Assembly: GCF_029674545.1 (NCBI RefSeq)
Contig: NZ_CP121354.1
Span: forward strand, 4,535,001 to 4,599,000
Direction of reading: 5' to 3'
Length of the DNA stretch: 64,000 bases
Source of the DNA: Mesorhizobium sp. WSM4904
GTDB lineage: Bacteria > Pseudomonadota > Alphaproteobacteria > Rhizobiales > Rhizobiaceae
Numbering within the stretch: position 1 is the first letter of the stretch; every line of letters begins with the position of its first letter. The position numbers and the translations under genes are program-made. The notes under the pieces were generated by a model, which made no database searches, was not told the DNA's origin, and was given only the letters and a program-made list of their open reading frames with translations. Below are positions 1-64,000 of this stretch, piece after piece.

Positions 1-14
1 CCTTTTTTGTTGGA

Positions 15-56
15 GCAATTCCGCGTGGAAAACCGCTGCGCGGTTTCTGGAATTGC
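15..56. repeat. Palindromic intergenic repeat, family A copy 1
   Basis: The arms GCAATTCC and GGAATTGC bracket an inner hairpin built on AAAACCGC/GCGGTTT. The same design recurs at 6247, 31713 and 37367. No gene is seen in positions 1-193, which otherwise hold the leader and promoter region of the M48 protease gene. Confidence 0.7.
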
Positions 57-193
57 CGCAGTTCGGCGGTAGCGCCGCACAAATGCCCGATTGATGTGGG
101 GATCACAAGCGCGCAGGAAGTTATCGGCGCCGACTTTTCATCCTTCGCCCGCTCGTCTACCAGTGGACCTGTCATGTTGAGCCGACCCGAACG

Positions 194-1585
194 ATGATTG
201 GCAAATCGACCGCAATAAAGCGAACCGCGCGCGGATTCGCGACGCTTCTGCTTGCTGCCGCAGTCGCGGTATCGACTTCCGTGAATGCCTTCGCACAAGG
301 CGTTCCGGTGGTGCGCGACGCCGAGATCGAAGCGCTGGTGCGCGACTATGCCCGGCCGATCTTCAAGGCGGCAGGCCTCGCCAATGACGGCATCGACATC
401 GTTCTCGTCAATGATTCGAGCTTCAACGCCTTCGTCACCGGCCGCCGCCTGTTCATCAACACCGGCGCGCTGGTGACGGCCGAAACGCCGAACGAGATCA
501 TCGGCGTCATCGCGCACGAAGCCGGCCATATCGCCGGCGGCCACCAGCAGAAGCTGCGCGACCAGCTCGACCGCGCCAAGACGATGGCCATCATCGCCAC
601 GCTGCTCGGGGCCGGCGCGATGGTCGCCGGCGCCACGACCAACAGCCGCGGCCTTGCCGGCGCAGGCATAGGCGTCGCCGCCGGCGGCGGCGAGATGGCG
701 CAGCGCAGCATCCTTGCCTATCAGCGAGGCGAAGAGATCACCGCCGACCGCTCGGCGATCACTTATCTCAACGCCACCGGCCAGTCCGGCATGGGCATGC
801 TGAAGACCTTTTCCCGCTTCCAGAGCGCGCTTTCGCTGTCAGGCACCCAGCTCGATCCCTACCGGATCAGCCATCCGATGCCGCAGGAGCGCATCGCCAA
901 CCTCGAAGTGCTGGTCAAGGCGAGTCCGTACGTCAACCAAGTCGACCCACCGGCGCTGCAACAGCGGCACGACATGATGCGCATCAAGATCGCCGCCTAC
1001 ATGCAGGGCCAGGCGGCCGTGGCGCGGCTGATGCGCAAGAACCCGACCAGCCTCGCCTCGCGCTACGGCGACGCGCAGCAGACCTATCTCTACGGCAATC
1101 CGGGCGCAGCGCTGACCAAGACGGCGGCGCTGATCAAGGAGCAGCCGAAGAACCCCTATTTCCAGGAATTGCGCGGCGACATCCTGATGAAGGTCAACAA
1201 GCCCAAGGATGCCGCGGATGCCTATGCCAAGGCCGTCAGCCTCGATCCGGCGCGGTCCGGTTTGCTGATGGTCTCGCTCGGCCAGGCGTTGATGGCGGTC
1301 GGCACGCCGGATTCGATCAAGAAGGCGGTGACCCAGCTCAACAACGGGATCGGCCGCGACAAGGAAAATGCGGAAGCCTACCGCTATCTGGCGCAAGCCT
1401 ATGGCGAATTGGGGCAAATACCGGCCGCCGATCTTGCGACGGCGGAAGGCCATTACTATTCGGCCGACTACAAGAATGCGAAGATTTTTGCCATGCGCGC
1501 TCAGCAGAAGTTGAAGCGCGGCGAGCCTGGCTGGCTTCGCGCGCAGGATATCATAAACTACACGCCATCGAACAAGCTCAAATGA
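194..1585 (+). CDS. M48 family metalloprotease with TPR-like C-terminus (BepA-like)
   Basis: This is a predicted periplasmic zinc metalloprotease of family M48, 463 residues. An N-terminal signal peptide with a hydrophobic stretch at about residues 15-33 ends near AFAQG. The zinc motif HEAGH lies at residues 108-112, and a downstream EEITADR segment supplies the expected third ligand (Glu). A TPR-like helical part covers roughly residues 270-440. The arrangement matches BepA/YfgC, which assists outer-membrane protein assembly and degrades misfolded substrates. The gene is followed by a DsbA-like thioredoxin gene 57 bases away on the same strand, consistent with a small envelope quality-control unit. 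Family assignment is firm; the substrate is inference. Confidence 0.9.
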   Translation: MIGKSTAIKRTARGFATLLLAAAVAVSTSVNAFAQGVPVVRDAEIEALVRDYARPIFKAAGLANDGIDIVLVNDSSFNAFVTGRRLFINTGALVTAETPNEIIGVIAHEAGHIAGGHQQKLRDQLDRAKTMAIIATLLGAGAMVAGATTNSRGLAGAGIGVAAGGGEMAQRSILAYQRGEEITADRSAITYLNATGQSGMGMLKTFSRFQSALSLSGTQLDPYRISHPMPQERIANLEVLVKASPYVNQVDPPALQQRHDMMRIKIAAYMQGQAAVARLMRKNPTSLASRYGDAQQTYLYGNPGAALTKTAALIKEQPKNPYFQELRGDILMKVNKPKDAADAYAKAVSLDPARSGLLMVSLGQALMAVGTPDSIKKAVTQLNNGIGRDKENAEAYRYLAQAYGELGQIPAADLATAEGHYYSADYKNAKIFAMRAQQKLKRGEPGWLRAQDIINYTPSNKLK

Positions 1586-1642
1586 ACCTCCCGGCCGTGC
1601 GCGGCGACTAGAGTGGCCAGGGACAGGCAGAAGGAAATGATC

Positions 1643-2446
1643 ATGAACAAGGCAATCCTGCTCGGCAGCGCCGGCGTAGCGGTAGCGCTCGGCATGCTGG
1701 CATTCGGCTTCGTGGCAGGAAGCCCGCAGGCCGCGAAGGCCGATACGACGCAGGCCATCCAGGTGGCTTCCACCGACACCAAGGTCGACCGCAAGGAGGT
1801 CGAAGGCATCATCCGCGACTATCTGCTGAAGAACCCGGAGGTTCTGCTCGAGGTTCAGGACGCGCTCGAGGCCAAGCAGAAGGAAGAGCAGCGGCTCGCC
1901 GCGCTCGGCGTCATCAAGAACGCGAAGGACGAGATCTTCAACTCCACTTTCGACGGCGTCGTCGGCAACCCGAAGGGCAAGGTCACCATCGTCGAGTTCT
2001 ACGATTACAATTGCGGCTTCTGCAAACGCGCCATCGAAGACATGAAGGCGCTGACCAAGGCCGACCCGGACCTGCGCTTCGTTCTCAAGGAATTCCCGAT
2101 CCTCAGCCCGGATTCACAGAAGGCCAGCATGGTGTCGATGGCCTTTCACCTGATGATGCCGGAGAAGTACGGCGAATTCCACACCGCGTTGCTTGGCGGC
2201 CAGGGCCGCGCCACCGAGGCAACCGCCATGAAGGTCGCGCTTTCGCTCGGCGCCGACGAGGCGAAGCTGCGCGAGAAGATGAAGGATCCGAGCATCAACG
2301 AGGCGCTCTCGCGGACCTACGACCTCGCCACCAAGCTGTCGATCACCGGCACGCCGTCCTATGTCGTCGGCAACGAGGTGGTGTTCGGCGCGCTTGGACA
2401 GCAAGTCCTGGCGGAAAAGATCGAAGAGGCCAAGAGCGCGCTCTGA
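1643..2446 (+). CDS. DsbA family thiol-disulfide oxidoreductase
   Basis: This is a thioredoxin-fold periplasmic disulfide oxidoreductase, about 267 residues. An N-terminal hydrophobic segment (about residues 3-28) acts as signal or anchor, followed by a short helical region and the DsbA/Com1-like domain. The redox motif CGFC lies at about residues 124-127 in the context YDYNCGFCKRA, and the cis-Pro loop is GTPSYVVG. The frame is open to a GTG at 1613; I prefer ATG 1643 because AAGGA ends 7 bases before it (ATG 1637 is the other option). It sits directly behind the M48 protease gene. Whether it oxidises or isomerises disulfides cannot be told from sequence. Confidence 0.88.
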   Translation: MNKAILLGSAGVAVALGMLAFGFVAGSPQAAKADTTQAIQVASTDTKVDRKEVEGIIRDYLLKNPEVLLEVQDALEAKQKEEQRLAALGVIKNAKDEIFNSTFDGVVGNPKGKVTIVEFYDYNCGFCKRAIEDMKALTKADPDLRFVLKEFPILSPDSQKASMVSMAFHLMMPEKYGEFHTALLGGQGRATEATAMKVALSLGADEAKLREKMKDPSINEALSRTYDLATKLSITGTPSYVVGNEVVFGALGQQVLAEKIEEAKSAL

Positions 2447-2463
2447 GCTGTCGCGGGCTGCGC

Positions 2464-2487
2464 CAACAGGCGGTTTTCCGCCTGTTG
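2464..2487 (+). terminator. Perfect 10-bp hairpin between dsbA-like gene and aroQ
   Basis: The arms CAACAGGCGG and CCGCCTGTTG pair perfectly around a TTTT loop, 17 bases after the DsbA-like stop codon. No U-tract follows, so it may be a weak or Rho-assisted terminator, or a 3' end stabiliser. Confidence 0.45.
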
Positions 2488-2590
2488 AGGACAGCGAAAG
2501 AACGCACTTGCGCTCTTTTCGCGGGCGGTTATGCCCATTATAGAGGTCCGGCGCGCCGGCTTGGGGCCGGCGTCGAAGAAGGTCGGCATT

Positions 2591-3025
2591 TTGAAAACGA
2601 TATTCGTCCTCAACGGTCCCAACCTCAATGCACTCGGCAAGCGCGAGCCGGGGATTTATGGCGGCAAGACGCTTGCCGCCATCGCGGAGGATTGCAAGGC
2701 CGCCGGCGCGGCGCTCGGGCTCGAGATCGATTTTCGCCAGTCCAATCACGAAGGCGACCTCGTCGACTGGATCCAGGAAGCCGGCGACAAGGCTTCCGGA
2801 ATCGTCATCAACCCAGGTGCCTACAGTCACACCTCGATCGCCATCCATGACGCCATCCGCGCCGTCGCGCCGTTGCCCGTCGCCGAAGTCCATCTTTCCA
2901 ATATTCACGCGCGGGAGCCTTTCCGCCACGTCTCCATGGTCGCGCCGGTCGCAGTCGGCATGATCTGCGGGTTCGGGCCACTCGGCTACACGCTTGCGCT
3001 GCAGGCACTGGCGGCACGCCTGTGA
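2591..3025 (+). CDS. aroQ: Type II 3-dehydroquinate dehydratase
   Basis: This enzyme dehydrates 3-dehydroquinate to 3-dehydroshikimate in the shikimate pathway. Type II hallmarks are present: FVLNGPNLN near the start, the loop KREPGIYG with its catalytic Tyr, [11 protein letters not shown], the NPGAYSHTS motif, and [14 protein letters not shown] with the catalytic His. The start is TTG at 2591, preceded by AGAAGG; from there the protein is 144 residues, the usual length. An ATG at 2531 would add 20 residues unlike the family. It precedes accB by 26 bases, an order often seen in rhizobia. Confidence 0.93.
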
Positions 3026-3051
3026 CCGGCTCCCAAACAGAAGGCTCGAAA

Positions 3052-3516
3052 ATGTCGATAAAGAAGAATGGTGTTGACCAGCAGCTGATCCGCGATCTGG
3101 CGGGCATACTGAACGACACCAACCTGACCGAGATCGAGGTCGAGCTCGGTGACCTGAAGGTGCGCGTCTCGCGCCAGTCACAGGCCGTCCATGCGGTCGC
3201 CGCGCCACTTCCCGTCTCCGCACCAGTCGCAATGACGCCGGCCCAGGCGGCGGCAGCACCTGCCGCCGCAGCCGATCCTGCCAAGAACGCCGTACCCTCG
3301 CCCATGGTCGGCACCGCCTATCTGGCGCCCTCGCCCGACGCCAAGCCCTTCGTCGAGATCGGCCAGAAGGTGAAGGAAGGCCAGACGCTGCTGATCATCG
3401 AAGCGATGAAGACGATGAACCAGATTCCCTCGCCGCGCGCCGGCACGGTGACGGCGATCCTGATCGAGGACGCCCAACCGGTCGAATACGGCATGCCGCT
3501 CGTGGTCATCGAGTAG
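3052..3516 (+). CDS. accB: Acetyl-CoA carboxylase biotin carboxyl carrier protein
   Basis: This is the BCCP subunit of acetyl-CoA carboxylase, carrying biotin between carboxylase and transferase in fatty-acid synthesis. The 154-residue protein has an N-terminal helical part, an Ala/Pro-rich linker at about residues 45-80, and a C-terminal biotinyl domain with the lysine target EAMKTMN. The start is ATG 3052; the frame extends to GTG 3022, overlapping aroQ, but that would be atypical. accC begins 19 bases downstream, so the two are probably co-transcribed. Confidence 0.95.
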
Positions 3517-3535
3517 AGCCGGGAACAGCGGAGAG

Positions 3536-4879
3536 ATGTTCCAGAAGGTCCTCATCGCCAATCGCGGCGAAATCGCACTTAGAGTGCTGCGCGCCTGCAA
3601 GGAGCTCGGCATCCAGACGGTGGTGGTCCATTCGACGGCCGATTCCGACGCCATGCATGTGCGGCTCGCCGACGAGAGCGTCTGTATCGGTCCGCCGCCG
3701 TCGCGCGAAAGCTATCTCAACATCCACCAGATCGTCGCCGCCTGCGAGATCACCGGCGCCGACGCCGTGCATCCGGGCTACGGCTTCCTGTCGGAGAACG
3801 CCAAGTTCGCCGACATCCTCGCCGCCCACAACATCACCTTCATCGGCCCGTCCGGCGACCATATCCGCATCATGGGCGACAAGATCGAGGCCAAGCGCAC
3901 GGCAAAACGCCTCGGCATCCCTGTGGTGCCGGGTTCGGACGGCGCGATCAGCGACGAAAAGGAAGCGAAACGCGTTGCTGCCGAGATCGGCTATCCGGTG
4001 ATCATCAAGGCTTCGGCCGGCGGCGGCGGCCGCGGCATGAAGGTGGCCCGCTCGGAAGCCGACCTGGAAGTCGCGCTGCAGACGGCAAGGTCGGAAGCGG
4101 GCGCCGCCTTCGGCGACGACGCTGTTTACATCGAGAAATTTCTGGAAAAGCCGCGCCACATCGAATTGCAGGTGTTCGGCGACGGCGCCGGCCGCGGCGT
4201 GCATTTCGGCGAGCGCGACTGCTCGCTGCAGCGCCGCCACCAGAAAGTCTGGGAGGAGGCCAACTCCCCCGCCCTCAATTCCGAGGAGCGCGCGCGCATC
4301 GGTGGCATCTGCGCCAAGGCGATCGCCGATCTCGGCTATTCCGGCGCCGGCACCATCGAATTCCTCTACGAGAACGGCGAGTTCTACTTCATCGAGATGA
4401 ACACCCGCCTGCAGGTCGAGCATCCTGTGACCGAGGCGATCACCGGCATCGACCTCGTGCATGAGCAGATCCGCGTCGCCTCCGGCGGCGGGCTGTCGGT
4501 CAGGCAGGAAGACATCAAGTTCAACGGCCACGCCATCGAATGCCGCATCAATGCCGAGGACCCGCGCACCTTCACGCCGTCGCCCGGCACCATCACGCAT
4601 TTCCACACGCCAGGCGGCCTCGGCGTCCGCGTCGATTCCGGCGTCTATTCCGGCTACAGGATCCCGCCCTATTACGACAGCCTGATCGGCAAGCTGATCG
4701 TGCATGGGCGCAACCGCGTCGAATGCATGATGCGGCTGCGCCGGGCGCTCGACGAGTTCGTCGTCGACGGCATCAAGACGACGCTGCCGCTGTTCCGCGA
4801 CCTTGTCGGCAATCCGGATATCGCCAATGGCGATTACGACATCCACTGGCTCGAAAAATACCTGGCCGAGGACGATTAA
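3536..4879 (+). CDS. accC: Acetyl-CoA carboxylase biotin carboxylase subunit
   Basis: This is the ATP-grasp enzyme that carboxylates biotin on AccB, the first step of malonyl-CoA formation. The 447-residue length is the family norm. Visible motifs are [10 protein letters not shown] at the N-terminus, [10 protein letters not shown], the glycine-rich ATP loop [12 protein letters not shown], and the catalytic [13 protein letters not shown]. The stop codon lies within the first bases of a family B palindromic repeat, so the repeat has inserted exactly at the gene end. Confidence 0.97.
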
Positions 4880-4982
4880 AGCGCGTCGCGCTTGAAGCGG
4901 ATTCCGGCGACGCGCTTCAATCCTCTTGTTTGATGCATGTCGTCACACCAAAACCGCCGCGCACTTTTGGGCGACGCGGTTT
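4878..4982. repeat. Palindromic intergenic repeat, family B copy 1
   Basis: It has two modules. The first is AAAGCGCGTCGCG...CGACGCGCTT; the second starts with GCATGTCG and continues with CAAAACCGC...GCACTTTTGGGCGAC. Related copies lie at 6929, 11978 and 55304. The right arm is degenerate here. Its first base overlaps the accC stop codon. Confidence 0.75.
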
Positions 4983-5007
4983 AGGGTCTTGCGGTTATAA
5001 TGGCGCA

Positions 5008-5625
5008 ATGACTCGTCCCTACGCGCCCGGCTACCGCATCCCTACCGACCTGCTGCTGAAGGCCTATGCCTCGGGCGTGTTCCCAATGGCTGAGAGCGCG
5101 ACCGACCCGGAAGTGTTCTGGGTGCGGCCGGAAACGCGCGGCATCATCCCGCTCGACGGGTTCCACACGCCTCGCAGCCTGAAGAAGACGATCCGCAGGC
5201 ATCCCTTCGACATCCGCTACGATTTCGACTTCGAGGCTACGATCGACGGCTGCGCCGAAAAGCGCGACGAGCGCCGCTCGACCTGGATCAACGCACCGAT
5301 CCGCGAAGCCTATGTCGAGCTCTACAGGCTGGGCCACTGCCATTCCGTCGAGGCGTGGCGCGAGGGCCGGCTGGTCGGCGGCCTCTATGGCGTGTCGCTC
5401 GGGCGCGTCTTCTTCGGCGAAAGCATGTTCGCCCGGGAAACCGACGCCTCGAAGACCTGCCTCTATTATCTCGTCGAGCGGCTCAACGAACGCCGCTTCG
5501 CCCTGCTCGATACACAATTCACCACCGAGCACCTCAAGCGCTTCGGCGCCGTCGACGTGCCACGCAGCCGGTACGAGAAGATGCTGGCCGAGGCCCTGAA
5601 GGGCGACGCGGTTTTTTATCCTTGA
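5008..5625 (+). CDS. aat: Leucyl/phenylalanyl-tRNA--protein transferase
   Basis: This enzyme transfers Leu or Phe from tRNA to proteins with N-terminal Arg or Lys, feeding the N-degron pathway of ClpS/ClpAP. Family motifs in the 205-residue protein are the N-terminal [14 protein letters not shown], the segment [49 protein letters not shown], and the late [19 protein letters not shown] 5008 is the family start; the open frame reaches further upstream into the accC region without homology. It follows accC across the family B repeat, a conserved alphaproteobacterial neighbourhood. Confidence 0.95.
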
Positions 5626-5668
5626 GAAAACGCGTCCGGCGGACAAAAGGCGCGCGGGCGCCGAAGGA

Positions 5669-6226
5669 TCAGTTCTGGTCCGTGGTGTCGGCACCGTCCG
5701 GCGTGGGCGCTGCGTCCGTCGGCTCAGGCGCGGCGTCGGCCGGCTGCGCGGGTGCCTTCGGCCTGGCGGCATTCGTCTTCGGCTTGCCCGTATCGGCCTT
5801 GGCGGCGGTCGGCGGCGGCACATCGGACTTCTGCTTGCAGCCCTTCAGCCAGACGTCATAGACGGCATGCTCGACGGCGTTGAGGCCGGGGCTTTCGGCG
5901 AACATCCAGCCGGTGAAGATGCGGCGGATCTTGCGGTCGAGCGTGATCTCGTCGACCTCGACGAAGGAATCGGTCTTCGGCTGTTCCGTCTCTGGCCGCG
6001 AATAGCAGACGCGCGGCGTAACCTGCAGGGCACCGAACTGCACCGTCTCGTCGATATAGACGTCGAAGGTGATGATGCGGCCGGTGATCTTGTCGATGCC
6101 GGCGAATTCGGCGACCGGATTGGTGATGCGGTCGGAGACTGGCGGTGCTGCCGGTGCCTGCGGGGCGGCAAGCACTGCCGTCGAGGCGGCCAGAAAGGAA
6201 GCTGCCGCGACCAATCCCGTCGACAT
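5669..6226 (-). CDS. DUF2155 domain-containing secreted protein
   Basis: This is a 185-residue protein of the DUF2155 family, whose function is unknown. A signal peptide occupies about residues 1-21, ending in an Ala-rich segment. The conserved core follows (ITGRIITFDVYIDETVQFG, CYSRPETEQP, IFTGWMFAESPGLNAVEHAVYDVWL), then a low-complexity Pro/Ala/Lys tail of about 50 residues. The start is set at 6226. The frame extends to 6361, but that extension is encoded by family A repeat DNA (6247-6290) and is not convincing. Its place between aat and NDUFA12 is a conserved order in this group. Confidence 0.85.
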   Translation of the reverse strand: MSTGLVAAASFLAASTAVLAAPQAPAAPPVSDRITNPVAEFAGIDKITGRIITFDVYIDETVQFGALQVTPRVCYSRPETEQPKTDSFVEVDEITLDRKIRRIFTGWMFAESPGLNAVEHAVYDVWLKGCKQKSDVPPPTAAKADTGKPKTNAARPKAPAQPADAAPEPTDAAPTPDGADTTDQN

Positions 6227-6246
6227 TCGGCTTGGAGCCTTTGAGC

Positions 6247-6290
6247 GCAATTCCGGACGGAAAACCGCCGCGCACTTTTCCTGGAATTGC
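6247..6290. repeat. Palindromic intergenic repeat, family A copy 2
   Basis: GCAATTCC and GGAATTGC arms bracket GACGGAAAACCGCCGCGCA and CTTTTCC. It lies 20 bases upstream of the DUF2155 start codon, so it is in that gene's leader or promoter region. Confidence 0.75.
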
Positions 6291-6422
6291 TCGAAGAAGC
6301 TCATGCAAGGATACCGGTGGTTGCGCCCGGGTGATTCTCTCAATCGCCCAAGGCTAGTCATGGCTGCGATATCGGCAAGCAGCTAAACGCCAATTGTGGC
6401 GACAAAGGACCGAAGAACGCGT

Positions 6423-6821
6423 TTACGAGCCGGGCGTCCAGGCGTCGTAGTCGCCGGTCACCTGCGGACGGTGCTGGTTGGTCAGGATGGAACCCTGCGG
6501 GCGATAGGCACCGGGCATTCCGGTGAGGTTCGCCCGATGCGGCTTCTGCCACTCGCGAGCCTTGTAGCTCTCGCCCGATGGGGGCGTGTCGACGCGATGA
6601 TGGATCCAGCCGTGCCAGCCCGGCGGGATTTTCGAGGCTTCGGAATAGTCGCGATAGATGACCCAGCGCCGGGTGCGGCCTTCCGAATCGATGCCGCCTT
6701 CGTAGTAGACGTTACCGGCCTCGTCCTCGCCGACCTTCTTGCCGAAGCGCCAGGTGTGGAAGCGTGTGCCCAGCGTCTGGCTGTTCCACCAGGTGAAAAA
6801 CTGCAGCAGGAAAGTCTTCAT
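6423..6821 (-). CDS. NDUFA12 family NADH:ubiquinone oxidoreductase accessory subunit
   Basis: This is a complex I accessory subunit of the NDUFA12/B17.2 type, shared by mitochondria and alphaproteobacteria; it stabilises the peripheral arm at the inner face of the membrane. The 132-residue protein shows the family signature: an N-terminal aromatic segment FFTWWN, then GNVYYE, RRWVIYRDYSEASKIPPGWHGWIHH, and a Pro-rich tail PHRANLTGMPGAYRPQGS. It is not within a nuo operon, which is usual for this gene. It probably shares a leftward transcription unit with the DUF2155 gene. Confidence 0.93.
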   Translation of the reverse strand: MKTFLLQFFTWWNSQTLGTRFHTWRFGKKVGEDEAGNVYYEGGIDSEGRTRRWVIYRDYSEASKIPPGWHGWIHHRVDTPPSGESYKAREWQKPHRANLTGMPGAYRPQGSILTNQHRPQVTGDYDAWTPGS

Positions 6822-7138
6822 CCAGATCCTCGTGGCGGCAGCGGCCGCGCTGTCTTCCTGCTTATGGCGTCAGGCCATCGCGAAGGCAAGGGTTTTGCCG
6901 CGCCCGCGACGTAAATGCTTCGTGCGCCAAAGCGCGTCGCGCTGAAACCGATTCAGGCGACGCGCTTTGGTTTGCTTATGCATGTCGCAAAACCGCTGCA
7001 CACTTTTGCGCGACATGCATTAATCGATACAGGCGCGGAAGACGCGGCAGCCCTGCTTGCCAAGCGTTGCCTGTGTTTCTAAAGCTCGCACGCCCGCAAA
7101 GCGGGCGCCTGGCCCGCTCCGGCCGAGGGAGGTGAGGA
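6822..7138. other. Intergenic region with a family B repeat
   Basis: No gene is seen. The divergent promoters of the NDUFA12 gene and panB must lie here, on either side of the family B repeat at 6929-7020. The strong ribosome binding site of panB (GGAGGTGAGGA, 7128-7138) ends the interval. Confidence 0.6.
6929..7020. repeat. Palindromic intergenic repeat, family B copy 2
   Basis: This is the best preserved copy. An AAAGCGCGTCGCG/CGACGCGCTTT hairpin is followed by a second one with ATGCATGTCG and CGACATGCAT arms around CAAAACCGC...GCACACTTTTG. Confidence 0.8.
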
Positions 7139-7978
7139 TTGGCCCCAGAACGGTCCACCGGCAATCGGATCGGCGCCGAAGACATTCGCCGCCGCAAGGG
7201 TGGCGTGCCGATCGTCTGTCTCACCGCCTACACCTATCCGATCGCCCGCATGCTCGATCGGCATGTCGACCTGCTTTTGGTCGGCGACAGCGTCGCCATG
7301 GTGCTGCACGGCCACCCTACGACGCTCGGCGCCTCGCTGGAGATGATGATCGCGCATGGGCAGGCGGTGATGCGCGGCTCGACAAAAGCCTGCGTGGTCG
7401 TCGACATGCCCGCGGGCAGTTACGAGGCCTCGGTGACTGAAGCGGTGCTCTCGGCAAGGCGCATCGTCGGCGAGACCGGCTGCCAGGCGGTGAAGCTCGA
7501 GGGGGGCGTCGACATGGCCGCGCAGATCGCGGCAATCGTCGCCGAAGGCATACCGGTGATGGGTCATATCGGCTTGCAGCCGCAATCCGTGGAAAAGGAC
7601 GGCGGCTACAAGATCAAGGGCCGGACGGAGGAAAACATCGCCGCGCTTTTTCGCGATGCCGAGGCGGTCGAAAAGGCCGGCGCCTTCTCGGTGGTCATCG
7701 AGGGCACGGTGGAGTCGGTGGCGTCGGACCTCACCCGCCATGTCTCGATCCCCACCATCGGCATTGGCGCCAGCGGCGACTGCGACGGCCAGATCCTGGT
7801 GATCGACGACATGATCGGCATGACGGTCGACCGCGTGCCCAAATTCGTCAAGGAATACGCAACCCTGCGCGACACCGTTTCGGACGCGGCAGCGCACTAC
7901 GCCGCCGAGGTGCGCAGCCGCGCATTTCCGGGCCCGGACCACGTCTTTTCGGCGACATCGGACAAGGACAAGGCATGA
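7139..7978 (+). CDS. panB: 3-methyl-2-oxobutanoate hydroxymethyltransferase
   Basis: This enzyme makes ketopantoate from 2-oxoisovalerate and methylene-tetrahydrofolate, the first committed step of pantothenate synthesis. The 279-residue protein has VCLTAYTYPIARMLD, the metal-binding VGDSVAMVLHG, VKLEGG, GHIGLQPQS and IGIGASGDCDGQ, all family landmarks. The start is TTG 7139 with GGAGGT five bases upstream. The stop overlaps the panC ATG (ATGA), so translation is coupled. Confidence 0.95.
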   Translation: MAPERSTGNRIGAEDIRRRKGGVPIVCLTAYTYPIARMLDRHVDLLLVGDSVAMVLHGHPTTLGASLEMMIAHGQAVMRGSTKACVVVDMPAGSYEASVTEAVLSARRIVGETGCQAVKLEGGVDMAAQIAAIVAEGIPVMGHIGLQPQSVEKDGGYKIKGRTEENIAALFRDAEAVEKAGAFSVVIEGTVESVASDLTRHVSIPTIGIGASGDCDGQILVIDDMIGMTVDRVPKFVKEYATLRDTVSDAAAHYAAEVRSRAFPGPDHVFSATSDKDKA

Positions 7979-8832
7979 GCTGGCCGATCATCGTCGACAG
8001 CGTCGCAGCGCTGCGGGCGCAAATCCGGACCTGGCGCCAGGAAGGCCAGAGGATCGCCATGGTGCCGACCATGGGCGCCCTGCATGACGGCCACATCTCG
8101 CTGGTGAGGATCGCGCTCGAACAGGCCGAGCGCTGCGTCGTCTCGATCTTCGTCAATCCGGCCCAGTTCGCGCCGACCGAGGACCTGGACAAGTATCCGC
8201 GCCAGTTGGCCCTCGATCTCGACCGGTTGCGGGAAGCCGGCGCGCATCTCGCCTTCACACCGGGTGTGACGGAAATGTACCCGGCAGGCTTCGCCACCAA
8301 GATCTCGGTCGGCGGCCCTGCTGCCGGCCTTGAAACGGATTTCAGGCCGGCCTTCTTCGATGGCGTCGCCACGGTGGTGGCCAAGCTTTTCCTGCAGGCG
8401 GCGCCTGATTGCGCGGTGTTTGGCGAGAAGGACTACCAGCAGCTTTGCGTCGTCAGGCAGCTTTGCCGCGATCTCGACCTGCCGGTCGAGATCATCGGCG
8501 CGCCCACAGTGCGCGACTCCTGCGGCCTCGCCATGTCGTCGCGCAACGCCTATCTCAGCGAGGCCGAACTCGAGGTCGCGCGCAAGCTCAACGCGGTTCT
8601 GCGCCAAACCGCAACGGAACTGGCGTCCGGCGCCGATGAGACCGGCGCCATGGAGGATGCCGCAGAAGCTCTCGTCCGGGCAGGCTTTCGAAAGGTCGAC
8701 TACGTCGCTGCACGCGAAGCAACGACGTTAAGGCCCTGGCGGCGGGACCGCGACGGCCGGCTGCTCGCCGCGGCCTGGCTCGGCACGACCAGGCTGATCG
8801 ACAATGTGGAGATTCTTCCCGCGCCTGAGTGA
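7975..8832 (+). CDS. panC: Pantoate--beta-alanine ligase
   Basis: This is pantothenate synthetase, which condenses pantoate with beta-alanine using ATP. The 285-residue protein shows the nucleotidyltransferase motif VPTMGALHDGHISL (the HIGH-like site), SIFVNPAQFAPTEDLDKYPR, the FGEKDYQQL loop and the KMSKS-like SSRNAYLS. It overlaps panB by four bases. No panD or panE is nearby. Confidence 0.96.
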   Translation: MSWPIIVDSVAALRAQIRTWRQEGQRIAMVPTMGALHDGHISLVRIALEQAERCVVSIFVNPAQFAPTEDLDKYPRQLALDLDRLREAGAHLAFTPGVTEMYPAGFATKISVGGPAAGLETDFRPAFFDGVATVVAKLFLQAAPDCAVFGEKDYQQLCVVRQLCRDLDLPVEIIGAPTVRDSCGLAMSSRNAYLSEAELEVARKLNAVLRQTATELASGADETGAMEDAAEALVRAGFRKVDYVAAREATTLRPWRRDRDGRLLAAAWLGTTRLIDNVEILPAPE

Positions 8833-8877
8833 CGAAGTTTGGACGCCCGGGGATGCTTCAAATCATCTTCGGACGAT

Positions 8878-9366
8878 CTACGTCAGCCGCTTCTCCAGGA
8901 TGAGCGCGGGCATTCCCGAACCGCCGCCGCAATCGGCTGTCCTGCCGGCGGGCCGGAACCCATTCGCCTCGTAGAAGGCGATCGCCGGAGAATTCGCCCC
9001 CTCCACTTCCAGGCGCAGTGACCGCGCTTCCGGGAAGCTGGCCTCGACCTCGTCGAGCAGCGACCGGCCGATCCCTCGCCGCTGACAGTCCGGATGCACG
9101 TAGAGCTGGTTGAGCAGGACGATCTTCGGGTCCTCGGTGACGGAAGCGAACGCCATGCCGCCGAGGCGCTTGCCGTTGTCGGCCACCAGGAATTCCGAGT
9201 TGGGGCGCGTCAGCCGCGCCTTGAGCGAGGCGATCGAATGCCAGTCATCGGTGATCTCGGTGATGCGCCGGGCGCCGTAGACGGCATCGTAGGTGGCGTG
9301 CCAGGTCTCGACCAGCAGCGCACGGATGGCGGCGAGATCGCGTTCGCTCGCCGTCCGCACGAACAT
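8878..9366 (-). CDS. GNAT family N-acetyltransferase
   Basis: This is an acyl-CoA-dependent N-acetyltransferase of unknown substrate, 162 residues. The acetyl-CoA pyrophosphate loop QRRGIGRSLLDEVE sits at about residues 95-108, preceded by the beta-4 segment ILLNQLYVHPDC, and AIAFYEANGFRPAGR forms the C-terminal half. The start codon is one base after the gatB stop, so it is almost certainly the second gene of a gatB operon; the functional link is unclear. Confidence 0.85.
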   Translation of the reverse strand: MFVRTASERDLAAIRALLVETWHATYDAVYGARRITEITDDWHSIASLKARLTRPNSEFLVADNGKRLGGMAFASVTEDPKIVLLNQLYVHPDCQRRGIGRSLLDEVEASFPEARSLRLEVEGANSPAIAFYEANGFRPAGRTADCGGGSGMPALILEKRLT

Positions 9367-9367
9367 G

Positions 9368-10870
9368 CTAGCCCTCGATGCCGAGCTTGGCCTTGACCAG
9401 CTCGTTGACCGCCTGCGGGTTCGCCTTGCCGCCGGTCGCCTTCATCACCTGGCCGACGAACCAACCGGCCATGGTCGGCTTGGCGCGCGCCTGCTCGGCC
9501 TTGTCGGGGTTGGCGGCGATGACCTCGTCGACAGCTTTCTCGATGGCGCCGGTGTCCGTGACCTGCTTCATGCCTCGGCTCTCGACCAGCTGGCGTGGGT
9601 CGCCGCCCTCGTTCCAGATGATCTCGAACAGGTCCTTGCCGATCTTGCCGGAGATCGTGCCTTCCTTGATCAGGTCGATGACCGCCCCTAGCTGATCGGG
9701 CGAAACCGGCGCATTTTCAATATCTTTGCCGGCCTTGTTGAGAGCACCCAGCAGGTCGTTGATGACCCAGTTGGCGGCAAGCTTGCCGTCACGACCGGCC
9801 GCCACCTTCTCGAAATAGTCGGCGATCGGCTTCTCCGACACCAGCACTGACGCGTCGTAGGTCGAGAGTCCGAGCGAGCCGATCAGCCGCGCTTTCTTGT
9901 CGTCGGGCAATTCAGGCAGATGCTGTGCCAGATCATCGACGTAGACCTGGTCGAACTCCAGCGGCAAAAGGTCGGGATCCGGGAAATAGCGGTAGTCATG
10001 CGCCTCTTCCTTAGAGCGCATCGAGCGCGTCTCGCCCTTGTTGGGGTCGAAAAGACGGGTCTCCTGCTCGATCGCACCGCCATCTTCGAGGATGGCGATC
10101 TGCCGGCGCGCCTCGGATTCGATGGCCTGGCCGATGAAGCGGATCGAGTTGACGTTCTTGATTTCGCAGCGCGTGCCGAAGGCGCCTCCGGGGCGGCGGA
10201 CTGAGACGTTGACGTCTGCGCGCAGCGAGCCTTCGTCCATGTTGCCGTCGCAGGTGCCGAGATAGCGCATGATGGTGCGCAGCTTGCTGACATAGGCCTT
10301 GGCCTCGTCGGCGGAGCGCATGTCGGGCTTGGAGACGATCTCCATCAGCGCCACGCCCGAGCGGTTGAGATCGACATAGGACATGGTCGGATGCTGGTCG
10401 TGCATCGACTTTCCGGCATCCTGCTCGAGATGCAGCCGCTCGATGCCGACCTCGATGTCCTCGAATTCGCCCTGCCGATCCGGACCGACAGACACGATCA
10501 CCTTGCCCTCGCCGACGATCGGCTGCTTGTACTGCGAGATCTGGTAGCCCTGCGGCAGGTCCGGATAGAAGTAGTTCTTCCGGTCGAAGACCGACTTGTG
10601 GTTGATCGCGGCCTTCAGGCCCAGCCCGGTGCGGATCGCCTGCTTGACGCACTCCTCGTTGATTACCGGCAGCATGCCGGGCATCGCCGCGTCGACCAGG
10701 CTGACATTGGCGTTGGGCGCGGCGCCGAAAGACGTCGAGGCGCCGGAGAAGAGCTTCGCCTCGGACGTCACTTGCGCATGCACTTCGAGACCGATGATGA
10801 TCTCCCAGTCGCCGGTAGCCCCGGAGATCAGGCGTTTCGGATCTGGCGTGCGGGTATCGATGATGCTCAT
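9368..10870 (-). CDS. gatB: Aspartyl/glutamyl-tRNA(Asn/Gln) amidotransferase subunit B
   Basis: This is the B subunit of GatCAB, which converts mischarged Glu-tRNA(Gln) or Asp-tRNA(Asn) to the amidated form. The 500-residue protein has the GatB signature [19 protein letters not shown] at its N-terminus, [17 protein letters not shown], the segment [15 protein letters not shown], and a C-terminal YqeY-like tail domain ([13 protein letters not shown]). gatA and gatC are not in the window. Confidence 0.97.
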
Positions 10871-10997
10871 TGAGGCCTACGTACTTAGAATTCTCGGATA
10901 TGCATAACGCATATTTTTGATGTGCAACTTCGCTAGTGCAAACCGCCCGGCGAGACAAGCGCAAAGCCGCCTGCTGGCCTTTTCCGCCGCTTTCGCC

Positions 10998-11133
10998 TAT
11001 AGGACATCCATCCCAATGGAGAGTGGATGTCCACTTACGCTCAGTCCCGGTAAGGCCCTGACCTCCTAGCGAGGCAGGGCGACAAAAACCTGAAACCCCG
11101 TGCCGCGATTTCCGCGGCGGCGGCTTTTGTTGT
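10998..11133 (+). ncRNA. Candidate structured RNA or leader upstream of yjhX
   Basis: The first hairpin has perfect arms GGACATCCA (11002-11010) and TGGATGTCC (11024-11032). A compound hairpin GCCCTG-A-CCTC...GAGG-CAGGGC spans 11055-11080. A GC-rich stem GCCGCG/CGCGGC (11102-11118) is followed by a T-rich run, like a Rho-independent terminator. A TATAG element lies just before the first hairpin. The second stem contains CCTCCT, an anti-Shine-Dalgarno sequence. I could not match it to a known riboswitch or sRNA family. It is either a free sRNA or an attenuated yjhX leader. Confidence 0.5.
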
Positions 11134-11151
11134 TTTCCCGGGAATTCTTCA

Positions 11152-11409
11152 ATGGACATTTCGCGTAACGAACAGCGCATCCTGCACCTGCTCGCGCAAG
11201 GCGGGCGCATCGAAATCAAAAAGAACGACAGCAAGAAGATCGCTTCGGTCCAATGCCTGACCCGCGACGGCTGGCATTATCCGGGCCTCGACCTTGACCT
11301 CTTTCGAAAGCTAAGGCGGAAGAAGGCCGTATCTTCGTCTTCCGGCGGACCCTACCGCATCACCAGACGCGGGCTGGAACTGGTCCGCGCCGAGCTCGAC
11401 AATAGATAG
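11152..11409 (+). CDS. yjhX: YjhX family protein
   Basis: This is a small protein of 85 residues matching the YjhX (UPF0386) family over its full length: ISRNEQRILHLLAQGG, then KIASVQCLTRDGWHYPGLDL, and GGPYRITRRGLELVR. E. coli YjhX has been described as a toxin paired with YjhQ, but no YjhQ-like acetyltransferase is adjacent here, so a toxin role in this organism is doubtful. The fold looks like a small winged helix. It is preceded by the structured RNA candidate, whose terminator ends about 20 bases before the start codon. Confidence 0.85.
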   Translation: MDISRNEQRILHLLAQGGRIEIKKNDSKKIASVQCLTRDGWHYPGLDLDLFRKLRRKKAVSSSSGGPYRITRRGLELVRAELDNR

Positions 11410-11463
11410 AGGCTTTCATGCCCGGTTCCGCCGGCCGGCAATGGCCGGCGGTTCCTCGCCGCC

Positions 11464-11895
11464 TCAGGCGGTGGCGATATAAGCCCGGATCTCCTCGGCC
11501 TCGCGCTCGACATCCTCGATGCGGCGCTTGACCACGTCGCCGATGGAGACGATGCCATCGAGCATACCATCCTTCTCCACCGGAAGATGGCGGAAGCGGC
11601 CCCTGGTCATGATTTCCATGACCTCGTTGACCGTATGGCTCTCGTTGCAGATCTTGACCTTGGGCGTCATGGCCGAACGCACCGCGATATCGAGCGCCGC
11701 CGCTCCTTCCCTGGCTATGACCCGCACGATGTCGCGTTCCGAAAGAATGCCGACGATCTTGCGGTCGCCATTGGTGATGACCAGCGCGCCGATCCGGTGC
11801 TCGGTCAGGATCCGGATGGCTTCGCTCAGCTTTTCATTGGGCCCGAGCGTGAACACGTCATGGCCCTTGCTTTCAAGAATTGCCTTAACCGTCAT
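11464..11895 (-). CDS. CBS domain-containing protein
   Basis: This is a stand-alone pair of CBS domains, 143 residues, which typically binds adenine nucleotides as an energy sensor. CBS1 covers about residues 8-62 (LSEAIRILTEHRIGALVIT, then GILSERDIVRVIA) and CBS2 about 75-130 (VMEIMTRGRFRHLPV, then GIVSIGDVVKRRI). The start is ATG 11895, preceded by GAGGAGG; a longer frame to 11979 has no family support. No partner domain or neighbouring transporter indicates the target. Confidence 0.88.
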   Translation of the reverse strand: MTVKAILESKGHDVFTLGPNEKLSEAIRILTEHRIGALVITNGDRKIVGILSERDIVRVIAREGAAALDIAVRSAMTPKVKICNESHTVNEVMEIMTRGRFRHLPVEKDGMLDGIVSIGDVVKRRIEDVEREAEEIRAYIATA

Positions 11896-11977
11896 GGCGT
11901 CCTCCTCAGCCTTGCTCGCCGGCTCCTGCCCTGACCGGCTTAAGCCCCAGCGCCCTCGGGAAGACGCTGGGTGGCTC

Positions 11978-12062
11978 AAAGCGCGCCGCAGCGCGCTTTA
12001 AGTCATTGTTTTGATGCATCTCTCTCTCCCAAAACCGCTTCGCAGTTTTGGGCGACATGCAT
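11978..12062. repeat. Palindromic intergenic repeat, family B copy 3
   Basis: A shortened first module (AAAGCGCG...CGCGCTTTA) is followed by the second module with CCCAAAACCGC, CAGTTTTGGG and a GACATGCAT end. It lies between the CBS gene and the rhomboid gene. Confidence 0.7.
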
Positions 12063-12110
12063 GGCAACATCGTGCGCCGTGATTGGTTGCATTTCAAGTA
12101 TGATGCGGAG

Positions 12111-12854
12111 TTACTCGGCCGGCGGCGGACGGTCGAAAAAACGCAGGCCGAAGAAGCCGGCCACAAAGCCGCCGATATGGGCTTCCCAAGCGATCTGGCC
12201 GTCGATACCCGGCGCGAGGTCTAGCAGGCCGGTGGCGAGGTTGATCACCATCCAAACGCCGAGAAACGTCACGACGCCGCGCAAGCGCAACACGATTGCG
12301 ATCGGCAACGGATCGCCGGCGAAGGCCGCCCGGCCGGACGAGCGGTCGATGCGGAAGCCGTAGCGCGCCGCCGCACCCATCATGCCCGAGATCGCGCCCG
12401 AAGCGCCGACGAGCGGCATCTCGCCATAAGGGTGCATTGCCCAGAACAGCGCGACCGAAGCGAGCCCGGTCACGGCGTAGAACACCGCAAATCGAAGGGC
12501 GCCGAGGCGATTGGCAAGCGGTGAGCCGAAAGCGGCAAGCCAGACCATGTTGATGGCGATATGGGCAAAGCCCCCATGCATGAAGGCGTAGGTGAAGGGA
12601 CGCGTGAACAGGAACCAGTCGAAGCCGTATTGGCCGGTATAGAGCACCGGGATGAAGGCTCCATCGTAGAGCAGCGTCATTTGCTGGGTTTCGTTCAGCA
12701 CATATTGCTGCAGCAAAAAGACGATCGAGCATATCGCGATCACCGCCAGCACCACCGGCGGCAGGTTGAACACCGGCTCGCGGCGCGGCTCCGGCGCCTC
12801 TTCGTCCGGCCGCGGTTCGGGTTCAGTCGGGCTTGTCGGTTCGTTCATGCGCAC
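12111..12854 (-). CDS. Rhomboid family intramembrane serine protease
   Basis: This is a predicted intramembrane protease, 247 residues with about six hydrophobic segments. The catalytic serine motif GASGAISGMMGA (GxSG) and the catalytic histidine in EAHIGGFVAGFFG are both present, as is a loop resembling the rhomboid L1 loop (ANRLGALRF, HGGFAHIAINMVWL). The N-terminus is a cytoplasmic Pro/Glu-rich tail of about 30 residues. The active-site residues argue for a working protease rather than an inactive rhomboid. Confidence 0.9.
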   Translation of the reverse strand: MRMNEPTSPTEPEPRPDEEAPEPRREPVFNLPPVVLAVIAICSIVFLLQQYVLNETQQMTLLYDGAFIPVLYTGQYGFDWFLFTRPFTYAFMHGGFAHIAINMVWLAAFGSPLANRLGALRFAVFYAVTGLASVALFWAMHPYGEMPLVGASGAISGMMGAAARYGFRIDRSSGRAAFAGDPLPIAIVLRLRGVVTFLGVWMVINLATGLLDLAPGIDGQIAWEAHIGGFVAGFFGLRFFDRPPPAE

Positions 12855-13243
12855 TTGGAGTTGGCTGGAGATTCGATGTGAGCGCCAGCATGTAGTTCAC
12901 GCCCAACCGAATCACAAACCGCGAATCGCCACAGCCGAAGCGAATCAAAAGGAAAGCCGTCCAGGGCTTCCCCTGAACGGCCGGTCGAGTCCCCTGCTCC
13001 CCGAAAACTCCGACTAAAGCGCGGTCGATCGCTGCTGAAACGACCGTTTGGAGTGGTTTTCGATGTGCCACAGGCTCCGCAGGCACGCAATGTAAACCAC
13101 TTGTTAACCTTAACGCCCCCGACCCGTGAACAAACGTTAACGATACTGGCACGCATCCTGCTCCGCACCGCATGAAGGTCATCGGAGGGCGCCCTGTCTG
13201 TTCGCCGATGGGACAGCAAGAAAGACAGATTGCTCGGAGCGGA
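12855..13243. other. Intergenic region without a recognisable gene
   Basis: It is a spacer between the divergent rhomboid and PAS genes. AT-rich words GTTAACCTTAACG and CGTTAACG occur around 13101-13142 and could belong to regulator sites or promoters, but they do not fit the TTAA-N7-TTAA spacing of CtrA boxes. Confidence 0.4.
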
Positions 13244-13888
13244 ATGGAAATGAATCAGAACGGATCAATCACGCTGTTCCAATATTGGAACCAGCTGCGT
13301 GAGGGCCGCCCGGCCCCGAAACGTTCGGAAGTCGAGCCGGCGGACATCAAGTCGCTTCTGGCCGATACGTTCATCCTGGAGCGCGACACGCGCGGCGAAG
13401 CCGTGTTCCGGCTGGCTGGCACCAGGCTCTGCGCCCATTACGGCCGCGAGCTCAAGGGGTTCTCCTTCCCTTCGCTCTGGCGCGAGAAGGACCAGCGGCT
13501 GGTGTCGCGGCTCATCCACGGCGTCTTCGACCAGAAATCGGTCCTGCTGCTGAACTACGAGGGCTTTAGCCAAAACGGCCGTTCCAACAAGTTCGAACTG
13601 CTTGCGCTGCCGCTCGACGGCGGTGTCGAGAACCCGCGCTGCCTGGGCATTATCAGCGCTGCGGAAAGGCCATTCTGGCTGGGTGCCGACCCGCTCGTCG
13701 ACGCCCTGATCGACGCGATCCGGGTCATCGATCCCGACAAGGAACCGATGTTCCTGAAGAACCGACCCGCGATCGACGTTCCGTCGCTCGTTCCGACTGA
13801 GTTCGATGCGCCCGAAACCATTTCGGCGCTCGGCCGCGTGCGCCGGATCCGGCACCTCGTCGTCTTTGACGGCGGGCGCAACGAATAA
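13244..13888 (+). CDS. PAS domain-containing protein (PAS_5 type)
   Basis: This protein of about 214 residues belongs to the alphaproteobacterial PAS_5 family. Visible conserved parts are the N-terminal LFQYWNQLREGRPAPKRSEVEP, cut here by a short variable stretch, then ADTFILERDTRGEAVFRLAGT, the Leu/Trp segment FPSLWREKDQRLV, and the C-terminal RRIRHLVVFDGG. No output domain is fused, so it may act through partners. ATG 13244 and 13250 are both plausible behind GGAG at 13236; earlier in-frame starts at 13172 and 13208 have weaker sites. The next gene is a tandem PilZ protein on the same strand. Confidence 0.82.
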   Translation: MEMNQNGSITLFQYWNQLREGRPAPKRSEVEPADIKSLLADTFILERDTRGEAVFRLAGTRLCAHYGRELKGFSFPSLWREKDQRLVSRLIHGVFDQKSVLLLNYEGFSQNGRSNKFELLALPLDGGVENPRCLGIISAAERPFWLGADPLVDALIDAIRVIDPDKEPMFLKNRPAIDVPSLVPTEFDAPETISALGRVRRIRHLVVFDGGRNE

Positions 13889-14061
13889 GGCGATCGCGAC
13901 GTTTTTGCCCTGATCGGACCTTGCTTCCCGCATTGCCCTGGCGTCTGGTCCCAAGCCATTTAGGGCTGGCTTTTTCCCCTTTGTTAACCTGCTTTGCTGT
14001 AACTTTTTCCGGTGAAATTCCTCGCATCGGCGCGCGGAATGCCAACGGGGTGTAGGCAGTC

Positions 14062-14676
14062 ATGAGGTCAGCGGCGGAATACGCGCCGTCCCGAGTGGAG
14101 CGGCGTAATTTCCAGCGCGTCCGGGTCAAGATCTACGGGCGATTCATGCTGGAAGACCGCACCGAGCATCCGTGCCAGGTGATCGACATGTCGCCCGGCA
14201 ACGTCGCCTTGCGCACCGATCGCGTCGGGATGCCGGGCGAAAAGGTCATTGCCTATATCGACCATATCGGCCGCATCGAAGGCGTCGTGACGCGGACCTC
14301 GCAGGACGGATTCGCCATGACCGTCATCGCTTCGGACCGCAAGAAGGACAAGCTCGCCGCGCAGCTCACCTGGCTTGCCAACAAGCATGAGTTGGACTTG
14401 CCGGAGGATCGCCGCCACGAGCGCGTCGCGCCGCGCAATCCGATGAGCGTGCTGCAGCTCACCGACGGGCGCCAGTATCAGTGCCGCATCATCGACCTGT
14501 CGCTTTCGGGCGCGGCGATCGAGATCGACGTCAAGCCGGCGATCGGCGTGCAGGTCATGCTGGGGACAATGCGCGGCCAGGTGGTGCGTCACTTCGAGGA
14601 CGGCGTGGCCATCGAATTCGCCGTCATCCAGCGGCCGGAGACATTGGATTCGGAATTCAACGCGCCGCGGTCCTGA
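14062..14676 (+). CDS. Tandem PilZ domain protein
   Basis: This is a 204-residue protein with two PilZ domains, predicted cyclic-di-GMP receptors. Domain 1 begins RRNFQRVRV and has DMSPGN where the family usually has DxSxxG. Domain 2 begins RRHERVAPR and has the canonical DLSLSG. The second domain is therefore the better candidate for ligand binding, and the first may be degenerate or have a relaxed motif. There is no catalytic domain. The gene is followed by a clear terminator at 14702. Confidence 0.88.
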   Translation: MRSAAEYAPSRVERRNFQRVRVKIYGRFMLEDRTEHPCQVIDMSPGNVALRTDRVGMPGEKVIAYIDHIGRIEGVVTRTSQDGFAMTVIASDRKKDKLAAQLTWLANKHELDLPEDRRHERVAPRNPMSVLQLTDGRQYQCRIIDLSLSGAAIEIDVKPAIGVQVMLGTMRGQVVRHFEDGVAIEFAVIQRPETLDSEFNAPRS

Positions 14677-14701
14677 CCACTCCAAAACCAGGCAAGCACC
14701 G

Positions 14702-14730
14702 AACCGGCCCCTCAGCGGCCGGTTTTTTGT
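14702..14730 (+). terminator. Rho-independent terminator after the PilZ gene
   Basis: ACCGGCC and GGCCGGT pair around a short loop and are followed by TTTTTTG. It lies 26 bases after the PilZ stop codon. Confidence 0.85.
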
Positions 14731-14940
14731 TGGTCGGATTGTGCCTCTCGTAATCAGGCGGCATGTCGAGGCACCGCGAGAGCCGGGGACGGCGCCCGGC
14801 GAAATCTCAACAATCCGAAATCGAGACAGTTCAAATTTTATATTTATTCTACGGGCGTTTTACTCAATATCTGCTTCGGGTTTTTGCGCCAAATAAATCC
14901 CAACGTGGCACAGTCTCTCTCAAACGGGGAGACTACCATA

Positions 14941-15639
14941 ATGAAAATGATGAGGGGCAAGCTGTTGCTCTTGGCAATGGCGATGCAGCTTTCCGCTTGG
15001 GGAACGGCAAACGCTGGACCGGTTTTCATGCATACGGGCGGCCGCACCACCCAACCGGTCGGCCATTATGAATTCTGCCAGCGCATCCCGGTCGAGTGCA
15101 ACGAGAGGACGCCGAAAGGATCACCGGTCGAACTGACCCGCAAGCTGTGGACGACGATCATCAACGTCAACAATTCGGTCAATACGCGCGTCAAGCCGCG
15201 CACCGACATGGAGATTTATGGGGTCGAGGAATATTGGGCCTACCCCGAAAACGGCTATGGCGACTGCGAGGACTATGCGCTGGAGAAGCGTCGCGAGCTG
15301 ATGGCCGCGGGCGTGCCCGCTGGCGACCTTTTGATGACGGTCGTGCGCCAGCCGAATGGCGACGGTCACGCGGTGCTGACGGTACGCACCAGTCTCGGCG
15401 AATTCATCCTCGACAACCTCGAGCCGAAAGTGCTCGCCTGGAACGACACGGTCTACACCTACCTCAAACGTCAATCGACCGAGAATTCGGGCGTTTGGGT
15501 TTCGATCAACGCGATCCCCGTCCCCAACGACCGGGTTTTAGGAGCCGGCCCTGTCCCCGGGCCGGCTCCGCCTTTTCCGGCGACGCTTACCCGCCACTTC
15601 GATCGCAGGCTGGCCGGCCTTTCTTATTGCAGTGGATGA
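14941..15639 (+). CDS. Transglutaminase-like cysteine peptidase (BTLCP), C-terminally extended
   Basis: This is a periplasmic protein of the bacterial transglutaminase-like cysteine proteinase family. After a signal peptide (residues 1 to about 25) come the catalytic Cys in YGDCEDYALEKRRELMAAG, His in GDGHAVLTVRT and Asp in FILDNLEPKV. LapG, a member of this family, cleaves an adhesin under cyclic-di-GMP control, and a PilZ gene lies just upstream; any link is inference. The start at 14941 follows GGGGAG. The last 33 residues are encoded by a terminator-like hairpin (15541-15569), suggesting the natural stop has been lost (see findings). Confidence 0.82.
   Translation: MKMMRGKLLLLAMAMQLSAWGTANAGPVFMHTGGRTTQPVGHYEFCQRIPVECNERTPKGSPVELTRKLWTTIINVNNSVNTRVKPRTDMEIYGVEEYWAYPENGYGDCEDYALEKRRELMAAGVPAGDLLMTVVRQPNGDGHAVLTVRTSLGEFILDNLEPKVLAWNDTVYTYLKRQSTENSGVWVSINAIPVPNDRVLGAGPVPGPAPPFPATLTRHFDRRLAGLSYCSG
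15541..15577 (+). terminator. Terminator-like hairpin inside the BTLCP reading frame
   Basis: Perfect 11-bp arms GGAGCCGGCCC and GGGCCGGCTCC are followed by a short T run. In the frame as read it is coding, which is unexpected for a terminator; removing one T from GTTTTAG just upstream would put a stop before it. Confidence 0.6.
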
Positions 15640-15646
15640 GAGCAAC

Positions 15647-16222
15647 ATGGCTGCTCATTCCGGATGGAGGGCGATGCTGGAAATCCCTGACGATCGCGGC
15701 GCGCGTCACCTGTTGTTCAAGGCCATAGATGATGCCTTCAAGGCGGGCGACTTCGAGGGTCTCGGCAAGGCGCTCGGCGGATCGGCGCGATGGTTCGACG
15801 AGAGAATGGCCTTCGAGCTCGGCCTTGGCCATCCGCTGGAATACGCGATCTATCGGAGTCCGATCGCTTTCATCGCAACCTTGCTTGGTGCGGGCTCGAA
15901 TCCGAACTACGAGGACCTTGCCGGTTTTCCTTCGATCATCGCGGCACTGTCGACGAAGCGGCCGGAAAGGCTGGACGTCATCCGGCTCCTGCTGGAACAC
16001 GGCGCCGACCCGAACATGCGCGGCGTGAACGACTGGACGCCCCTGCACTATGCTGTGGCGCAACGCGATGCGGAGGCAATCCGCCTGCTGCTGGCTTCGG
16101 GCGCGGATCCATCGCTCAGGACGCACATCGACGACTATGAGACCGCCCTGGAAGGCGCCGACGAAGCCGGCTTCGAAGCGGGGGCGTCGCTGCTGCGCGA
16201 GGCGATGTCCCGGCAAGGTTAA
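15647..16222 (+). CDS. Ankyrin repeat protein
   Basis: This is a protein of about 191 residues with ankyrin repeats in its C-terminal half: RLDVIRLLLEHGADPNMRGV, then DWTPLHYAVAQRDAEAIRLL and LLASGADPSLR. The N-terminal half (LLFKAIDDAFKAGDFEGLGKAL...HPLEYAIYRSPIAFIATLLGAGSNP, here abbreviated) resembles degenerate repeats. Ankyrin arrays mediate protein binding; no partner is evident. The start could be ATG 15647 or ATG 15674; the latter has GGAGG just upstream. Confidence 0.8.
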   Translation: MAAHSGWRAMLEIPDDRGARHLLFKAIDDAFKAGDFEGLGKALGGSARWFDERMAFELGLGHPLEYAIYRSPIAFIATLLGAGSNPNYEDLAGFPSIIAALSTKRPERLDVIRLLLEHGADPNMRGVNDWTPLHYAVAQRDAEAIRLLLASGADPSLRTHIDDYETALEGADEAGFEAGASLLREAMSRQG

Positions 16223-16249
16223 GCCGGCGGCGCCACCGGCCAGCTCGCT

Positions 16250-16777
16250 TCAGGCCTGCTTCAATCCGGCCTTGAAGCGTTTGCCATTGGCGACATAGTG
16301 CGCGGCCGAGACGCGCAGCCGCTCGATCGCCGCGTCGTCCAGCGTCCGTATCACCTTGGCGGGCGAACCGACGATCAGGGAATTGTCCGGAAAGACCTTG
16401 TTTTCCGTCACCAGGGCGCCGGCGCCGACCAGCGAATTCCTGCCGATCCTCGCGCCGTTGAGCACGATGGCGCCCATGCCGATCAGGCTGTTGTCGCCGA
16501 CCGTGCAGCCGTGCAGCAGCGCGCGATGACCAATCGTGCAGCCCTGGCCGATGGTGAGCGGATAGCCCGGATCGGTGTGCATGACCGTGTGTTCCTGCAC
16601 ATTGGTGTCGGCGCCGATCGTGATCGGCTCGCCGTCGCCGCGGATGACAACGCCGAACCAGAAGCCGGCATTGCGGCCAATGCTGATATCGCCGATCAGC
16701 GTGGCGTCCGGCGCAAGCCAGTTGGTTTCGGCATCCTCGAACCGAGGCGCTTTCCCATCGATCGCGTAGATCGGCAT
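16250..16777 (-). CDS. Gamma carbonic anhydrase family protein (YrdA/PaaY-like)
   Basis: This is a left-handed beta-helix (hexapeptide repeat) trimer-forming protein, 175 residues. Hexapeptide turns run from about residue 22 to 145 (ATLIGDISIG, ITIGADTNVQ, ITIG-like LTIGQGCTIG). Histidines in QEHTVMH and GHRALLHG are placed as the metal ligands of this family. It belongs with YrdA/PaaY/CaiE-type proteins, some of which are thioesterases or cofactor-associated proteins, so carbonic anhydrase activity is not certain. Confidence 0.9.
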   Translation of the reverse strand: MPIYAIDGKAPRFEDAETNWLAPDATLIGDISIGRNAGFWFGVVIRGDGEPITIGADTNVQEHTVMHTDPGYPLTIGQGCTIGHRALLHGCTVGDNSLIGMGAIVLNGARIGRNSLVGAGALVTENKVFPDNSLIVGSPAKVIRTLDDAAIERLRVSAAHYVANGKRFKAGLKQA

Positions 16778-16825
16778 TTTTCGTCTCCGATTCGTCTCAA
16801 AGCCGGGAATTCGGCAGAGCCTAAC

Positions 16826-16870
16826 GCATGTCTCCCGAAAGTGCGCAGCGGTTTCGAGACAAAGACATGC
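16826..16870. repeat. Palindromic intergenic repeat, family B half copy (reverse orientation)
   Basis: GCATGTC and GACATGC arms bracket a core that reads, in reverse, as the second module of family B (AAACCGCTGCGCACTTTCGGGAGAC). Only the second module is present. Confidence 0.65.
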
Positions 16871-16884
16871 TTAAAATCGAAGGC

Positions 16885-17205
16885 CTAAAGACCGGTCGCC
16901 CATGAGGCAATGGCGATCAGCACAATGCCGAGCGCCAGCGCCCAGGCCGCGGCCGTGCAGCCGCAGGAAAGCAGCGCCAGCGTGCCGATGCGCCCCTCGC
17001 GCCGTGCAGCCAGCGCTTCGTTGGTGAGCATGAATGGGCCGGCGCAGGCGGTTGCCGCAAGCGAGCGCGCAATATGGGCGGGCGACACATAGGGTTCGGC
17101 AAAGGCCAGCCGGCGGCCGGAGATCAGTTCCATCGCCGAGCCCGCAAGCCCGCACGCCGTCAGGCCGACCGCAAAAGCGTAGAGAGGGAGCAACACGATA
17201 TCCAT
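16885..17205 (-). CDS. Small membrane protein (DUF6949-like)
   Basis: This is a protein of 106 residues with hydrophobic segments at about residues 3-22, 44-62 and 78-103, so three membrane spans are likely. It begins MDIVLLPLYAFAVGLTACG. I recognise it as a rhizobial conserved small membrane protein family, but no function is known. The start is ATG 17205; longer frames run into the divergent upstream gene. It lies between the family B half repeat and a divergently transcribed single-span protein. Confidence 0.65.
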   Translation of the reverse strand: MDIVLLPLYAFAVGLTACGLAGSAMELISGRRLAFAEPYVSPAHIARSLAATACAGPFMLTNEALAARREGRIGTLALLSCGCTAAAWALALGIVLIAIASWATGL

Positions 17206-17313
17206 CTTTACCAACCGTTTACCATGAGACCGCACAGTCGTGCCGACGCGCTGCAAGGGCCATGCCGCGCAAGCTGTGCCACCTGAGGACAGGTGAGCGG
17301 ATCGGGGATCGCG

Positions 17314-18036
17314 ATGAGAGAGGCAGCCGCCGCCGAGCAATTCGAGGTCGTCGACTCGACCTTCATGAAGCGGGTCTTCTATGCCTTCGCGGCGCTGGCC
17401 CTGCTTTCGGTGGCGATCAGCGTCGGCGGCAAATGGCTTGGCCGGTCGATCGCCATGGCCGGCTATACCGACGACACGACGGTCCGACAGGTCGTCATCG
17501 GTAACAATCTGATCAGCGTGCCGGCCAACTTCATCCGCTTCGACCAGACCAGGCGCGACGGCATCGCCACGCGCCTCGATCTTTACCTGCGCTATCCCGA
17601 GATGGACGGCTACAGCAGCGCCGCGCGCGACGACTTCAACCACGCCACGACCAAGAAGATCATCTTCCTGTCGTTCGAGCCGCGTATGATGTCGCGCGAC
17701 ATGAGCGGCCGTTTCGCGCCGATCTACAGCGCCTTGATCGTCAGGCCCGGCACGCCGGGCCCGAGCGGCACGACGCTTTACGGCTTCACCGAGAAATCGG
17801 GCTATCTCAACGAGGTGCTGGCGGTCGCCGACCGGCCGGGCAAGGACCCGTTCGTCGCCCGCTGCCTGAGCGGGCCAAGTGCCGAGGAATCGCTGGCCCC
17901 CTGCGAGCGCGACATCCAGGTTGGGGACGATCTCAGCCTCACCTACCGTTTTCCGCGCGAGCTGCTCGGGAACTGGCAGGCGCTCGACGCCGCGATCGCC
18001 GCGAAGGTGGCAGGCATCCTGAGGACTGGACGCTGA
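17314..18036 (+). CDS. Conserved hypothetical protein with one N-terminal membrane span
   Basis: This protein of about 240 residues has a transmembrane helix at about residues 19-38 (VFYAFAALALLSVAISVGG), followed by a soluble domain that presumably faces the periplasm (YTDDTTVRQVVIGNN, LYLRYPEMDGYS, KIIFLSFEPR). I do not recognise the domain. Two cysteines near the end (ARCLS, LAPCERD) could form a disulfide. A GTG at 17293 is an alternative start. The P450 gene follows after about 100 bases. Confidence 0.7.
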   Translation: MREAAAAEQFEVVDSTFMKRVFYAFAALALLSVAISVGGKWLGRSIAMAGYTDDTTVRQVVIGNNLISVPANFIRFDQTRRDGIATRLDLYLRYPEMDGYSSAARDDFNHATTKKIIFLSFEPRMMSRDMSGRFAPIYSALIVRPGTPGPSGTTLYGFTEKSGYLNEVLAVADRPGKDPFVARCLSGPSAEESLAPCERDIQVGDDLSLTYRFPRELLGNWQALDAAIAAKVAGILRTGR

Positions 18037-18142
18037 AGCGCGCCGCTGCGGCCCTTCGTCCCCTCCTGGCTCAACGCATCGGCATGACGGACGCCAAGAT
18101 ACGGTCTGGCATCAGGCTGACGAGGCGCGCTATTGCTCATGC

Positions 18143-19381
18143 ATGACGCCAGCCTATCTCGCTTTCGATCCCGCCAGCCGTCGCCTGCGGCTCGACCCGC
18201 ACGAGCCGGCCTTCGTGCAGAACCCGTATGAGGCCTATGCCTTGCTGCATGGCGCCTCGAACGCCTTCTTCTGGGAGGATTACGGCTTCTGGTGCTTTGG
18301 CGGCTTCGACGACGTCAACCGCCTGCTGCGCGACCGCCGTTTCGGCCGGCAGAACCCGGCCGGCATTCCCGACAGCCGCGGCATCGGCGACGACCGTTCG
18401 CACCTCACCGCCTTCGACGCGATCGAGGCGAATTCCATGCTGGAGCTCGAGCCGCCGGTGCACACGAGGCTGCGGACGCTGGTCAACCGCGCCTTCGTCT
18501 CGCGTCAGGTCGAGCGGCTGAGGCCGCGCATCGAGGCTCTGGCCAATGAGCTGATCGACCGCTTCGAGCCGGGCGGCGCCGATCTCCTGCCCGCCTACGC
18601 CTCGCCTTTGCCGATCACCATCATCGCCGAGATGCTGGGCGTCCCGGTCGAGATGGGACCGCAATTGCTCGACTGGTCGCACCGGATGGTCGCCATGTAC
18701 ATGCATGGCCGCACGCACGTGGTTGAAGAGACCGCGAACCGCGCCGCGCGCGACTTTTCCGACTTCCTGCGCGGCTATATTGCGGAGCGGCGCAATAAAC
18801 CTGGCGACGATCTGCTTTCGCTGCTGATCGAGGCCCAGGACAACGGCCAGAAGCTTTCCGAAGACGAATTGGTTTCCTCGGCGATCCTTCTCCTCAATGC
18901 CGGACACGAAGCGACCGTGCACCAGACCGGCAATGCCGTGCGTTCGATCCTCGCGCAAGGCGGCGATCCGCGCCGTTTTTTCGCTACGCCTGAAGCAAAC
19001 GCGGCAGCGGTCGAAGAATGCCTGCGCTTCGATGCGCCGCTGCACATGTTCCTGCGCTATGCCTATGAGGAGATCGAAGCGGCGCCGGGCATTCTGGTCA
19101 AGCCCGGCGAGATGGTCGCGCTGCTGCTCGGCATGGCCAATCACGACCCGCTGGCGTTTGCCGGACCTGACGCTTTCAACCCGGCGCGCACGGACCAGAA
19201 GAACGTGTCCTTCGGCGCCGGCATCCATTTCTGCATCGGCGCGCCACTGGCGCGGCTTGAGCTGCAAGTGTCGTTGAAAACGCTGTTCGACCGGCTGCCA
19301 AGATTGCACCTGACCGAGGAGCCGCGCTTTCGCGACACTTATCACTTCCACGGGCTTGAGAGGCTTGCGGTCTATTACTGA
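18143..19381 (+). CDS. Cytochrome P450
   Basis: This is a soluble bacterial heme-thiolate monooxygenase, 412 residues. The heme-binding loop FGAGIHFCIGAPLARLEL holds the proximal Cys, the I-helix motif is LLNAGHEATVHQ, and the K-helix has the ExxR element in EECLRFDAP. The class is that of CYP105/CYP107-like bacterial enzymes, which take electrons from a ferredoxin; no ferredoxin or reductase gene is adjacent. The substrate is unknown. Its last codons overlap a minus-strand small ORF at 19375. Confidence 0.93.
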   Translation: MTPAYLAFDPASRRLRLDPHEPAFVQNPYEAYALLHGASNAFFWEDYGFWCFGGFDDVNRLLRDRRFGRQNPAGIPDSRGIGDDRSHLTAFDAIEANSMLELEPPVHTRLRTLVNRAFVSRQVERLRPRIEALANELIDRFEPGGADLLPAYASPLPITIIAEMLGVPVEMGPQLLDWSHRMVAMYMHGRTHVVEETANRAARDFSDFLRGYIAERRNKPGDDLLSLLIEAQDNGQKLSEDELVSSAILLLNAGHEATVHQTGNAVRSILAQGGDPRRFFATPEANAAAVEECLRFDAPLHMFLRYAYEEIEAAPGILVKPGEMVALLLGMANHDPLAFAGPDAFNPARTDQKNVSFGAGIHFCIGAPLARLELQVSLKTLFDRLPRLHLTEEPRFRDTYHFHGLERLAVYY

Positions 19382-19566
19382 TGACGAAAGACAATCGACC
19401 TGATGTGATCAGAGAGGTTTCTTCGCAACTGATCAGACGTCAGCAAAAGCTCGGGATGGGCGCGGGCGTGCTCGAGGATTGGCACAACCTCCTCTCGCAG
19501 CCAACGCAAGCGTTGCACCGCATCGCCTTCTGGGGGCTGTTCGCTCAAACCGACCCTGTCGTTCAT
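19375..19566 (-). CDS. Small antitoxin-like ORF without a toxin partner
   Basis: This is a 63-residue frame reading RLRWLREEVVPILEHARAHP and LTSDQLRRNLSDHI. That layout (helical Arg/Glu segment, then a statement of small spacing and a DQLRRNL helix) is reminiscent of addiction-module antitoxins of rhizobia, though I cannot place it in a family. No toxin gene lies on either side. It ends inside the P450 gene and is 10 bases upstream of the cupin stop. It may be a relic or a chance frame. Confidence 0.35.
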   Translation of the reverse strand: MNDRVGLSEQPPEGDAVQRLRWLREEVVPILEHARAHPELLLTSDQLRRNLSDHIRSIVFRHQ

Positions 19567-19576
19567 TTTCAGGCAC

Positions 19577-19921
19577 CTAGAGCCGGATCACATATTCCTT
19601 CCGCGTCGTCTCCAGCACCTCCCAGGTGCCCTTGAAGCCGGGCCGCAGCACGAAGCTGTCGCCGGCCCTGACCGTGCGCGTCTCGCCGCCGTCCTCGGCA
19701 ATCACCGAGACGCCCGCCAGAATGTGGCAGAACTCCCATTCGTCATAGACGATCCGCCACTTGCCGGGCGTCGCTTCCCAGATGCCTGCATAGAGGCCGC
19801 CTTCTTGCTCCTCGACATTCCAGGTTCGGAATTTCGGCTCGCCCGAAATCACGCGGTCCGGGGCCGGCACGCCGGCCTCCGGTTCGACGCTTTCGATATT
19901 GACCGCAAGGAAGGCCGACAT
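19577..19921 (-). CDS. Cupin domain-containing protein
   Basis: This is a 114-residue single-domain cupin of the Cupin_3 (DUF861) type, with KFRTWNVEEQEGGLYAGIWE, YDEWEFCHILAGVSVIAEDG and AGDSFVLRPGFKGTWEV. The usual metal-binding histidines of other cupins are mostly replaced here, as is common in this subfamily. It starts four bases after the metY stop, so it is co-transcribed with the sulfhydrylase gene; the biochemical link is unknown. Confidence 0.85.
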   Translation of the reverse strand: MSAFLAVNIESVEPEAGVPAPDRVISGEPKFRTWNVEEQEGGLYAGIWEATPGKWRIVYDEWEFCHILAGVSVIAEDGGETRTVRAGDSFVLRPGFKGTWEVLETTRKEYVIRL

Positions 19922-19925
19922 CGGA

Positions 19926-21206
19926 TCAGACCTTATCGAGCGCCTGTTCGAGATCGGCGACGATGTCGTTGACATCCTCGATGCCGATCGACAGCCGGAC
20001 GGTGTCTGGCCCGGCACCGGCCTTGATCTTCTGCTCGTCGGAAAGCTGGCGGTGCGTGGTCGAGGCCGGATGGATGACCAGCGACTTGGTGTCGCCGACA
20101 TTGGCGAGGTGCGAGAACAGCTCCAGCGCCTCGACGAACTTGACGCCAGCCTCATAGCCGCCCTTGAGGCCGAAGGTGAACACGGCGCCCGCGCCCTGCG
20201 GCGAATATTTCTTCTGCAGCGCGTTGTTCTTGTCGCCGGGCAGGCCGGGATAGTTCACCCACGCGACCTTCGGATGGTTCGACAGCCAGCCTGCGACGCT
20301 CGCCGCGTTGTCGCAGTGGCGCTGCATCCTGAGCGGCAGCGTTTCGAGGCCGGTCAGGATCAGGAAAGCGTTGAAGGGCGAGATGGCCGGGCCGATATCG
20401 CGCAGACCGAGCACGCGAGCTGCAATCGCGAAGGCGAAGTTGCCGAAGGTCTCATGCAGGACGAGACCGCCATACTCGGGGCGCGGCTCCGACAGCATCG
20501 GATACTTGCCCGATTTCGACCAGTCGAAGGTGCCGCCGTCGATGATGGCGCCGCCGATCGAATTGCCGTGGCCGCCGATGAACTTGGTCAGCGAATGCAC
20601 GACGATGTCGGCACCGTGCTCGATCGGCCGTACCAGATAGGGCGAGGCCAGCGTGTTGTCGACGATCAGCGGCAGGCCATGCTTGCGGGCGATATCGCCG
20701 ATCTTCTCGATGTCGACGAAGATGCCGCCCGGATTGGCGAGGCTTTCGATGAAGATCGCCTTGGTCTTGTCGTCGATCTGGCTTTCGAAGGTCGACGGAT
20801 CGTTGGTATCGGCCCAGCGCACCTGCCAGCCGAAGTTCTTGAAGGCATGGCCGAACTGGTTGATGGAGCCGCCATAAAGCTTTGTGGCAGATACGAAATT
20901 GTCACCCGGCTGCATCAGATTGTGGAAGACCAGCACCTGGGCGGCGTGGCCGGATGCGACGGCAAGGGCCGCTGTGCCGCCTTCGAGCGCCGCTATGCGT
21001 TCCTCGAGAACCGCCTGCGTCGGATTCATGATGCGCGTGTAGATGTTGCCGAAGGCCTTCAGCCCGAACAGCGATGCGGCATGATCGGCGTCGTCGAAGA
21101 CATAGGAAGTGGTCTGGTAGATCGGCGTGGCGCGCGCGCCGGTCGCCGGATCGGGCTTGGCGCCGGCATGAACGGCGAGCGTGTTGAAACCGGGCGTACG
21201 GGTCAC
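19926..21206 (-). CDS. metY: O-acetylhomoserine aminocarboxypropyltransferase (sulfhydrylase)
   Basis: This is a PLP enzyme that makes homocysteine from O-acetylhomoserine and sulfide. The 426-residue protein shows the N-terminal FNTLAVHAGAKPDPATGARA, YTRIMNPT, the serine/glycine segment SGHAAQ, the cofactor lysine in VHSLTKFIGGHG, and SIGIEDVNDI at the C-terminus. The start is GTG 21206, behind GGGAGG; longer frames have no support. Length is typical of the MetY rather than the shorter MetB/MetZ branch. A SAM-sensing leader was looked for and not seen. Confidence 0.93.
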   Translation of the reverse strand: MTRTPGFNTLAVHAGAKPDPATGARATPIYQTTSYVFDDADHAASLFGLKAFGNIYTRIMNPTQAVLEERIAALEGGTAALAVASGHAAQVLVFHNLMQPGDNFVSATKLYGGSINQFGHAFKNFGWQVRWADTNDPSTFESQIDDKTKAIFIESLANPGGIFVDIEKIGDIARKHGLPLIVDNTLASPYLVRPIEHGADIVVHSLTKFIGGHGNSIGGAIIDGGTFDWSKSGKYPMLSEPRPEYGGLVLHETFGNFAFAIAARVLGLRDIGPAISPFNAFLILTGLETLPLRMQRHCDNAASVAGWLSNHPKVAWVNYPGLPGDKNNALQKKYSPQGAGAVFTFGLKGGYEAGVKFVEALELFSHLANVGDTKSLVIHPASTTHRQLSDEQKIKAGAGPDTVRLSIGIEDVNDIVADLEQALDKV

Positions 21207-21366
21207 GGAAACCTCCCTCTGGTGATCCAGCGAAAATCGCTGGGCATTCTTGGCGAAGCCCGGCTGGGAATGCAAAGAAGAAAATACCTTTCGGCATGCG
21301 ATCTGCGACGAACGCCGGAGAAAATCCATCTCTTCCCGGAATAATTTTGCGCAAGCTGCGGGAGGC

Positions 21367-21888
21367 TTATTTCTGCCGCACACCGAAGCTCTGGAAGCCC
21401 CGGCGCATCAAGGGCTTCTTCGACGACAGCACGCCGGAATTGACACCGGTCCAGCCGATCTCGCCCGACAGCTTGCCGTATTCGATCTTCGGGCAGCGGT
21501 TCATCACCACCTTGATGCCGGCGGCCTCGGCGCGGGCAGCTGCCTCGTCATGGCGCACGCCGAGCTGCATCCAGACGACCTTGGGCAGCGGATCCATCTT
21601 CAGCACCTGGTCGACGATGCCCGGCACTGCCGGTGAGCCGCGAAAAATGTCGACCATGTCGACCGTATGCGGCAGGTCGGCCAGGCTGGCATAGACCGTC
21701 TGTCCCAGGATCTGCTTGCCGGCATGACCGGGATTGATCGGCAGCACCGAAAAGCCCTTGGCGAGCAGATATTTCAGCACGAAATAGCTGGGCCTCACGT
21801 CGTTGGGGGAGGCGCCGACCATGGCGATCGTCTTCACCGAGTTCAGGATACCGGCGATGTAGGTGTTGTCGTAGGCGTCGTGATTCAT
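21367..21888 (-). CDS. CoA-binding protein (YccU-like)
   Basis: This is a Rossmann-fold CoA-binding protein of 173 residues, with the N-terminal glycine-rich segment KTIAMVGASPNDVRPSYFV, then VLPINPGHAGKQILG, VVWMQLGVRHDEAAARAEAAG and the conserved MNRCPKIEYGKL. Proteins of this family bind CoA in vitro; the cellular role is unknown. The start codon overlaps the stop of the upstream AAA ATPase gene by four bases, so the two are translationally coupled. Confidence 0.9.
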   Translation of the reverse strand: MNHDAYDNTYIAGILNSVKTIAMVGASPNDVRPSYFVLKYLLAKGFSVLPINPGHAGKQILGQTVYASLADLPHTVDMVDIFRGSPAVPGIVDQVLKMDPLPKVVWMQLGVRHDEAAARAEAAGIKVVMNRCPKIEYGKLSGEIGWTGVNSGVLSSKKPLMRRGFQSFGVRQK

Positions 21889-22661
21889 GGCTCGTCCTCA
21901 TACAGCGCTTCGGCGAGAAAGGCAGCCGGATCGCTGCAGAAGTCGCGCATCATGCGAAAATGATCGGTGTCGTGAAAATCGGTCGCATCGAGGCCGAAGC
22001 GGCTGATGCGGAAAAGCCGCGCGTTCGGGCAGGCCATCAGCAGCGGCGAATGCGTCGCCATGATCACCTGCGCGATGCCGGAACGCTCCATCCGTTGGAG
22101 CAGCTTCAGCAACTCGATCTGGCGCGTCGGCGACAGCGCGCTTTCGGGCTCGTCGAGGATGTAGATGCCTTGGCGGCGGCAGCGCTCTTCGAAGAAGCGG
22201 ATGAAGCCCTCGCCATGCGACCAGGACAGGAAATCGGGCGGCGGCGCGCCAACATCCAGTGCTGCCCGATCGAGATAGCGCGCTACCGAATAAAACGACT
22301 CAGCGCGAAAGAACCATCCCGCGGTAACCTTCGGCAGCCAATGGCACCGTAACGCGGCAGCAAGTGAAATGCCGCTCTTGTCCACGGCACTGGAATGATC
22401 GACCGGCCGGTAGCCTTTGCCGCCGCCGGCCTCGTCATAGCCGGCCAGCGCGCCTATTGCTTCGAGTAGCGTCGACTTGCCGGTGCCGTTCTCGCCGACG
22501 ATGATGGTGATGGCCGACGTGAATTCGAACTCGAATTCGCGATCCCGGAAGATCGGCAGGTTCCAGGGATATTGCTCCCAATCCGCCACCCGCGACGGAT
22601 CGAGCAGGATGCGCTTGAGATAGGGCGCCTTCAGCCGCGTCAGTTGCTTGCGGGCAGCCAC
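21885..22661 (-). CDS. AAA family ATPase (SMC/OLD-like head domain)
   Basis: This is a 258-residue ABC-type ATPase with no coiled coil. Walker A is VGENGTGKSTLLEA, the signature-like region is SWSHGEGFIRFF, Walker B is GIYILDEPESALSP, and the H-loop is MATHSPLLM. It resembles the small stand-alone AAA_21/AAA_23 ATPases annotated next to varied effectors. Here the coupled neighbour is the CoA-binding protein gene, which overlaps it by four bases, so an anti-phage role has no support from the context. Confidence 0.88.
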   Translation of the reverse strand: MAARKQLTRLKAPYLKRILLDPSRVADWEQYPWNLPIFRDREFEFEFTSAITIIVGENGTGKSTLLEAIGALAGYDEAGGGKGYRPVDHSSAVDKSGISLAAALRCHWLPKVTAGWFFRAESFYSVARYLDRAALDVGAPPPDFLSWSHGEGFIRFFEERCRRQGIYILDEPESALSPTRQIELLKLLQRMERSGIAQVIMATHSPLLMACPNARLFRISRFGLDATDFHDTDHFRMMRDFCSDPAAFLAEALYEDEP

Positions 22662-22701
22662 GTCGGACCCTCAACGATAGAAAAGCGCGGCTGCATCCGG
22701 G

Positions 22702-23523
22702 CTATTCGTCGGTCCATTCCGGCTTGCGCTTGCCAATGAAGGCGCCGATGCCTTCCTCGGCGTCGCGGGCCAGCATGTTTTCCACCATAACGCGGCCAGT
22801 ATAGGCGTAAGCATCGGCCAGACCCATCTCGGCCTGGGCATAGAACGCTTCCTTGCCGGTCTTGACCACCAAAGACGATTTGGATGCAACGGTTTGCGCG
22901 TATTTGTTGACAACCTGATTCACATATTCGCGCGGCACGATGCGGTTGACCAGGCCGAATTCCTTGGCGGTCGCGGCGTCGATCGTCTCGCCGGTAAGCA
23001 GCATTTCCATGGCCTGCTTGCGCGAGACGTTGCGCGACAGCGCCACCATCGGCGTCGAGCAGAACAGGCCGATATTGACGCCCGGCGTGCAGAAGGTCGC
23101 CTCGTGCGAGGCAATCGCGAGGTCGCAACTCGCGACAAGCTGCAGGCCGGCGGCGGTGGCCAGGCCATCGACCTCGGCGATCACCGGCTTGGGGTGGCGC
23201 ACGATGGTCTGCATGAGCGTCGCGCAGGCGGCAAAGGTCTTTTCGAAGAAGGCGCGTCCGCGGTCGGCATCGGCGCGGTGCGCGGTCATTTCCTTGAGAT
23301 CGTGGCCGGCGCAGAACACCTTGCCGGACGCCGCCAGGATGATGACGCGCACGGATTTGTCTTCCTTCACGCGGTCGAATTCGGCCTGCAGCGCAGCCAT
23401 CGTCGCCAGCGAGAGCGCATTGGCCGGCGGGCTGGCGAGCGTGAGGCGCAGCACACCCTTGTCCTGGGTGGCAGAAACGGGGCCGTCGCCGACGGCCGGC
23501 TTGATGGCAACGACTTCAGCCAC
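22702..23523 (-). CDS. Enoyl-CoA hydratase/isomerase family protein
   Basis: This is a crotonase-fold protein of 273 residues. The oxyanion-hole segments are FCAGHDLKEM and GLATAAGLQLVASCDLAIA. The usual pair of catalytic Glu residues is not obvious: TPGVNIGLFCSTPMVALS has Asn/Gly where hydratases carry Glu, similar to the ECHDC3-like branch. It may therefore not be a classical hydratase. It is separated by about 40 bases from the upstream AAA gene on the same strand. Confidence 0.88.
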   Translation of the reverse strand: MAEVVAIKPAVGDGPVSATQDKGVLRLTLASPPANALSLATMAALQAEFDRVKEDKSVRVIILAASGKVFCAGHDLKEMTAHRADADRGRAFFEKTFAACATLMQTIVRHPKPVIAEVDGLATAAGLQLVASCDLAIASHEATFCTPGVNIGLFCSTPMVALSRNVSRKQAMEMLLTGETIDAATAKEFGLVNRIVPREYVNQVVNKYAQTVASKSSLVVKTGKEAFYAQAEMGLADAYAYTGRVMVENMLARDAEEGIGAFIGKRKPEWTDE

Positions 23524-23673
23524 TTTCTAAACCTCTCGGGTCAGCGCTCGCGGTTCATGGAGCAACAGAACTAGCACGCTGCCGGTTGAAGAACAGCCGC
23601 GAGACGTGTTTTCTCCGTCGCACCGTTTGGTCCAGCGTGCCTGGAACTTACCTACTCATATAGGACACCGCCG

Positions 23674-24129
23674 ATGCCAGCCCAAAGCAATCTGAAGCCG
23701 GTGCTCAACGCGGCGGAAGTCAACGCGCTGATGGCGAGTGTCTATCCGCAGCTGAACGACCAATTCTCCTTCTACGAAGCGATCGAGGTGTTCCCGGGCG
23801 GCTGCACGGTCCGGCTCAACGCCGACGAGCGGCATCTGCGCCCGGGCGGCACGGTCTCAGGCCCATCATTGTTCACGCTGGCCGATATCGGCGGTTATGT
23901 CTGCGTGCTCAGCCACGCCGGGCCGGACGCGCTGTCGGTGACCACCAACCTCAACATCAACTTCATGCGCAAGGCCGAGGCGGGGCCGATCGACGGCCAT
24001 TGCCGAATCCTGAAGCTCGGCAAAAGCCTGATGGTGTTCGATATCGACATCGTCGCCGGCCCGGACAGGCACACCGTGGCGCACGCCACCGGCACCTATT
24101 CGATCCCGCCGCCCAAGATATCAAGCTGA
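23674..24129 (+). CDS. PaaI family thioesterase
   Basis: This is a hotdog-fold acyl-CoA thioesterase, 151 residues. The active-site helix region is RPGGTVSGPSLFTLADIGGY, with the core strand LSVTTNLNINFMRKAEAGP. It is divergent from the enoyl-CoA hydratase gene, with about 150 bases between, which suggests a shared acyl-CoA context. Confidence 0.88.
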   Translation: MPAQSNLKPVLNAAEVNALMASVYPQLNDQFSFYEAIEVFPGGCTVRLNADERHLRPGGTVSGPSLFTLADIGGYVCVLSHAGPDALSVTTNLNINFMRKAEAGPIDGHCRILKLGKSLMVFDIDIVAGPDRHTVAHATGTYSIPPPKISS

Positions 24130-24175
24130 CAATTGAAATGCCTTCGATGTGTATATATATGCGCACAGGTGATGT

Positions 24176-24370
24176 TTGATCGAGCGTGACAGCCGTAAAA
24201 TCGTGAAGCGTCTCAAGGACGACGGTTTCGAGCTGGTGTCCGTTCGCGGCTCGCATCACAAATTTCGAAAGGGCGAGATCGTGTTGATCGTACCGCATCC
24301 GGAGAAGGATCTGCCAATAGGCACTGCTCGCGCAATCGCCAAGCAAGCAGGCTGGATCAAAACAAACTGA
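24176..24370 (+). CDS. hicA: Type II toxin-antitoxin system toxin, HicA family
   Basis: This is an mRNA interferase of 64 residues, double-stranded-RNA-binding-like. The family motif is RKIVKRLKDDGFELVSVRGS, followed by HHKFRKG with the catalytic His, and a C-terminal VPHPEKDLPIGTARAIAKQAGW. The start is TTG 24176, with AGG six bases upstream. A TATATAT run sits just before it, a possible -10 element. The antitoxin gene hicB follows after 35 bases. Confidence 0.9.
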   Translation: MIERDSRKIVKRLKDDGFELVSVRGSHHKFRKGEIVLIVPHPEKDLPIGTARAIAKQAGWIKTN

Positions 24371-24405
24371 TCCCATCCTGGGCAGCAGGTAAGTTGGAGG
24401 CTGTT

Positions 24406-24804
24406 GTGAAGAGCTATTTCGCTTTGGTCGACAAAGATGCGGGCAGCGCTTTCGGTATTCGCTTTCCAGACATTCCCGGCTGCTTTTCAGCCGCGGATGC
24501 TGCGGAAGAAATCATTCCGAATGCGGTCGAGGCGTTACAATTGTGGGCAGAGGACATGCCAGTCCCCGAACCTTCCAGCCACGAGGCGATCGTCTCGCTT
24601 TCGGAGGTCCGCACAGCCCTGGCCGAGGGAGCATACTTGGTGTCGGTGCCGTTGATCGACAATGACAGTGCTGTGGTCAGGGCCAACGTCACGTTTGAGC
24701 GTGGCGTCTTGCGGGCGATCGATGCTGCGGCGCGTGAACGCGGCATAACAAGATCCGCGTTCCTGGCCAGCGCAGCGCGCAAGGAAATCGAAGCCAAGCA
24801 CTAA
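24406..24804 (+). CDS. hicB: Type II toxin-antitoxin system antitoxin, HicB family
   Basis: This is a 132-residue antitoxin with the HicB partial RNase H-like fold: SYFALVDKDAGSAFGIRFPD, then IPGCFSAADAAEEIIPNAVEAL, and a C-terminal ribbon-helix-helix-like DNA-binding segment RAIDAAARERGITRSAFLASAARKEI. The start is GTG 24406 behind GGAGG; a TTG at 24394 would add four residues. As in other hicAB loci, the C-terminal domain probably autoregulates the operon. Confidence 0.9.
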   Translation: MKSYFALVDKDAGSAFGIRFPDIPGCFSAADAAEEIIPNAVEALQLWAEDMPVPEPSSHEAIVSLSEVRTALAEGAYLVSVPLIDNDSAVVRANVTFERGVLRAIDAAARERGITRSAFLASAARKEIEAKH

Positions 24805-24852
24805 ACTGCAACACCCACGCTCGCCGAAGCACTACTGAATTCCTGCCGTCAC

Positions 24853-25446
24853 CTATTTGTCCGCCGACGGTCCTAGAATCTGCAGGACCGTCTCGCGGAT
24901 GAGGTGGCGCAAGTTTGCTGGCTTGTCGAGGTGGCTGGCGACGAGCAGTCCGTCGCCGGCAACGGTGAGGATGTCGGCGGTGGTTTCCGGATCCGGTTTG
25001 CCGTCGTCTGCAAGCAAGCCGCGCAGGAGGTCATGCTTCCACCGCCTGTGCTCGCCGATCGCCTGCCTCACCGGATGGCCCGGGTCCGGAAATTCGGCGG
25101 CGGCATTGAGAAACGGGCAGCCGCGATAGCCTGGTTGAGCGGCTGCATCCGCAACAAGGTCGAAGATAGCCAGGATCATATCCCGCGCCGGTCGCTTGCC
25201 GATTCGGTCGGTCGCAGCCCTCCCTAACCGGCTTTGGTTCTGGACATAGGCTCGGACCAGCTCATCCTTGGCTGGAAAGTATTTGTAGAAAGTGGCCTTC
25301 GCCACGCCTGCTTCCGCGATGATCCGATCGACGCCGACCGCGTGCACGCCCTCCGCATAGAAGAGCCTCGTCGCCGTATCCAGAACGCGATTGCGCGCGG
25401 AACTTCCGCGACCAACGTCAGTAATGTCAGCAGTGTGATCCGCCAT
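24853..25446 (-). CDS. TetR/AcrR family transcriptional regulator
   Basis: This is a 197-residue regulator with an N-terminal helix-turn-helix (VLDTATRLFYAEGVHAVGVD, then RIIAEAGVAKATFYKYFPAK) and a ligand domain (QPGYRGCPFLNAAAEFPDP). The divergent SRPBCC gene starts 92 bases away, and the space between holds two near-identical palindromes (25485-25498 and 25501-25516). This is the classic layout of a self-regulated repressor with its target. The start is ATG 25446; the longer frame to 25536 would read through the operators. Confidence 0.9.
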   Translation of the reverse strand: MADHTADITDVGRGSSARNRVLDTATRLFYAEGVHAVGVDRIIAEAGVAKATFYKYFPAKDELVRAYVQNQSRLGRAATDRIGKRPARDMILAIFDLVADAAAQPGYRGCPFLNAAAEFPDPGHPVRQAIGEHRRWKHDLLRGLLADDGKPDPETTADILTVAGDGLLVASHLDKPANLRHLIRETVLQILGPSADK

Positions 25447-25484
25447 CCCGAATATCCTTTGACGCGTCTCGTTTTCCGGCCTAC

Positions 25485-25516
25485 AGACAGATTTGTCTAG
25501 TAGACAGATCTGTCTA
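25485..25516. promoter_or_regulatory. Two tandem palindromic operators for the TetR regulator
   Basis: AGACAGATTTGTCT (25485-25498, one mismatch) is followed two bases later by the perfect 16-bp palindrome TAGACAGATCTGTCTA (25501-25516). They lie between the divergent TetR and SRPBCC genes, the second ending 22 bases before the SRPBCC start, so binding could block both promoters. Confidence 0.8.
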
Positions 25517-25538
25517 CTTCCAACCAAAGGGTGCAAAG

Positions 25539-25940
25539 ATGGGATCAGTCATCAGGGAAATGATCGTCGATGCGTTGCCGGAAAAGGTCTGGCAGACCGT
25601 CGGCAACTTCGCCGAGGGACCGCGGCTGACAACGCCGGACATCTTCGTGGATTGCCGGCTGGTCGAGCCCGACTTGCGGCAGATGATCTTTGCCGACGGC
25701 AAGGTCGTGCACGAGAGGCTGATTGCCCGCGACGAACAGGCACGCCGGATCGTCTGGGCATGGGAAGGCGAAGAGGTGGCGCACGACAACACCTCCATGC
25801 AGGTCTTTGCCGAGAATGATGGACGCAGCCGACTGGTGTGGATCCATGACACGTCGCCGGATGAGCTCTGCGGCTGGCTCGCCGCAGCAATGGACCAGCT
25901 TGCGCCCGAGATCCGCCGCTCGCTCGAAGCTGCCGGCTGA
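25539..25940 (+). CDS. SRPBCC family protein
   Basis: This is a 133-residue protein of the START/Bet v1-like SRPBCC superfamily, with the opening VIREMIVDALPEKVWQTVGN, strand RLIARDEQARRIVWAWEG, and C-terminal helix ELCGWLAAAMDQLAPEIRRS. Members bind hydrophobic ligands or act as small aromatic cyclases or stress factors. Its expression is probably controlled by the divergent TetR regulator through the operators just upstream. Confidence 0.85.
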   Translation: MGSVIREMIVDALPEKVWQTVGNFAEGPRLTTPDIFVDCRLVEPDLRQMIFADGKVVHERLIARDEQARRIVWAWEGEEVAHDNTSMQVFAENDGRSRLVWIHDTSPDELCGWLAAAMDQLAPEIRRSLEAAG

Positions 25941-26066
25941 AGTCCGGATCGTCGGAAGGCGTTCCGACTATTGGCCGGAGCGCTCTTTCCTTGCGGTAAA
26001 ATAGCACCACATAGCCAAGTTTTTGTTTTTATTTCTTTTTGTGCACCATATGAGTTTTCAGTCGCC

Positions 26067-26095
26067 TTGACGCGCCTGACACCCTCGCCTATAAG
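26067..26095 (+). promoter_or_regulatory. Sigma-70-type promoter of rplM-rpsI
   Basis: TTGACG (26067-26072) and TATAAG (26090-26095) are separated by 17 bases, a near-consensus arrangement, about 140 bases upstream of rplM. Confidence 0.65.
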
Positions 26096-26130
26096 CCCTC
26101 TCGAAGCAGCGGCCCGCAACGGCCGCCGTT

Positions 26131-26177
26131 TTGTTATTGGCGAATGGCCTCAGCGCCCTCGCCAATCCAAGCAACAA
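26131..26177 (+). promoter_or_regulatory. Hairpin in the rplM leader
   Basis: TTGTT pairs with AACAA, and ATTGGCGA (26136-26143) pairs with TCGCCAAT (26159-26166), giving a long stem in the untranslated leader of rplM. It may be a ribosomal protein autoregulatory site. It is not assigned to a known L13 leader class. Confidence 0.4.
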
Positions 26178-26232
26178 AAAACGCCTTTCCTTGTCCCTCG
26201 TGGATGAGGAAGGTCAACCTGAGAGCAAAACC

Positions 26233-26697
26233 ATGGCTACCTTTTCGCAGAAGCCTGCGGATGTGGTGAAGAAGTGGGTGCTGATCGACGCCGAGGGTCT
26301 CGTCGTCGGTCGCCTCGCCACTGTCGTCGCCAACCATCTGCGCGGCAAGCACAAGCCCACCTTCACGCCGCATGTCGATGATGGCGACAACGTCATCGTC
26401 ATCAACGCCGACAAGGTGGTGTTCACCGGCAAGAAGTACACCGACAAGGTCTACTACTGGCACACCGGCCATCCCGGCGGCATCAAGGAGCGCACCGCGC
26501 GCCAGCTGCTCGAGGGCCGTTTCCCCGAGCGCGTCGTCGAGAAGGCCGTCGAGCGCATGATCCCGCGCGGCCCGCTTGGCCGCCGCCAGATGAAGAATCT
26601 TCGCGTCTATGCAGGCGCCGAACATCCGCACGCCGCCCAGCAGCCCGTCACGCTCGACGTGGCCAAGCTGAACCCCAAGAACAAGAGGGCCTCGTAA
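26233..26697 (+). CDS. rplM: Large ribosomal subunit protein uL13
   Basis: This is ribosomal protein L13, 154 residues, an early-assembly 50S protein. Motifs are [20 protein letters not shown], then [28 protein letters not shown] and [20 protein letters not shown]. The start is ATG 26233; an upstream frame to 26131 covers the leader hairpin and is discarded. The stop TAA overlaps the rpsI start by one base. Confidence 0.98.
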
Positions 26698-27173
26698 TGG
26701 CTGAGCTTTCCTCGCTCGCAGAACTCGGGACTGTCACGACTGCCGCGCAGCCGGCCGCGCCCGTCCATGTCCAGAAGCTCGACAAGTCGGGCCGCGCCTA
26801 TGCCACCGGCAAGCGCAAGAACGCCATCGCGCGCGTCTGGGTGAAGCCGGGCTCCGGCAAGATCACCGTCAACGACAAGGAATTCGCGACCTATTTCGCG
26901 CGTCCGGTGCTGCAGATGATCCTCAACCAGCCGATCGTCGCGGCAAATCGCGCCGGCCAGTACGACATCGTCGCCACCGTCATCGGCGGCGGCCTGTCCG
27001 GCCAGGCCGGTGCCGTGCGTCACGGCATCTCCAAGGCGCTGACCTATTATGAGCCGGCGCTGCGCGCGGTGCTCAAGAAGGGCGGCTTCCTCACCCGCGA
27101 CAGTCGCGTGGTCGAGCGCAAGAAGTACGGCAAAGCGAAGGCCCGCCGCAGCTTCCAGTTCTCGAAGCGCTAA
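26697..27173 (+). CDS. rpsI: Small ribosomal subunit protein uS9
   Basis: This is ribosomal protein S9, 158 residues, with a typical alphaproteobacterial N-terminal extension of about 30 residues. The core begins [20 protein letters not shown], continues [10 protein letters not shown], and ends with the conserved [15 protein letters not shown], whose C-terminal Lys-Arg touches P-site tRNA. It is translationally coupled to rplM. Confidence 0.98.
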
Positions 27174-27217
27174 GGAGCGCTTGGGGCCAAGTTTTCCAAG
27201 CGCTAAGCGCTACACGA

Positions 27218-28261
27218 TCAAGCTTCCCAAAAGGCTGCCTCCGGGCGGCCTTTTGTTTTCAGGTATGGTCGGGTCAATCCCGTCAGATAACGCCGAACTG
27301 GCTGATCGAACGAGCGCAGCACGACGCCTGATGCAGCGACGATGGCGATGGACGCGACGAAAGCCGCGAGATTGTAAGCGGCCAAATCATGCGTGGCCCT
27401 CACGATCAGCAGCGAGCAAAAGTAAAACAGCGGTCGGTGGATGGCATAAAGCGGATAGGAGATATCCCCGAGCCACTGCGACCAGCCTACCGATTTCGAG
27501 GGCATCTTCTCGTCGCTGGCGGCGGCCACCAAAATTATCGCGCAGAATACCGCGTCAGTCAGCAGGAAGAGTATCCCGGGCGGCCTGATCGACGTGGGCA
27601 TGGCGAGAATGAGAACGACGCCGGCAGCGCAAAAAAGCCAACCGAACCGAACTGCCGTCCATTGCAGCTTCTTCGACATACGGTACACGAGCACGCCCAG
27701 AAAAAAGCCTAGGAGCGCGCGGGCAAACAACATCAGCATCCTTATTTCCGGTTGGAGTAAGATGCAGATTGCGGACACGATGACCACGGCAATCAACAGG
27801 CCCTGCGCCCGCCGGCTATAAAGCCACGCGGCGTAGATCACATTGACGACAACCTCGAAGAACAGCGACCAGAAGACCGTATTGAGAGGAAACAGTTCGT
27901 CTCCCTCGGCTATGGCCAGTTTCGGGAGCAGAATCAGGGAACCCGAGAACTGAGCGCCCAACGTCCATAGATCGCCGGGATGCGCGGTATAATGGGCTAA
28001 TCCAGCCAAAAGTCCCAGCACGCTGCCAACCACAATCATCGGCCAGAGGCGGATGAAACGCGCCAGGAAGAAGGCTGATTGGGCCAGTCCGCCTCTCAAC
28101 TTGTCCTCGTAAGAAAGCGCGATCACGAAGCCGCTGAGAACAAAGAAAAGATCGACGGCCAAATAGCCGCTTGGGACGACATCGACGCAATTGTGAAAAA
28201 GCATGACGCCGATAGCCGCGATGCCACGAAGCAGATCCAGCGTCACGTATCGCCTGTGCAC
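27218..28261 (-). CDS. Acyltransferase family membrane protein (OafA/NodX-like)
   Basis: This is an integral membrane O-acyltransferase of 347 residues with about ten hydrophobic segments. The N-terminus TLDLLRGIAAIGVMLFHNC holds the conserved Arg and His of the acyltransferase_3 family, and AVDLFFVLSGFVIA is the second hallmark. These proteins acetylate surface polysaccharides or modify lipids. The last residues are encoded in the rpsI terminator, so the C-terminus may have drifted. Base composition is a little lower in GC than neighbours. Confidence 0.9.
   Translation of the reverse strand: MHRRYVTLDLLRGIAAIGVMLFHNCVDVVPSGYLAVDLFFVLSGFVIALSYEDKLRGGLAQSAFFLARFIRLWPMIVVGSVLGLLAGLAHYTAHPGDLWTLGAQFSGSLILLPKLAIAEGDELFPLNTVFWSLFFEVVVNVIYAAWLYSRRAQGLLIAVVIVSAICILLQPEIRMLMLFARALLGFFLGVLVYRMSKKLQWTAVRFGWLFCAAGVVLILAMPTSIRPPGILFLLTDAVFCAIILVAAASDEKMPSKSVGWSQWLGDISYPLYAIHRPLFYFCSLLIVRATHDLAAYNLAAFVASIAIVAASGVVLRSFDQPVRRYLTGLTRPYLKTKGRPEAAFWEA
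27229..27259 (+). terminator. Rho-independent terminator of rplM-rpsI
   Basis: AAAAGGC...GCC and GGGCGGCCTTTT form a GC-rich hairpin followed by GTTTT, 55 bases after rpsI. Its left part overlaps the last codons of the convergent acyltransferase gene. Confidence 0.8.
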
Positions 28262-28466
28262 GCCATTCTCCTTCAGCTGAAGACAAGTGAATCTCGAGCC
28301 GGCTTCCCCGCGCCGCGGCCAAAATGCGTGGTGATCGTCGAGATCGACCTCTATCGCACCAACCGCCCGACTCTAGTCAGTTGTGAAGCCCGCCGACAGG
28401 GTGCGCCCCCTTCGCCAAAGGGAGAAGGACCATGCTCTTTACGGATGTTTGCCGCGTTCGGCCGAG

Positions 28467-29378
28467 CTAATGCCAGCGCCCGGCCGGCGTCTTGATGTAG
28501 TCGATGAAGGCACGCAGCGGCGCTGGCACTAGACGGCGTCCGGGATAATAGAGGAACGGCCCGGAAAATTCCTGCCACCACGGCTCCAGCACTGGTTCGA
28601 GCGCGCCGCTCTCGAAATGCGGGCGCACCCAGTCCTCGAAGAGCCAGAGAATGCCGACGCCGGCGATCGCCGCATCGATGGCGAGATCGACGCCTCCACC
28701 GATGCTGACGACCAATGGGCCCGTGGGATCGACCCGCACCACCTCGCCGTCGCGCTCGAACTCCCAAGGCGTCATGACCCCGCTGGGAAAGCGACCGCGC
28801 ACGCAGGCATGGGCAAGCAGGTCACGCGGGTGCTGCGGCCGACCGTGCCGGTCAAGGTAGGACGGCGCGGCGGAGGTCGTGAAGCGCTGCGCGCGGGGCC
28901 CGATCGGCACCGCGATCATGTCCTGCTCCAACCGCTCATCATAGCGGATTCCGGCGTCGCAGCTGGCCGCCAGCAGGTCGACAAAGTTCTCCTCCGCGAT
29001 CACCTCCAGCCGGATGGCCGGATAGGCGGCGAGAAATCCCGGAACGATTTTTGGCAGCACCAGCCGCGAGGCGCTTATCGGCACGTTGAGACGCAAGGTC
29101 CCGGCGGGCCGGTCGCGAAAGCCGTTCACCACATCGAGCGCAGCTTCTACCTCGCCCAATGCGGGGCCGAGCCGCGCCAGCAGGCTGGCGCCAGCCTCGG
29201 TCAAAGCAACGCTGCGCGTGGTGCGGTTGAAGAGCCTAACACCGAGCTGAGTTTCCAGACGGCGGATGGCTTCGCTTAGCGCGGAGGCGCTGCCCGCCGT
29301 CGCACGGGCTCCTTCGCGAAAACCGCCGGCGCGCGCCACCGCCATAAACGCCTGGAGATCGTTGAGGTCCGCCGTCAT
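28467..29378 (-). CDS. LysR family transcriptional regulator
   Basis: This is a 303-residue regulator with an N-terminal winged helix-turn-helix (LNDLQAFMAVARAGGFREGA, then SALSEAIRRLETQLGVRLFNR) and a periplasmic-binding-protein-like effector domain. It is divergent from an aldo/keto reductase gene 95 bases away, which is its likely target. The effector is unknown. A short stretch of the same composition at 28262-28466 between this gene and the acyltransferase shows no gene. Confidence 0.92.
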   Translation of the reverse strand: MTADLNDLQAFMAVARAGGFREGARATAGSASALSEAIRRLETQLGVRLFNRTTRSVALTEAGASLLARLGPALGEVEAALDVVNGFRDRPAGTLRLNVPISASRLVLPKIVPGFLAAYPAIRLEVIAEENFVDLLAASCDAGIRYDERLEQDMIAVPIGPRAQRFTTSAAPSYLDRHGRPQHPRDLLAHACVRGRFPSGVMTPWEFERDGEVVRVDPTGPLVVSIGGGVDLAIDAAIAGVGILWLFEDWVRPHFESGALEPVLEPWWQEFSGPFLYYPGRRLVPAPLRAFIDYIKTPAGRWH

Positions 29379-29473
29379 TGTCCTAAATTTCGCACAAGCT
29401 GTACCGATTATAGTCGATTATCGGAACAGCAACCATGCCCTATCTCCGCTGTCGACAGCGAAGGAGAACCACG

Positions 29474-30346
29474 ATGTCCAGCGTAGACAAATCCGGCACC
29501 TACAAACTCGGCGACCGCTCGGTCCACCGCCTCGGCTACGGCGCGATGCAGCTTGCGGGCAAAGGCGTGTTCGGTCCGCCGAAGGACCATGACGCGGCAA
29601 TCGCCGTGCTGCGCGAAGCGGTGGCGCAAGGCGTGAACCATATCGACACCAGTGACTATTACGGACCGCACGTCACCAACAGATTGATCCGCGAAGCGCT
29701 GGCGCCCTATCCTGACGATCTCGTCATCGTCACAAAGATCGGCGCCCGCCGCGGCAGCGACGCGTCCTGGCTGCCGGCCTTCACAGCCGATGAACTCGAG
29801 CAGGCAGTGCACGACAACCTTCGCAATCTTGGCCTCGAGGCGATGGACGTCGTCAATCTGCGCATCATGTTCGGGGTGCACGGTCCGGCGGAAGGCTCCA
29901 TCGAGGCGCAAGTCACCAAGCTTGCCGAGTTGCAGCGCAAAGGCCTCGTGCGCCATATCGGTTTGAGCAACGTGACCCGCGCGCAGATCGCGGAGGGCCG
30001 CAGGATCTGCGACATCGTTTGCGTGCAGAACCAATACAATCTGGCGCACAGGCAAGACGACGCGCTGATCGATGAGCTTGCCCGCGACGGCATCGCCTAT
30101 GTGCCGTTCTTCCCGCTCGGCGGTTTCAGCCCGCTGCAGTCCTCGACCTTGTCGGGCGTCGCGGAACAGCTCGGCGCGACGCCGATGCAGGTCGCGCTGG
30201 CGTGGCTGCTGCGGCGCTCGCCGAACATCCTGCTGATCCCAGGCACGTCGTCGGTCGGGCATCTGCGGGAGAATCTTGCGGCGGCGGAGCTGGAGCTATC
30301 GGCGGAGGTGCTGAGCGAATTGGACGGGGTCGCGAAAGCTGCGTGA
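29474..30346 (+). CDS. Aldo/keto reductase
   Basis: This is an NADPH-dependent oxidoreductase of 290 residues. It has the catalytic Asp/Tyr region NHIDTSDYYGPHVTNRLIRE, a Lys in IVTKIG, and the C-terminal cofactor loop ILLIPGTSSVGHLRENLAA. It starts at ATG 29474 behind AAGGAGA; the frame extends upstream without support. It probably belongs to the AKR family of YhdN/PdxI-like reductases and is regulated by the divergent LysR gene. Confidence 0.92.
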   Translation: MSSVDKSGTYKLGDRSVHRLGYGAMQLAGKGVFGPPKDHDAAIAVLREAVAQGVNHIDTSDYYGPHVTNRLIREALAPYPDDLVIVTKIGARRGSDASWLPAFTADELEQAVHDNLRNLGLEAMDVVNLRIMFGVHGPAEGSIEAQVTKLAELQRKGLVRHIGLSNVTRAQIAEGRRICDIVCVQNQYNLAHRQDDALIDELARDGIAYVPFFPLGGFSPLQSSTLSGVAEQLGATPMQVALAWLLRRSPNILLIPGTSSVGHLRENLAAAELELSAEVLSELDGVAKAA

Positions 30347-30353
30347 TTGGCTG

Positions 30354-30540
30354 ATCTCCCCCCTTGTGGGGGAGATGGCCGGCAGGCCAGAGGGGGGCGC
30401 GAAGGAACGCCAGCCTCAACGGGCTTGCTATAAATGATGACTTGGAAATACGGGCGCGATTGGCCTAGACGCTGGACAGGCCGGCGGGACAGCGCCCCCC
30501 TCTGCCCTGACGGGCATCTCCCCGCTTGCGGGGAGATTGG
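30354..30540. repeat. Inverted pair of C-type intergenic repeats
   Basis: The left element has ATCTCCCC...GGGGAGAT and continues GGCCGGCAGGCCAGAGGGG; the right element is the same in reverse (GCGCCCCCCTCTGCC, GGGCATCTCCCC, GGGGAGAT). They lie 100 bases apart between the aldo/keto reductase and GDPD genes. The design resembles rhizobial intergenic mosaic elements (RIME-like). About 90 bases between them hold no gene. Confidence 0.75.
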
Positions 30541-30558
30541 CGGCTTCCGCGCCGCGCT

Positions 30559-31617
30559 CTAATTGATACTCGCCGTATGAGCCGGCTCTGCAGTCCGGCC
30601 ATCGGCCGTATAAGGCACTCGATACCCGTTCGCCGCCAGCCATTCGATCGCCGCCTTCGGCTCGTCGGTCTGGATGATGGTGGCTCCGCGGTCGACCCAG
30701 AAACCCCAGGCTTCGCGCGGCAGGCTGGCGGCCACTGCCAGCTCGTCGCCGCGGCCGCCGGCGAGGAAGCCGCCCGGCTTGTTGACGATGGCATAGGTGT
30801 CGGCCCAGAGGTGCCAGTCACCTCGGATCGCCACCGCTCGCATACGAGTGCTGAACAGCGGCCCGCCGCTCGTCGTCAGCATCTCGGCACCGTTGCGCCA
30901 GGCGATCAGCTCGATGGCGCGAGGCGCGAATGCCTTGTCAACCTCGCCGGCAAAGGTGGCATCGTGCACGGCATCGTCGGCGAGGATCGGCATGAACTGG
31001 AAGCCGCCGCCCGCCTGGGCAAGCGCTGTCCTGGCCGCATCGATGCGCTGGCGGTTCCACAGGTTTTCCTTGACTATAACCTGCTCGGCCATGCCGAGAT
31101 CGCGGGCGACCGCGATCATGCCGGGCAGGTCCGTCACCTCCAGCTTGTTGTCGAGGTTGATCAGGATCCGATCCTTGGCCGCGAGCAGCATCTCGCGCAG
31201 CGTCGATACCGGCTCGTCGGTGACCGCGCCCGTACCTTCGATCACCAGCCGGCATTTCTTCAGCTCGGCCAGCGTGTATTTCGCCACTTCGCCCTTACAG
31301 GTGGTCGTGCGGTCGAGCCAGCTGTCATGCACGATGACGAACGCGCCGTCCTTCGAGCGCCTGACATCGACCTCGACGATTTCCGCGCCGATCGCGATCG
31401 AACCCTCGACCGCGGCAAGCGAGTTCTCGGCATAGAGCGTCTTGCCGGCCTGCATGCTGCCGGCCCGGTGCGCGGCGATCATCACATGGTCGCGCCACTG
31501 GTTGGCGTGCTCGAAGCGGTCGAGGATTTGGGCAGCGCGCGTCTCGCCGGCCAAAGCCTGGCTCGAGGCAGTCGCAAGCGTGGCGGACAGAAGCAGGCTC
31601 AGCCAGAGTGTTCGCAT
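30559..31617 (-). CDS. Glycerophosphodiester phosphodiesterase family protein
   Basis: This is a secreted GDPD-type enzyme of 352 residues with a signal peptide (LWLSLLLSATLATASSQALA). The TIM-barrel active site shows MIAAHRAGS with the catalytic His, YAENSLAAVEGS, EVDVRRSKDGAFVIVHD and DEPVSTLREML. GDPDs split glycerophosphodiesters to glycerol-3-phosphate and alcohol. The start is ATG 31617; the frame runs upstream over family A repeat DNA, but that is not credible. C-terminal extra region is GDPD-like (ADTYAIVNKPGG). Confidence 0.9.
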   Translation of the reverse strand: MRTLWLSLLLSATLATASSQALAGETRAAQILDRFEHANQWRDHVMIAAHRAGSMQAGKTLYAENSLAAVEGSIAIGAEIVEVDVRRSKDGAFVIVHDSWLDRTTTCKGEVAKYTLAELKKCRLVIEGTGAVTDEPVSTLREMLLAAKDRILINLDNKLEVTDLPGMIAVARDLGMAEQVIVKENLWNRQRIDAARTALAQAGGGFQFMPILADDAVHDATFAGEVDKAFAPRAIELIAWRNGAEMLTTSGGPLFSTRMRAVAIRGDWHLWADTYAIVNKPGGFLAGGRGDELAVAASLPREAWGFWVDRGATIIQTDEPKAAIEWLAANGYRVPYTADGRTAEPAHTASIN

Positions 31618-31712
31618 CAGGGGGAATCGCTCCGTTCCGGGTCGGGACCCGGTTAGGCGATCCCCATGACAGGGCGGTGAACGAAGCCGGCTAGCTGTCT
31701 CCTTGTTTTGGC

Positions 31713-31748
31713 GCAATTGCGGGCGGAAAATACTTTTTCTGGAATTGC
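31713..31748. repeat. Palindromic intergenic repeat, family A copy 3
   Basis: A shortened copy with GCAATTGC and GGAATTGC arms. It ends five bases before the acyltransferase stop codon at 31754. Confidence 0.6.
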
Positions 31749-31753
31749 TTGGG

Positions 31754-32968
31754 TCAAATCCGCTTGGAAAGGCGACGGAACCACGCCAGCGCCGGCATCT
31801 CGACAAGACGCCAGGAGAACCAGGACGCAACGATGACGGCAATCAACATCGCCACGATCGCGGCGAAGCCGATCCATGGCGAGCCGACGCCGAAGCCGGC
31901 CACCTGATCGCCGCGCAGGGTCATGCCGCCGACGATGCCAAACCCGAGCTTGCGCTCGATGAGGCCGCCGATGTTGATCATGCGCGCCTGGACGAAGATG
32001 TGGATCATGTAGATCGAGTAGGAGAGCGAGCCGAGCAGCAGCAACGGACGGCTGCGCAGCAGCGCACTGACCAGGCCACCCTCGTGAGCGAAGAGGTAGA
32101 GGGCCAGCGCGAAGACGACGGGTGCTGCAATGCCGGCGTCATTCGTTCCGGCGACAGAAACGAACATCCCGATCACCGCGATCATGACGAGCTCGGCCAG
32201 CGTCCAGGCGATGCGCCCTGCCCCGCCGACCATCGCCTGTCGCGCCTCTGCAATGGAATCGTGCTGAAACCAGGCAAGCAGCGCGCCGAGCGAGAAGCCG
32301 TAAAGGCAGCGGATGAAGCCGAAATCGAAGGACACGTCCATATGACGGGTCGAAAAGGCAAGCAGGAAGAAGGGCGCCGTCACGGCGGCGGCCATGAACC
32401 AAATCCAGGCGCGCTTGCCAGTCGCGAACACCACGCCGGCAAAGAGCAGATAGGTGAAGAACTCGGCAGAAATGCTCCAGCTCGGGGCATTCCAGCTCAG
32501 TTGATCCTCCACCCCCATGCCCTGCAGCAGGAAGAGATTGGCGATGAGGCTTCTCACGTCGAAGCCGCCGGTGAATGGCGCGGAACCCGTTCCGTGCAGT
32601 GCCGGCAGCACCAGCCGCACGGCCTCGAAGCCGGCGAAGGCGGTGAGCATCAGGAGATGCAGAGGGTAGATGCGGCCGAAACGCACCAGCGCGAAGCTGG
32701 CAAACCCGTCCGGCTCGCCCAGCCGGCTGCCATAGGAGCTGGCGATGACGAAACCGGACAGCACGAAGAAGAAATCGACGAACAGATAGGAGCCGCCGAC
32801 GAAGGCGCTTTGGGAAATCATCGACGTCGTCGGGAAATGGAACAGCGCCACCAAAAGCGCGCAGATGCCGCGCCAGGAATCGAGCACCAGGAAGCGCTCG
32901 CTGGCCGCCGTACCGGTCCGGGTCGCCGCCGGAGCGGGTGCGAGGTTCAGCAAGGCCGCTTCGGTCAT
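31754..32968 (-). CDS. Acyltransferase family membrane protein
   Basis: This is a second acyltransferase_3 family membrane protein, 404 residues with about ten spans. LDSWRGICALLVALFHFP holds the conserved Arg and His, and YLFVDFFFVLSGFVIASSY and the late SYSIYMIHIF are family marks. It is not a close copy of the gene at 27218. The start is ATG 32968; an open frame to 33136 has no support. It probably acylates a surface glycan, but no direct evidence is visible here. Confidence 0.9.
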   Translation of the reverse strand: MTEAALLNLAPAPAATRTGTAASERFLVLDSWRGICALLVALFHFPTTSMISQSAFVGGSYLFVDFFFVLSGFVIASSYGSRLGEPDGFASFALVRFGRIYPLHLLMLTAFAGFEAVRLVLPALHGTGSAPFTGGFDVRSLIANLFLLQGMGVEDQLSWNAPSWSISAEFFTYLLFAGVVFATGKRAWIWFMAAAVTAPFFLLAFSTRHMDVSFDFGFIRCLYGFSLGALLAWFQHDSIAEARQAMVGGAGRIAWTLAELVMIAVIGMFVSVAGTNDAGIAAPVVFALALYLFAHEGGLVSALLRSRPLLLLGSLSYSIYMIHIFVQARMINIGGLIERKLGFGIVGGMTLRGDQVAGFGVGSPWIGFAAIVAMLIAVIVASWFSWRLVEMPALAWFRRLSKRI

Positions 32969-33092
32969 AATGATACAAATCCTGTGTTGCCCTGGCACTC
33001 GGCGAGCGCCGTTCCGTATCCGCAAGCTGTGACTGGCATGTTGCGTGCCGGTTCTGTAGTTGTGGCTGCCCGTTGACAACCGAGGACCCGCA

Positions 33093-34094
33093 ATGGCGAA
33101 CCAAGAGATCGACCACGCCTTCACCGCCCGTTCCAAGACGGGCGCGTCGTTCGAGCCGACCTATGCCGGGGCGCTGTCGTTCATGCGGCGCAAATATACG
33201 AAGGACGTGAAGGGCGCGGACGCCGTCGTGTGGGGCATTCCCTTTGACGCCGCGGTCACCAACCGACCCGGTGCGCGCTTCGGGCCGCAGGCGATTCGGC
33301 GCGCCTCGGCGATCCTCGACAACGATCCGCAATATCCGTTCTCGCGCGACCTGTTCGAGCAGCTCGCGGTGGTCGACTATGGCGACTGCCTGCTCGACAG
33401 CGGCAACCATCAGAAGACTCCGGGCGCGATCGAGCGCGAGGCGGCCAAGATCCTGAGATCAGGCGCCTTCCTCTTGACGCTCGGCGGCGATCATTTCGTT
33501 ACCTGGCCGCTGCTCAAGGCGCATGCCGCGATCCACGGGCCGCTGGCACTGGTTCAGTTCGACGCGCATCAGGACACCTGGCCGGACGACGGGAAGCGCA
33601 TCGACCACGGTTCCTTCGTCGCCCGTGCGGTGAACGAAGGCATCATCGATCCCGACCGCTCGATCCAGATCGGCATCCGCACGCATGCGCCGGACACGTT
33701 CGGCATCAAGATCCTCTACGGCCACGAGGTCGAGGAAATGCGCGCCTCCGACATCGCCTATGCGATCGTCGAGCGGACCGGCGGCAGGAAGACCTATCTC
33801 ACCTTCGACATCGACTGCCTCGACCCGGCCTTCGCGCCCGGTACCGGCACGCCCGTAGCCGGCGGCCCTTCATCGGCCAAGATGCTTTCGACGCTGCGCC
33901 AGCTCGGCCAGGTCGATATCGTCGGCGCCGATGTCGTCGAGGTTGCGCCGGCCTACGATCATGCCGATATTACGGCGATCGCCGGATCGATCATTGCCAT
34001 GCATTATCTTGGCCTGGTGGCCGAACGGAAGGCGCGGCTCGAGGACCTGAACAACGGCACTCATGCAGTTCTGCATAACGCAAACGGCATATAG
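33093..34094 (+). CDS. speB: Agmatinase (ureohydrolase family)
   Basis: This ureohydrolase of 333 residues hydrolyses agmatine to putrescine and urea. The binuclear manganese site is seen in TLGGDHFVTWP, FDAHQDTW and TFDIDCLDPAFAPGTGTPV. The N-terminal GIPFDAAVTNRPGARFGP is typical of agmatinases rather than arginases. The start is ATG 33093 behind GAGGA. The next gene is argC, so both lie in arginine/polyamine metabolism. Confidence 0.93.
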   Translation: MANQEIDHAFTARSKTGASFEPTYAGALSFMRRKYTKDVKGADAVVWGIPFDAAVTNRPGARFGPQAIRRASAILDNDPQYPFSRDLFEQLAVVDYGDCLLDSGNHQKTPGAIEREAAKILRSGAFLLTLGGDHFVTWPLLKAHAAIHGPLALVQFDAHQDTWPDDGKRIDHGSFVARAVNEGIIDPDRSIQIGIRTHAPDTFGIKILYGHEVEEMRASDIAYAIVERTGGRKTYLTFDIDCLDPAFAPGTGTPVAGGPSSAKMLSTLRQLGQVDIVGADVVEVAPAYDHADITAIAGSIIAMHYLGLVAERKARLEDLNNGTHAVLHNANGI

Positions 34095-34123
34095 TATTGA
34101 AATTGCAAGGAATTTGGTAACCG

Positions 34124-35056
34124 ATGAAACCGAAAATCTTCATTGACGGCGAGCATGGCACGACGGGCCTGCAGATCAGGGCGCTGCTGGCCGACCGCGG
34201 CGACCTGGAGATCATCTCCATTCCCGCCGAGCGCCGCAAGGAAGCCGCGGCCAGGGCCGAATTCCTCAACGCCGCCGATGTCGCCATTCTCTGCCTGCCG
34301 GATGCCGCGGCCAAGGAGAGCGTGTCGCTGATCGAGAACGGCACGACCAAGGTCATCGACGCTTCGACCGCGCATCGCGTGGCCGAGGGCTGGGAATATG
34401 GCTTTGCCGAAATGGACAAGGATCAGGCGAAGAAGATCGCCAGCGCCAAGCGCATCGCCAACCCCGGCTGCTGGCCGCAAGGTCCGATCGCGACGCTGCG
34501 GCCGCTGGTTTCGGCCGGCCTGCTGCCCGCCGATTTCCCGGTCACCGTCAACGGCATTTCCGGCTATTCCGGCGGCGGCCGCCCGATGATCGAGGACTAT
34601 GTCGGCAAGGGCGAGGATGCGCCCGAGTTCCTGCCCTATGGCCTGACGCTGCAGCACAAGCATGTGCCGGAGCTCAGGACCTACGCAAAACTGTCGCACG
34701 ATCCGATCATGCAGCCGGCGGTCGGCAATTTCGCGCAAGGCATGATCACGGTGGTGCCGCTGCAGCTCGGCGGCCTCCATCGCGTGCCGACGGGAGCCGA
34801 GCTCCATGCAGCGATCGCCGACCACTACGCCTCGATCGATGGCGGCGTGGTCGAGGTCGCGCCCTACACGCATATGGAGCGCCTGCCGGAGATCGACCCG
34901 GAGGTCTATAACGGCACCAACCGGATGAAGGTCTATGTGTTCGCCAATGACGAGCGGGCGCAGGCGCTGCTGCTCGCCGTCTACGACAATCTCGGCAAGG
35001 GTGCCTCGGGCGCTGCCGTGCAGAACCTGGACCTGATGCTCGGCATCGCGCATTGA
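34124..35056 (+). CDS. argC: N-acetyl-gamma-glutamyl-phosphate reductase, type 2
   Basis: This reductase of 310 residues makes N-acetylglutamate semialdehyde in arginine synthesis. It has the N-terminal IFIDGEHGTTGLQI, the catalytic Cys in IANPGCWPQGPI, and NGISGYSGGGRPMI, with HKHVPEL later. The short length and these motifs fit the AGPR type 2 branch (EC 1.2.1.38) common in alphaproteobacteria. It begins 29 bases after the agmatinase stop. Confidence 0.95.
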   Translation: MKPKIFIDGEHGTTGLQIRALLADRGDLEIISIPAERRKEAAARAEFLNAADVAILCLPDAAAKESVSLIENGTTKVIDASTAHRVAEGWEYGFAEMDKDQAKKIASAKRIANPGCWPQGPIATLRPLVSAGLLPADFPVTVNGISGYSGGGRPMIEDYVGKGEDAPEFLPYGLTLQHKHVPELRTYAKLSHDPIMQPAVGNFAQGMITVVPLQLGGLHRVPTGAELHAAIADHYASIDGGVVEVAPYTHMERLPEIDPEVYNGTNRMKVYVFANDERAQALLLAVYDNLGKGASGAAVQNLDLMLGIAH

Positions 35057-35062
35057 GCGACG

Positions 35063-35896
35063 ATGCAGGCGCTGCCTGAGCGCTGGAAGGTCAGCGCGCC
35101 CGAGCTCGTTGCCGAGACGTTCTCCAGCCGCATCTGGAAGGTGACGCGCGAGGACGGTTCGCCGGCGATCGTCAAGGACCTGAAGCCGTTCGACGACGTC
35201 GCGGACGAGCTGCGCGGCGAGCATTTCCTGGCCTGGCGGCGCGGCGAAGGCGCCGTGCGTCTGCTCGGCCGTGACGGGCACCGAATGCTGCTCGAACATG
35301 CCGGCGACCGGCTGCTCTCGCAGCATCTCGCCGAGCATGGCGACGATGCCGCGACAGCGATCGCGGCCGAGGTGATGGCGAAGCTCCACTCGCCTTCGAA
35401 GGATGCTCCGCCGCCGGACCTGCAGCCGCTGCGCGAAAGATATGTCAGCCTGTTTCGGGCGGCCAAAGCCGATCGCGATGCCGGCCAGAACACGCTTTAC
35501 GTGGAAGCGGCGGCAACCGCCGAGCGGCTGCTTGCCGAGCCGCATGACGTCAGGCCGCTGCATGGCGACCTGCATCACGACAATATCCTGTTCGGGCCGC
35601 GCGGCTGGCTGGCGATCGACCCGAAGGGCGTGCTCGGCGACCCCGGCTTCGATGCGGCGAACATGTTCTACAATCCGCTCGGTCGCAACGATCTTTGCCT
35701 CGATCCCCGCCAGATCGCGCATATGGCCGAGGTGTTTGGGAAAACGCTCGGCCAGCCGCCACGCGCCATCCTCGACCACGCGATCGCCTATGGCTGCCTG
35801 TCGGCCGCCTGGCACCGCGAGGACGGCAATGCAGTCGATGAAAATCGCGAGCTGTCGATCGCCGAGGCGATCCGGAAGGTCCGCCTCAGTCTCTGA
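35063..35896 (+). CDS. Aminoglycoside/hydroxyurea phosphotransferase-like kinase
   Basis: This is a 277-residue protein of the APH(6)/hydroxyurea kinase-like family. The catalytic loop is [18 protein letters not shown], and the metal-binding loop is [19 protein letters not shown]. The family includes streptomycin 6-kinases, but chromosomal members like this one have no proven substrate. It starts six bases after argC. Its stop overlaps the end of the convergent ctaA gene by 11 bases. Confidence 0.88.
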
Positions 35897-36977
35897 CGGC
35901 GATCTCGGTCGGCAGCGGATAAGCGCCCTTGGTGCCGCGCCAATGTGCGGCGGCAAAGCCGAGCACGATCAAGGCAAAGCCCTGGTGGGTCAGCGCCATG
36001 TGCAGCGGCACTTGCATCAAGAGCGTGCCGATGCCGATCGAGGCCTGCAGCAGCACCAGCAGGAACAGCAGCGTGGCGCGGCGGACATGGGTGGTGCCCG
36101 GCTGGCGCCGCCACGTGGCGATCATGTGCCAGAGCGCCACCACAAAGAGCGTGTAGGCGCCGAGCCGGTGCACGAACTGCACCGTCTTCGGATTCTCGAA
36201 GAAGTTCAGCCAGGCGGGTTTCAACAGGAGGAGATCGGACGGGATCACCTTGCCGTCCATCAGCGGCCAAGTGTTGTAGGAGAGGCCGGCATGGAGGCCG
36301 GCAACCAAGCCGCCGAGATAGATCTGGATCAGCGCCAGGAGCACGATCACGCCGGCGAGCCGCTGCGTAGAACGGTCGGCGGCCGGCTCCGAGTGCGGTG
36401 CAAGGCCCCGCGCGACGACCATGATGGCGGTGAAGATCATGGCGGCGATCGTCAGGTGCGTCGCCAGCCGATACTGGCTGACCGAGACGCGGTCGACCAG
36501 ACCCGAAGCCACCATCCACCAGCCGATGGCGCCTTGCAGGCCGCCGAGCAGAAGGATGCCGGCCAGTTTCGGGCCGAGGCCGCGCTCGATGCGGCGCGTC
36601 GCCCAGAAGAACAGAAGCGGCAAGGCAAAGACGACGCCGACGCTGCGCGCGAGGATGCGGTGCACCCATTCCCACCAGTAGATCGACTTGAAGGCCTCGA
36701 TGCTCATGCCTTTGTTGAGCTCGGCATATTGCGGGATCTGCTGGTAGCGCTGGAACTCTTCCAGCCACTCGGCATAGTTGAGCGGCGGAATCACGCCGTG
36801 GATCGGCCGCCATTCGGTGATCGACAGGCCGGAACCGGTAAGCCGGGTGGCGCCGCCGACCAGCACCAGCGCCACCAGCACGAGCAGCACGAAATACAGC
36901 CAGCCGCGCACCAGCGCCCGGTTGTGGAGATCGCGGTCGCGGGCGGCGTATGGGGCCGTGGCGGTGATGGCAGCCAT
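35886..36977 (-). CDS. ctaA: Heme A synthase (COX15/CtaA)
   Basis: This enzyme oxidises heme O to heme A for cytochrome aa3. The 363-residue protein has eight predicted spans in two repeats of four; the histidines lie in [28 protein letters not shown] and LTHQGFAL. The N-terminal [20 protein letters not shown] and [20 protein letters not shown] are family signatures. The start is ATG 36977. Confidence 0.95.
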
Positions 36978-37129
36978 GGGACTTTTCCCGGCGGTTGAAA
37001 CGCGCGATTGGTGGACCATGACCGCCCCGCTGGCAAGACCGGACAGCGCGGCACGCCGTCGCGCTGGCTGGAGACGGTTGCGCGAGCCTTCCGTTCGGCC
37101 TAAGCGAGGCGGGTCAACGGGACCGCGAC

Positions 37130-37345
37130 ATGCCCATTCGCCTGAAAAAGCTGATCGGAACCATCCTGCTGGTGGCGCTGGTCATCATCTATGCGCTGAT
37201 CGCCTCGGCCATCGCGGTCACCAGGCTCGCCGAATATGGTTCGACGGCGCACTTCCTGTTCTTCCTGCTCAGCGGCCTGCTCTGGGTGCTGCCGGCGATG
37301 GGCATCATCAAATGGCTGATCATCGAGCCGCCTCAGAAGAGCTGA
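37130..37345 (+). CDS. DUF2842 domain-containing small membrane protein
   Basis: This is a 71-residue protein with two membrane spans ([17 protein letters not shown] and [20 protein letters not shown], each below full length) and the end WLIIEPP. It matches DUF2842, an alphaproteobacterial family of unknown function that is usually next to ctaA, as here. Confidence 0.9.
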
Positions 37346-37366
37346 GACGAGCCTTCTTTGGTGGTC

Positions 37367-37409
37367 GCAATTCCGGACGGAAAACCGCCGCACACTTTCC
37401 TGGAATTGC
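37367..37409. repeat. Palindromic intergenic repeat, family A copy 4
   Basis: GCAATTCC and GGAATTGC arms bracket GACGGAAAACCGCCGCACA and CTTTCC. It ends exactly next to the stop codon of the polysaccharide deacetylase gene. Confidence 0.75.
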
Positions 37410-38468
37410 TCAGATGGTGACGACCATCCTGCCGGCGTTGGCGAGCGGCGTCGTCACACCCGACAGCATCGTGCGGATATGGGCGAGGCTCTGGTAGCGG
37501 CCGTTGACGGAGATGCGCGGTAGCGCATGCAGGAAACCGGCATGTTCGGCTCTGAGCACGCCGTGCCGGGTCGTCACCGCCGAGACATAGCCGGCATCGC
37601 GGGCAAAACCCACCTCGCGGCAACCGACCGCGCGGGCATAGCCGTAGGGGTAAGCGAAATGGCGCGGCTCCTGCCCGAGTCTTTCCTTGAGGATGCGGCG
37701 GACGTCACCGATCTCGCGGCGCGCGTCCGCTTCGGACAGCCGCTTGAGGTTGCGGTGGTTGACGGTATGAGCGCCGATCGTCACCAGCGGGTGCTCGGCC
37801 ATCGCGCGTATCTCGTCCCAATTCATCAGCGTTGCGGAGCGACCCGTGCCAAGCTCGACGCCGTTCGAGCGCGCCAGCTCGCGCAGCGCGGTGCCCTGCT
37901 CTTCTTCGGGGACTTCAAGCGTCAACCAGGCATTCAGGCGCGCGACGGTCTGAATCTTTCGGCCGGGTGTCGAGCAATCGATGACCGCCGACCCTCTCGT
38001 CGTCTTCAGCGCCAGGTGTGAGCTGGTGTCGACGATGTCCTCGACGACGTCCCACCACAGGTCGACGGCACCGTCGATCAGGCCTGGCGCGACATAGATG
38101 GCGATCGGCGCGCCGTGCTTCTCCAGCACCGGCAGCGCCTCGGTCATGTTGTCGCGATAGGCGTCGTCGGCAGTGATTGTGGCGAACTGTCCGTGTCTGC
38201 CGCCCGCCTCGATGCGCGCGATCGCTTCGTCCAGACCGACGAAGGCATAGCCCCTTCCCTTCATGTCGGCGATCAGCTTGTCGAGGAAGGCAGGGGCGAT
38301 GTTCAGATGGCGGTTGACGCTGTTCGGTTTCTCCGGTGTCGCTGTCACGCGATGCAGCATCAGGATGGCGCCGATGCCGCCGACAAATGGCTTCGCCAGC
38401 GGTGCGAGGCCGGTATAGCGGGCAACGTTCAACGCCAGTTTCCGGATTGCCTCGCCCCCGTCGATCAT
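37410..38468 (-). CDS. Polysaccharide deacetylase family protein
   Basis: This protein of 352 residues is a NodB-homology-domain deacetylase of carbohydrate esterase family 4. The NodB core shows ATITADDAYRDNM (metal site; an Asp-Asp pair), then VTIGAHTVNHRNLKRLSEAD with the His pair and REIGDVRRILKERLG. It lacks a signal peptide, and the N-terminus reads ALNVARYTGLAPLAKPFVGG. It probably acts on a lipid-linked or cytoplasmic glycan. The start is ATG 38468 behind AAGGTGAAGGA. It is divergent from the acyltransferase-like gene at 38559. Confidence 0.9.
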   Translation of the reverse strand: MIDGGEAIRKLALNVARYTGLAPLAKPFVGGIGAILMLHRVTATPEKPNSVNRHLNIAPAFLDKLIADMKGRGYAFVGLDEAIARIEAGGRHGQFATITADDAYRDNMTEALPVLEKHGAPIAIYVAPGLIDGAVDLWWDVVEDIVDTSSHLALKTTRGSAVIDCSTPGRKIQTVARLNAWLTLEVPEEEQGTALRELARSNGVELGTGRSATLMNWDEIRAMAEHPLVTIGAHTVNHRNLKRLSEADARREIGDVRRILKERLGQEPRHFAYPYGYARAVGCREVGFARDAGYVSAVTTRHGVLRAEHAGFLHALPRISVNGRYQSLAHIRTMLSGVTTPLANAGRMVVTI

Positions 38469-38558
38469 TCCTTCACCTTTTCCGCCTAGGCTCATCCCAG
38501 CACGACACGCGCCTATGCGAACCCCAGGTTGCAACCAATACGTCTTAAGGATTGAGGG

Positions 38559-39785
38559 ATGGTTGACGCCGCGGCGTCATTTGACGGCAATCGGGTCGCA
38601 GCCAACGAAGCGCCCGCGCGCGCGCCTGCCTCGAGCCCGGACCGGTTGACGACAGCGGTGGGCGCCGGGCTCGCGGACTATGCGGAATTCTGTGCTTCGG
38701 CGCTGTTTGCCCCGGCGCAGAGCGCATCCTGGGTGCGCAACTGGGCGGCCGAAACCAAATCCGACATGGTCGTCGCCACGTTGAACATCGAAGACCGGCC
38801 GGCGTTTTCATTGGCGCTGGAAGTCGTGCGAAGCGGTCCCTTCCGTGTCGCTCGTTTCGCCGGCGGACGTCACGCCAACGGCAATTTCCCCGCCGCCCAC
38901 CCGCGGTTGCTGCCAAGTATCGACGGCCCGGAGATCCGTTCGCTGTTCTCGGCAATCGCCAAAGCGCGGCCGGACATCGACCTCGTCTCGCTCGAACGCC
39001 TGCTGCCCGATCTCGACGGCGCCGCGAACCCGCTCGCCGCGATGCCCAATTTTGCGAGCCCGAACCTTGCGCTGGCGGTCGATCTCGACGGCGGCTTCGA
39101 TGCGCTGCTTGCCCGCGCGAGCGGCAAGCGCAAGCGCAAGAAGCACCGCTCGCAGACGCGCAAGTTCGAAGCCGTCGGCAGTTTCCGCCGTATCGAGGCG
39201 CGGAGCCGCAAGGAGGTCGACAGGCTGCTCGGCGCCTTCTTCGATATGAAGGAAGCGCGCTTCGCCAAGATGGGCATCGCCAACGTCTTCGACGATGAAG
39301 GCGTGCGCGCCTTTTTCCAGGCGCTGTTTGCCGATGCGCTTGCCGAGGAAAAGCCGTCCTTCCTGCTGCATGGGCTGGAGGTGGCGGGGAAACTCCGCGC
39401 CGTCACCGGCTCCAGCCGGTCGGGCAAGCGCCTGATCTGCGAGTTCGGCGCGATCGCCGAGGACGATCTCGCCTCCACCAGTCCCGGCGACTTCCTTTTC
39501 TTCGACAACATCCAGGAAGCCTGCGAGCTCGGTTTCGACGTCTATGATTTCTCGGTCGGCGACGAGCCTTACAAGCGGCTCTGGTGCGACATCGAGGTCC
39601 GGCATCTCGAAGTGCTTGCGCCGCTGACGCTGAAGGGCCGGGCGCTGGCGACCGGGCTGCGGCAAGGATCGCGGGCGAAGGCCTTCATCAAGAACAATCC
39701 GACGGTCTGGAAACTGACCAAGATGCTGCGCCGGAAGGCTGCCGGACAAGCGGCGGCACCTGCCGCGTCCGAGGACGACAGCTAG
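38559..39785 (+). CDS. GNAT/FemAB-like acetyltransferase (CelD/BcsL family)
   Basis: This 408-residue protein belongs to the COG5653-type family of bacterial cellulose/EPS-associated acyltransferases. The C-terminal GNAT-like domain shows DRLLGAFFDMKEARFAKMG, FLLHGLEVAGKLRA and FDVYDFSVGDEPYKRLW. Such genes often sit with polysaccharide clusters; here an exopolysaccharide cluster starts at 40946 and a deacetylase is divergent. The substrate is unknown. Confidence 0.85.
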   Translation: MVDAAASFDGNRVAANEAPARAPASSPDRLTTAVGAGLADYAEFCASALFAPAQSASWVRNWAAETKSDMVVATLNIEDRPAFSLALEVVRSGPFRVARFAGGRHANGNFPAAHPRLLPSIDGPEIRSLFSAIAKARPDIDLVSLERLLPDLDGAANPLAAMPNFASPNLALAVDLDGGFDALLARASGKRKRKKHRSQTRKFEAVGSFRRIEARSRKEVDRLLGAFFDMKEARFAKMGIANVFDDEGVRAFFQALFADALAEEKPSFLLHGLEVAGKLRAVTGSSRSGKRLICEFGAIAEDDLASTSPGDFLFFDNIQEACELGFDVYDFSVGDEPYKRLWCDIEVRHLEVLAPLTLKGRALATGLRQGSRAKAFIKNNPTVWKLTKMLRRKAAGQAAAPAASEDDS

Positions 39786-39879
39786 CTCTGGAGAGAACCG
39801 CACAATCGCCGTCGAGCCCCTGGTCGATGCGGAACCTATCGAGTGCCGAGAGGTTTTCGCACTCAGAAGGAGAACGGCC

Positions 39880-40116
39880 ATGGCTAAATGCGATCAGTGC
39901 GGCAATGACTACGACAAGGCGTTCCTAGTGAGCCTGGGCGGGCAAACCTACACGTTTGACAGCTTCGAGTGTGCGGTCCAGAAACTTGCGCCGACCTGCC
40001 CTCATTGCAAGGTACGGATCATGGGGCATGGCGTCGAGCAGGGCGATATCATCTATTGCTGCGCGCATTGCGCCGGGCAGGAAGGCGCCAATGATCTGAC
40101 CGATCGCGCGCCGTGA
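39880..40116 (+). CDS. Small cysteine-rich zinc-binding protein
   Basis: This is a 78-residue protein with seven or more Cys residues in pairs: CDQCG at residues 4-8, then FECAV, CPHC and IYCCAHC. The pattern resembles small prokaryotic metallothionein-like or zinc-ribbon proteins. The start follows AGAAGGAG, a very good binding site. The role is metal binding by inference. Confidence 0.75.
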   Translation: MAKCDQCGNDYDKAFLVSLGGQTYTFDSFECAVQKLAPTCPHCKVRIMGHGVEQGDIIYCCAHCAGQEGANDLTDRAP

Positions 40117-40210
40117 GGTTCGCGATCGCTTTGCCACCTTCCACGGGAGGGCGGACGCTTTCCCAGGTAGCGTTCTAAACCGCGATCCTGGGCAGTCGTT
40201 CAGGCGCTGA

Positions 40211-40645
40211 TTATGCCGCCTGAACGATCTCGACCAGTTCGACGTCGAACACCAGGTCCTTTCCGGCCAGCGGATGATTGCCGTCGAGCTTGACGCTGGC
40301 GTCGTCCACGCCGACGACCGTCACTTGCATGGGGCGCCCTTCAGGGGTGTGGGCCTGCAATTGAGTGCCAATATCGACGTTGACGTTTTCCGGCACGCTG
40401 GCGCGGTCGATGGTAACGACCGCTTCGGGGCGATGAGGGCCATAGGCGGCGTCGGCGGGAACGGTGACGGTGCTTTTCGCGCCGACTTCCATGCCCTCGA
40501 CATGGGTCTCAAGACCGGGAATCACCTGTCCCTCGCCCAATGTGAATTGCAGCGGCTCACCACCGGAAGAATCGAATTGGGTGCCGTCGACCAGACGTCC
40601 GGTATAGTTGATGCGTACAGTGTCGCCATTCTTGGCCTGTGTCAT
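40211..40645 (-). CDS. FKBP-type peptidyl-prolyl isomerase (SlyD-like)
   Basis: This is a 144-residue cytoplasmic FKBP with an inserted flap domain, like SlyD. VRINYTGRLVDGTQFDSS, GEGQVIPGLETHVEGM and TVTVPADAAYGPHRPEAV mark it; the insert domain (DRASVPENVNV...VTVVGVDD) follows. The C-terminal His-rich tail of E. coli SlyD is absent. It acts as a folding helper; the metal function is likely lost. Confidence 0.92.
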   Translation of the reverse strand: MTQAKNGDTVRINYTGRLVDGTQFDSSGGEPLQFTLGEGQVIPGLETHVEGMEVGAKSTVTVPADAAYGPHRPEAVVTIDRASVPENVNVDIGTQLQAHTPEGRPMQVTVVGVDDASVKLDGNHPLAGKDLVFDVELVEIVQAA

Positions 40646-40945
40646 AGCAGCTATCCTTTTGGGAGTTTTTGGGGACCGGCCTAGGGTTCACGGTCCCGCA
40701 CTCGATCATCCACGCACGAAGCGCGTGGCGCGAAACGTTAAAACTAGGTGCCCTGCCGCCGATGTAAAGTGCTGGTGCCGCCGAGAAATGCCCCGGTCCG
40801 GCGTTTTGCCTAGGGGCTAGCGTGCCTGACGCAGGCTGAACCATGCTCGGTTTGTCGCGGTCCTGGTCTCTTTGCCCGGCGGCTCGCGGTGATTCTTGGC
40901 AAGCGTTGCGACGGAAGTGCGTACCAGGTCGACTGTCGCTCAGCC
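40646..40945. other. Intergenic region, no gene seen
   Basis: It lies between the SlyD-like gene and the end of the GumC-like gene, both on the minus strand. I see no coding frame with a good start and no clear hairpin terminator, only the SlyD promoter region. Confidence 0.4.
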
Positions 40946-43132
40946 CTATGCAGCCGAGCGACGTCCAGGCAGCGGATTTCCCGGCTCGCGGCCGGCCGGG
41001 GTCACAAGCGTGACATCCGGGTAGCCGTTCTCGATCAGCTTCACCGCCGCCTGCGTCACCTCGTCGTCGGCTTCGAGCATCGACAGGAAGACTTCCGTGC
41101 CGTCACCGACGAGGCGGCTGATGCCATGCGCATCGGCCGGACCGCATTCGACGACGACGAGGTCGTAGGCCGTGGTCAGCGACTGCATGATGATCGGCAG
41201 CCGATCGGCGGCGCGCATGGCGCGGACCGGGTCGGCGGTGCCGACCGGAATCACATGAGCGTCCGAATAGAGATCGGGATGGATGACATCGCTGAACTGC
41301 GCTTCGGAGGCCAGAAGATTGGTGATGCCGGGGAAAAGCCCGCTGTCCAGCATCGGCCGCGATGCCGCGCCCGAAGCGGTGAGATCGAGCAGCAGCACGC
41401 GCAGGCCGGCGTCGGAGACCTCTCGCGCCACCAGAACGGCGGTCGCGGCCGCCTCGTCGCCCTCCGGGGAGACGAAGATCGCGCGCGCGGCGCCCGAGGC
41501 GATGAGCTTTTCCGCCGCCTTGTCGACATCGATCTCGCCCAGCCTGGACTGCCACGACCGGGGCGCGTCCGGCGGGGCCGGCTCGGCAGCCGGTTCCTCG
41601 ATGGCCACGGCCCGCCTCACCCGGTCGTCGGCCGCCGAATCCTCGCCGGCTTCGTCCGCGGCTTCAGGAATCACCGGCTCGGGGCGCGCCGCCGGCATCG
41701 CCACCTGCTCGATCGGCTCGAATCTCGCGCCGGCGGCCGGGCGCATGGCACGGCCGGAGAACAATTCCCTCAGAAGCGTGCCGATCGCCATCAGCAGCAG
41801 CGACGCGGCCGCCGCGGCGCCGGCAATCGGACCGATCTTCGGGAAATAGGGTTCCGCCGGCACCTGCGCTTTCGACAGCAGGCGGGCGTCCACAGGCAGA
41901 TAGTTGCGGTCGGCGCGCGAGGCTGCCTCGCGGTAGCTCGCCATATAGGATTCGAGCTGCTGACGCTGGGCATTCGCGTCACGCTGCAGCGCATCGAGTT
42001 GCACCTGCTGTTCGCCGGCGCGGGCCGAAGCGGCCTTTAACTGGTTGACCTCCTGGAGGAGCTGGTCCTCGCGAGCCTTGGCCGTCTGCGCCTGGGTCGC
42101 CAATCCCTTGAGAATCTTCTGCGCCTCGTTGCGAATCTGGCCGTCGAGATCGGCAAGCTGCGACTTCAGCGCCCGGATGCGCGGATGGTTGTCCAGCAGC
42201 GTGGTCGACAGGTCGGCGATGTTGGTCCTCAGCTCCACCTGCCGCTCGAGCAGGCGCTGGATCAATTCGGAAGACAGAACTTCCGGCACGCTGTCGAGCG
42301 TGCCGCCATTCTGAAGCGCCTTGCGCACGCTGTCGGCGGTCGCCTCGGCGGCGGCGCGATTGGCGCGCACCCGCGACAGCTCCGTCGACAGTTCAGAGAG
42401 CTGCTGAGTCGCGAGCACCGAATTGTTGCCGCCCATCAGAAGGTCCGATTGCGCGCGGTAAGCGGCAACCTTGGCTTCGGCTTCCTTCACCCGATTCTGC
42501 AGATCGGTGATTTCCGGGCCGAGAAAGCCGGTGGCGGCGGTGTTCGATTCCTTTTTCGCATTGCCCTTGGAGGCAAGATAGGCCTGGGCGACGGCGTCCG
42601 CGACCCGCGCCGCAAGCTTTGGGTCCTTCGAGGAGAACTCGACTGCAATAACGCGCGTCTTTTCAATGCTGTAGACGTTGAGCTTATCGTGCATTGCCTT
42701 GAGCACGCGCTCTTCCGGCGGAATGTCGAAAGGATCGCTCTTCAAGCCGACAAGGACGAGAGCGCGACTCAGCGCCGACATATTCAGCGCTTCGTCGAAT
42801 TCGGGCAGCTTCTCCAGATCGAGGTCCGTCGCCACCTTCTTGAGGATATCGGGCGACGATATGATCTGGACCTCCGTGGCCACCGCCTCCTCGTCGGTTG
42901 CCGGCTTGTCGTCATTGGTTGCGCCGGCCGGACGCGTGAAGACCGACTCGCGCGGTCCGATCTCCAGCTTGGCGGTCGCTTTGTAATACGGCGTGGCAAG
43001 CCAGGCGAAGGCAAACGCCAGCCCGGTGACCACGAGCGTGACAAGAACAATGCGCAGCCAGTTCCTCGCCAAACTGGCGAAGAGCTGCCTCAGATCGATA
43101 TCGACATCTGCGGCCGCGGACTGAACAGACAT
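40946..43132 (-). CDS. Exopolysaccharide co-polymerase, GumC/Wzc-like with degenerate kinase domain
   Basis: This is an inner-membrane polysaccharide co-polymerase, 728 residues. TM1 is at about residues 28-46, a Wzz domain follows, a coiled coil at about 205-410 (leucine/arginine-rich helices), and TM2 is at about 434-453. The C-terminal region (about 535-720) looks like a BY-kinase/ParA fold, but the Walker A loop reads SPEGDEAAAT with no Gly-Lys-Thr, and no Tyr cluster closes the protein. It should therefore be an inactive kinase-like domain that only structures the oligomer. It is divergent from the Wza-like exporter gene. Confidence 0.88.
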   Translation of the reverse strand: MSVQSAAADVDIDLRQLFASLARNWLRIVLVTLVVTGLAFAFAWLATPYYKATAKLEIGPRESVFTRPAGATNDDKPATDEEAVATEVQIISSPDILKKVATDLDLEKLPEFDEALNMSALSRALVLVGLKSDPFDIPPEERVLKAMHDKLNVYSIEKTRVIAVEFSSKDPKLAARVADAVAQAYLASKGNAKKESNTAATGFLGPEITDLQNRVKEAEAKVAAYRAQSDLLMGGNNSVLATQQLSELSTELSRVRANRAAAEATADSVRKALQNGGTLDSVPEVLSSELIQRLLERQVELRTNIADLSTTLLDNHPRIRALKSQLADLDGQIRNEAQKILKGLATQAQTAKAREDQLLQEVNQLKAASARAGEQQVQLDALQRDANAQRQQLESYMASYREAASRADRNYLPVDARLLSKAQVPAEPYFPKIGPIAGAAAAASLLLMAIGTLLRELFSGRAMRPAAGARFEPIEQVAMPAARPEPVIPEAADEAGEDSAADDRVRRAVAIEEPAAEPAPPDAPRSWQSRLGEIDVDKAAEKLIASGAARAIFVSPEGDEAAATAVLVAREVSDAGLRVLLLDLTASGAASRPMLDSGLFPGITNLLASEAQFSDVIHPDLYSDAHVIPVGTADPVRAMRAADRLPIIMQSLTTAYDLVVVECGPADAHGISRLVGDGTEVFLSMLEADDEVTQAAVKLIENGYPDVTLVTPAGREPGNPLPGRRSAA

Positions 43133-43396
43133 GCATCCTGCTCCGGAACTTTGAGTCGAGGATGGACCGTAAACAACTATGGTAACTCACCCGTTAAGAT
43201 CAGAACGCATGCTTATTAGAAGACACTCAAAGAACATTGGGCGAAGGCAATAGAACAACTGGGTTTTTTGCCGGCAGTCACCGCTTCCGGCTACGGTCCT
43301 TTACCGGCCATTAACCCTAACAGGATGATAACGGGCGCACTTCCTGGGGTTGGCCGCAGCACTGGCGGCGAGAGCGACGAAGGTTCGTGTCCGATC
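43133..43396. promoter_or_regulatory. Divergent promoter region of the exopolysaccharide cluster
   Basis: An AT-richer 264-base spacer between the GumC-like and Wza-like genes. It contains CCGTTAAGATC and ATTAACCCTAAC words and must hold promoters for both directions. Individual sites were not resolved. Confidence 0.45.
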
Positions 43397-43960
43397 ATGA
43401 AAAGCACTGCTTATCTCTTTCGCGCCATGCTTGCCTTGTCGCTGCTTGCCGGCTGCTCCAGCTACCGCCCGACGCCCGCCGCCTTCCATGAAGTGCTCGA
43501 CCAGCCCTATAGACTCGGCGCCGGCGACCGCATTCGCGTCACCGTGTTCGAGCAGGACGGGCTGACCAACACCTACAGCGTCGATCAGTCAGGCTACATC
43601 TCCTTCCCGCTCGTCGGCGCCGTGCCGGCGCGCGGCCACACTGCCCAGCAGCTGGAAAAGGAAATCGCCGACAAATTGCGCCAGGGCTATCTGCGCGATC
43701 CCGACGTCTCGGTCGAGATCGATCGCTACCGGCCGATCTTCGTCATGGGCGAAGTCGGAGCAGCGGGGCAGTATTCCTATGTGCCGGGTCTCACCGTGCA
43801 GAAGGCGATCGCGATCGCCGGAGGCTTTACGCCGCGCGCCAACCAGGAAAGTGTCGACATCACCCGCGATATCAACGGCAAGGTCATGACCGGCAGGGTG
43901 CAGACTTCCGACCCGCTCCTGCCGGGCGACACCGTCTACGTCCGCGAACGCCTGTTCTGA
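43397..43960 (+). CDS. Polysaccharide biosynthesis/export lipoprotein (Wza-like)
   Basis: This is a small outer-membrane polysaccharide export protein, 187 residues. The signal peptide ends in a lipobox (SLLAGC, Cys at about 19). The poly_export domain shows YRLGAGDRIRVTVFEQDGLT and ISFPLVGAV, followed by an SLBB domain (FVMGEVGAAGQYSYVPGLTV). It is shorter than E. coli Wza, as usual for alphaproteobacterial paralogues. The start is ATG 43397. The next gene starts eight bases on. Confidence 0.92.
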   Translation: MKSTAYLFRAMLALSLLAGCSSYRPTPAAFHEVLDQPYRLGAGDRIRVTVFEQDGLTNTYSVDQSGYISFPLVGAVPARGHTAQQLEKEIADKLRQGYLRDPDVSVEIDRYRPIFVMGEVGAAGQYSYVPGLTVQKAIAIAGGFTPRANQESVDITRDINGKVMTGRVQTSDPLLPGDTVYVRERLF

Positions 43961-43968
43961 AAATCAAC

Positions 43969-45096
43969 GTGGCGGCTCACCTCCGCATCGTCCACTGCTT
44001 TCGCTCACCTGTCGGGGGAATCTTCCGGCATGTGCGCGACTTGACCGAGGCGCAGGTCGCCGCCGGCCATTCCGTGGGCATCGTCTGCGATTCGACCACT
44101 GGCGGCGACTATGAGGAGCGGCTGTTCGACGCGATGAGGGAGAGCCTGGCGCTCGGCATCCATCGCACGCCGATGCAGCGTCACATCGGGCCGGGCGACA
44201 TCGCCGCGGCCTGGCGCACATATGGAATCATCAAGGAATTGCGGCCGGACGTGCTGCACGGGCACGGCGCCAAGGGTGGCGCCTATGCCCGTCTGTTCGG
44301 CTCACTGTTGCGGGTTTCAAGGTATCGCGTGGCCCGCCTTTATTCGCCGCATGGCGGCTCGCTCCACTATGACGAAACGACGGCCACCGGAAAGCTGTTC
44401 TTCGCGCTGGAGCGCTTCATGGCACGCTTCACCGACTGCCTGCTGTTCGTTTCCGACTATGAGCGAAAAACCTATCGCCGGAAGGTCGGCGAGCCGCCCA
44501 TCCCCAACAGGCTGGTCTATAACGGCCTGCGCGCCGTCGAATTCGAGCCGGTGGCACCGGTTGATGCCGCCGATCTCCTCTACATCGGCATGATGCGCGA
44601 CCTCAAAGGCCCGGACATTTTCATCGACGCGCTGGCGCTGGCGGGCAGCGAGATGGGCCGCCCGCTGAGCGCGGTGATGGTCGGCGACGGCGACGACCTG
44701 CCGCGCTACCATGCCCAGGCGGAACGGCTTGGACTGAAGAACCAAGTCCGTTTCCTGCCGCCGATGGCGGCGAGAGAAGCCTTCGCGCTGGCCGGGCTGA
44801 TCGTCGTGCCGTCGCGTGCGGAAGCAATGCCCTACATCGTGCTCGAGGCGCTGGCCGCTGGCATGCCGATGATAGCAACCGCGGTCGGCGGCATACCGGA
44901 AATCTTCGGCGAAGGCTCCCCTGCCCTGATACGGCCGGATGCCGGCCAGCTCTCCGACAAGCTCAGAACGGCTCTCGACGATCCCGGCGCCTACCGCAAG
45001 CTGATGCCGCAGGGCGGTGAGCTCAAGGCGCGGTTTGGCGCCGACGTGATGGCGGCCGAGATCGAGAAGGCCTATTTCGTAGCGCTAAAACTTTAG
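43969..45096 (+). CDS. Glycosyltransferase family 4 protein
   Basis: This is a GT-B glycosyltransferase of 375 residues, starting at GTG 43969. The N-terminal IVHCFRSPVGGIFRHVRDL and HGHGAKGGAYARL, the donor domain MVGDGDDLPRYHAQAERLGL, and the family motif VPSRAEAMPYIVLEALAAGM are present. It adds a sugar from a nucleotide donor to a lipid-linked glycan. It is the second gene of the exporter operon. Confidence 0.92.
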   Translation: MAAHLRIVHCFRSPVGGIFRHVRDLTEAQVAAGHSVGIVCDSTTGGDYEERLFDAMRESLALGIHRTPMQRHIGPGDIAAAWRTYGIIKELRPDVLHGHGAKGGAYARLFGSLLRVSRYRVARLYSPHGGSLHYDETTATGKLFFALERFMARFTDCLLFVSDYERKTYRRKVGEPPIPNRLVYNGLRAVEFEPVAPVDAADLLYIGMMRDLKGPDIFIDALALAGSEMGRPLSAVMVGDGDDLPRYHAQAERLGLKNQVRFLPPMAAREAFALAGLIVVPSRAEAMPYIVLEALAAGMPMIATAVGGIPEIFGEGSPALIRPDAGQLSDKLRTALDDPGAYRKLMPQGGELKARFGADVMAAEIEKAYFVALKL

Positions 45097-45234
45097 AATT
45101 CACTAATTCACCAACGCACGTGAGAAGACCGTCAGTCCTCACAAGCAACAACACGCATTCAAAACCATCGGTTGTTTCAAGGCTTTCTTAGCTCTCTTTT
45201 GCTATTCACTCGCGCATAGCTCGCGGACAATTCC

Positions 45235-46770
45235 ATGAACGAGATCGATCCCGCGCACCGCTTTTCCATGGACGCGGTGCGCAAATTCGACGGCCCGGCC
45301 GAGGGCCAGGCGCCCGGCGGCATCAATGACGTCGCGCGCCAGGTCGCCTCGCAGTACCGGCGCGATACGATGTCGCCGATCATGGTCAGCGGCGTGCTGC
45401 GCATGGTCGAGTTCGCGGTGCTGTTCCTGTCGGGGCTCAGCCTCTATTTCTACTTTGTCGGCTTCTTCAACTATCTCGCCTGGCAATATCCGCTGTCGAT
45501 CGCGGCAGCCTCGTTCCTGGCCGTAGTGCTGCTCGACGTCACCGACAGCTACCAGATCGCGGCGCTGATGCGCCCTCTCGCCAATTTCGGCCGCGTGCTG
45601 CTCGTCTGGGCCGGCACCTTCGCGCTGATGGCGCTCACCGCCTTCGCCATGAAAGCCTCGGAGGACTATTCGCGCCTGCTGTTCGGCAGTTGGTTCGTGG
45701 TCGGCTTCGTGCTGATCTTCGGGCTCAGGCTGGTGATGTCCAGGCTGATCAGGCGCTGGGCGCGCGACGGGCGCATGGAGCGCCGCGCCGTCATCGTCGG
45801 CGGCGGCAAGTCGGCCGAATCGCTGATCCGTTCGGTCGAGAAGCAGCCCTACAACGACATCCGCATCTGCGGGATCTTCGACGACCGTGGCGACAAGCGC
45901 TCGCCGCCCATCGTCGCCGGTTACCCGAAGCTCGGCACCATCTCCGAACTGATCGAGTTCGCCCGCATCGCCCGCATCGACATGCTGATCGTGTCGCTGC
46001 CGCTGACCGCCGAGTCGCGCGTGCTGCAGCTTCTGAAGAAGCTTTGGGTGCTGCCGGTCGACATCCGGCTCTCGGCGCATTCCAACGCGCTGCAGTTCCG
46101 GCCGCGCGCCTATTCCTACATCGGCTCGGTGCCGATGCTCGACATCTTCGACAAGCCGATCAACGACTGGGATTCGGTCGCCAAGCGCAGCTTCGACATC
46201 GTCTTCTCGCTCGTCGGCATCCTCCTCTTCTCGCCGGTGATGCTTGCCACCGCGATCGCCATCAAGCTCGACAGCAAGGGGCCGGTTCTGTTCAAGCAGA
46301 AGCGGCACGGCTTCAACAACGAGGTGATCGAGGTCTACAAGTTCCGCTCGATGTATGCCGACAGGTCGGACCCGACCGCCAAGCAGACGGTGACCAAGAA
46401 CGATCCGCGCGTCACCCGCGTCGGCCGCTTCATCCGCAAGACCTCGATCGACGAGCTGCCGCAGTTCTTCAACTCGCTGCTCGGCTCGCTGTCGCTGGTC
46501 GGGCCGCGCCCGCATGCGATCGCCGCCCAGTCGCACAACCTGCTCTACAATGAGGTGGTCGATGGCTATTTCGCCCGCCACAAGGTCAAGCCCGGCGTCA
46601 CCGGCTGGGCGCAGATCAACGGCTGGCGCGGCGAGATGGATACCAATGAAAAGATCCGCATGCGCACCGAGTACGATCTCTACTACATCGAGAATTGGTC
46701 GATGCTGTTCGACCTGCGCATCCTGTTCCTGACGCCGATCCGCCTGCTCAACACGGAAAACGCCTATTGA
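45235..46770 (+). CDS. Undecaprenyl-phosphate glycosyl-1-phosphate transferase (WbaP/WcaJ-like)
   Basis: This initiating sugar-phosphate transferase of 511 residues starts repeat-unit synthesis on undecaprenyl phosphate. Four or five spans lie in residues about 58-165, a Rossmann CoA-binding-like domain in about 180-300 (RAVIVGGGKSAESLI), and a C-terminal catalytic domain with SFDIVFSLVGILLFSPVMLA, KFRSMY, KTSIDELPQFFNSLLGSLSL and VGPRPHAI. ATG 45235 is the likely start. Its stop overlaps the start of the next gene. Confidence 0.93.
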   Translation: MNEIDPAHRFSMDAVRKFDGPAEGQAPGGINDVARQVASQYRRDTMSPIMVSGVLRMVEFAVLFLSGLSLYFYFVGFFNYLAWQYPLSIAAASFLAVVLLDVTDSYQIAALMRPLANFGRVLLVWAGTFALMALTAFAMKASEDYSRLLFGSWFVVGFVLIFGLRLVMSRLIRRWARDGRMERRAVIVGGGKSAESLIRSVEKQPYNDIRICGIFDDRGDKRSPPIVAGYPKLGTISELIEFARIARIDMLIVSLPLTAESRVLQLLKKLWVLPVDIRLSAHSNALQFRPRAYSYIGSVPMLDIFDKPINDWDSVAKRSFDIVFSLVGILLFSPVMLATAIAIKLDSKGPVLFKQKRHGFNNEVIEVYKFRSMYADRSDPTAKQTVTKNDPRVTRVGRFIRKTSIDELPQFFNSLLGSLSLVGPRPHAIAAQSHNLLYNEVVDGYFARHKVKPGVTGWAQINGWRGEMDTNEKIRMRTEYDLYYIENWSMLFDLRILFLTPIRLLNTENAY

Positions 46771-48104
46771 GCGCCGTCGCGCATGAGGTGCCGGCGTCGG
46801 CGGTCAACCCGTTGCCGCCTTCCGCGGTCAACCAGTTGCCGCCTCGCGCGGCCAACCAGTTGCCGCCTTCCACGGTCAACGCCAAGCTTATCGCGCTGAT
46901 CTCATCGGCAGCGATCGTCGTCGGCATCCTGCTTTCCGGCTTCGTCATCAGCGAGCCGGCGCCTTACGAGCTCTACATGGCCGGGCTGATCGCCGTCTGG
47001 GCGCTGTTCGGCCTGAGAATATCGCGGGCTATCTTGCCGCTGCTGGTGCTGCTGGTGGCGATGAACATCGGCGGCATGATGGCGATGACGCAGATGGCGG
47101 ATCTCGCCAACACGCCGCTCTATCTCGCCGTCTCGCTGTTCCTGGCCTTCAGCGCGGTCTTCTTCGCCTCGGTGACGTCGGTCCAGCCGGACCTCTACCG
47201 GCTGATCTTCATCGCCTATGTGGTCTCGGCCGTCGCGACGTCGCTGCTCGGCATCGCCGGCTATTTCCATGCCTTCCCTGGCGCGGAGATGTTCACCAAA
47301 TACGACCGCGCTGCCGGCGCCTTCCAGGACCCGAACGTGTTCGGGCCGTTCCTGGTGTTGCCCGGCACCTATCTGCTCTATCTGCTTTTGACCGGTCCGG
47401 TGTCGCGCATGCCGCTGCTGGCGGTGCCGTTGCTGATCATCGCTGTCGGCATCTTCTTCTCCTTCTCGCGCGGCGCCTGGGGCATGTTCGCGGTGTCGGC
47501 GGTCCTGCTCACCGCTTGCCTGTTCCTGCAGAGCGCCAGCGGCATGTTCCGGCTACGGCTGGTGGTGATGACGATCGGAGCCGTCGCGCTGCTGGTCATC
47601 GCCATCCTCGTCATCCTGCAGCTGCCCGGCGTGTCGGACATGTTCACGCAGCGCGCGCATCTCGAGCAGAGCTATGATACCGCGCGGCTCGGCCGCTTCG
47701 CCCGCTACACGATCGGCTTCCAGATGGCGCTGGAGCATCCGTTCGGCATCGGGCCGCTGGTGTTCGGCACGATCTATGGCGAGGACACGCACGACATCTG
47801 GCTGAAGGCGCTGATGGATTATGGCTGGCTGGGCTTCGTCTCGTTCCTGACGCTGACGTTGTGGACGATCGGGGCCGGTTTCCGCATTCTGCTGCGCGAC
47901 CGGCCATGGCAGCCTTACCTGCTTTGCGCCTATGTCGCCTATCTCGGCAATATCGGCCTCGGCACCTTCATCGACATCGACCACTGGCGCCATCTCTATC
48001 TGCTGCTCGGGCTGATCTGGGGCGCGATCGCGCTCGAGTACCGGCATCAGAAGCAATTGCGGCTGGCGCGAGCGCCCGTCGCGGCTGCGGCCGCGCTACT
48101 TTAA
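46767..48104 (+). CDS. O-antigen ligase/Wzy-like polymerase
   Basis: This is an inner-membrane protein of about 445 residues with ten or more spans and the Wzy_C-like central region (FSFSRGAWGMFAVSAV, then ARLGRFARYTIGFQMALEHP, FGIGPLVFGTIYGEDTHDIWL). It joins or ligates repeat units. The start is TTG 46767, overlapping the preceding TGA (TTGA). The N-terminus carries a 24-base tandem repeat of about three copies. It ends nine bases inside the convergent cyclase gene. Confidence 0.88.
   Translation: MSAVAHEVPASAVNPLPPSAVNQLPPRAANQLPPSTVNAKLIALISSAAIVVGILLSGFVISEPAPYELYMAGLIAVWALFGLRISRAILPLLVLLVAMNIGGMMAMTQMADLANTPLYLAVSLFLAFSAVFFASVTSVQPDLYRLIFIAYVVSAVATSLLGIAGYFHAFPGAEMFTKYDRAAGAFQDPNVFGPFLVLPGTYLLYLLLTGPVSRMPLLAVPLLIIAVGIFFSFSRGAWGMFAVSAVLLTACLFLQSASGMFRLRLVVMTIGAVALLVIAILVILQLPGVSDMFTQRAHLEQSYDTARLGRFARYTIGFQMALEHPFGIGPLVFGTIYGEDTHDIWLKALMDYGWLGFVSFLTLTLWTIGAGFRILLRDRPWQPYLLCAYVAYLGNIGLGTFIDIDHWRHLYLLLGLIWGAIALEYRHQKQLRLARAPVAAAAALL
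46800..46872 (+). repeat. 24-bp tandem repeat at the N-terminus of the Wzy-like gene
   Basis: GCGGTCAACCCGTTGCCGCC is the start of each unit. Three 24-base units encode A(V/A)N(P/Q)LPP(S/R), followed by a partial fourth (TVN). It forms a Pro-rich cytoplasmic linker. Confidence 0.85.
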
Positions 48105-49862
48105 GCCGGCCTTGCGCAAACCATCGACAAGCAGTTCAGTATCCTCAGGATATTTGTGCGGGGGCACCTTGCGCCACTGCTCGGTGGTGAAGTTGGGGTG
48201 CACCTTCAACAGCGCATGGGCATGCATCTCGGCCTCTCTTGTGTTGCCGAGATGGGCATGGCTCGCCGCCATGAGCCGATGGCCCTCTGAGCCATCCCGC
48301 ATCTTTTGCAGTGTCTCTATCGTTTTTTCATATTCGCCCAGCTGAAAATAGGCATCGCCAAGATACCAGAGATAAGCGTCGGGATAGTAGGGATTGAGAC
48401 GCATCGCCCGTTCCAGCAGCTTCACGGAGCGCTCCGCCTGCCTGACATAAACAAGGCAGTCACCCATCTCGGCCAGCAGATCGGCGTCGTTGGGATTGAG
48501 TTGCAGGGCGCGTTCGTAGGCGGCGATCGCCGGATCGTGCTGCTTCTTGTAGAGGTGGGCCAAACCCATCTCGGAGTAACCGCGCGCATCCAGGTCGTCA
48601 TGCTGGACGGCCAGATTCGCCAGGTTCAACGCCTCGTTCAGCGCAGCTTCCGGATCCTTGGTCCACGCATAACGCCACTCGACATTGAACGTCCGCGACA
48701 GGGCGGCATAGCTGCGGGCGTAGCCAGGATCGAGATTGCGCGCCTGCTCGTAGAGGCGCCTGGCATGCCAATTGCTCTCCGGGCGGAAGCGGAAGCTGAG
48801 ATCCTGTCCGCGCAAGATCATGCCGTAGGCGTGAATATTGGGATGGTTATGCGCCATCAGCCGCCGCTTCTCGGCCATGTCGATCTGTATGGCCAGCCGC
48901 GACGCGGTCGTGGCCGTAACGTCGTCCTGGAAGGCGAAGACGTCCTCGATGCTGCCGTCGTAGCGTTCCGACCAGATCGTGTGCTCGGTTTGCGCTTCGA
49001 TCAGGTCCATTGCAACCCGAAGACGGTTGCCTGCCCGGCGCAGGCTGCCCGAGAGGAGATAGCGAACGCCCAATTGATTGGCGATCTCGCGCAGTGATTG
49101 CGTCTGCGCGACAACGGCAATCGTCGAGTGCCGCGCGATCACCATCAGGTTGCGGAATCGGCACAGATTGGAAATGAGGTCCGCCACGACACCCTGGCAC
49201 AAATGAAAATCCGCCGGGTCGCCCGAAACGTTCTCGAGCGGCAGGACTGCCAGCGAACTCTCCGGCACGAAACGCTCGGGCGCAGGGGCGAAGAGCAGCG
49301 GCGGTGTTGCGGACTCGGAATGCGACAATTCGAAATCGACGGCGAAGACCTCGACTTCCTCGGCAATGTTCTTCAGCTTTTGCTTGCCCAGCGACCGGAA
49401 CGAGCACTCCGGGTCATCGCGAACAAATTGGCGAACGGATTCGGCGATGCAAATGCCGCGCGGCGCCGCCAGCGATTGGATCCGGGCGGCCAAATTGATG
49501 CCGTGGCCATAGATGGTGCCGTCGCTGGCGATCGTGTCTCCAACCGTAATTCCAATCCGGTAGGTGATGGGATCGTCGGCGCCCGACCATACCGCCTCGT
49601 TGGACAGCTCCCGCTGCATCTCGACCGCGAAATGCAATGCCTGGGTTGCGCTGGGGAACAGCACCACCAGGCCGTCGCCGGCTGTGTCGACAATTGAACC
49701 GCCATAGTCGCCGGCCAGGCCGCGTATCAAGTTAAGCGATCGGGTCAGGCGGACAACCGTCCCTGCCTCGTCCTGATCCATCAGGCGACTGTAGCCGTGC
49801 ACGTCCGCGTAGACGATCGCCGATAGCTTTCGACTAAGCATCTCGTATCGGCTGATGGCCAT
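48096..49862 (-). CDS. Class III adenylate/guanylate cyclase with TolB-like and TPR domains
   Basis: This is a 588-residue signalling protein. The class III cyclase domain covers about residues 12-170: YADVHGYSRLMD has the first metal Asp, TAGDGLVVLFPSA the second, and GHGINLAARI the conserved Asn/Arg pair. A TolB-like domain follows (ESSLAVLPLENVSGDPADFH), then TPR repeats from about 380 to 560 (LNPNDADLLAEMGDCLVY). No membrane span is seen. The start is ATG 49862. It lies downstream of the RiPP-like operon on the same strand, with a hairpin between; a link is possible but unproved. Confidence 0.92.
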   Translation of the reverse strand: MAISRYEMLSRKLSAIVYADVHGYSRLMDQDEAGTVVRLTRSLNLIRGLAGDYGGSIVDTAGDGLVVLFPSATQALHFAVEMQRELSNEAVWSGADDPITYRIGITVGDTIASDGTIYGHGINLAARIQSLAAPRGICIAESVRQFVRDDPECSFRSLGKQKLKNIAEEVEVFAVDFELSHSESATPPLLFAPAPERFVPESSLAVLPLENVSGDPADFHLCQGVVADLISNLCRFRNLMVIARHSTIAVVAQTQSLREIANQLGVRYLLSGSLRRAGNRLRVAMDLIEAQTEHTIWSERYDGSIEDVFAFQDDVTATTASRLAIQIDMAEKRRLMAHNHPNIHAYGMILRGQDLSFRFRPESNWHARRLYEQARNLDPGYARSYAALSRTFNVEWRYAWTKDPEAALNEALNLANLAVQHDDLDARGYSEMGLAHLYKKQHDPAIAAYERALQLNPNDADLLAEMGDCLVYVRQAERSVKLLERAMRLNPYYPDAYLWYLGDAYFQLGEYEKTIETLQKMRDGSEGHRLMAASHAHLGNTREAEMHAHALLKVHPNFTTEQWRKVPPHKYPEDTELLVDGLRKAGLK

Positions 49863-50106
49863 GGCTTCCCTTGTCCGCGCTCGCAACGCAAATCAATGCA
49901 CCATATAGCACGCAGATACTGCGCACTGCAGCACGGAAAGAATGGCACATTAGGTCGTGCTCAAGGGAGTGTTGCCGGGACCAAGGAGGGACGCCCGGAA
50001 TATGCCGCGCCCCGGTCATCCGCTCAGCGCGACAGGGGCGGCTCAGTTCCGTATCGCCGCCCCCAAGCCCCGTCACCAATCCCGGCACGATGCCGGCATA
50101 CGCCAA

Positions 50107-50125
50107 ACCCGCATTCCATGCGGGT
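50107..50125 (-). terminator. Hairpin at the end of the repeat-protein gene
   Basis: Perfect arms CCCGCAT (50108-50114) and ATGCGGG (50118-50124) sit next to the stop codon of the repeat gene. On the minus strand this reads stop, stem, then TTTGG, so it could end or stabilise the operon transcript. Confidence 0.5.
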
Positions 50126-50967
50126 CAGTCGCTGTTGCCGCCGCCGCGGGCGCTCATGCCACGCGCGCTCATCCCCCTCGCGCTCATGCCGCGCGCGCTC
50201 ATCCCCCTTGCGCTCATCCCGCGCGCGCTCATGCCGGCGCTATCCATGCCTCCTGGTCCGCCGCCGAGCGTCGCGGCAAGCAGCACATCCTCGAACATAC
50301 CTGTCTCGACATCCATGCGGACGGTGTAGTCGGCCTTGTCGTAGGACCAGACTCGCAGGCCATCGGCGAAGTCGAAGTCGGCTGCCGCGAGGCCCGTCAG
50401 TCCGGTCGGACTGGGTGAGCGGGCGGCACTGAACGTGCCGAGATCCTCCGCCACGAGCTCCCCATCCCCGTGCACCAGAAATATTATAGGCCTTGGGAGG
50501 TCGTAGTAGCTTCCCTCGAAACTGAAGCCATATATCCTTGCAAACCTGCCGTTTTCCAACTGATCTTCAAGCAGCCTGTTCTTCCCGCTTCGGTTTCCCG
50601 CGCCCGGGCGGCGCCCGATGAATTCGAACCCGCTCTCAAGCTTCATGAAATAACCGACAAAGCTATCCCCGCCGGTCACCTGGATTATTGCACCGGTAGG
50701 CGTGTCATCCTTGGTCCACGCACTGTCTGCGCCGCCTACCGTATAAACCCCAATCTGATCCAAAACCTTTTGTTTCCAGACGACAACCTTGTTCTTATTT
50801 GCCACACGCAGGCCATTCACGACCTTATTGCCAGTCAACGCTGGCACATGCTTCGCCGTCGCTACCTGCGCCACGATCGGATTCAGAAGTGGGTTCACCA
50901 CCTGCAAATCGATCACAAAATGCCCGAATAGATTTATACCCGACACGCTAAGAAGGCTCTCTACCAT
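50125..50967 (-). CDS. Putative RiPP precursor with six C-terminal MSARG repeats
   Basis: This is a 280-residue protein of unknown family. The first 235 residues (for example KVLDQIGVYTVGGADSAW and LPRPIIFLVHGDGE) show no domain I know, no signal peptide and little low complexity. Then comes GGGPGG, one imperfect unit MDSAG, and six perfect Met-Ser-Ala-Arg-Gly units (residues about 246-275), ending GGNSD. It is the last gene of the YcaO-TfuA operon, with a good site (GGAGG, nine bases from ATG 50967). By analogy with repeat-bearing thiovarsolin precursors, I infer that the repeats are modified cores. The alternative is a structural repeat protein. Confidence 0.6.
   Translation of the reverse strand: MVESLLSVSGINLFGHFVIDLQVVNPLLNPIVAQVATAKHVPALTGNKVVNGLRVANKNKVVVWKQKVLDQIGVYTVGGADSAWTKDDTPTGAIIQVTGGDSFVGYFMKLESGFEFIGRRPGAGNRSGKNRLLEDQLENGRFARIYGFSFEGSYYDLPRPIIFLVHGDGELVAEDLGTFSAARSPSPTGLTGLAAADFDFADGLRVWSYDKADYTVRMDVETGMFEDVLLAATLGGGPGGMDSAGMSARGMSARGMSARGMSARGMSARGMSARGGGNSD
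50143..50232 (-). repeat. 15-bp tandem repeat array encoding MSARG x6
   Basis: Six 15-base units, each encoding Met-Ser-Ala-Arg-Gly, with a degenerate seventh (MDSAG) at 50233-50247. Arg is written CGC or CGT and AGG in alternation, and Gly is GGG or GGC, so the units differ at the DNA level but not at the protein level. Confidence 0.95.
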
Positions 50968-51028
50968 TGCCGCTACCCTCCGGTTTCTGGATCATTTGTC
51001 TAACGTGTTAAATAGTATGATTTTGTCA

Positions 51029-51211
51029 TCAGGCAGCCTTTTGGCCTCGGCTTTGTCTCTCAGCTACTTCCAACTCATGCGTCACAACATAAACACGGTC
51101 GCTTTCGCGCCATAATACACTTATGACCCTACCCCGTTTTTTAGATATGTTATTTACATGATCCTGCAGTAGTTCGATGCTATCCATGATTTCCGTTACG
51201 ACGTATTGCAT
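51029..51211 (-). CDS. Small conserved-looking protein in the RiPP-like operon
   Basis: This is a 60-residue protein of unknown family, with the sequence elements IELLQDHVNNISKKRGRVIS and RVYVVTHELEVAERQSRG. Codon use and a very strong Shine-Dalgarno (AGGAGG, eight bases before ATG 51211) show it is translated. It sits 22 bases after the peptidase gene and 61 before the repeat protein. It could be a RiPP recognition/accessory protein, or a second precursor; no cysteine is present. Confidence 0.7.
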   Translation of the reverse strand: MQYVVTEIMDSIELLQDHVNNISKKRGRVISVLWRESDRVYVVTHELEVAERQSRGQKAA

Positions 51212-51233
51212 AAGATGTTCCTCCTCATCTCAC

Positions 51234-52649
51234 TCAAAGAACGCCAGCCCTGCTTCTGGTCAGGGCGCTTCGCGTTCCCACATGTCTCGCGATACGCAGG
51301 TGCCGTGCACAACAAGCGCCATGACGGGCCGGGACGAATACCCTCGGCAAACCGAAGTGGCTTTTCGGCCCGAAAGGCTTGATTTTGGGGCCGGCACTCA
51401 CAAAGCCGATCGCCCTGCGATTGAGATTGACGTCGATGATGGTGCGCCAGCGCCCGCCGGTCATCATCCTGTCGACGGTGCGCAACGTGTTCCCGACCTC
51501 GGCATAGCTGAGACCGTCTGGCGACAGCCGACGCCAGGTTTCGGCAAGAAGCATGCCGAGCTCGTCGCGCGAAGCGACCAATGCCTCGCGAAATGCCCAG
51601 GGTGACGCAGCATAGGCTTCATCGAACATCGGCTGGATGACGCGGAAATAGTCGGGGCTGTCCTCCAGCCTGTCGGACAGATCTTCCTGGTCGTGGGTGA
51701 TCAGGCCGCGGGCGACCAGCTCTTCGTGAAAGAGGTCGACGAAAATGTCGAACATCGCACCGGTGAGCGGTTGGGCGAGAGCATGCTCGTCGCTCCAGCC
51801 CTGGACGAAATCCAGCATCGACAGCGGGTTGGCGGCGAGCCTGATCTGGCTGTTACTGGATAGCTCGGCGATGCGGTTGACGAGATTGTGCGTGTAAAGA
51901 TTGCCGTGGCTCGCTTGCAACAACTCGTCCACCACGGAATCGAAATGCAGGGCCGCGACGAGCGCAGCAAGGTCGGCAGAGGATTCGTGAAAACCGTAAT
52001 ATTCCGCGCTGGCCGTCCCGGGGTCGGGCACGCCGATGATGGAATAGATGACGCAGTGGCCGACCTCGTGGGCGACAACGTCGAAGTTGAGCGTGAACGG
52101 CTCGACCTGGCCATCCGGCGTCTCGTGTATGCCGACCTCCAGAAAACCGTAACCCATGAAGGCGTTTTCGTGCAGATTGCGCTGTATCACCAGTTCCAGC
52201 CGATCGTGGTCGCGCTGGAAATGCCAGGTGATGGGATGGCCGAAATACTTCTCCCACACGTCCAGGGTGAAACGCACCGAGCCAAACAGATGCGCAGCCT
52301 CGAATGTCGGATCGTCCGGGCCGATGTGATCGAAATGCCCGTCGACATCGGGAAACGCCGGAGGAAAGACATCGCCGCGCCAAGGCGGCATTAAATAGAG
52401 CGGGTCACCGCGGACATTTTCCGCCAGGCCGTAGGCAAACGCCTTGCCAATGGGGTCGACGACATACATGCGCCTGTCACCGGGGCCTGGGCCAACCGAC
52501 CCCGCAGGCGACGACACGTGCACGATTTCGGACCGGTGGAAAGACTTAAGGAACGGCGCTTGGGCAAACAGCCGGAAGCGCGTTCCATTCTCGAATACAG
52601 AGTCTTCCCCTCCAGATGTCACGATTGCCCCCCGTACGGACAAAGGCAT
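51234..52649 (-). CDS. M4/gluzincin-like zinc metallopeptidase
   Basis: This is a 471-residue protein with the gluzincin zinc site: HEVGH at residues 194-198 and the third ligand Glu in HESSADLAALV (Glu 222). Their spacing fits the M4 thermolysin-like clan rather than M48. The N-terminal ~190 residues hold QRDHDRLELVIQRNLHENAF and no signal peptide, so it is probably cytoplasmic, unusual for M4 enzymes. It sits between TfuA and the small-protein gene in the operon, consistent with processing a precursor. An alternative is an unrelated protease. Confidence 0.8.
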   Translation of the reverse strand: MPLSVRGAIVTSGGEDSVFENGTRFRLFAQAPFLKSFHRSEIVHVSSPAGSVGPGPGDRRMYVVDPIGKAFAYGLAENVRGDPLYLMPPWRGDVFPPAFPDVDGHFDHIGPDDPTFEAAHLFGSVRFTLDVWEKYFGHPITWHFQRDHDRLELVIQRNLHENAFMGYGFLEVGIHETPDGQVEPFTLNFDVVAHEVGHCVIYSIIGVPDPGTASAEYYGFHESSADLAALVAALHFDSVVDELLQASHGNLYTHNLVNRIAELSSNSQIRLAANPLSMLDFVQGWSDEHALAQPLTGAMFDIFVDLFHEELVARGLITHDQEDLSDRLEDSPDYFRVIQPMFDEAYAASPWAFREALVASRDELGMLLAETWRRLSPDGLSYAEVGNTLRTVDRMMTGGRWRTIIDVNLNRRAIGFVSAGPKIKPFGPKSHFGLPRVFVPARHGACCARHLRIARHVGTRSALTRSRAGVL

Positions 52650-52689
52650 TCAGGTCACATGGACTGCGATATCGTCGGCGAATGCGGTT

Positions 52690-54021
52690 TCAAGTTAGCC
52701 CGTTTTCGTCGGTCAGGCCAGAGTCGTCGGGCGAGCTGCGGCCGGCCGCGAAAGCATATCCATGAGCCAGCAGGTCATAGAACTTGTCGACGCCGGGCAA
52801 TCCGATGGAAATGGCATAGTCGGCAATGTCTCGAGGTATGGCGCGACCGAGTTGTTCCTCGAAAAACCAGGCAGCGAGCAGGGCACGAGGCATCGGCGCG
52901 GACAACGATGGCGAGCGGCGCTGTCTGGCCAGGGCATTCTGTCGATAGCCAGGGTAGAGCTCGAGTTCGCGTAACCGGTCGAGCATGCCTCGATGCAGCT
53001 CGGCATCGCGATCTCGCGCGAGCGTCTCGACGGCCGCATCATCCTCGATCATGCGTTCTAGGCCAGCTAGATCCGTTCCGTTTTCGCGTATCCAGTCGAT
53101 TACGTCCGTTTGCCGCATAAGCCTTCGCCGCGAGCGAAACTCGCCCATGGCGCGCCTGACCGCCAGGCGATCCGGCGCCGCGTCATCGCCGCGGGCAAGC
53201 AGACGAAGCAGTGCCTCGCGACGCAACCGCGCATAGTCGCCGCGCAGCCGAAGCTCATCGAGGATGGCATCTTCTTCGGCAGTGGCTTTGTTGCTGATCC
53301 ACGCTGTTTCATTTCGCCAGGATGCATTGTGCCAGTTTTCCGTCCACTCGAAGTGGAAGTCGGGAGGCGCTTGTGCAGCGCCACGGCGGATAAACGCATC
53401 CATCTCCTTCAGCAGTTGCAATCCGTCCTCGCGCTTCCTGTCGACCTTGCCTGTCCGCAGCCAGGCCGCCAGCGCCTGGGCCGTTCCGGGATCGTCGACG
53501 TCTGCCAGGACGTCCCCCCAGGTTCTATCCCGGTAGAACCGCGCCTTGGACGAAGCTGCCAGGCGCGCGCCTGTCGGCCTGTCGATGATCTGTTGTGCGA
53601 CCGCCTGCTCGAGCGTCGCGCGAATATTGACCATCGGCTCGCTCAGGTGGATGTAGCCGGTTTCCGGCGGGCCATGGATAAGCGCGACCTCGTCGTCGTC
53701 GGTGAGTTCGCCGTCGCGATAGGCTTCGAAGATGCGTCCGACGCCGCGCATGCCGAACGAATGCAACTCCGCGGCGCGGAGCGCGCCCATGCTGGACGCG
53801 CCGAACACCGCGATCCCTTGCGTCAAGGCCCAAAGTATCTCCTTGTGCAAGACGGCCGGCTGACCATCGAAATAGCCGTCGATGACGCCGATTGCTCTTG
53901 GGCCGCCGCGAGCGGCGGCATAGAGGTCTCCTTGGCGTACCGGGGGGAGGAATTCGAATCCATCGTAAGGCGCGACGTCGCGCGCCCGCAGACTTGGCCC
54001 GCAAAACACGACCAGCTTCAT
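52690..54021 (-). CDS. TfuA-like protein
   Basis: This is a 443-residue protein with an N-terminal TfuA-like domain: VVFCGPSLRARDVAPYDGFE, then RQGDLYAAARGGPRAIGVID, IAVFGASSMGALRAAELHSF and GELTDDDEVALIHGP. TfuA partners of YcaO supply sulfur in making thioamides (as in trifolitoxin, thiovarsolin and McrA thioglycine). The C-terminal half (residues about 180-430) has no domain I recognise and is longer than usual. The start overlaps the YcaO stop by four bases (ATGA), so the two are tightly coupled. Confidence 0.93.
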   Translation of the reverse strand: MKLVVFCGPSLRARDVAPYDGFEFLPPVRQGDLYAAARGGPRAIGVIDGYFDGQPAVLHKEILWALTQGIAVFGASSMGALRAAELHSFGMRGVGRIFEAYRDGELTDDDEVALIHGPPETGYIHLSEPMVNIRATLEQAVAQQIIDRPTGARLAASSKARFYRDRTWGDVLADVDDPGTAQALAAWLRTGKVDRKREDGLQLLKEMDAFIRRGAAQAPPDFHFEWTENWHNASWRNETAWISNKATAEEDAILDELRLRGDYARLRREALLRLLARGDDAAPDRLAVRRAMGEFRSRRRLMRQTDVIDWIRENGTDLAGLERMIEDDAAVETLARDRDAELHRGMLDRLRELELYPGYRQNALARQRRSPSLSAPMPRALLAAWFFEEQLGRAIPRDIADYAISIGLPGVDKFYDLLAHGYAFAAGRSSPDDSGLTDENGLT

Positions 54022-55226
54022 TGTCCCTCGTCCGACATTCGGCGGGCTCGCTCGCCGGGCACATAGGCGTCATGATCGTCGGGACCTTCAAGGCCAGGTA
54101 TGACCACGCGAACTACAGGCAGGCCGATATCCTCCTTGGCCAGATCGACGGCGATGATCTCGCTTACGCCAGCCGCCTGTAACCTTTCGATCAGCCAGGC
54201 CACATTCTGCTCGATCCCTCGTGCGGCCCTCCCCGCGGCAGAGGCAATTCGCCTCGTGACGGAACGCTCGGCCAGCAATCTCTCCGCGTGCCGACGGCGT
54301 TTGTCCCGATAATCTTCGCCATACTCCTCGGCGGTCAGATCGTCTCGCGCCGCCGATACGTAGGTCGTTCGCACCTGAGCGGCCTCGATGAGCGCCTTGA
54401 GCAAGGCGGTCTCCGGCACCGGGTGCGCTGCCGCGCCTATGCCGCAATGGCTGTTTCGGTCTCGGCGATCGACGATCAGGCAGAAAAAGGCCGGCACGCC
54501 GACGTCGGAGGTCGTTTCCCACGCCGCGACGTCGAAGTCCGCGCCTTCCAGCTTCTTCAACACGTCGCGGCATGGGCCGTCCGGCGCACTGCCGAGGTCG
54601 ACGCCGGTGCGCCGCCGGCGAGCGGACGGCATCCGATTCCACAGGGCCGTCGCGTCGCGTTCGACGATCTCGCAAATCCCATGATGGATGGCTTCATCGA
54701 ATGTATTTCCGGAAGCGAGCCCGTTGCTGCTGCAGTCGAAAAAACCACTTCCGGGGGGCGGCGGAACCGTGAAGTTGGCCCGCACTGACTCGAACGGCAA
54801 CCAGCGCGCCGCACCGGAGATCATCTCCCGGCCTTCGATCCACAGCGTCACGATGTCCTTGGTGAATGCCCTTCCGGTGATGCGAGGCAGCTTGCCAATC
54901 TCGGCGAACCGGTGCGATTGGGAAAGTTCGGCCATGCTGCCGAACTTCAGCGGGCGCTCGATGTGCTCGGCGTGGTAAAGTTCCGCCGCTTCCATTAGCC
55001 CCGAGGCCGTGGCCGCCTCCAGGTCGATGCCCTTGCCCTGCGAAACAGCCAAAGAACGGGCGTTGGGGCGACAGACCATCACAACCGGAATGCCTATGCG
55101 ATCAAGCCCGGTCACATTGGCGACCCTGGTAATTCCCATCCGCGCCCAGTATGGGCGAACCCGAGCAATCGCGCTACGAGCGCCCTCCATGCGATAAGGA
55201 GTTGCTGGCACCGTGTCCAACGACAC
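54018..55226 (-). CDS. YcaO-like ATP-dependent backbone-modifying protein
   Basis: This is a YcaO-domain protein of about 402 residues. It has GITRVANVTGLDRIGIPV, then RSLAVSQGKGIDLEAATASG (ATP site region), LMEAAELYHAEH, the SSNGLASGNTFDEAIHHGIC segment, EIVERDATALW, and EAAQVRTTYVSAARDD. These match TfuA-partnered YcaOs, which make thioamides, more than azoline synthetases. GTG 55226 is preceded by GGAG; ATG 55190 is another choice. The longer frame runs into the family B repeat at 55304 and is rejected. Confidence 0.93.
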   Translation of the reverse strand: MSLDTVPATPYRMEGARSAIARVRPYWARMGITRVANVTGLDRIGIPVVMVCRPNARSLAVSQGKGIDLEAATASGLMEAAELYHAEHIERPLKFGSMAELSQSHRFAEIGKLPRITGRAFTKDIVTLWIEGREMISGAARWLPFESVRANFTVPPPPGSGFFDCSSNGLASGNTFDEAIHHGICEIVERDATALWNRMPSARRRRTGVDLGSAPDGPCRDVLKKLEGADFDVAAWETTSDVGVPAFFCLIVDRRDRNSHCGIGAAAHPVPETALLKALIEAAQVRTTYVSAARDDLTAEEYGEDYRDKRRRHAERLLAERSVTRRIASAAGRAARGIEQNVAWLIERLQAAGVSEIIAVDLAKEDIGLPVVRVVIPGLEGPDDHDAYVPGERARRMSDEGQ

Positions 55227-55561
55227 TGAGGTTGTCTCCTGGCCCCCGAGAGATCGCGAGATCTTAGCGATTTCCGCCGACGCACAACAGGGCAGGTCTC
55301 GCTGAAGCGCGTCGCGGTGAAGCGGATTCAGGCGACGCGCTTTAGGTCTTTGTTTTTGTGCATGTCGTCTTCGCAAAACCGCCGCACACTCTTGCGCGAC
55401 ATGCATTGGTCAGCCAACAACCGAACCGCGTCCGACTTGCGATGTGGCTTTCGACTTTGTCACCAACGGCACTTCGGAATCCGCTTCGTTCCAATTTCGA
55501 GGATTTTGCCCGACTGGCCTCTTGCGCTTCAATCCTTGAGACTATAGGGCTTTGCGCGGTC
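55227..55561. other. Region between the YcaO gene and tRNA-Pro
   Basis: No gene is seen. It holds the YcaO operon promoter, the family B repeat (55304-55406) and 155 bases of AT-richer sequence that must contain the tRNA-Pro promoter. A TATAGG element at 55543 is suggestive. Confidence 0.45.
55304..55406. repeat. Palindromic intergenic repeat, family B copy 4
   Basis: AAGCGCGTCGCGGTGAAGCG/GGCGACGCGCTT module followed by the GCATGTCGTC...GCGCGACATGCAT module. It is 77 bases upstream of the YcaO start codon. Confidence 0.8.
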
Positions 55562-55638
<77 letters not shown>

Positions 55639-55684
55639 TTTCAAGCCTGAGACTTGGCCCCCCAAGTCCTTCTGCACCAATCCC

Positions 55685-56143
55685 CTACTGGCACACGTCG
55701 ACCCATTTGGCGCCGACGAGATCGGCCATCCTTTGCGGCGCGATCCGCACGGCGGCGTTCGTGGCGCCTGCCGCGGGAACGACCTCGTCGAAGGCCCTTA
55801 ACGTCACGTCGCAATAGACCGGCAGCGGCGCCGGCAGGCCGAAGGGGCAGACGCCGCCCGGCGGGTGGCTGGTCGCCTCCAGTACCTGTTCGCCGTCGAG
55901 CATGCGCGGCTTGCCGCCGAGGGTGTCCTTGCACTTGCGGTTGTCGAGCCTGGCGGTGCCGCTGGTCACGACCAACATGGTCTCGTCGCCGACGCGCAGG
56001 CAGATGGTCTTGGCGATTTGCGCCGGCATCACGCCATGCGCCTCCGCCGCCAGCGCCACGGTCGCCGAGCTTGCTTCGGTGACCAGGACCTCGATGTCGG
56101 GCGCATGCTTGGCAAAGAAGGCGCGGACCGATTCCAAGCTCAT
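55685..56143 (-). CDS. YbaK/EbsC family aminoacyl-tRNA deacylase
   Basis: This is a 152-residue trans-editing protein of the INS/YbaK superfamily, which hydrolyses mischarged Cys- or Ala-tRNA(Pro) and related species. It shows QIAKTICLRVGDETMLVVTS, GTARLDNRKCKDTLGGK and TSHPPGGVCPFGLPAPLPVY, the substrate-binding core. Its position next to tRNA-Pro is noteworthy but may be chance. Confidence 0.88.
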   Translation of the reverse strand: MSLESVRAFFAKHAPDIEVLVTEASSATVALAAEAHGVMPAQIAKTICLRVGDETMLVVTSGTARLDNRKCKDTLGGKPRMLDGEQVLEATSHPPGGVCPFGLPAPLPVYCDVTLRAFDEVVPAAGATNAAVRIAPQRMADLVGAKWVDVCQ

Positions 56144-56252
56144 GAGCGAACCTCGTCAGGCATGTTGGCAAATACCGCCGAATCTCGGCGCCGGGATTGG
56201 CACATGGCGCCTCGGCCGTCGGCAAGAGCCAGGCTACTGTGGGCCGAGGGCA

Positions 56253-56287
56253 CAAAAAAGCCCGCCAGGTGAGTCCAGGCGGGCTTT
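56253..56287. terminator. Bidirectional Rho-independent terminator
   Basis: AAAAAAGCCCGCC and GGCGGGCTTTT form a hairpin with A and T runs on both sides. On the minus strand it lies 22 bases after the helix-turn-helix gene stop. Confidence 0.85.
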
Positions 56288-56309
56288 TCATGTAGGCGTT
56301 CGAGCGCCC

Positions 56310-56576
56310 TTATTGTTGTGTGGGCCGGTCCTCTGAGGCCGGCACCATTATCAATTCCTCTTCCGGCACCTGCAGCGCGGAAGCGATTCGCCTGAGCTTG
56401 GCGGGATCGGCGTCCTTGCCGTCCTCGATGTCGACGATCTCACCCACGGCCAGGCCGCAGGTCAAGGAAAGCTCCTCGATCGTATATCCCCTCGTTTCGC
56501 GCGCGGCTTTCAGCGGATTGAGGCCGGACGCGGCAATGATGTTGTTGGAAACAGCGTTTCGTGCGGTGTTGGGCAT
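56310..56576 (-). CDS. Helix-turn-helix transcriptional regulator (XRE type)
   Basis: This is an 88-residue protein with a Cro/CI-type helix-turn-helix: LNPLKAARETRGYTIEELSL, then TCGLAVGEIVDIEDGKDADP and KLRRIASALQVPEEELI. There is no other domain. The start follows AAGGAG. A terminator follows. The target is unknown. Confidence 0.85.
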   Translation of the reverse strand: MPNTARNAVSNNIIAASGLNPLKAARETRGYTIEELSLTCGLAVGEIVDIEDGKDADPAKLRRIASALQVPEEELIMVPASEDRPTQQ

Positions 56577-56883
56577 GGCAACTCCTTGGGATGAAACAAG
56601 ACCGATGAAATGTGGCGTTGCCTGAGACGGGCGGGAGAATGGCCGTTAACAGGTGATTTGCCAAGAGGGACCGTTGCGGCCGTCACGCCATCGTGAACCG
56701 GTCCCGTCGACCGGAGGCCGAGGCCGCAAGCCACCGACATGTAAGGCGCCGCGACGGCCAATCAAGTTCTTTTGAAGCGGTGAAGGCCGGCCCCGCCGGC
56801 ATTTTGCCCGCTCCAATTCGTTAGGTTTCTGTCAGTGGTCGACGGCGGGCGGCATCAAAACCCCTTTGGAAGGATCGGATGCC
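56577..56883. other. Intergenic region, no gene seen
   Basis: Divergent spacer between the helix-turn-helix gene and the secreted protein gene. A GCCGGC-containing hairpin at about 56790-56805 and GC-rich stretches are present. Promoters were not resolved. Confidence 0.4.
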
Positions 56884-57483
56884 ATGAAACTGAAGTTATT
56901 CGCGATTGTGCTCGGCACGATTTCAAGTCTTGCCAGCGCCGCACAAGCGGATACCGTGCGGGTCCGCGGCACGGTGGTCGACCTCGCCGGAACGGCGCTG
57001 ACCGTAAAAGGCCGCGACGGCAAGACCGATACGGTCACCCTTTCTCCCGATTGGATGATCTCCGGCGTCGCCAGGGCATCGGCCGCCGATATCAAACAGG
57101 GCGATTTCCTCGGCATCGCATCGGTTTCGAAGGCCGATGGCGGCAGTGGCGCCCTGGAAGTCGTGATCTTCCCGGCAGCCCTGAAGGGAACGGGAGAGGG
57201 CGACCGCGCCTGGGATCTTAAACCCAACAGCCGGATGACGAACGGCACCGTCGCCGACGTGACCGAGGTCAGCGGCCGGACGGTGACGCTCACCTACAGC
57301 AACGGCCAGAAGAAGCAGATCGCCATCCCGCAATCGACGCCGATCGTGAAATTCGCAACCGCCAAACCGGCGGATCTCAAGCCGGGGACGGCGGTGTTCG
57401 TCACCGCCTCGCGCGGCAGCGACGGCAAGCTCGTTTCGCGCCGAGTGGTGGTCGGCAATCATGGCGTCGCCCCGCCGATGTGA
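56884..57483 (+). CDS. Secreted protein with DUF5666-like beta-barrel repeats
   Basis: This is a 199-residue protein with a signal peptide (KLFAIVLGTISSLASAAQA). Two similar halves follow, each with a short OB-like motif: VRVRGTVVDLAGTALTVKGR and NGTVADVTEVSGRTVTLTYS. The pattern resembles DUF5666 proteins. A GTG at 56866 is an alternative start. The function is unknown. Confidence 0.75.
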   Translation: MKLKLFAIVLGTISSLASAAQADTVRVRGTVVDLAGTALTVKGRDGKTDTVTLSPDWMISGVARASAADIKQGDFLGIASVSKADGGSGALEVVIFPAALKGTGEGDRAWDLKPNSRMTNGTVADVTEVSGRTVTLTYSNGQKKQIAIPQSTPIVKFATAKPADLKPGTAVFVTASRGSDGKLVSRRVVVGNHGVAPPM

Positions 57484-57709
57484 GGCGAAGAAGCCGGCGA
57501 GTTCCAAAAGACCACGATAGCGCTTCGCGCCCTGCGCGTCCGACGGGGCGCGCGGGACCGTCATGGTTCAGTCGGAAACAATCCAGCAACAAGAATCTAT
57601 AGTCCGGAAAAATTGTCGAAAAAAACCAGGAGGATAGTCCCGATCGCGAGGCTTGGGTCACCGATTTGGTCCGGTGAATCTCGGAACGCCCGCGAAAGGA
57701 AACGAAGTC

Positions 57710-57907
57710 ATGAAGAAGTCCCTCCTGTCCGCGCTCGGGCTGGCTCTGGCCCTGGCGTTCACGATGCCGATCCTTGGCGCGACCAGCGCCGACGCGGCTC
57801 CGATGAAGAAGCATCATCACCATCGTCATCATCACACGCATCACCGCCGCGTGCATCATCGCCATCATCGTCACCACCATAAGAAGATGGCCCCGAAGAA
57901 GGTCTGA
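57710..57907 (+). CDS. Histidine-rich small secreted protein
   Basis: This is a 65-residue protein with a signal peptide that probably ends at ADAAP (residue about 30). The mature part of about 35 residues has 16 His and many Arg/Lys (MKKHHHHRHHHTHHRR, then HHRHHRHHHKK). It follows AAAGGAAACG. It could chelate metals in the periplasm or bind nucleic acids or DNA-like polyanions; function is inference. A long inverted repeat follows at 57921. Confidence 0.75.
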   Translation: MKKSLLSALGLALALAFTMPILGATSADAAPMKKHHHHRHHHTHHRRVHHRHHRHHHKKMAPKKV

Positions 57908-58217
57908 TCGTTCCCCTTTGCCGATGGGAAGACAGACCTTCTTGTATTGACCAAGCATGCCTTCCCATCGGAATCTTTCGCTGCACAGGGCAGCGCTTGC
58001 CTCGAGCAGCTACCGGCCTTGATGGGACGCGCGGTCGCGTTCGATCTTCTGCGTTGCAGTCCAACCACAATCTGCCCGACGAAAAAAATCGTGCGGGACT
58101 ATGAACCTTCCCCATTGGAGGCCGCACCAAGCGGTCATGGACGCCACGAAGGCGCCCCTCGGCCCAACCGGGACGCCAGGAAGGCGATCCCAACAACCAA
58201 TGGAAAGAAATGCTCAA
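57908..58217. other. Intergenic region with a long inverted repeat
   Basis: CCGATGGGAAG (57921-57931) and CTTCCCATCGG (57961-57971) form 11-bp perfect arms with a 29-base loop, likely the end of the His-rich gene transcript. The remainder shows no gene. Confidence 0.55.
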
Positions 58218-58478
58218 ATGACCAACTTCAAGCGTATCTCGCTCGCCGCCGCCCTCGTCGTCTCGGCTTTCGGCTCGGTCTCAGCCCCTGCCTTTGCCGG
58301 CACGCATCCCACCGGCGACGGCGGCGCCGTCTGCAAGGGCTCGGGCTCCTGTCTGGTGCTGCAGCTCGACTGCAAAGGCACCTATACCGACGCGACCGAC
58401 AAGAACGGCACCGTCTACGGCAAGTGCAGCCAGGTCATGAAAGTCGATCCGAAGAGCCGGATCAAGCTCGCGAACTGA
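58218..58478 (+). CDS. Small secreted cysteine-containing protein
   Basis: This is an 86-residue protein with a signal peptide (about residues 1-27, ISLAAALVVSAFGSVSAPAF, ending AFA). The mature part has four cysteines (GAVCKG, SCLVL, DCKG, GKCSQ), likely forming two disulfides. I do not recognise the family. The start at 58218 is the best signal-peptide start; the longer frame is not supported. Confidence 0.7.
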   Translation: MTNFKRISLAAALVVSAFGSVSAPAFAGTHPTGDGGAVCKGSGSCLVLQLDCKGTYTDATDKNGTVYGKCSQVMKVDPKSRIKLAN

Positions 58479-58538
58479 TCGCTCCCATGGCACGGAGGTG
58501 GCGTAGACGCGCCGCCTCCGTTTCGTACGCCTCCAAGA

Positions 58539-58835
58539 TCAGCGCCGGCTGATGAGTAGGCCGGCAAGCAGCCCGACCACGACCAGCCCTACCGCTGCCG
58601 CCGTGGCCGGATGATCACGCGCGGTACGCTCGAGCGCCCTGCCCTTGCGCCTGACCGCCGGCAGCGCCTCGTGGAGGCGGTCGGCGAGCTGCGAATAGTA
58701 GTCGGACGCGGCCTCGCGGCCATCCTCGTAATAGCCATCGCCGCGTTTGGCTAAGGTTTTCCTGAGATCGTCGAGTTGCCGCGAGAGCGCCGCAAATTGC
58801 TTGTCCAGATCATGATCGGTCGCGAACAACGCCAT
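58539..58835 (-). CDS. DUF883/ElaB-like membrane-anchored protein
   Basis: This is a 98-residue protein with an N-terminal helical region (FAALSRQLDDLRKTLAKRGD), a Tyr-rich stretch (YYEDGREAASDYYSQLA), and a C-terminal membrane helix (AAVGLVVVGLLAGLLISRR). The layout is that of the DUF883 (YqjD/ElaB) family, some of which tether ribosomes to the membrane in stationary phase. The start is ATG 58835. Confidence 0.78.
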   Translation of the reverse strand: MALFATDHDLDKQFAALSRQLDDLRKTLAKRGDGYYEDGREAASDYYSQLADRLHEALPAVRRKGRALERTARDHPATAAAVGLVVVGLLAGLLISRR

Positions 58836-58941
58836 GCCATTTGTCCTTCTCCTGCAGAGAAGGCCTAACGCGTGGGCTTGACGGCAGTTCCGACCTTCAG
58901 AGCCGCTGACGGCCCAAGCCCGCAGGACCGGCAACCGGAGC

Positions 58942-59481
58942 TCAACGCACCTGGTCGAGCAGGCGCTTGCACTCCAGGAGGTCGAAGAGCGCCTCCTGCA
59001 GCAAAGCCCGGTTGTCACGCGACAATTTCGAGGAGTCCGGCTGCACGGGGCCTTCGTCGTCGCTCTTGCCGAGGCCGAAGAAACGGCGGCTGGGTTTCAC
59101 CTTGGGCTGGCCGACAAGCGCATCCTCGTCGCCGCGCGGCTGGGCAGCCGCCGTCAGCGGCACCTGATCGGCCTGCCGGCGCTGCGCGATCGCCTCGACC
59201 GCGGCCATGTCGCCATTGCCGATGGCGACCAGGAAGTGGTTGCCGTTCTCGCGCAGCAGCTTCTGCACGCCCTTGATCGTGTAGCCTTGGTCGTAGAGCA
59301 TGTGCCGGATGCCCTTGATCAGATCGACATCCTGCGGCCGGTAGTAACGGCGGCCGCCGCCACGTTTCATCGGCTTGATCTGGTTGAAACGCGTTTCCCA
59401 AAAGCGCAGCACATGCTGCGGCAGGTCGAGATCTTCCGCGACTTCGCTGATGGTGCGGAACGCATCGGGGCTCTTGTCCAT
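58942..59481 (-). CDS. MerR family transcriptional regulator
   Basis: This is a 179-residue regulator. The winged helix domain begins [20 protein letters not shown], continues [20 protein letters not shown] and includes [20 protein letters not shown]. The C-terminal half is acidic and charged with no cysteine ligand. The MerR gene downstream of ihfA in the DUF177/plsX/fabH cluster is a conserved alphaproteobacterial arrangement. Confidence 0.9.
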
Positions 59482-59611
59482 GGGCGAATCCTCACGCTGG
59501 ACGACGATCCGGCATTTATGCCGAATCGGGTCTTATTTCAGCGATTTATGAAACAATATTCAAGCCCGGCGTCAAAGCTGACGGCGTTTTTCAACCGTAT
59601 TTGCCGTCGCG

Positions 59612-59935
59612 CTATTTGCCGCCCTTGGCCTTGCTGTTCTGGTGCGAGCGCAGGATGCGGTTCTTCAGCACGTTCGACGATTTGAAGGTCATCACGCGGC
59701 GCGGCAGGATCGGCACTTCCTCGCCGGTCTTCGGATTGCGACCGATGCGCTCATTCTTGGAGCGGACATGGAAGGTTGCGAAGGAAGACAGCTTCACCGT
59801 CTCGCCGCGAACGATGGCTTCGCAAATTTCATCCAGAACGGCCTCGACCAACTCGGCCGATTCAGTTCGCGACAAACCAACCTTGCGGTAAACGGCCTCG
59901 GCTAGGTCGGCACGCGTAAGTGTCTTTCCCCCCAT
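59612..59935 (-). CDS. ihfA: Integration host factor subunit alpha
   Basis: This is the alpha subunit of IHF, a sequence-specific DNA-bending protein, 107 residues. [20 protein letters not shown], then [20 protein letters not shown], and the beta arm [20 protein letters not shown] are typical. The C-terminal tail is basic. The cluster with fabH upstream and MerR downstream is standard for this group. Confidence 0.96.
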
Positions 59936-60052
59936 GCGACCGTCCCATCAGCTCAAAAAACGTAAATCGATACAGGCAACGGCAGAGCCTAAGTAATTGA
60001 TCCGGCAAGGTCAAGGACCGAACCCGTGCGTTCGGCACTTAGCGTTCGGCAC

Positions 60053-61024
60053 TTACCAGCGGAGCAACACCGCGCCCCAGGTGAAACCTCCGCCCATCGC
60101 CTCGAGCAGGACAAGGTCGCCCTTCTTGATGCGACCATCGGCGACGGCCACCGACAAAGCGAGCGGCACGGAAGCAGCCGAGGTGTTACCGTGCAAATCG
60201 ACGGTGACCACCACTTTCTGTTCGGCAATCCCGAGCTTCTTGGCGGAAGCGTCAATAATCCGTTTATTGGCCTGATGCGGCACGAACCAGTCGAGGTCTT
60301 GCGCCGTGATGCCGGCCTGGGCGAAGGTCGCCTCGATGACGTCGGTGATCATGCCGACCGCGTGCTTGAACACCTCGCGACCTTCCATCCTGAGATGGCC
60401 GACGGTGCCCGTGGTCGACGGGCCGCCGTCGACGAAGAGCTTGTCCTTGTGGACGCCGTCCGAGCGCAGGCTGGCCGCCAGCACGCCGCGATCGGCGATG
60501 CCGCCCGCCCCTTCCTGCGCTTCCAGAACGACCGCGCCGGCGCCGTCGCCGAAGAGCACGCAGGTCGAGCGATCGCTCCAGTCGAGGATGCGCGAGAAGG
60601 TTTCGGAGCCGATGACCAGCACGCGCCTTGCCAGCCCGCCGCGGATGTAGAGGTCGGCGGTGGCGACCGCATAAACGAAGCCGGAGCAGACGGCCTGCAT
60701 GTCGAAGGCAAAGCCGTGATGCATGCCGAGCCGGTTCTGGATATCGACGGCGGTCGCGGGGAACGTGTTGTTGGGGGTCGATGTCGCCAGCACGATCAGG
60801 TCGATGTCGGCAGGCGTCAGACCCGCGCTGTCGAGCGCGGCGCGCGCCGCGGCCTCGCCCAGCGAAGCCGTCGTCTCGTCATCGGCCGCGACGTGGCGCT
60901 GGCGAATGCCGGTGCGCTGGACGATCCACTCGTCGGAGGTCTCGACCATGCCTTCGAAGTCGGCATTCTTCATGATGCGGTGGGGCAGCGCGGCACCGTT
61001 GCCGCGCACGACTGATCTGATCAA
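60053..61024 (-). CDS. fabH: Beta-ketoacyl-ACP synthase III
   Basis: This enzyme starts fatty-acid synthesis by condensing acetyl-CoA with malonyl-ACP. The 323-residue protein has the catalytic triad: Cys in [11 protein letters not shown], His in [10 protein letters not shown] and Asn in [10 protein letters not shown], and the C-terminal [13 protein letters not shown]. It starts nine bases after the plsX stop. Confidence 0.97.
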
Positions 61025-61033
61025 GGTTCGTTC

Positions 61034-62104
61034 CTATTCCTCGGCGTCGACGGCGACGCCGGATTTCCTGTTTGCCTGGGCATTCGGATTGCGCGCATGG
61101 AACAGATCGAGGTCGGCCTCGATCCGGTCAAGCAGATTGTTGCGCACCATGTCGTAGCCGAGCTCGATCGCCGCCGCGAAGCCATCCGAATCGGCACCGC
61201 CGTGGCTCTTCACGACGATGCCGTTCAGGCCCAGGAAGACGCCGCCATTGGAGCGGCCGACATCCATCTTCTCGCGCAGCCGGTCGAAGGCGCCTTTGGC
61301 GAAGACATAGCCGATCCTGGCCATCAGCGTGCGGCTCATGGCGGCGCGCAAATAGCCTGCGATCTGCCTTGCGGTGCCCTCCGCGGTCTTGAGCGCGATG
61401 TTGCCGGCAAAGCCCTCGGTGACGACAACGTCGACCGTGCCCTTGCCGATGTCGTCGCCCTCGACGAAGCCGCGATAGTTCATCGAGGCCATGTTGGCCT
61501 CGCGCAGCATGCGCCCGGCCTCCTTGACCTCTTCCTGGCCCTTGATCTCCTCGACGCCGACATTGAGCAGGCCGACACTCGGCCGCTCGATGCCGAACAC
61601 CGAGCGCGCCATTCCGGTGCCAAGGATGGCGAAATCGACGAGCTGGTGCGCATCCGCGCCGATGGTGGCGCCGACGTCGAGCACCACGCTCTCGCCACGC
61701 GTCGTCGGCCAAAGCGCCGCGATCGCCGGGCGGTCGATGGTGGCCATGGTGCGCAGGCAGAATTTCGACATCGCCATCAGCGCGCCGGTGTTGCCGGCCG
61801 AGATGCAGGCCTGCGCGGCGCCGTTCTTCACAGCCTCGACCGCCTTCCACATCGACGACTTCCAGCGGCCATGGCGCAGCGCCTGGCTCGGCTTGTCGTC
61901 CATCCGGACCGCGATCTCGCAGTGGACGAACTCGCTGACCTCGGCAAGCTTCGGGAATTTGGCCAGTTCGGGACGCACGGCGTCCTCGCGACCATAGATG
62001 ACGAAGCGGATGTCAGGGCGGCGGATGGCGACCGTCATCAGCGCCGGGATGACCACGCCTGGTCCGTGATCACCGCCCATGGCATCGATGGAAATCCTGA
62101 TCAC
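61034..62104 (-). CDS. plsX: Phosphate acyltransferase
   Basis: This enzyme makes acyl-phosphate from acyl-ACP, the first step of phospholipid synthesis with PlsY. The 356-residue protein starts [19 protein letters not shown] and has [18 protein letters not shown] and [17 protein letters not shown]. It is followed by fabH at nine bases. Confidence 0.97.
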
Positions 62105-62234
62105 TCGGTGTTTTTCTCACGGTTTGCCTGGCTAGCGGCGTGCGCATGCCGAGGTAAGGGGGCTCGCGAAGGTTCGGCGAAAATAGCGGTTTTGGGCTGC
62201 CGCACAACCAACTTTTCCAAAATCCAGGCCGCCT

Positions 62235-62786
62235 TCAGGATTTTCCGAGCAGCGAACGCAGCTTTTTCTGGAATTCGCTTTCCTCAGGCTGATCCTCGCC
62301 GGCGGCGTCGAGCGAGGCACCGGGCTTGCGCGGATAAGGATCGATCGCCAGACCGAAAAACTGCTCGGCGAGCGCGCCGACATCGATCGTATCGCCGGAA
62401 AATGTTTCCGGGCTGTCCGGCCCGTCGGCATCGAGGACGATCTCGCCGCCGCCCTCGAAGCCTTCGCGTCCGAGCTTCGACTGCTCCGGCAGGAACAACG
62501 CCTCGACGGGCTCGTCGATATGGGCCGCGATCGGATCGAGCGTGACGATGCAGGCCTGCGTGATGTCGGCCTCGACGCGGCCGCTGACCTTGACGCCGTT
62601 GCGTTTCCAGGACGCCACCAGCAGCTCGGTGCGGTAGCTCTCGACCGAAAGCAGGTCGTATTCGGCGGCAAGCGCCGCGCGCTGCCGCTCATCGGCCTCT
62701 ATCAAAACCGGCAGGCCCTTTTGCGGCAGGCGGGCGACGTTGGCGACGAAGGATACGGGGCTTCGCTGTTCGGCGTGTTGTTTCAT
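62235..62786 (-). CDS. YceD/DUF177 family protein
   Basis: This is a 183-residue member of the YceD (DUF177) family, linked in other bacteria to 23S rRNA accumulation. Conserved parts are VEADITQACIVTLDPIAAHI, EPVEALFLPE and a late GLAIDPYPRKPG. The start is ATG 62786, 11 bases after the chaperone stop at 62798; the family is often placed just before plsX, as here. Confidence 0.9.
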   Translation of the reverse strand: MKQHAEQRSPVSFVANVARLPQKGLPVLIEADERQRAALAAEYDLLSVESYRTELLVASWKRNGVKVSGRVEADITQACIVTLDPIAAHIDEPVEALFLPEQSKLGREGFEGGGEIVLDADGPDSPETFSGDTIDVGALAEQFFGLAIDPYPRKPGASLDAAGEDQPEESEFQKKLRSLLGKS

Positions 62787-62797
62787 TCTCGCCTCCT

Positions 62798-63340
62798 TCA
62801 CGCGGTTCCGGCGACCGGGAACACCACGGTGCCGGACACGATCGATTCGGTCGGCTGCGCGGCAAGCTGCCCGGACGCCGCGGAAACATAGCTCGCCAGC
62901 AGCGGCGCTTCCGGCCACTCGCCGGCATCGGGCCTAACGTTACGGGCGAGCGCCGCGGCAAGGGCCACGCCGTCGTCGCCCCGCAAGGCCTCGTCGTAGG
63001 CCGCGGTGCGGCCATAGAACATCTTTGCCAGCTTCTTCATGCGCTTCGGCACGCCGACATCGCTGATGCCGAGCTCCCTCAGCGAATGATCGACGTCGAG
63101 GAAGAACTCGTCGATCAGCACCTGCGCGACCTCGGCGGCCGGCCCGCCCTCCCCGCGCAGCCGATGCTGGATGAGGTACATATGCAGCGACAGCATCTCG
63201 AAGCGGCCGAGCGGCGTATCCGGCACATTCCAGTCGGAATAAAACACGGTTTGCCGCGCCGCCGCCACGATTTGTGCGTAGAGGGCCTCGGTGATGGCGC
63301 GGTTGGCGTGACGTTCGCGGCCAAAAAGGCGCTGGAACAT
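62798..63340 (-). CDS. Ubiquinol-cytochrome c chaperone family protein
   Basis: This is a 180-residue protein of the UQCC/CBP3 family, an assembly factor for cytochrome b in complex III. LYAQIVAAARQTVFYSDWNV, then PDTPLGRFEMLSLHMYLIQH and IDEFFLDVDHSLRELGISDV are the family landmarks. It is the first gene of the leftward DUF177-plsX-fabH-ihfA-merR run and is divergent from bamE. Confidence 0.92.
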   Translation of the reverse strand: MFQRLFGRERHANRAITEALYAQIVAAARQTVFYSDWNVPDTPLGRFEMLSLHMYLIQHRLRGEGGPAAEVAQVLIDEFFLDVDHSLRELGISDVGVPKRMKKLAKMFYGRTAAYDEALRGDDGVALAAALARNVRPDAGEWPEAPLLASYVSAASGQLAAQPTESIVSGTVVFPVAGTA

Positions 63341-63457
63341 TGAGGGTGGTCTCCCGGGGACCTTTTGTTTGATTTGGCCTTGTTGCATCGGCATGCAAGC
63401 TGGTTTACCGGTTTTGCGGCCCAGCGCAAGTTGCGGGGATGTGATGGAGAATTGTTG

Positions 63458-63979
63458 TTGGGTGCGCTGAAATTCAAGTCGTTTCTCACGCCTGTGCCGG
63501 CGGGCGTGGCCTCTCTGCTGGTGGCGGTATCCGCGCTTTCCGGCTGCAATTCGTCCAAGATGTTCGGTGATCTCCATCCGAGCGAAACGCTTACGAAAGG
63601 CTACGTCATCGATCAGGCGGCAATCGACTCGGTGCCGGTCGGCTCGAGTCGCGAGCAGGTGCTTCTGGCGCTGGGCACGCCGTCGACGACGGCGACCTTC
63701 GACAACGAGGCCTTCTACTACATATCGCAGACGCGCAAGCGCTATGTCGCCTTCGACAACCCGCACATCATCGACCAGCACGTGCTGGCGGTCTATTTCG
63801 GCGCCGACGGCCGCGTCACCCAGATCGCCAATTACGGCCTGAAGGACGGCAAGATCTTCGACTTCATCTCGAGGACGACGCCGACGGGCGGCAAGGACCA
63901 GAACTTCCTCAGCCAGGTCATCAACGGCGCCAGCAAGCTGGCGCCCGGCATCCCGGGCGGTGGCGGCGGTACGCCCTGA
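63458..63979 (+). CDS. bamE: Outer membrane protein assembly factor BamE
   Basis: This is a lipoprotein of the BAM complex, 173 residues. The lipobox AVSALSGC precedes the SmpA/OmlA domain (VPVGSSREQVLLALGTPSTT, then FYYISQTRKRYVAFDNPH). The C-terminal Gly-rich tail GGGGGTP is unusual. The start is uncertain: TTG codons at 63452, 63455 and 63458 lie behind GGAG; I chose 63458. The frame runs to the end of the window region. Confidence 0.85.
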   Translation: MGALKFKSFLTPVPAGVASLLVAVSALSGCNSSKMFGDLHPSETLTKGYVIDQAAIDSVPVGSSREQVLLALGTPSTTATFDNEAFYYISQTRKRYVAFDNPHIIDQHVLAVYFGADGRVTQIANYGLKDGKIFDFISRTTPTGGKDQNFLSQVINGASKLAPGIPGGGGGTP

Positions 63980-64000
63980 ACCCGGCTTCCGGGAATTCAG

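Follow-up and report, generated by a model that had tools for sequence, protein, structure and literature searches.

A YcaO-TfuA operon of Mesorhizobium sp. WSM4904 that probably encodes a RiPP-like, multi-core peptide pathway with a large leader

Introduction

In the thiovarsolin pathway, varA, varY and varT alone suffice for formation of a thioamide product, and precursors of this type carry up to five repeats, or are non-repeating, as in Asanoa (excerpts of PMC6511847). The Ser-Lys pair of TfuA mediates hydrolysis of ThiS-COSH and thereby supplies sulphide (excerpts of PMC13185837). TfuA-associated YcaOs prefer Met in ATP motif 1, His in motif 2 and Ala in motif 3, and three TfuA-specific motifs are also given for these enzymes in the sections of PMC8120280 used here. 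As far as the accessible text of the two surveys of TfuA goes, precursors were searched for with RiPPER in a window of 20–120 residues, a size range that is a search setting and not a biochemical requirement. We describe here a YcaO-TfuA operon found in the window (i.e., the whole 64,000-nucleotide stretch of Mesorhizobium sp. WSM4904 DNA that was analysed) and compare it with these systems.

Results

All five open reading frames (ORFs) listed in the first-pass annotation were confirmed as co-directional genes on the minus strand. They encode YcaO (54018..55226, GTG start), TfuA (52690..54021), a predicted zinc metallopeptidase (51234..52649), a 60-residue ORF product termed P60 (51029..51211) and a 280-residue putative precursor or substrate termed PRE (50125..50967). 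The 4-bp overlap of the YcaO and TfuA genes at 54018–54021 and the C-terminal array of six units in PRE, read here in the register Gly-Met-Ser-Ala-Arg, were also found as described. The five-gene list holds for these five genes but omits the gene that follows them on the minus strand, which encodes a protein with a class III nucleotide cyclase domain and TPRs (48096..49886). No transporter or exporter was recognized in the operon.

YcaO, predicted to be an ATP-dependent enzyme that activates the peptide backbone, matched Pfam PF02624 with 252.5 bits. Its score against TIGR03266, the model of the YcaO for McrA-glycine thioamidation, was 199.8 bits, which is under the equivalog cut-off of 365 and above the 137.1 bits obtained with the azoline model TIGR03604, and its closest solved structure was that of MJ1094 (6pe3). 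An alternative first ATG upstream would extend the ORF to 54018–55406. Given that the entire open frame of the relative L003 has just 411 codons, the shorter form starting at 55226 fits better. In 58 aligned sequences, S135, E139, E142, E246, E249, R250, Q344 and R346 (numbered on the 462-residue form) were invariant, and we take these residues to represent the three ATP motifs. M138, H242 and A342, conserved at 0.98, 0.97 and 1.00, respectively, may be the equivalents of the preferred Met, His and Ala of PMC8120280.

TfuA matched Pfam PF07812 with 159.1 bits and NF033432 with 203.9 bits, the latter under the cut-off of 235.2. The TfuA domain covers approximately residues 1–208, of which residues 3–208 match the solved structure 6xp8, and the C-terminal extension of about 235 residues had no family match in Pfam or NCBIfam. 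S77 and K60, conserved at 1.00 and 0.98 in 53 aligned sequences, are by our own assignment the described Ser-Lys pair. The TfuA proteins of PRE loci cluster together: over the 95 rows of the TfuA tree, in which PRE-linked status was assigned by hand to L148 and L149 (these genomes carry PRE at another site) and to L183 because of a weak PRE match, the PRE-linked and unlinked labels change 4 times, compared to a mean of 25.2 after shuffling, and none of 500 shuffles was as low. Three TfuA proteins with no PRE nearby (L181, L182 and L184) nevertheless cluster with the linked group. Of these, L182 and L184, but not L181, stop at contig edges past the peptidase or close to it. The PRE-linked TfuA of L188 groups with unlinked TfuAs.

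PRE has 259 homologues, spread over many marine and soil Proteobacteria, which share a common leader and differ in their tandem units. Among the matches listed, homologues are 178–430 residues long, from which leaders of roughly 150–390 residues were computed. The conserved end of the leader (residues 198–234, FDFADGLRVWSYDKADYTVRMDVETGMFEDVLL..., 50266..50376) contains W207, Y209, D210, D213, R217, D219, G223 and L229, all invariant in 39 sequences, and, judged from this conservation in sequence, it is probably the enzyme-recognition segment. The putative cores, i.e., the six Gly-Met-Ser-Ala-Arg units, occupy residues 245–274 (50146..50235). Residues 236–280 had pLDDT <50 in the structural model, which leaves the repeats disordered. 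The C-terminal Asp of PRE is conserved in 69 of 80 loci and, among the matches listed, in 115 of 120 homologues. Residues 29–119 (50611..50883) form a folded domain with homology to phage virion proteins that is optional among the homologues, and the virion-like homology of PRE is limited to this insert. The whole PRE model had no Foldseek match at E 0.001, and further structural comparison gave matches mainly in the insert. PRE of the window had no Pfam family at E 1 or better, and its XrtP match (E 0.061) was at chance level. A phage or prophage origin of PRE was rejected, as tblastn of 50,697 phage records was empty at E 0.01.

Tandem Repeats Finder reported the repeats at 50150–50232 with periods of 30 nt (score 145) and 15 nt (score 110). 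Across the family, 67 arrays fell into 23 unit types, which include units of 6, 7 and 8 residues, and the unit type changes at least 22 times on the TfuA tree. Unit identity was 0.95 within an array vs. 0.61 between proteins, the latter for equal-length units only and at best rotation. The unit types do not share a single residue, DMSSRV lacking both Gly and Ala, and thus point to no particular modification site. Formation of azol(in)es requires Cys, Ser or Thr in the core. The window unit GMSAR contains Ser, while GMNAR, GANVR, GMQAR, GMHAR and GGGKV are without Ser, Thr and Cys, which argues against an azole product. L048 and L188 have a PRE without a repeat.

The units are kept homogeneous under selection. 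When neighbouring units of the near-identical locus L001 were compared, 12 of 26 codon pairs differed and all 12 differences were synonymous, so the repeats do not resemble fresh DNA slippage. Overall, neighbouring units showed 1141 codon differences, 1074 of them synonymous, compared to 308 expected from random single-base changes, in a count whose array ends were set by matching amino acids (a choice that reduces the number of nonsynonymous differences), whose loci are related and to which 13 of the 80 loci contributed no array. When the whole tail was counted with no selection of ends, there were 1136 synonymous vs. 1069 nonsynonymous differences in 67 non-Rhizobium loci and 118 vs. 283 in 12 Rhizobium-group loci; the leader just ahead of the tail, at the same spacing, gave 166 vs. 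4018. With L073, which is cut by a contig end, excluded, arrays that reached the script score with at least three full units were found in 63 of 67 non-Rhizobium loci and in none of the 12 Rhizobium-group loci.

The locus scan found 99 relatives, of which 80 loci were kept, and synteny was counted in the 70 with at least 4.6 kb upstream. YcaO and TfuA lie beside PRE in 55 of these 70 loci, the peptidase in 64 and the cyclase in 62. In an order-wide sample of 347 genomes, all 13 PRE genes with the leader region have TfuA 1.7–2.6 kb away; this survey scored at most seven candidates per genome, such that a divergent PRE can escape, and of 23 genomes matched it counted 13, after dropping G265, a weak match located at 1.8 kb from TfuA, and nine partial matches to the insert only (seven) or the repeat only (two). 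Distances between PRE leaders correlated with those of YcaO (r 0.72), TfuA (0.72) and the peptidase (0.78) over 50 loci, and none of 2000 permutations was as high, although such correlations can reflect the common descent of an operon.

Homologues of PRE that occur without YcaO-TfuA, which the first-pass annotation had named as evidence against a precursor, do exist: 12 of the 80 loci (10 Rhizobium and two 'Rhizobiales bacterium') keep PRE, the peptidase and the cyclase without a nearby pair. In this Rhizobium group the PRE repeats are degenerate, and the decay of the arrays with the missing pair is probably a single event. One locus without the pair is that of Rhizobium etli CFN 42 (plasmid p42c, RHE_RS23820). 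PRE may therefore have a role that does not need YcaO-TfuA, unless it is modified in trans. The latter is disfavoured, given that the 23 TfuA genes found elsewhere in these 12 genomes fall in the other half of the TfuA tree; two of the four such regions viewed (L142 and L150) have a small ORF of another kind close by. In addition to the Rhizobium group, two Leisingera loci lack a nearby pair but have one in another part of the genome, L038 has no pair within the 3.4 kb that remain before the contig end, and four Paracoccus loci have no peptidase nearby.

The peptidase carries the motif HEVGH. It had no sequence-family match in Pfam, where its match to WHH (E 0.21) was at chance level, and comparison of its sequence with solved structures found nothing. 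The fold model and the metal ligands (HExxH and Glu) fit a fungalysin (M36)/thermolysin-like fold, on which basis we predict a fungalysin-like enzyme, at 11–13% identity to fungalysin M36 peptidases; a secretion signal or propeptide was not seen by eye. At E 0.001, the relatives of P60 were confined to seven of the 80 loci (L001–L007), all Mesorhizobium, and it was rejected both as a general component and as a general substrate. The cyclase matched PF00211 and TPR families, and its 63.1 bits against TIGR04510 ('putative peptide modification system cyclase') are far under the cut-off of 400. Its relatives are the commonest neighbour of the PRE family (68 of 82 loci), and an ABC-type ATPase family is found in 21 of 82.

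Discussion

The operon probably encodes a previously undescribed large-leader, multi-core, RiPP-like pathway of the TfuA-YcaO type, the peptides of which are probably thioamidated. A multi-core pathway with a large leader and its own protease, as first proposed, is supported by the gene order, the leader and units, the correlated distances and the model of the protease fold. We infer the thioamide chemistry, the modification of the units, the cleavage, the role of the cyclase and the function of the product as follows. PRE would be the substrate: its N-terminal ~235 residues would form a leader that is folded in part, and the identical short units strung along its C-terminus would be the core region. 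YcaO would use ATP to activate backbone amides of the units, into which TfuA would provide sulphide to form thioamides. The fungalysin-like zinc peptidase would then cleave at or between units; cuts of the thermolysin type, made before the Met, Val or Leu present in most unit types, would release peptides of 5–7 residues. The cyclase probably couples production to cyclic-nucleotide signalling.

Alternatively, PRE could be a working protein whose thioamidated tail stays attached, as in McrA or uL16, with the tail and the phage-like domain contributing to a structure that is multimeric or bound to the cell, and with a role for the peptidase in trimming or quality control. The large size of PRE and its folded virion-like domain, the operon without a recognized exporter and the McrA models as top NCBIfam matches of both YcaO and TfuA are consistent with this explanation, and the retention of the C-terminal Asp would be odd if the units were simply cut up. 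Backbone thioamides on a large protein are also known (excerpts of PMC13063428). We nevertheless regard this explanation as rather unlikely, because homogeneous units that switch between lineages and a peptidase in 64 of 70 loci fit released cores better, and the insert domain is optional.

It is quite unlikely that the repeats are structural units, of the pentapeptide-repeat or another kind, with YcaO-TfuA acting on something else. The consensus of pentapeptide repeats is A(D/N)LXX, to which units of the SGANL type look akin, and PRE persists in the Rhizobium group without a nearby pair. The match to a structural family that would have weakened the precursor proposal was absent from PRE of the window, as its Pfam search showed, but was present, as precomputed PF00805 matches, in a few relatives (P0071, P0074, P0103, P0112 and P0120). 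Units of 6, 7 and 8 residues would, however, break a five-residue coil, the repeats are disordered in the model, all 13 PRE genes of the order-wide sample are near TfuA, and the arrays are degenerate where the nearby pair is missing.

YcaO enzymes are versatile in their chemistry and the ~235-residue extension of TfuA matched no family, yet it is very improbable that YcaO installs another backbone modification (an amidine or a novel type) on the repeat units, given that TfuA is present in all 55 loci with YcaO. The sulphide-supplying role of TfuA (excerpts of PMC13185837) and the conserved S77 and K60 also argue against it.

For the thioamidated-peptide pathway, one doubtful extension is a widespread peptide-tag system, in which the units would be tied to a dedicated nucleotide cyclase and each lineage's own thioamide peptides would be signals and not antibiotics. 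Three to nine near-identical units would be displayed on a large, folded and perhaps multimeric carrier and freed inside the cell by the fungalysin-like protease, and the Rhizobium group, which keeps the carrier, protease and cyclase, would have a sulphur-free version of the device.

A precursor of the size of PRE would be missed by both TfuA surveys with their 20–120 residue window, as far as their accessible text describes it, and the actual substrate of some proteobacterial TfuA clusters may have escaped notice. Clusters that contain PRE may be filed under a different precursor within the 613 families of PMC8120280 (as excerpted). Among the matches listed in the open literature (supplements aside), no title or start of an abstract on TfuA, YcaO or RiPPs described the PRE family. 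If the proposed pathway is true, it would tie a RiPP-like operon to a nucleotide cyclase as well as a fungalysin-like protease, and the at least 23 natural unit sequences for one enzyme type would allow direct tests of how sequence governs backbone thioamidation.

Comparison with Known Systems

The thiovarsolin pathway of Streptomyces varsoviensis shares with the window operon adjacent YcaO and TfuA genes and a repeated-core precursor, and its products are short and linear like those proposed here (excerpts of PMC6511847). By the same excerpts, its precursor fits the 20–120 residue search window, unlike the 280-residue PRE, its core is APR and its hosts are Actinobacteria. The likeness of Ser-Ala-Arg to Ala-Pro-Arg drawn in the first-pass annotation is superficial, as no common APR-like motif was seen by eye in the 23 unit types of the 67 arrays. 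The heme oxygenase-like varO, varL, varP and varS (PMC6511847, in part) have no counterpart in the window operon: domains of these kinds were absent from the six locus proteins in Pfam, and inspection of the 25 commonest neighbour families by eye recognized no such genes. Conversely, the seven thiovarsolin genes named in the excerpts of PMC6511847 include no metallopeptidase or cyclase.

In methanogen McrA glycine thioamidation (excerpts of PMC5589413), the models TIGR03266 and NF033432 are the best for both window enzymes, below their cut-offs. In methanogens the modified substrate is a single Gly within a large enzyme, whereas in the window it is probably many units of a disordered tail. Thioamidation of uL16 by the YcaO of Escherichia coli (excerpts of PMC13063428) places a backbone thioamide on a large protein, again in Pseudomonadota, as is proposed for PRE; uL16, however, is a ribosomal protein, while PRE is a repeat protein encoded beside the enzymes.

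Organization of the operon

The five minus-strand ORFs proposed in the first-pass annotation were borne out at their positions by an ORF check of the window. They encode YcaO (54018-55226) and TfuA (52690-54021), both confirmed by Pfam and together predicted to thioamidate peptide backbones, a predicted fungalysin (M36)-like zinc peptidase (51234-52649), the 60-residue P60 (51029-51211) and PRE, the 280-residue putative precursor (50125-50967), in which residues 245-274 form six GMSAR units. In the Pfam search of the operon proteins, the peptidase, P60 and PRE had no match better than chance. The next gene, also on the minus strand, encodes a nucleotide cyclase with TPRs (48096-49886), and a tRNA-Pro lies directly upstream of the operon on the opposite strand. 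The whole genome (a single 6.65-Mb contig) contains one TfuA match and one PRE match; the nearest relative locus, L001 of Mesorhizobium, is 99% identical.

Elsewhere in the window, a 97-nt tRNA-Glu called by ARAGORN at 22113-22209, and not supported by Rfam at its gathering score, is probably false. A tandem repeat with a 24-nt period (46789-46880; 3.8 copies, 83% matches) lies within a long open frame, and a 15-nt repeat (57812-57880) encodes a Met-rich stretch of the minus-strand ORF 57401-57958.

Conservation of the locus

One genome per species was scanned for 84,980 species, and of the 99 relatives found, 80 loci were kept, from several orders of Alphaproteobacteria and a few gammaproteobacterial MAGs. 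Seventy of these loci extend 4.6 kb or more upstream of PRE; among them, 55 have YcaO and TfuA, 64 the peptidase and 62 the cyclase. The order YcaO-TfuA-peptidase-PRE-cyclase was found in 41 of these 70 (cyclase convergent in 30, co-directional in 11), and seven further loci had the first four genes without a detected cyclase. A GNAT acetyltransferase-like gene, judged by eye, was nearby in 30 of 82 loci. From the order to which the window belongs, 347 genomes were sampled: 55 had any TfuA and 13 had a leader-bearing PRE, each with a TfuA match 1.7-2.6 kb away (13/13). The cyclase association may be broader than the PRE family, because three TfuA-YcaO loci without PRE (L185, L186 and L187) also adjoin a cyclase-TPR query match.

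Several loci depart from this arrangement. Two Leisingera loci (L027, L028) have YcaO-TfuA-peptidase at another genome site and a perfect PRE array, four Paracoccus loci have no peptidase nearby, L048 and L188 retain the genes without the PRE repeat, and L038 has no YcaO-TfuA within the 3.4 kb left before its contig end. We also noticed a YcaO-TfuA pair without peptidase or PRE (L181, 5415-12587), whose TfuA groups with PRE-linked TfuA; it lies near an opposite-strand 1184-aa protein, the start of which resembles a Ser/Thr kinase by eye.

Divergence of the repeat units

Between neighbouring units of 67 arrays, 1141 codon pairs differ, and 1074 of these differences are synonymous (308 would be expected under unconstrained single-base change), a count biased toward synonymous excess by picking array ends by peptide match. 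The units have therefore diverged in DNA while staying near-identical as peptides. Without any choice of array ends, whole tails gave 1136 synonymous versus 1069 nonsynonymous differences, compared with 166 versus 4018 for the leader just upstream at equal spacing. Across loci, 23 unit types were found, with at least 22 changes on a TfuA tree; thus, the units of an array switch together, with the leader retained.

A terminal Asp ends PRE in 69 of 80 loci and in 115 of the 120 homologues listed, the preceding units being variable. Outside PRE, its phage-virion-like insert stands by itself within open frames of 437-1277 codons, seen in seven of the order's genomes (G032, G049, G086, G092, G123, G127 and G321).

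Loci of the Rhizobium group

Twelve loci (10 Rhizobium, two "Rhizobiales bacterium" records) have cyclase-peptidase-PRE without nearby YcaO-TfuA. Plasmid p42c of Rhizobium etli CFN 42 has a matching arrangement, annotated as cyclase and hypothetical proteins; of 51 plasmid records that match PRE, Rhizobium accounts for 49. All 12 genomes have TfuA and YcaO elsewhere, and their 23 TfuA genes were placed in the opposite half of the TfuA tree. Their PRE tail is a short, imperfect stretch (e.g., MSRSGGALSRSGGVMSRSGGF); with the array script, none of the 12 attained three full units, whereas 63 of the 67 other loci did. This pattern is compatible with a history in which YcaO-TfuA were lost and the repeat then relaxed, probably as a single evolutionary event.

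Rhizobium genomes also have other TfuA-YcaO loci. Of four such regions viewed, two (L142, 8622-8843; L150, 9899-10225) contain a small ORF of 70 or 98 aa with the C-terminal end SAQVALSGHVDG or SAKTAFSGHFDG, adjoining a large ORF that is regulator-like by eye. The small ORFs are perhaps a second TfuA precursor family, unrelated to PRE.

Comparison with known TfuA systems

Two surveys of TfuA clusters used RiPPER with a window of 20-120 residues (PMC6511847; PMC8120280, at "standard settings"). The main text of the latter has no word starting with "repeat", "Mesorhizobium", "cyclase" or "protease", and no description of the PRE family was found in the titles and abstract openings of the literature searched. 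Given this size window and the lack of such a description, we rate the PRE family as a probable new family of TfuA-YcaO peptides, which would combine a large carrier-like leader and putative repeat cores with a predicted fungalysin-like protease and a cyclase.
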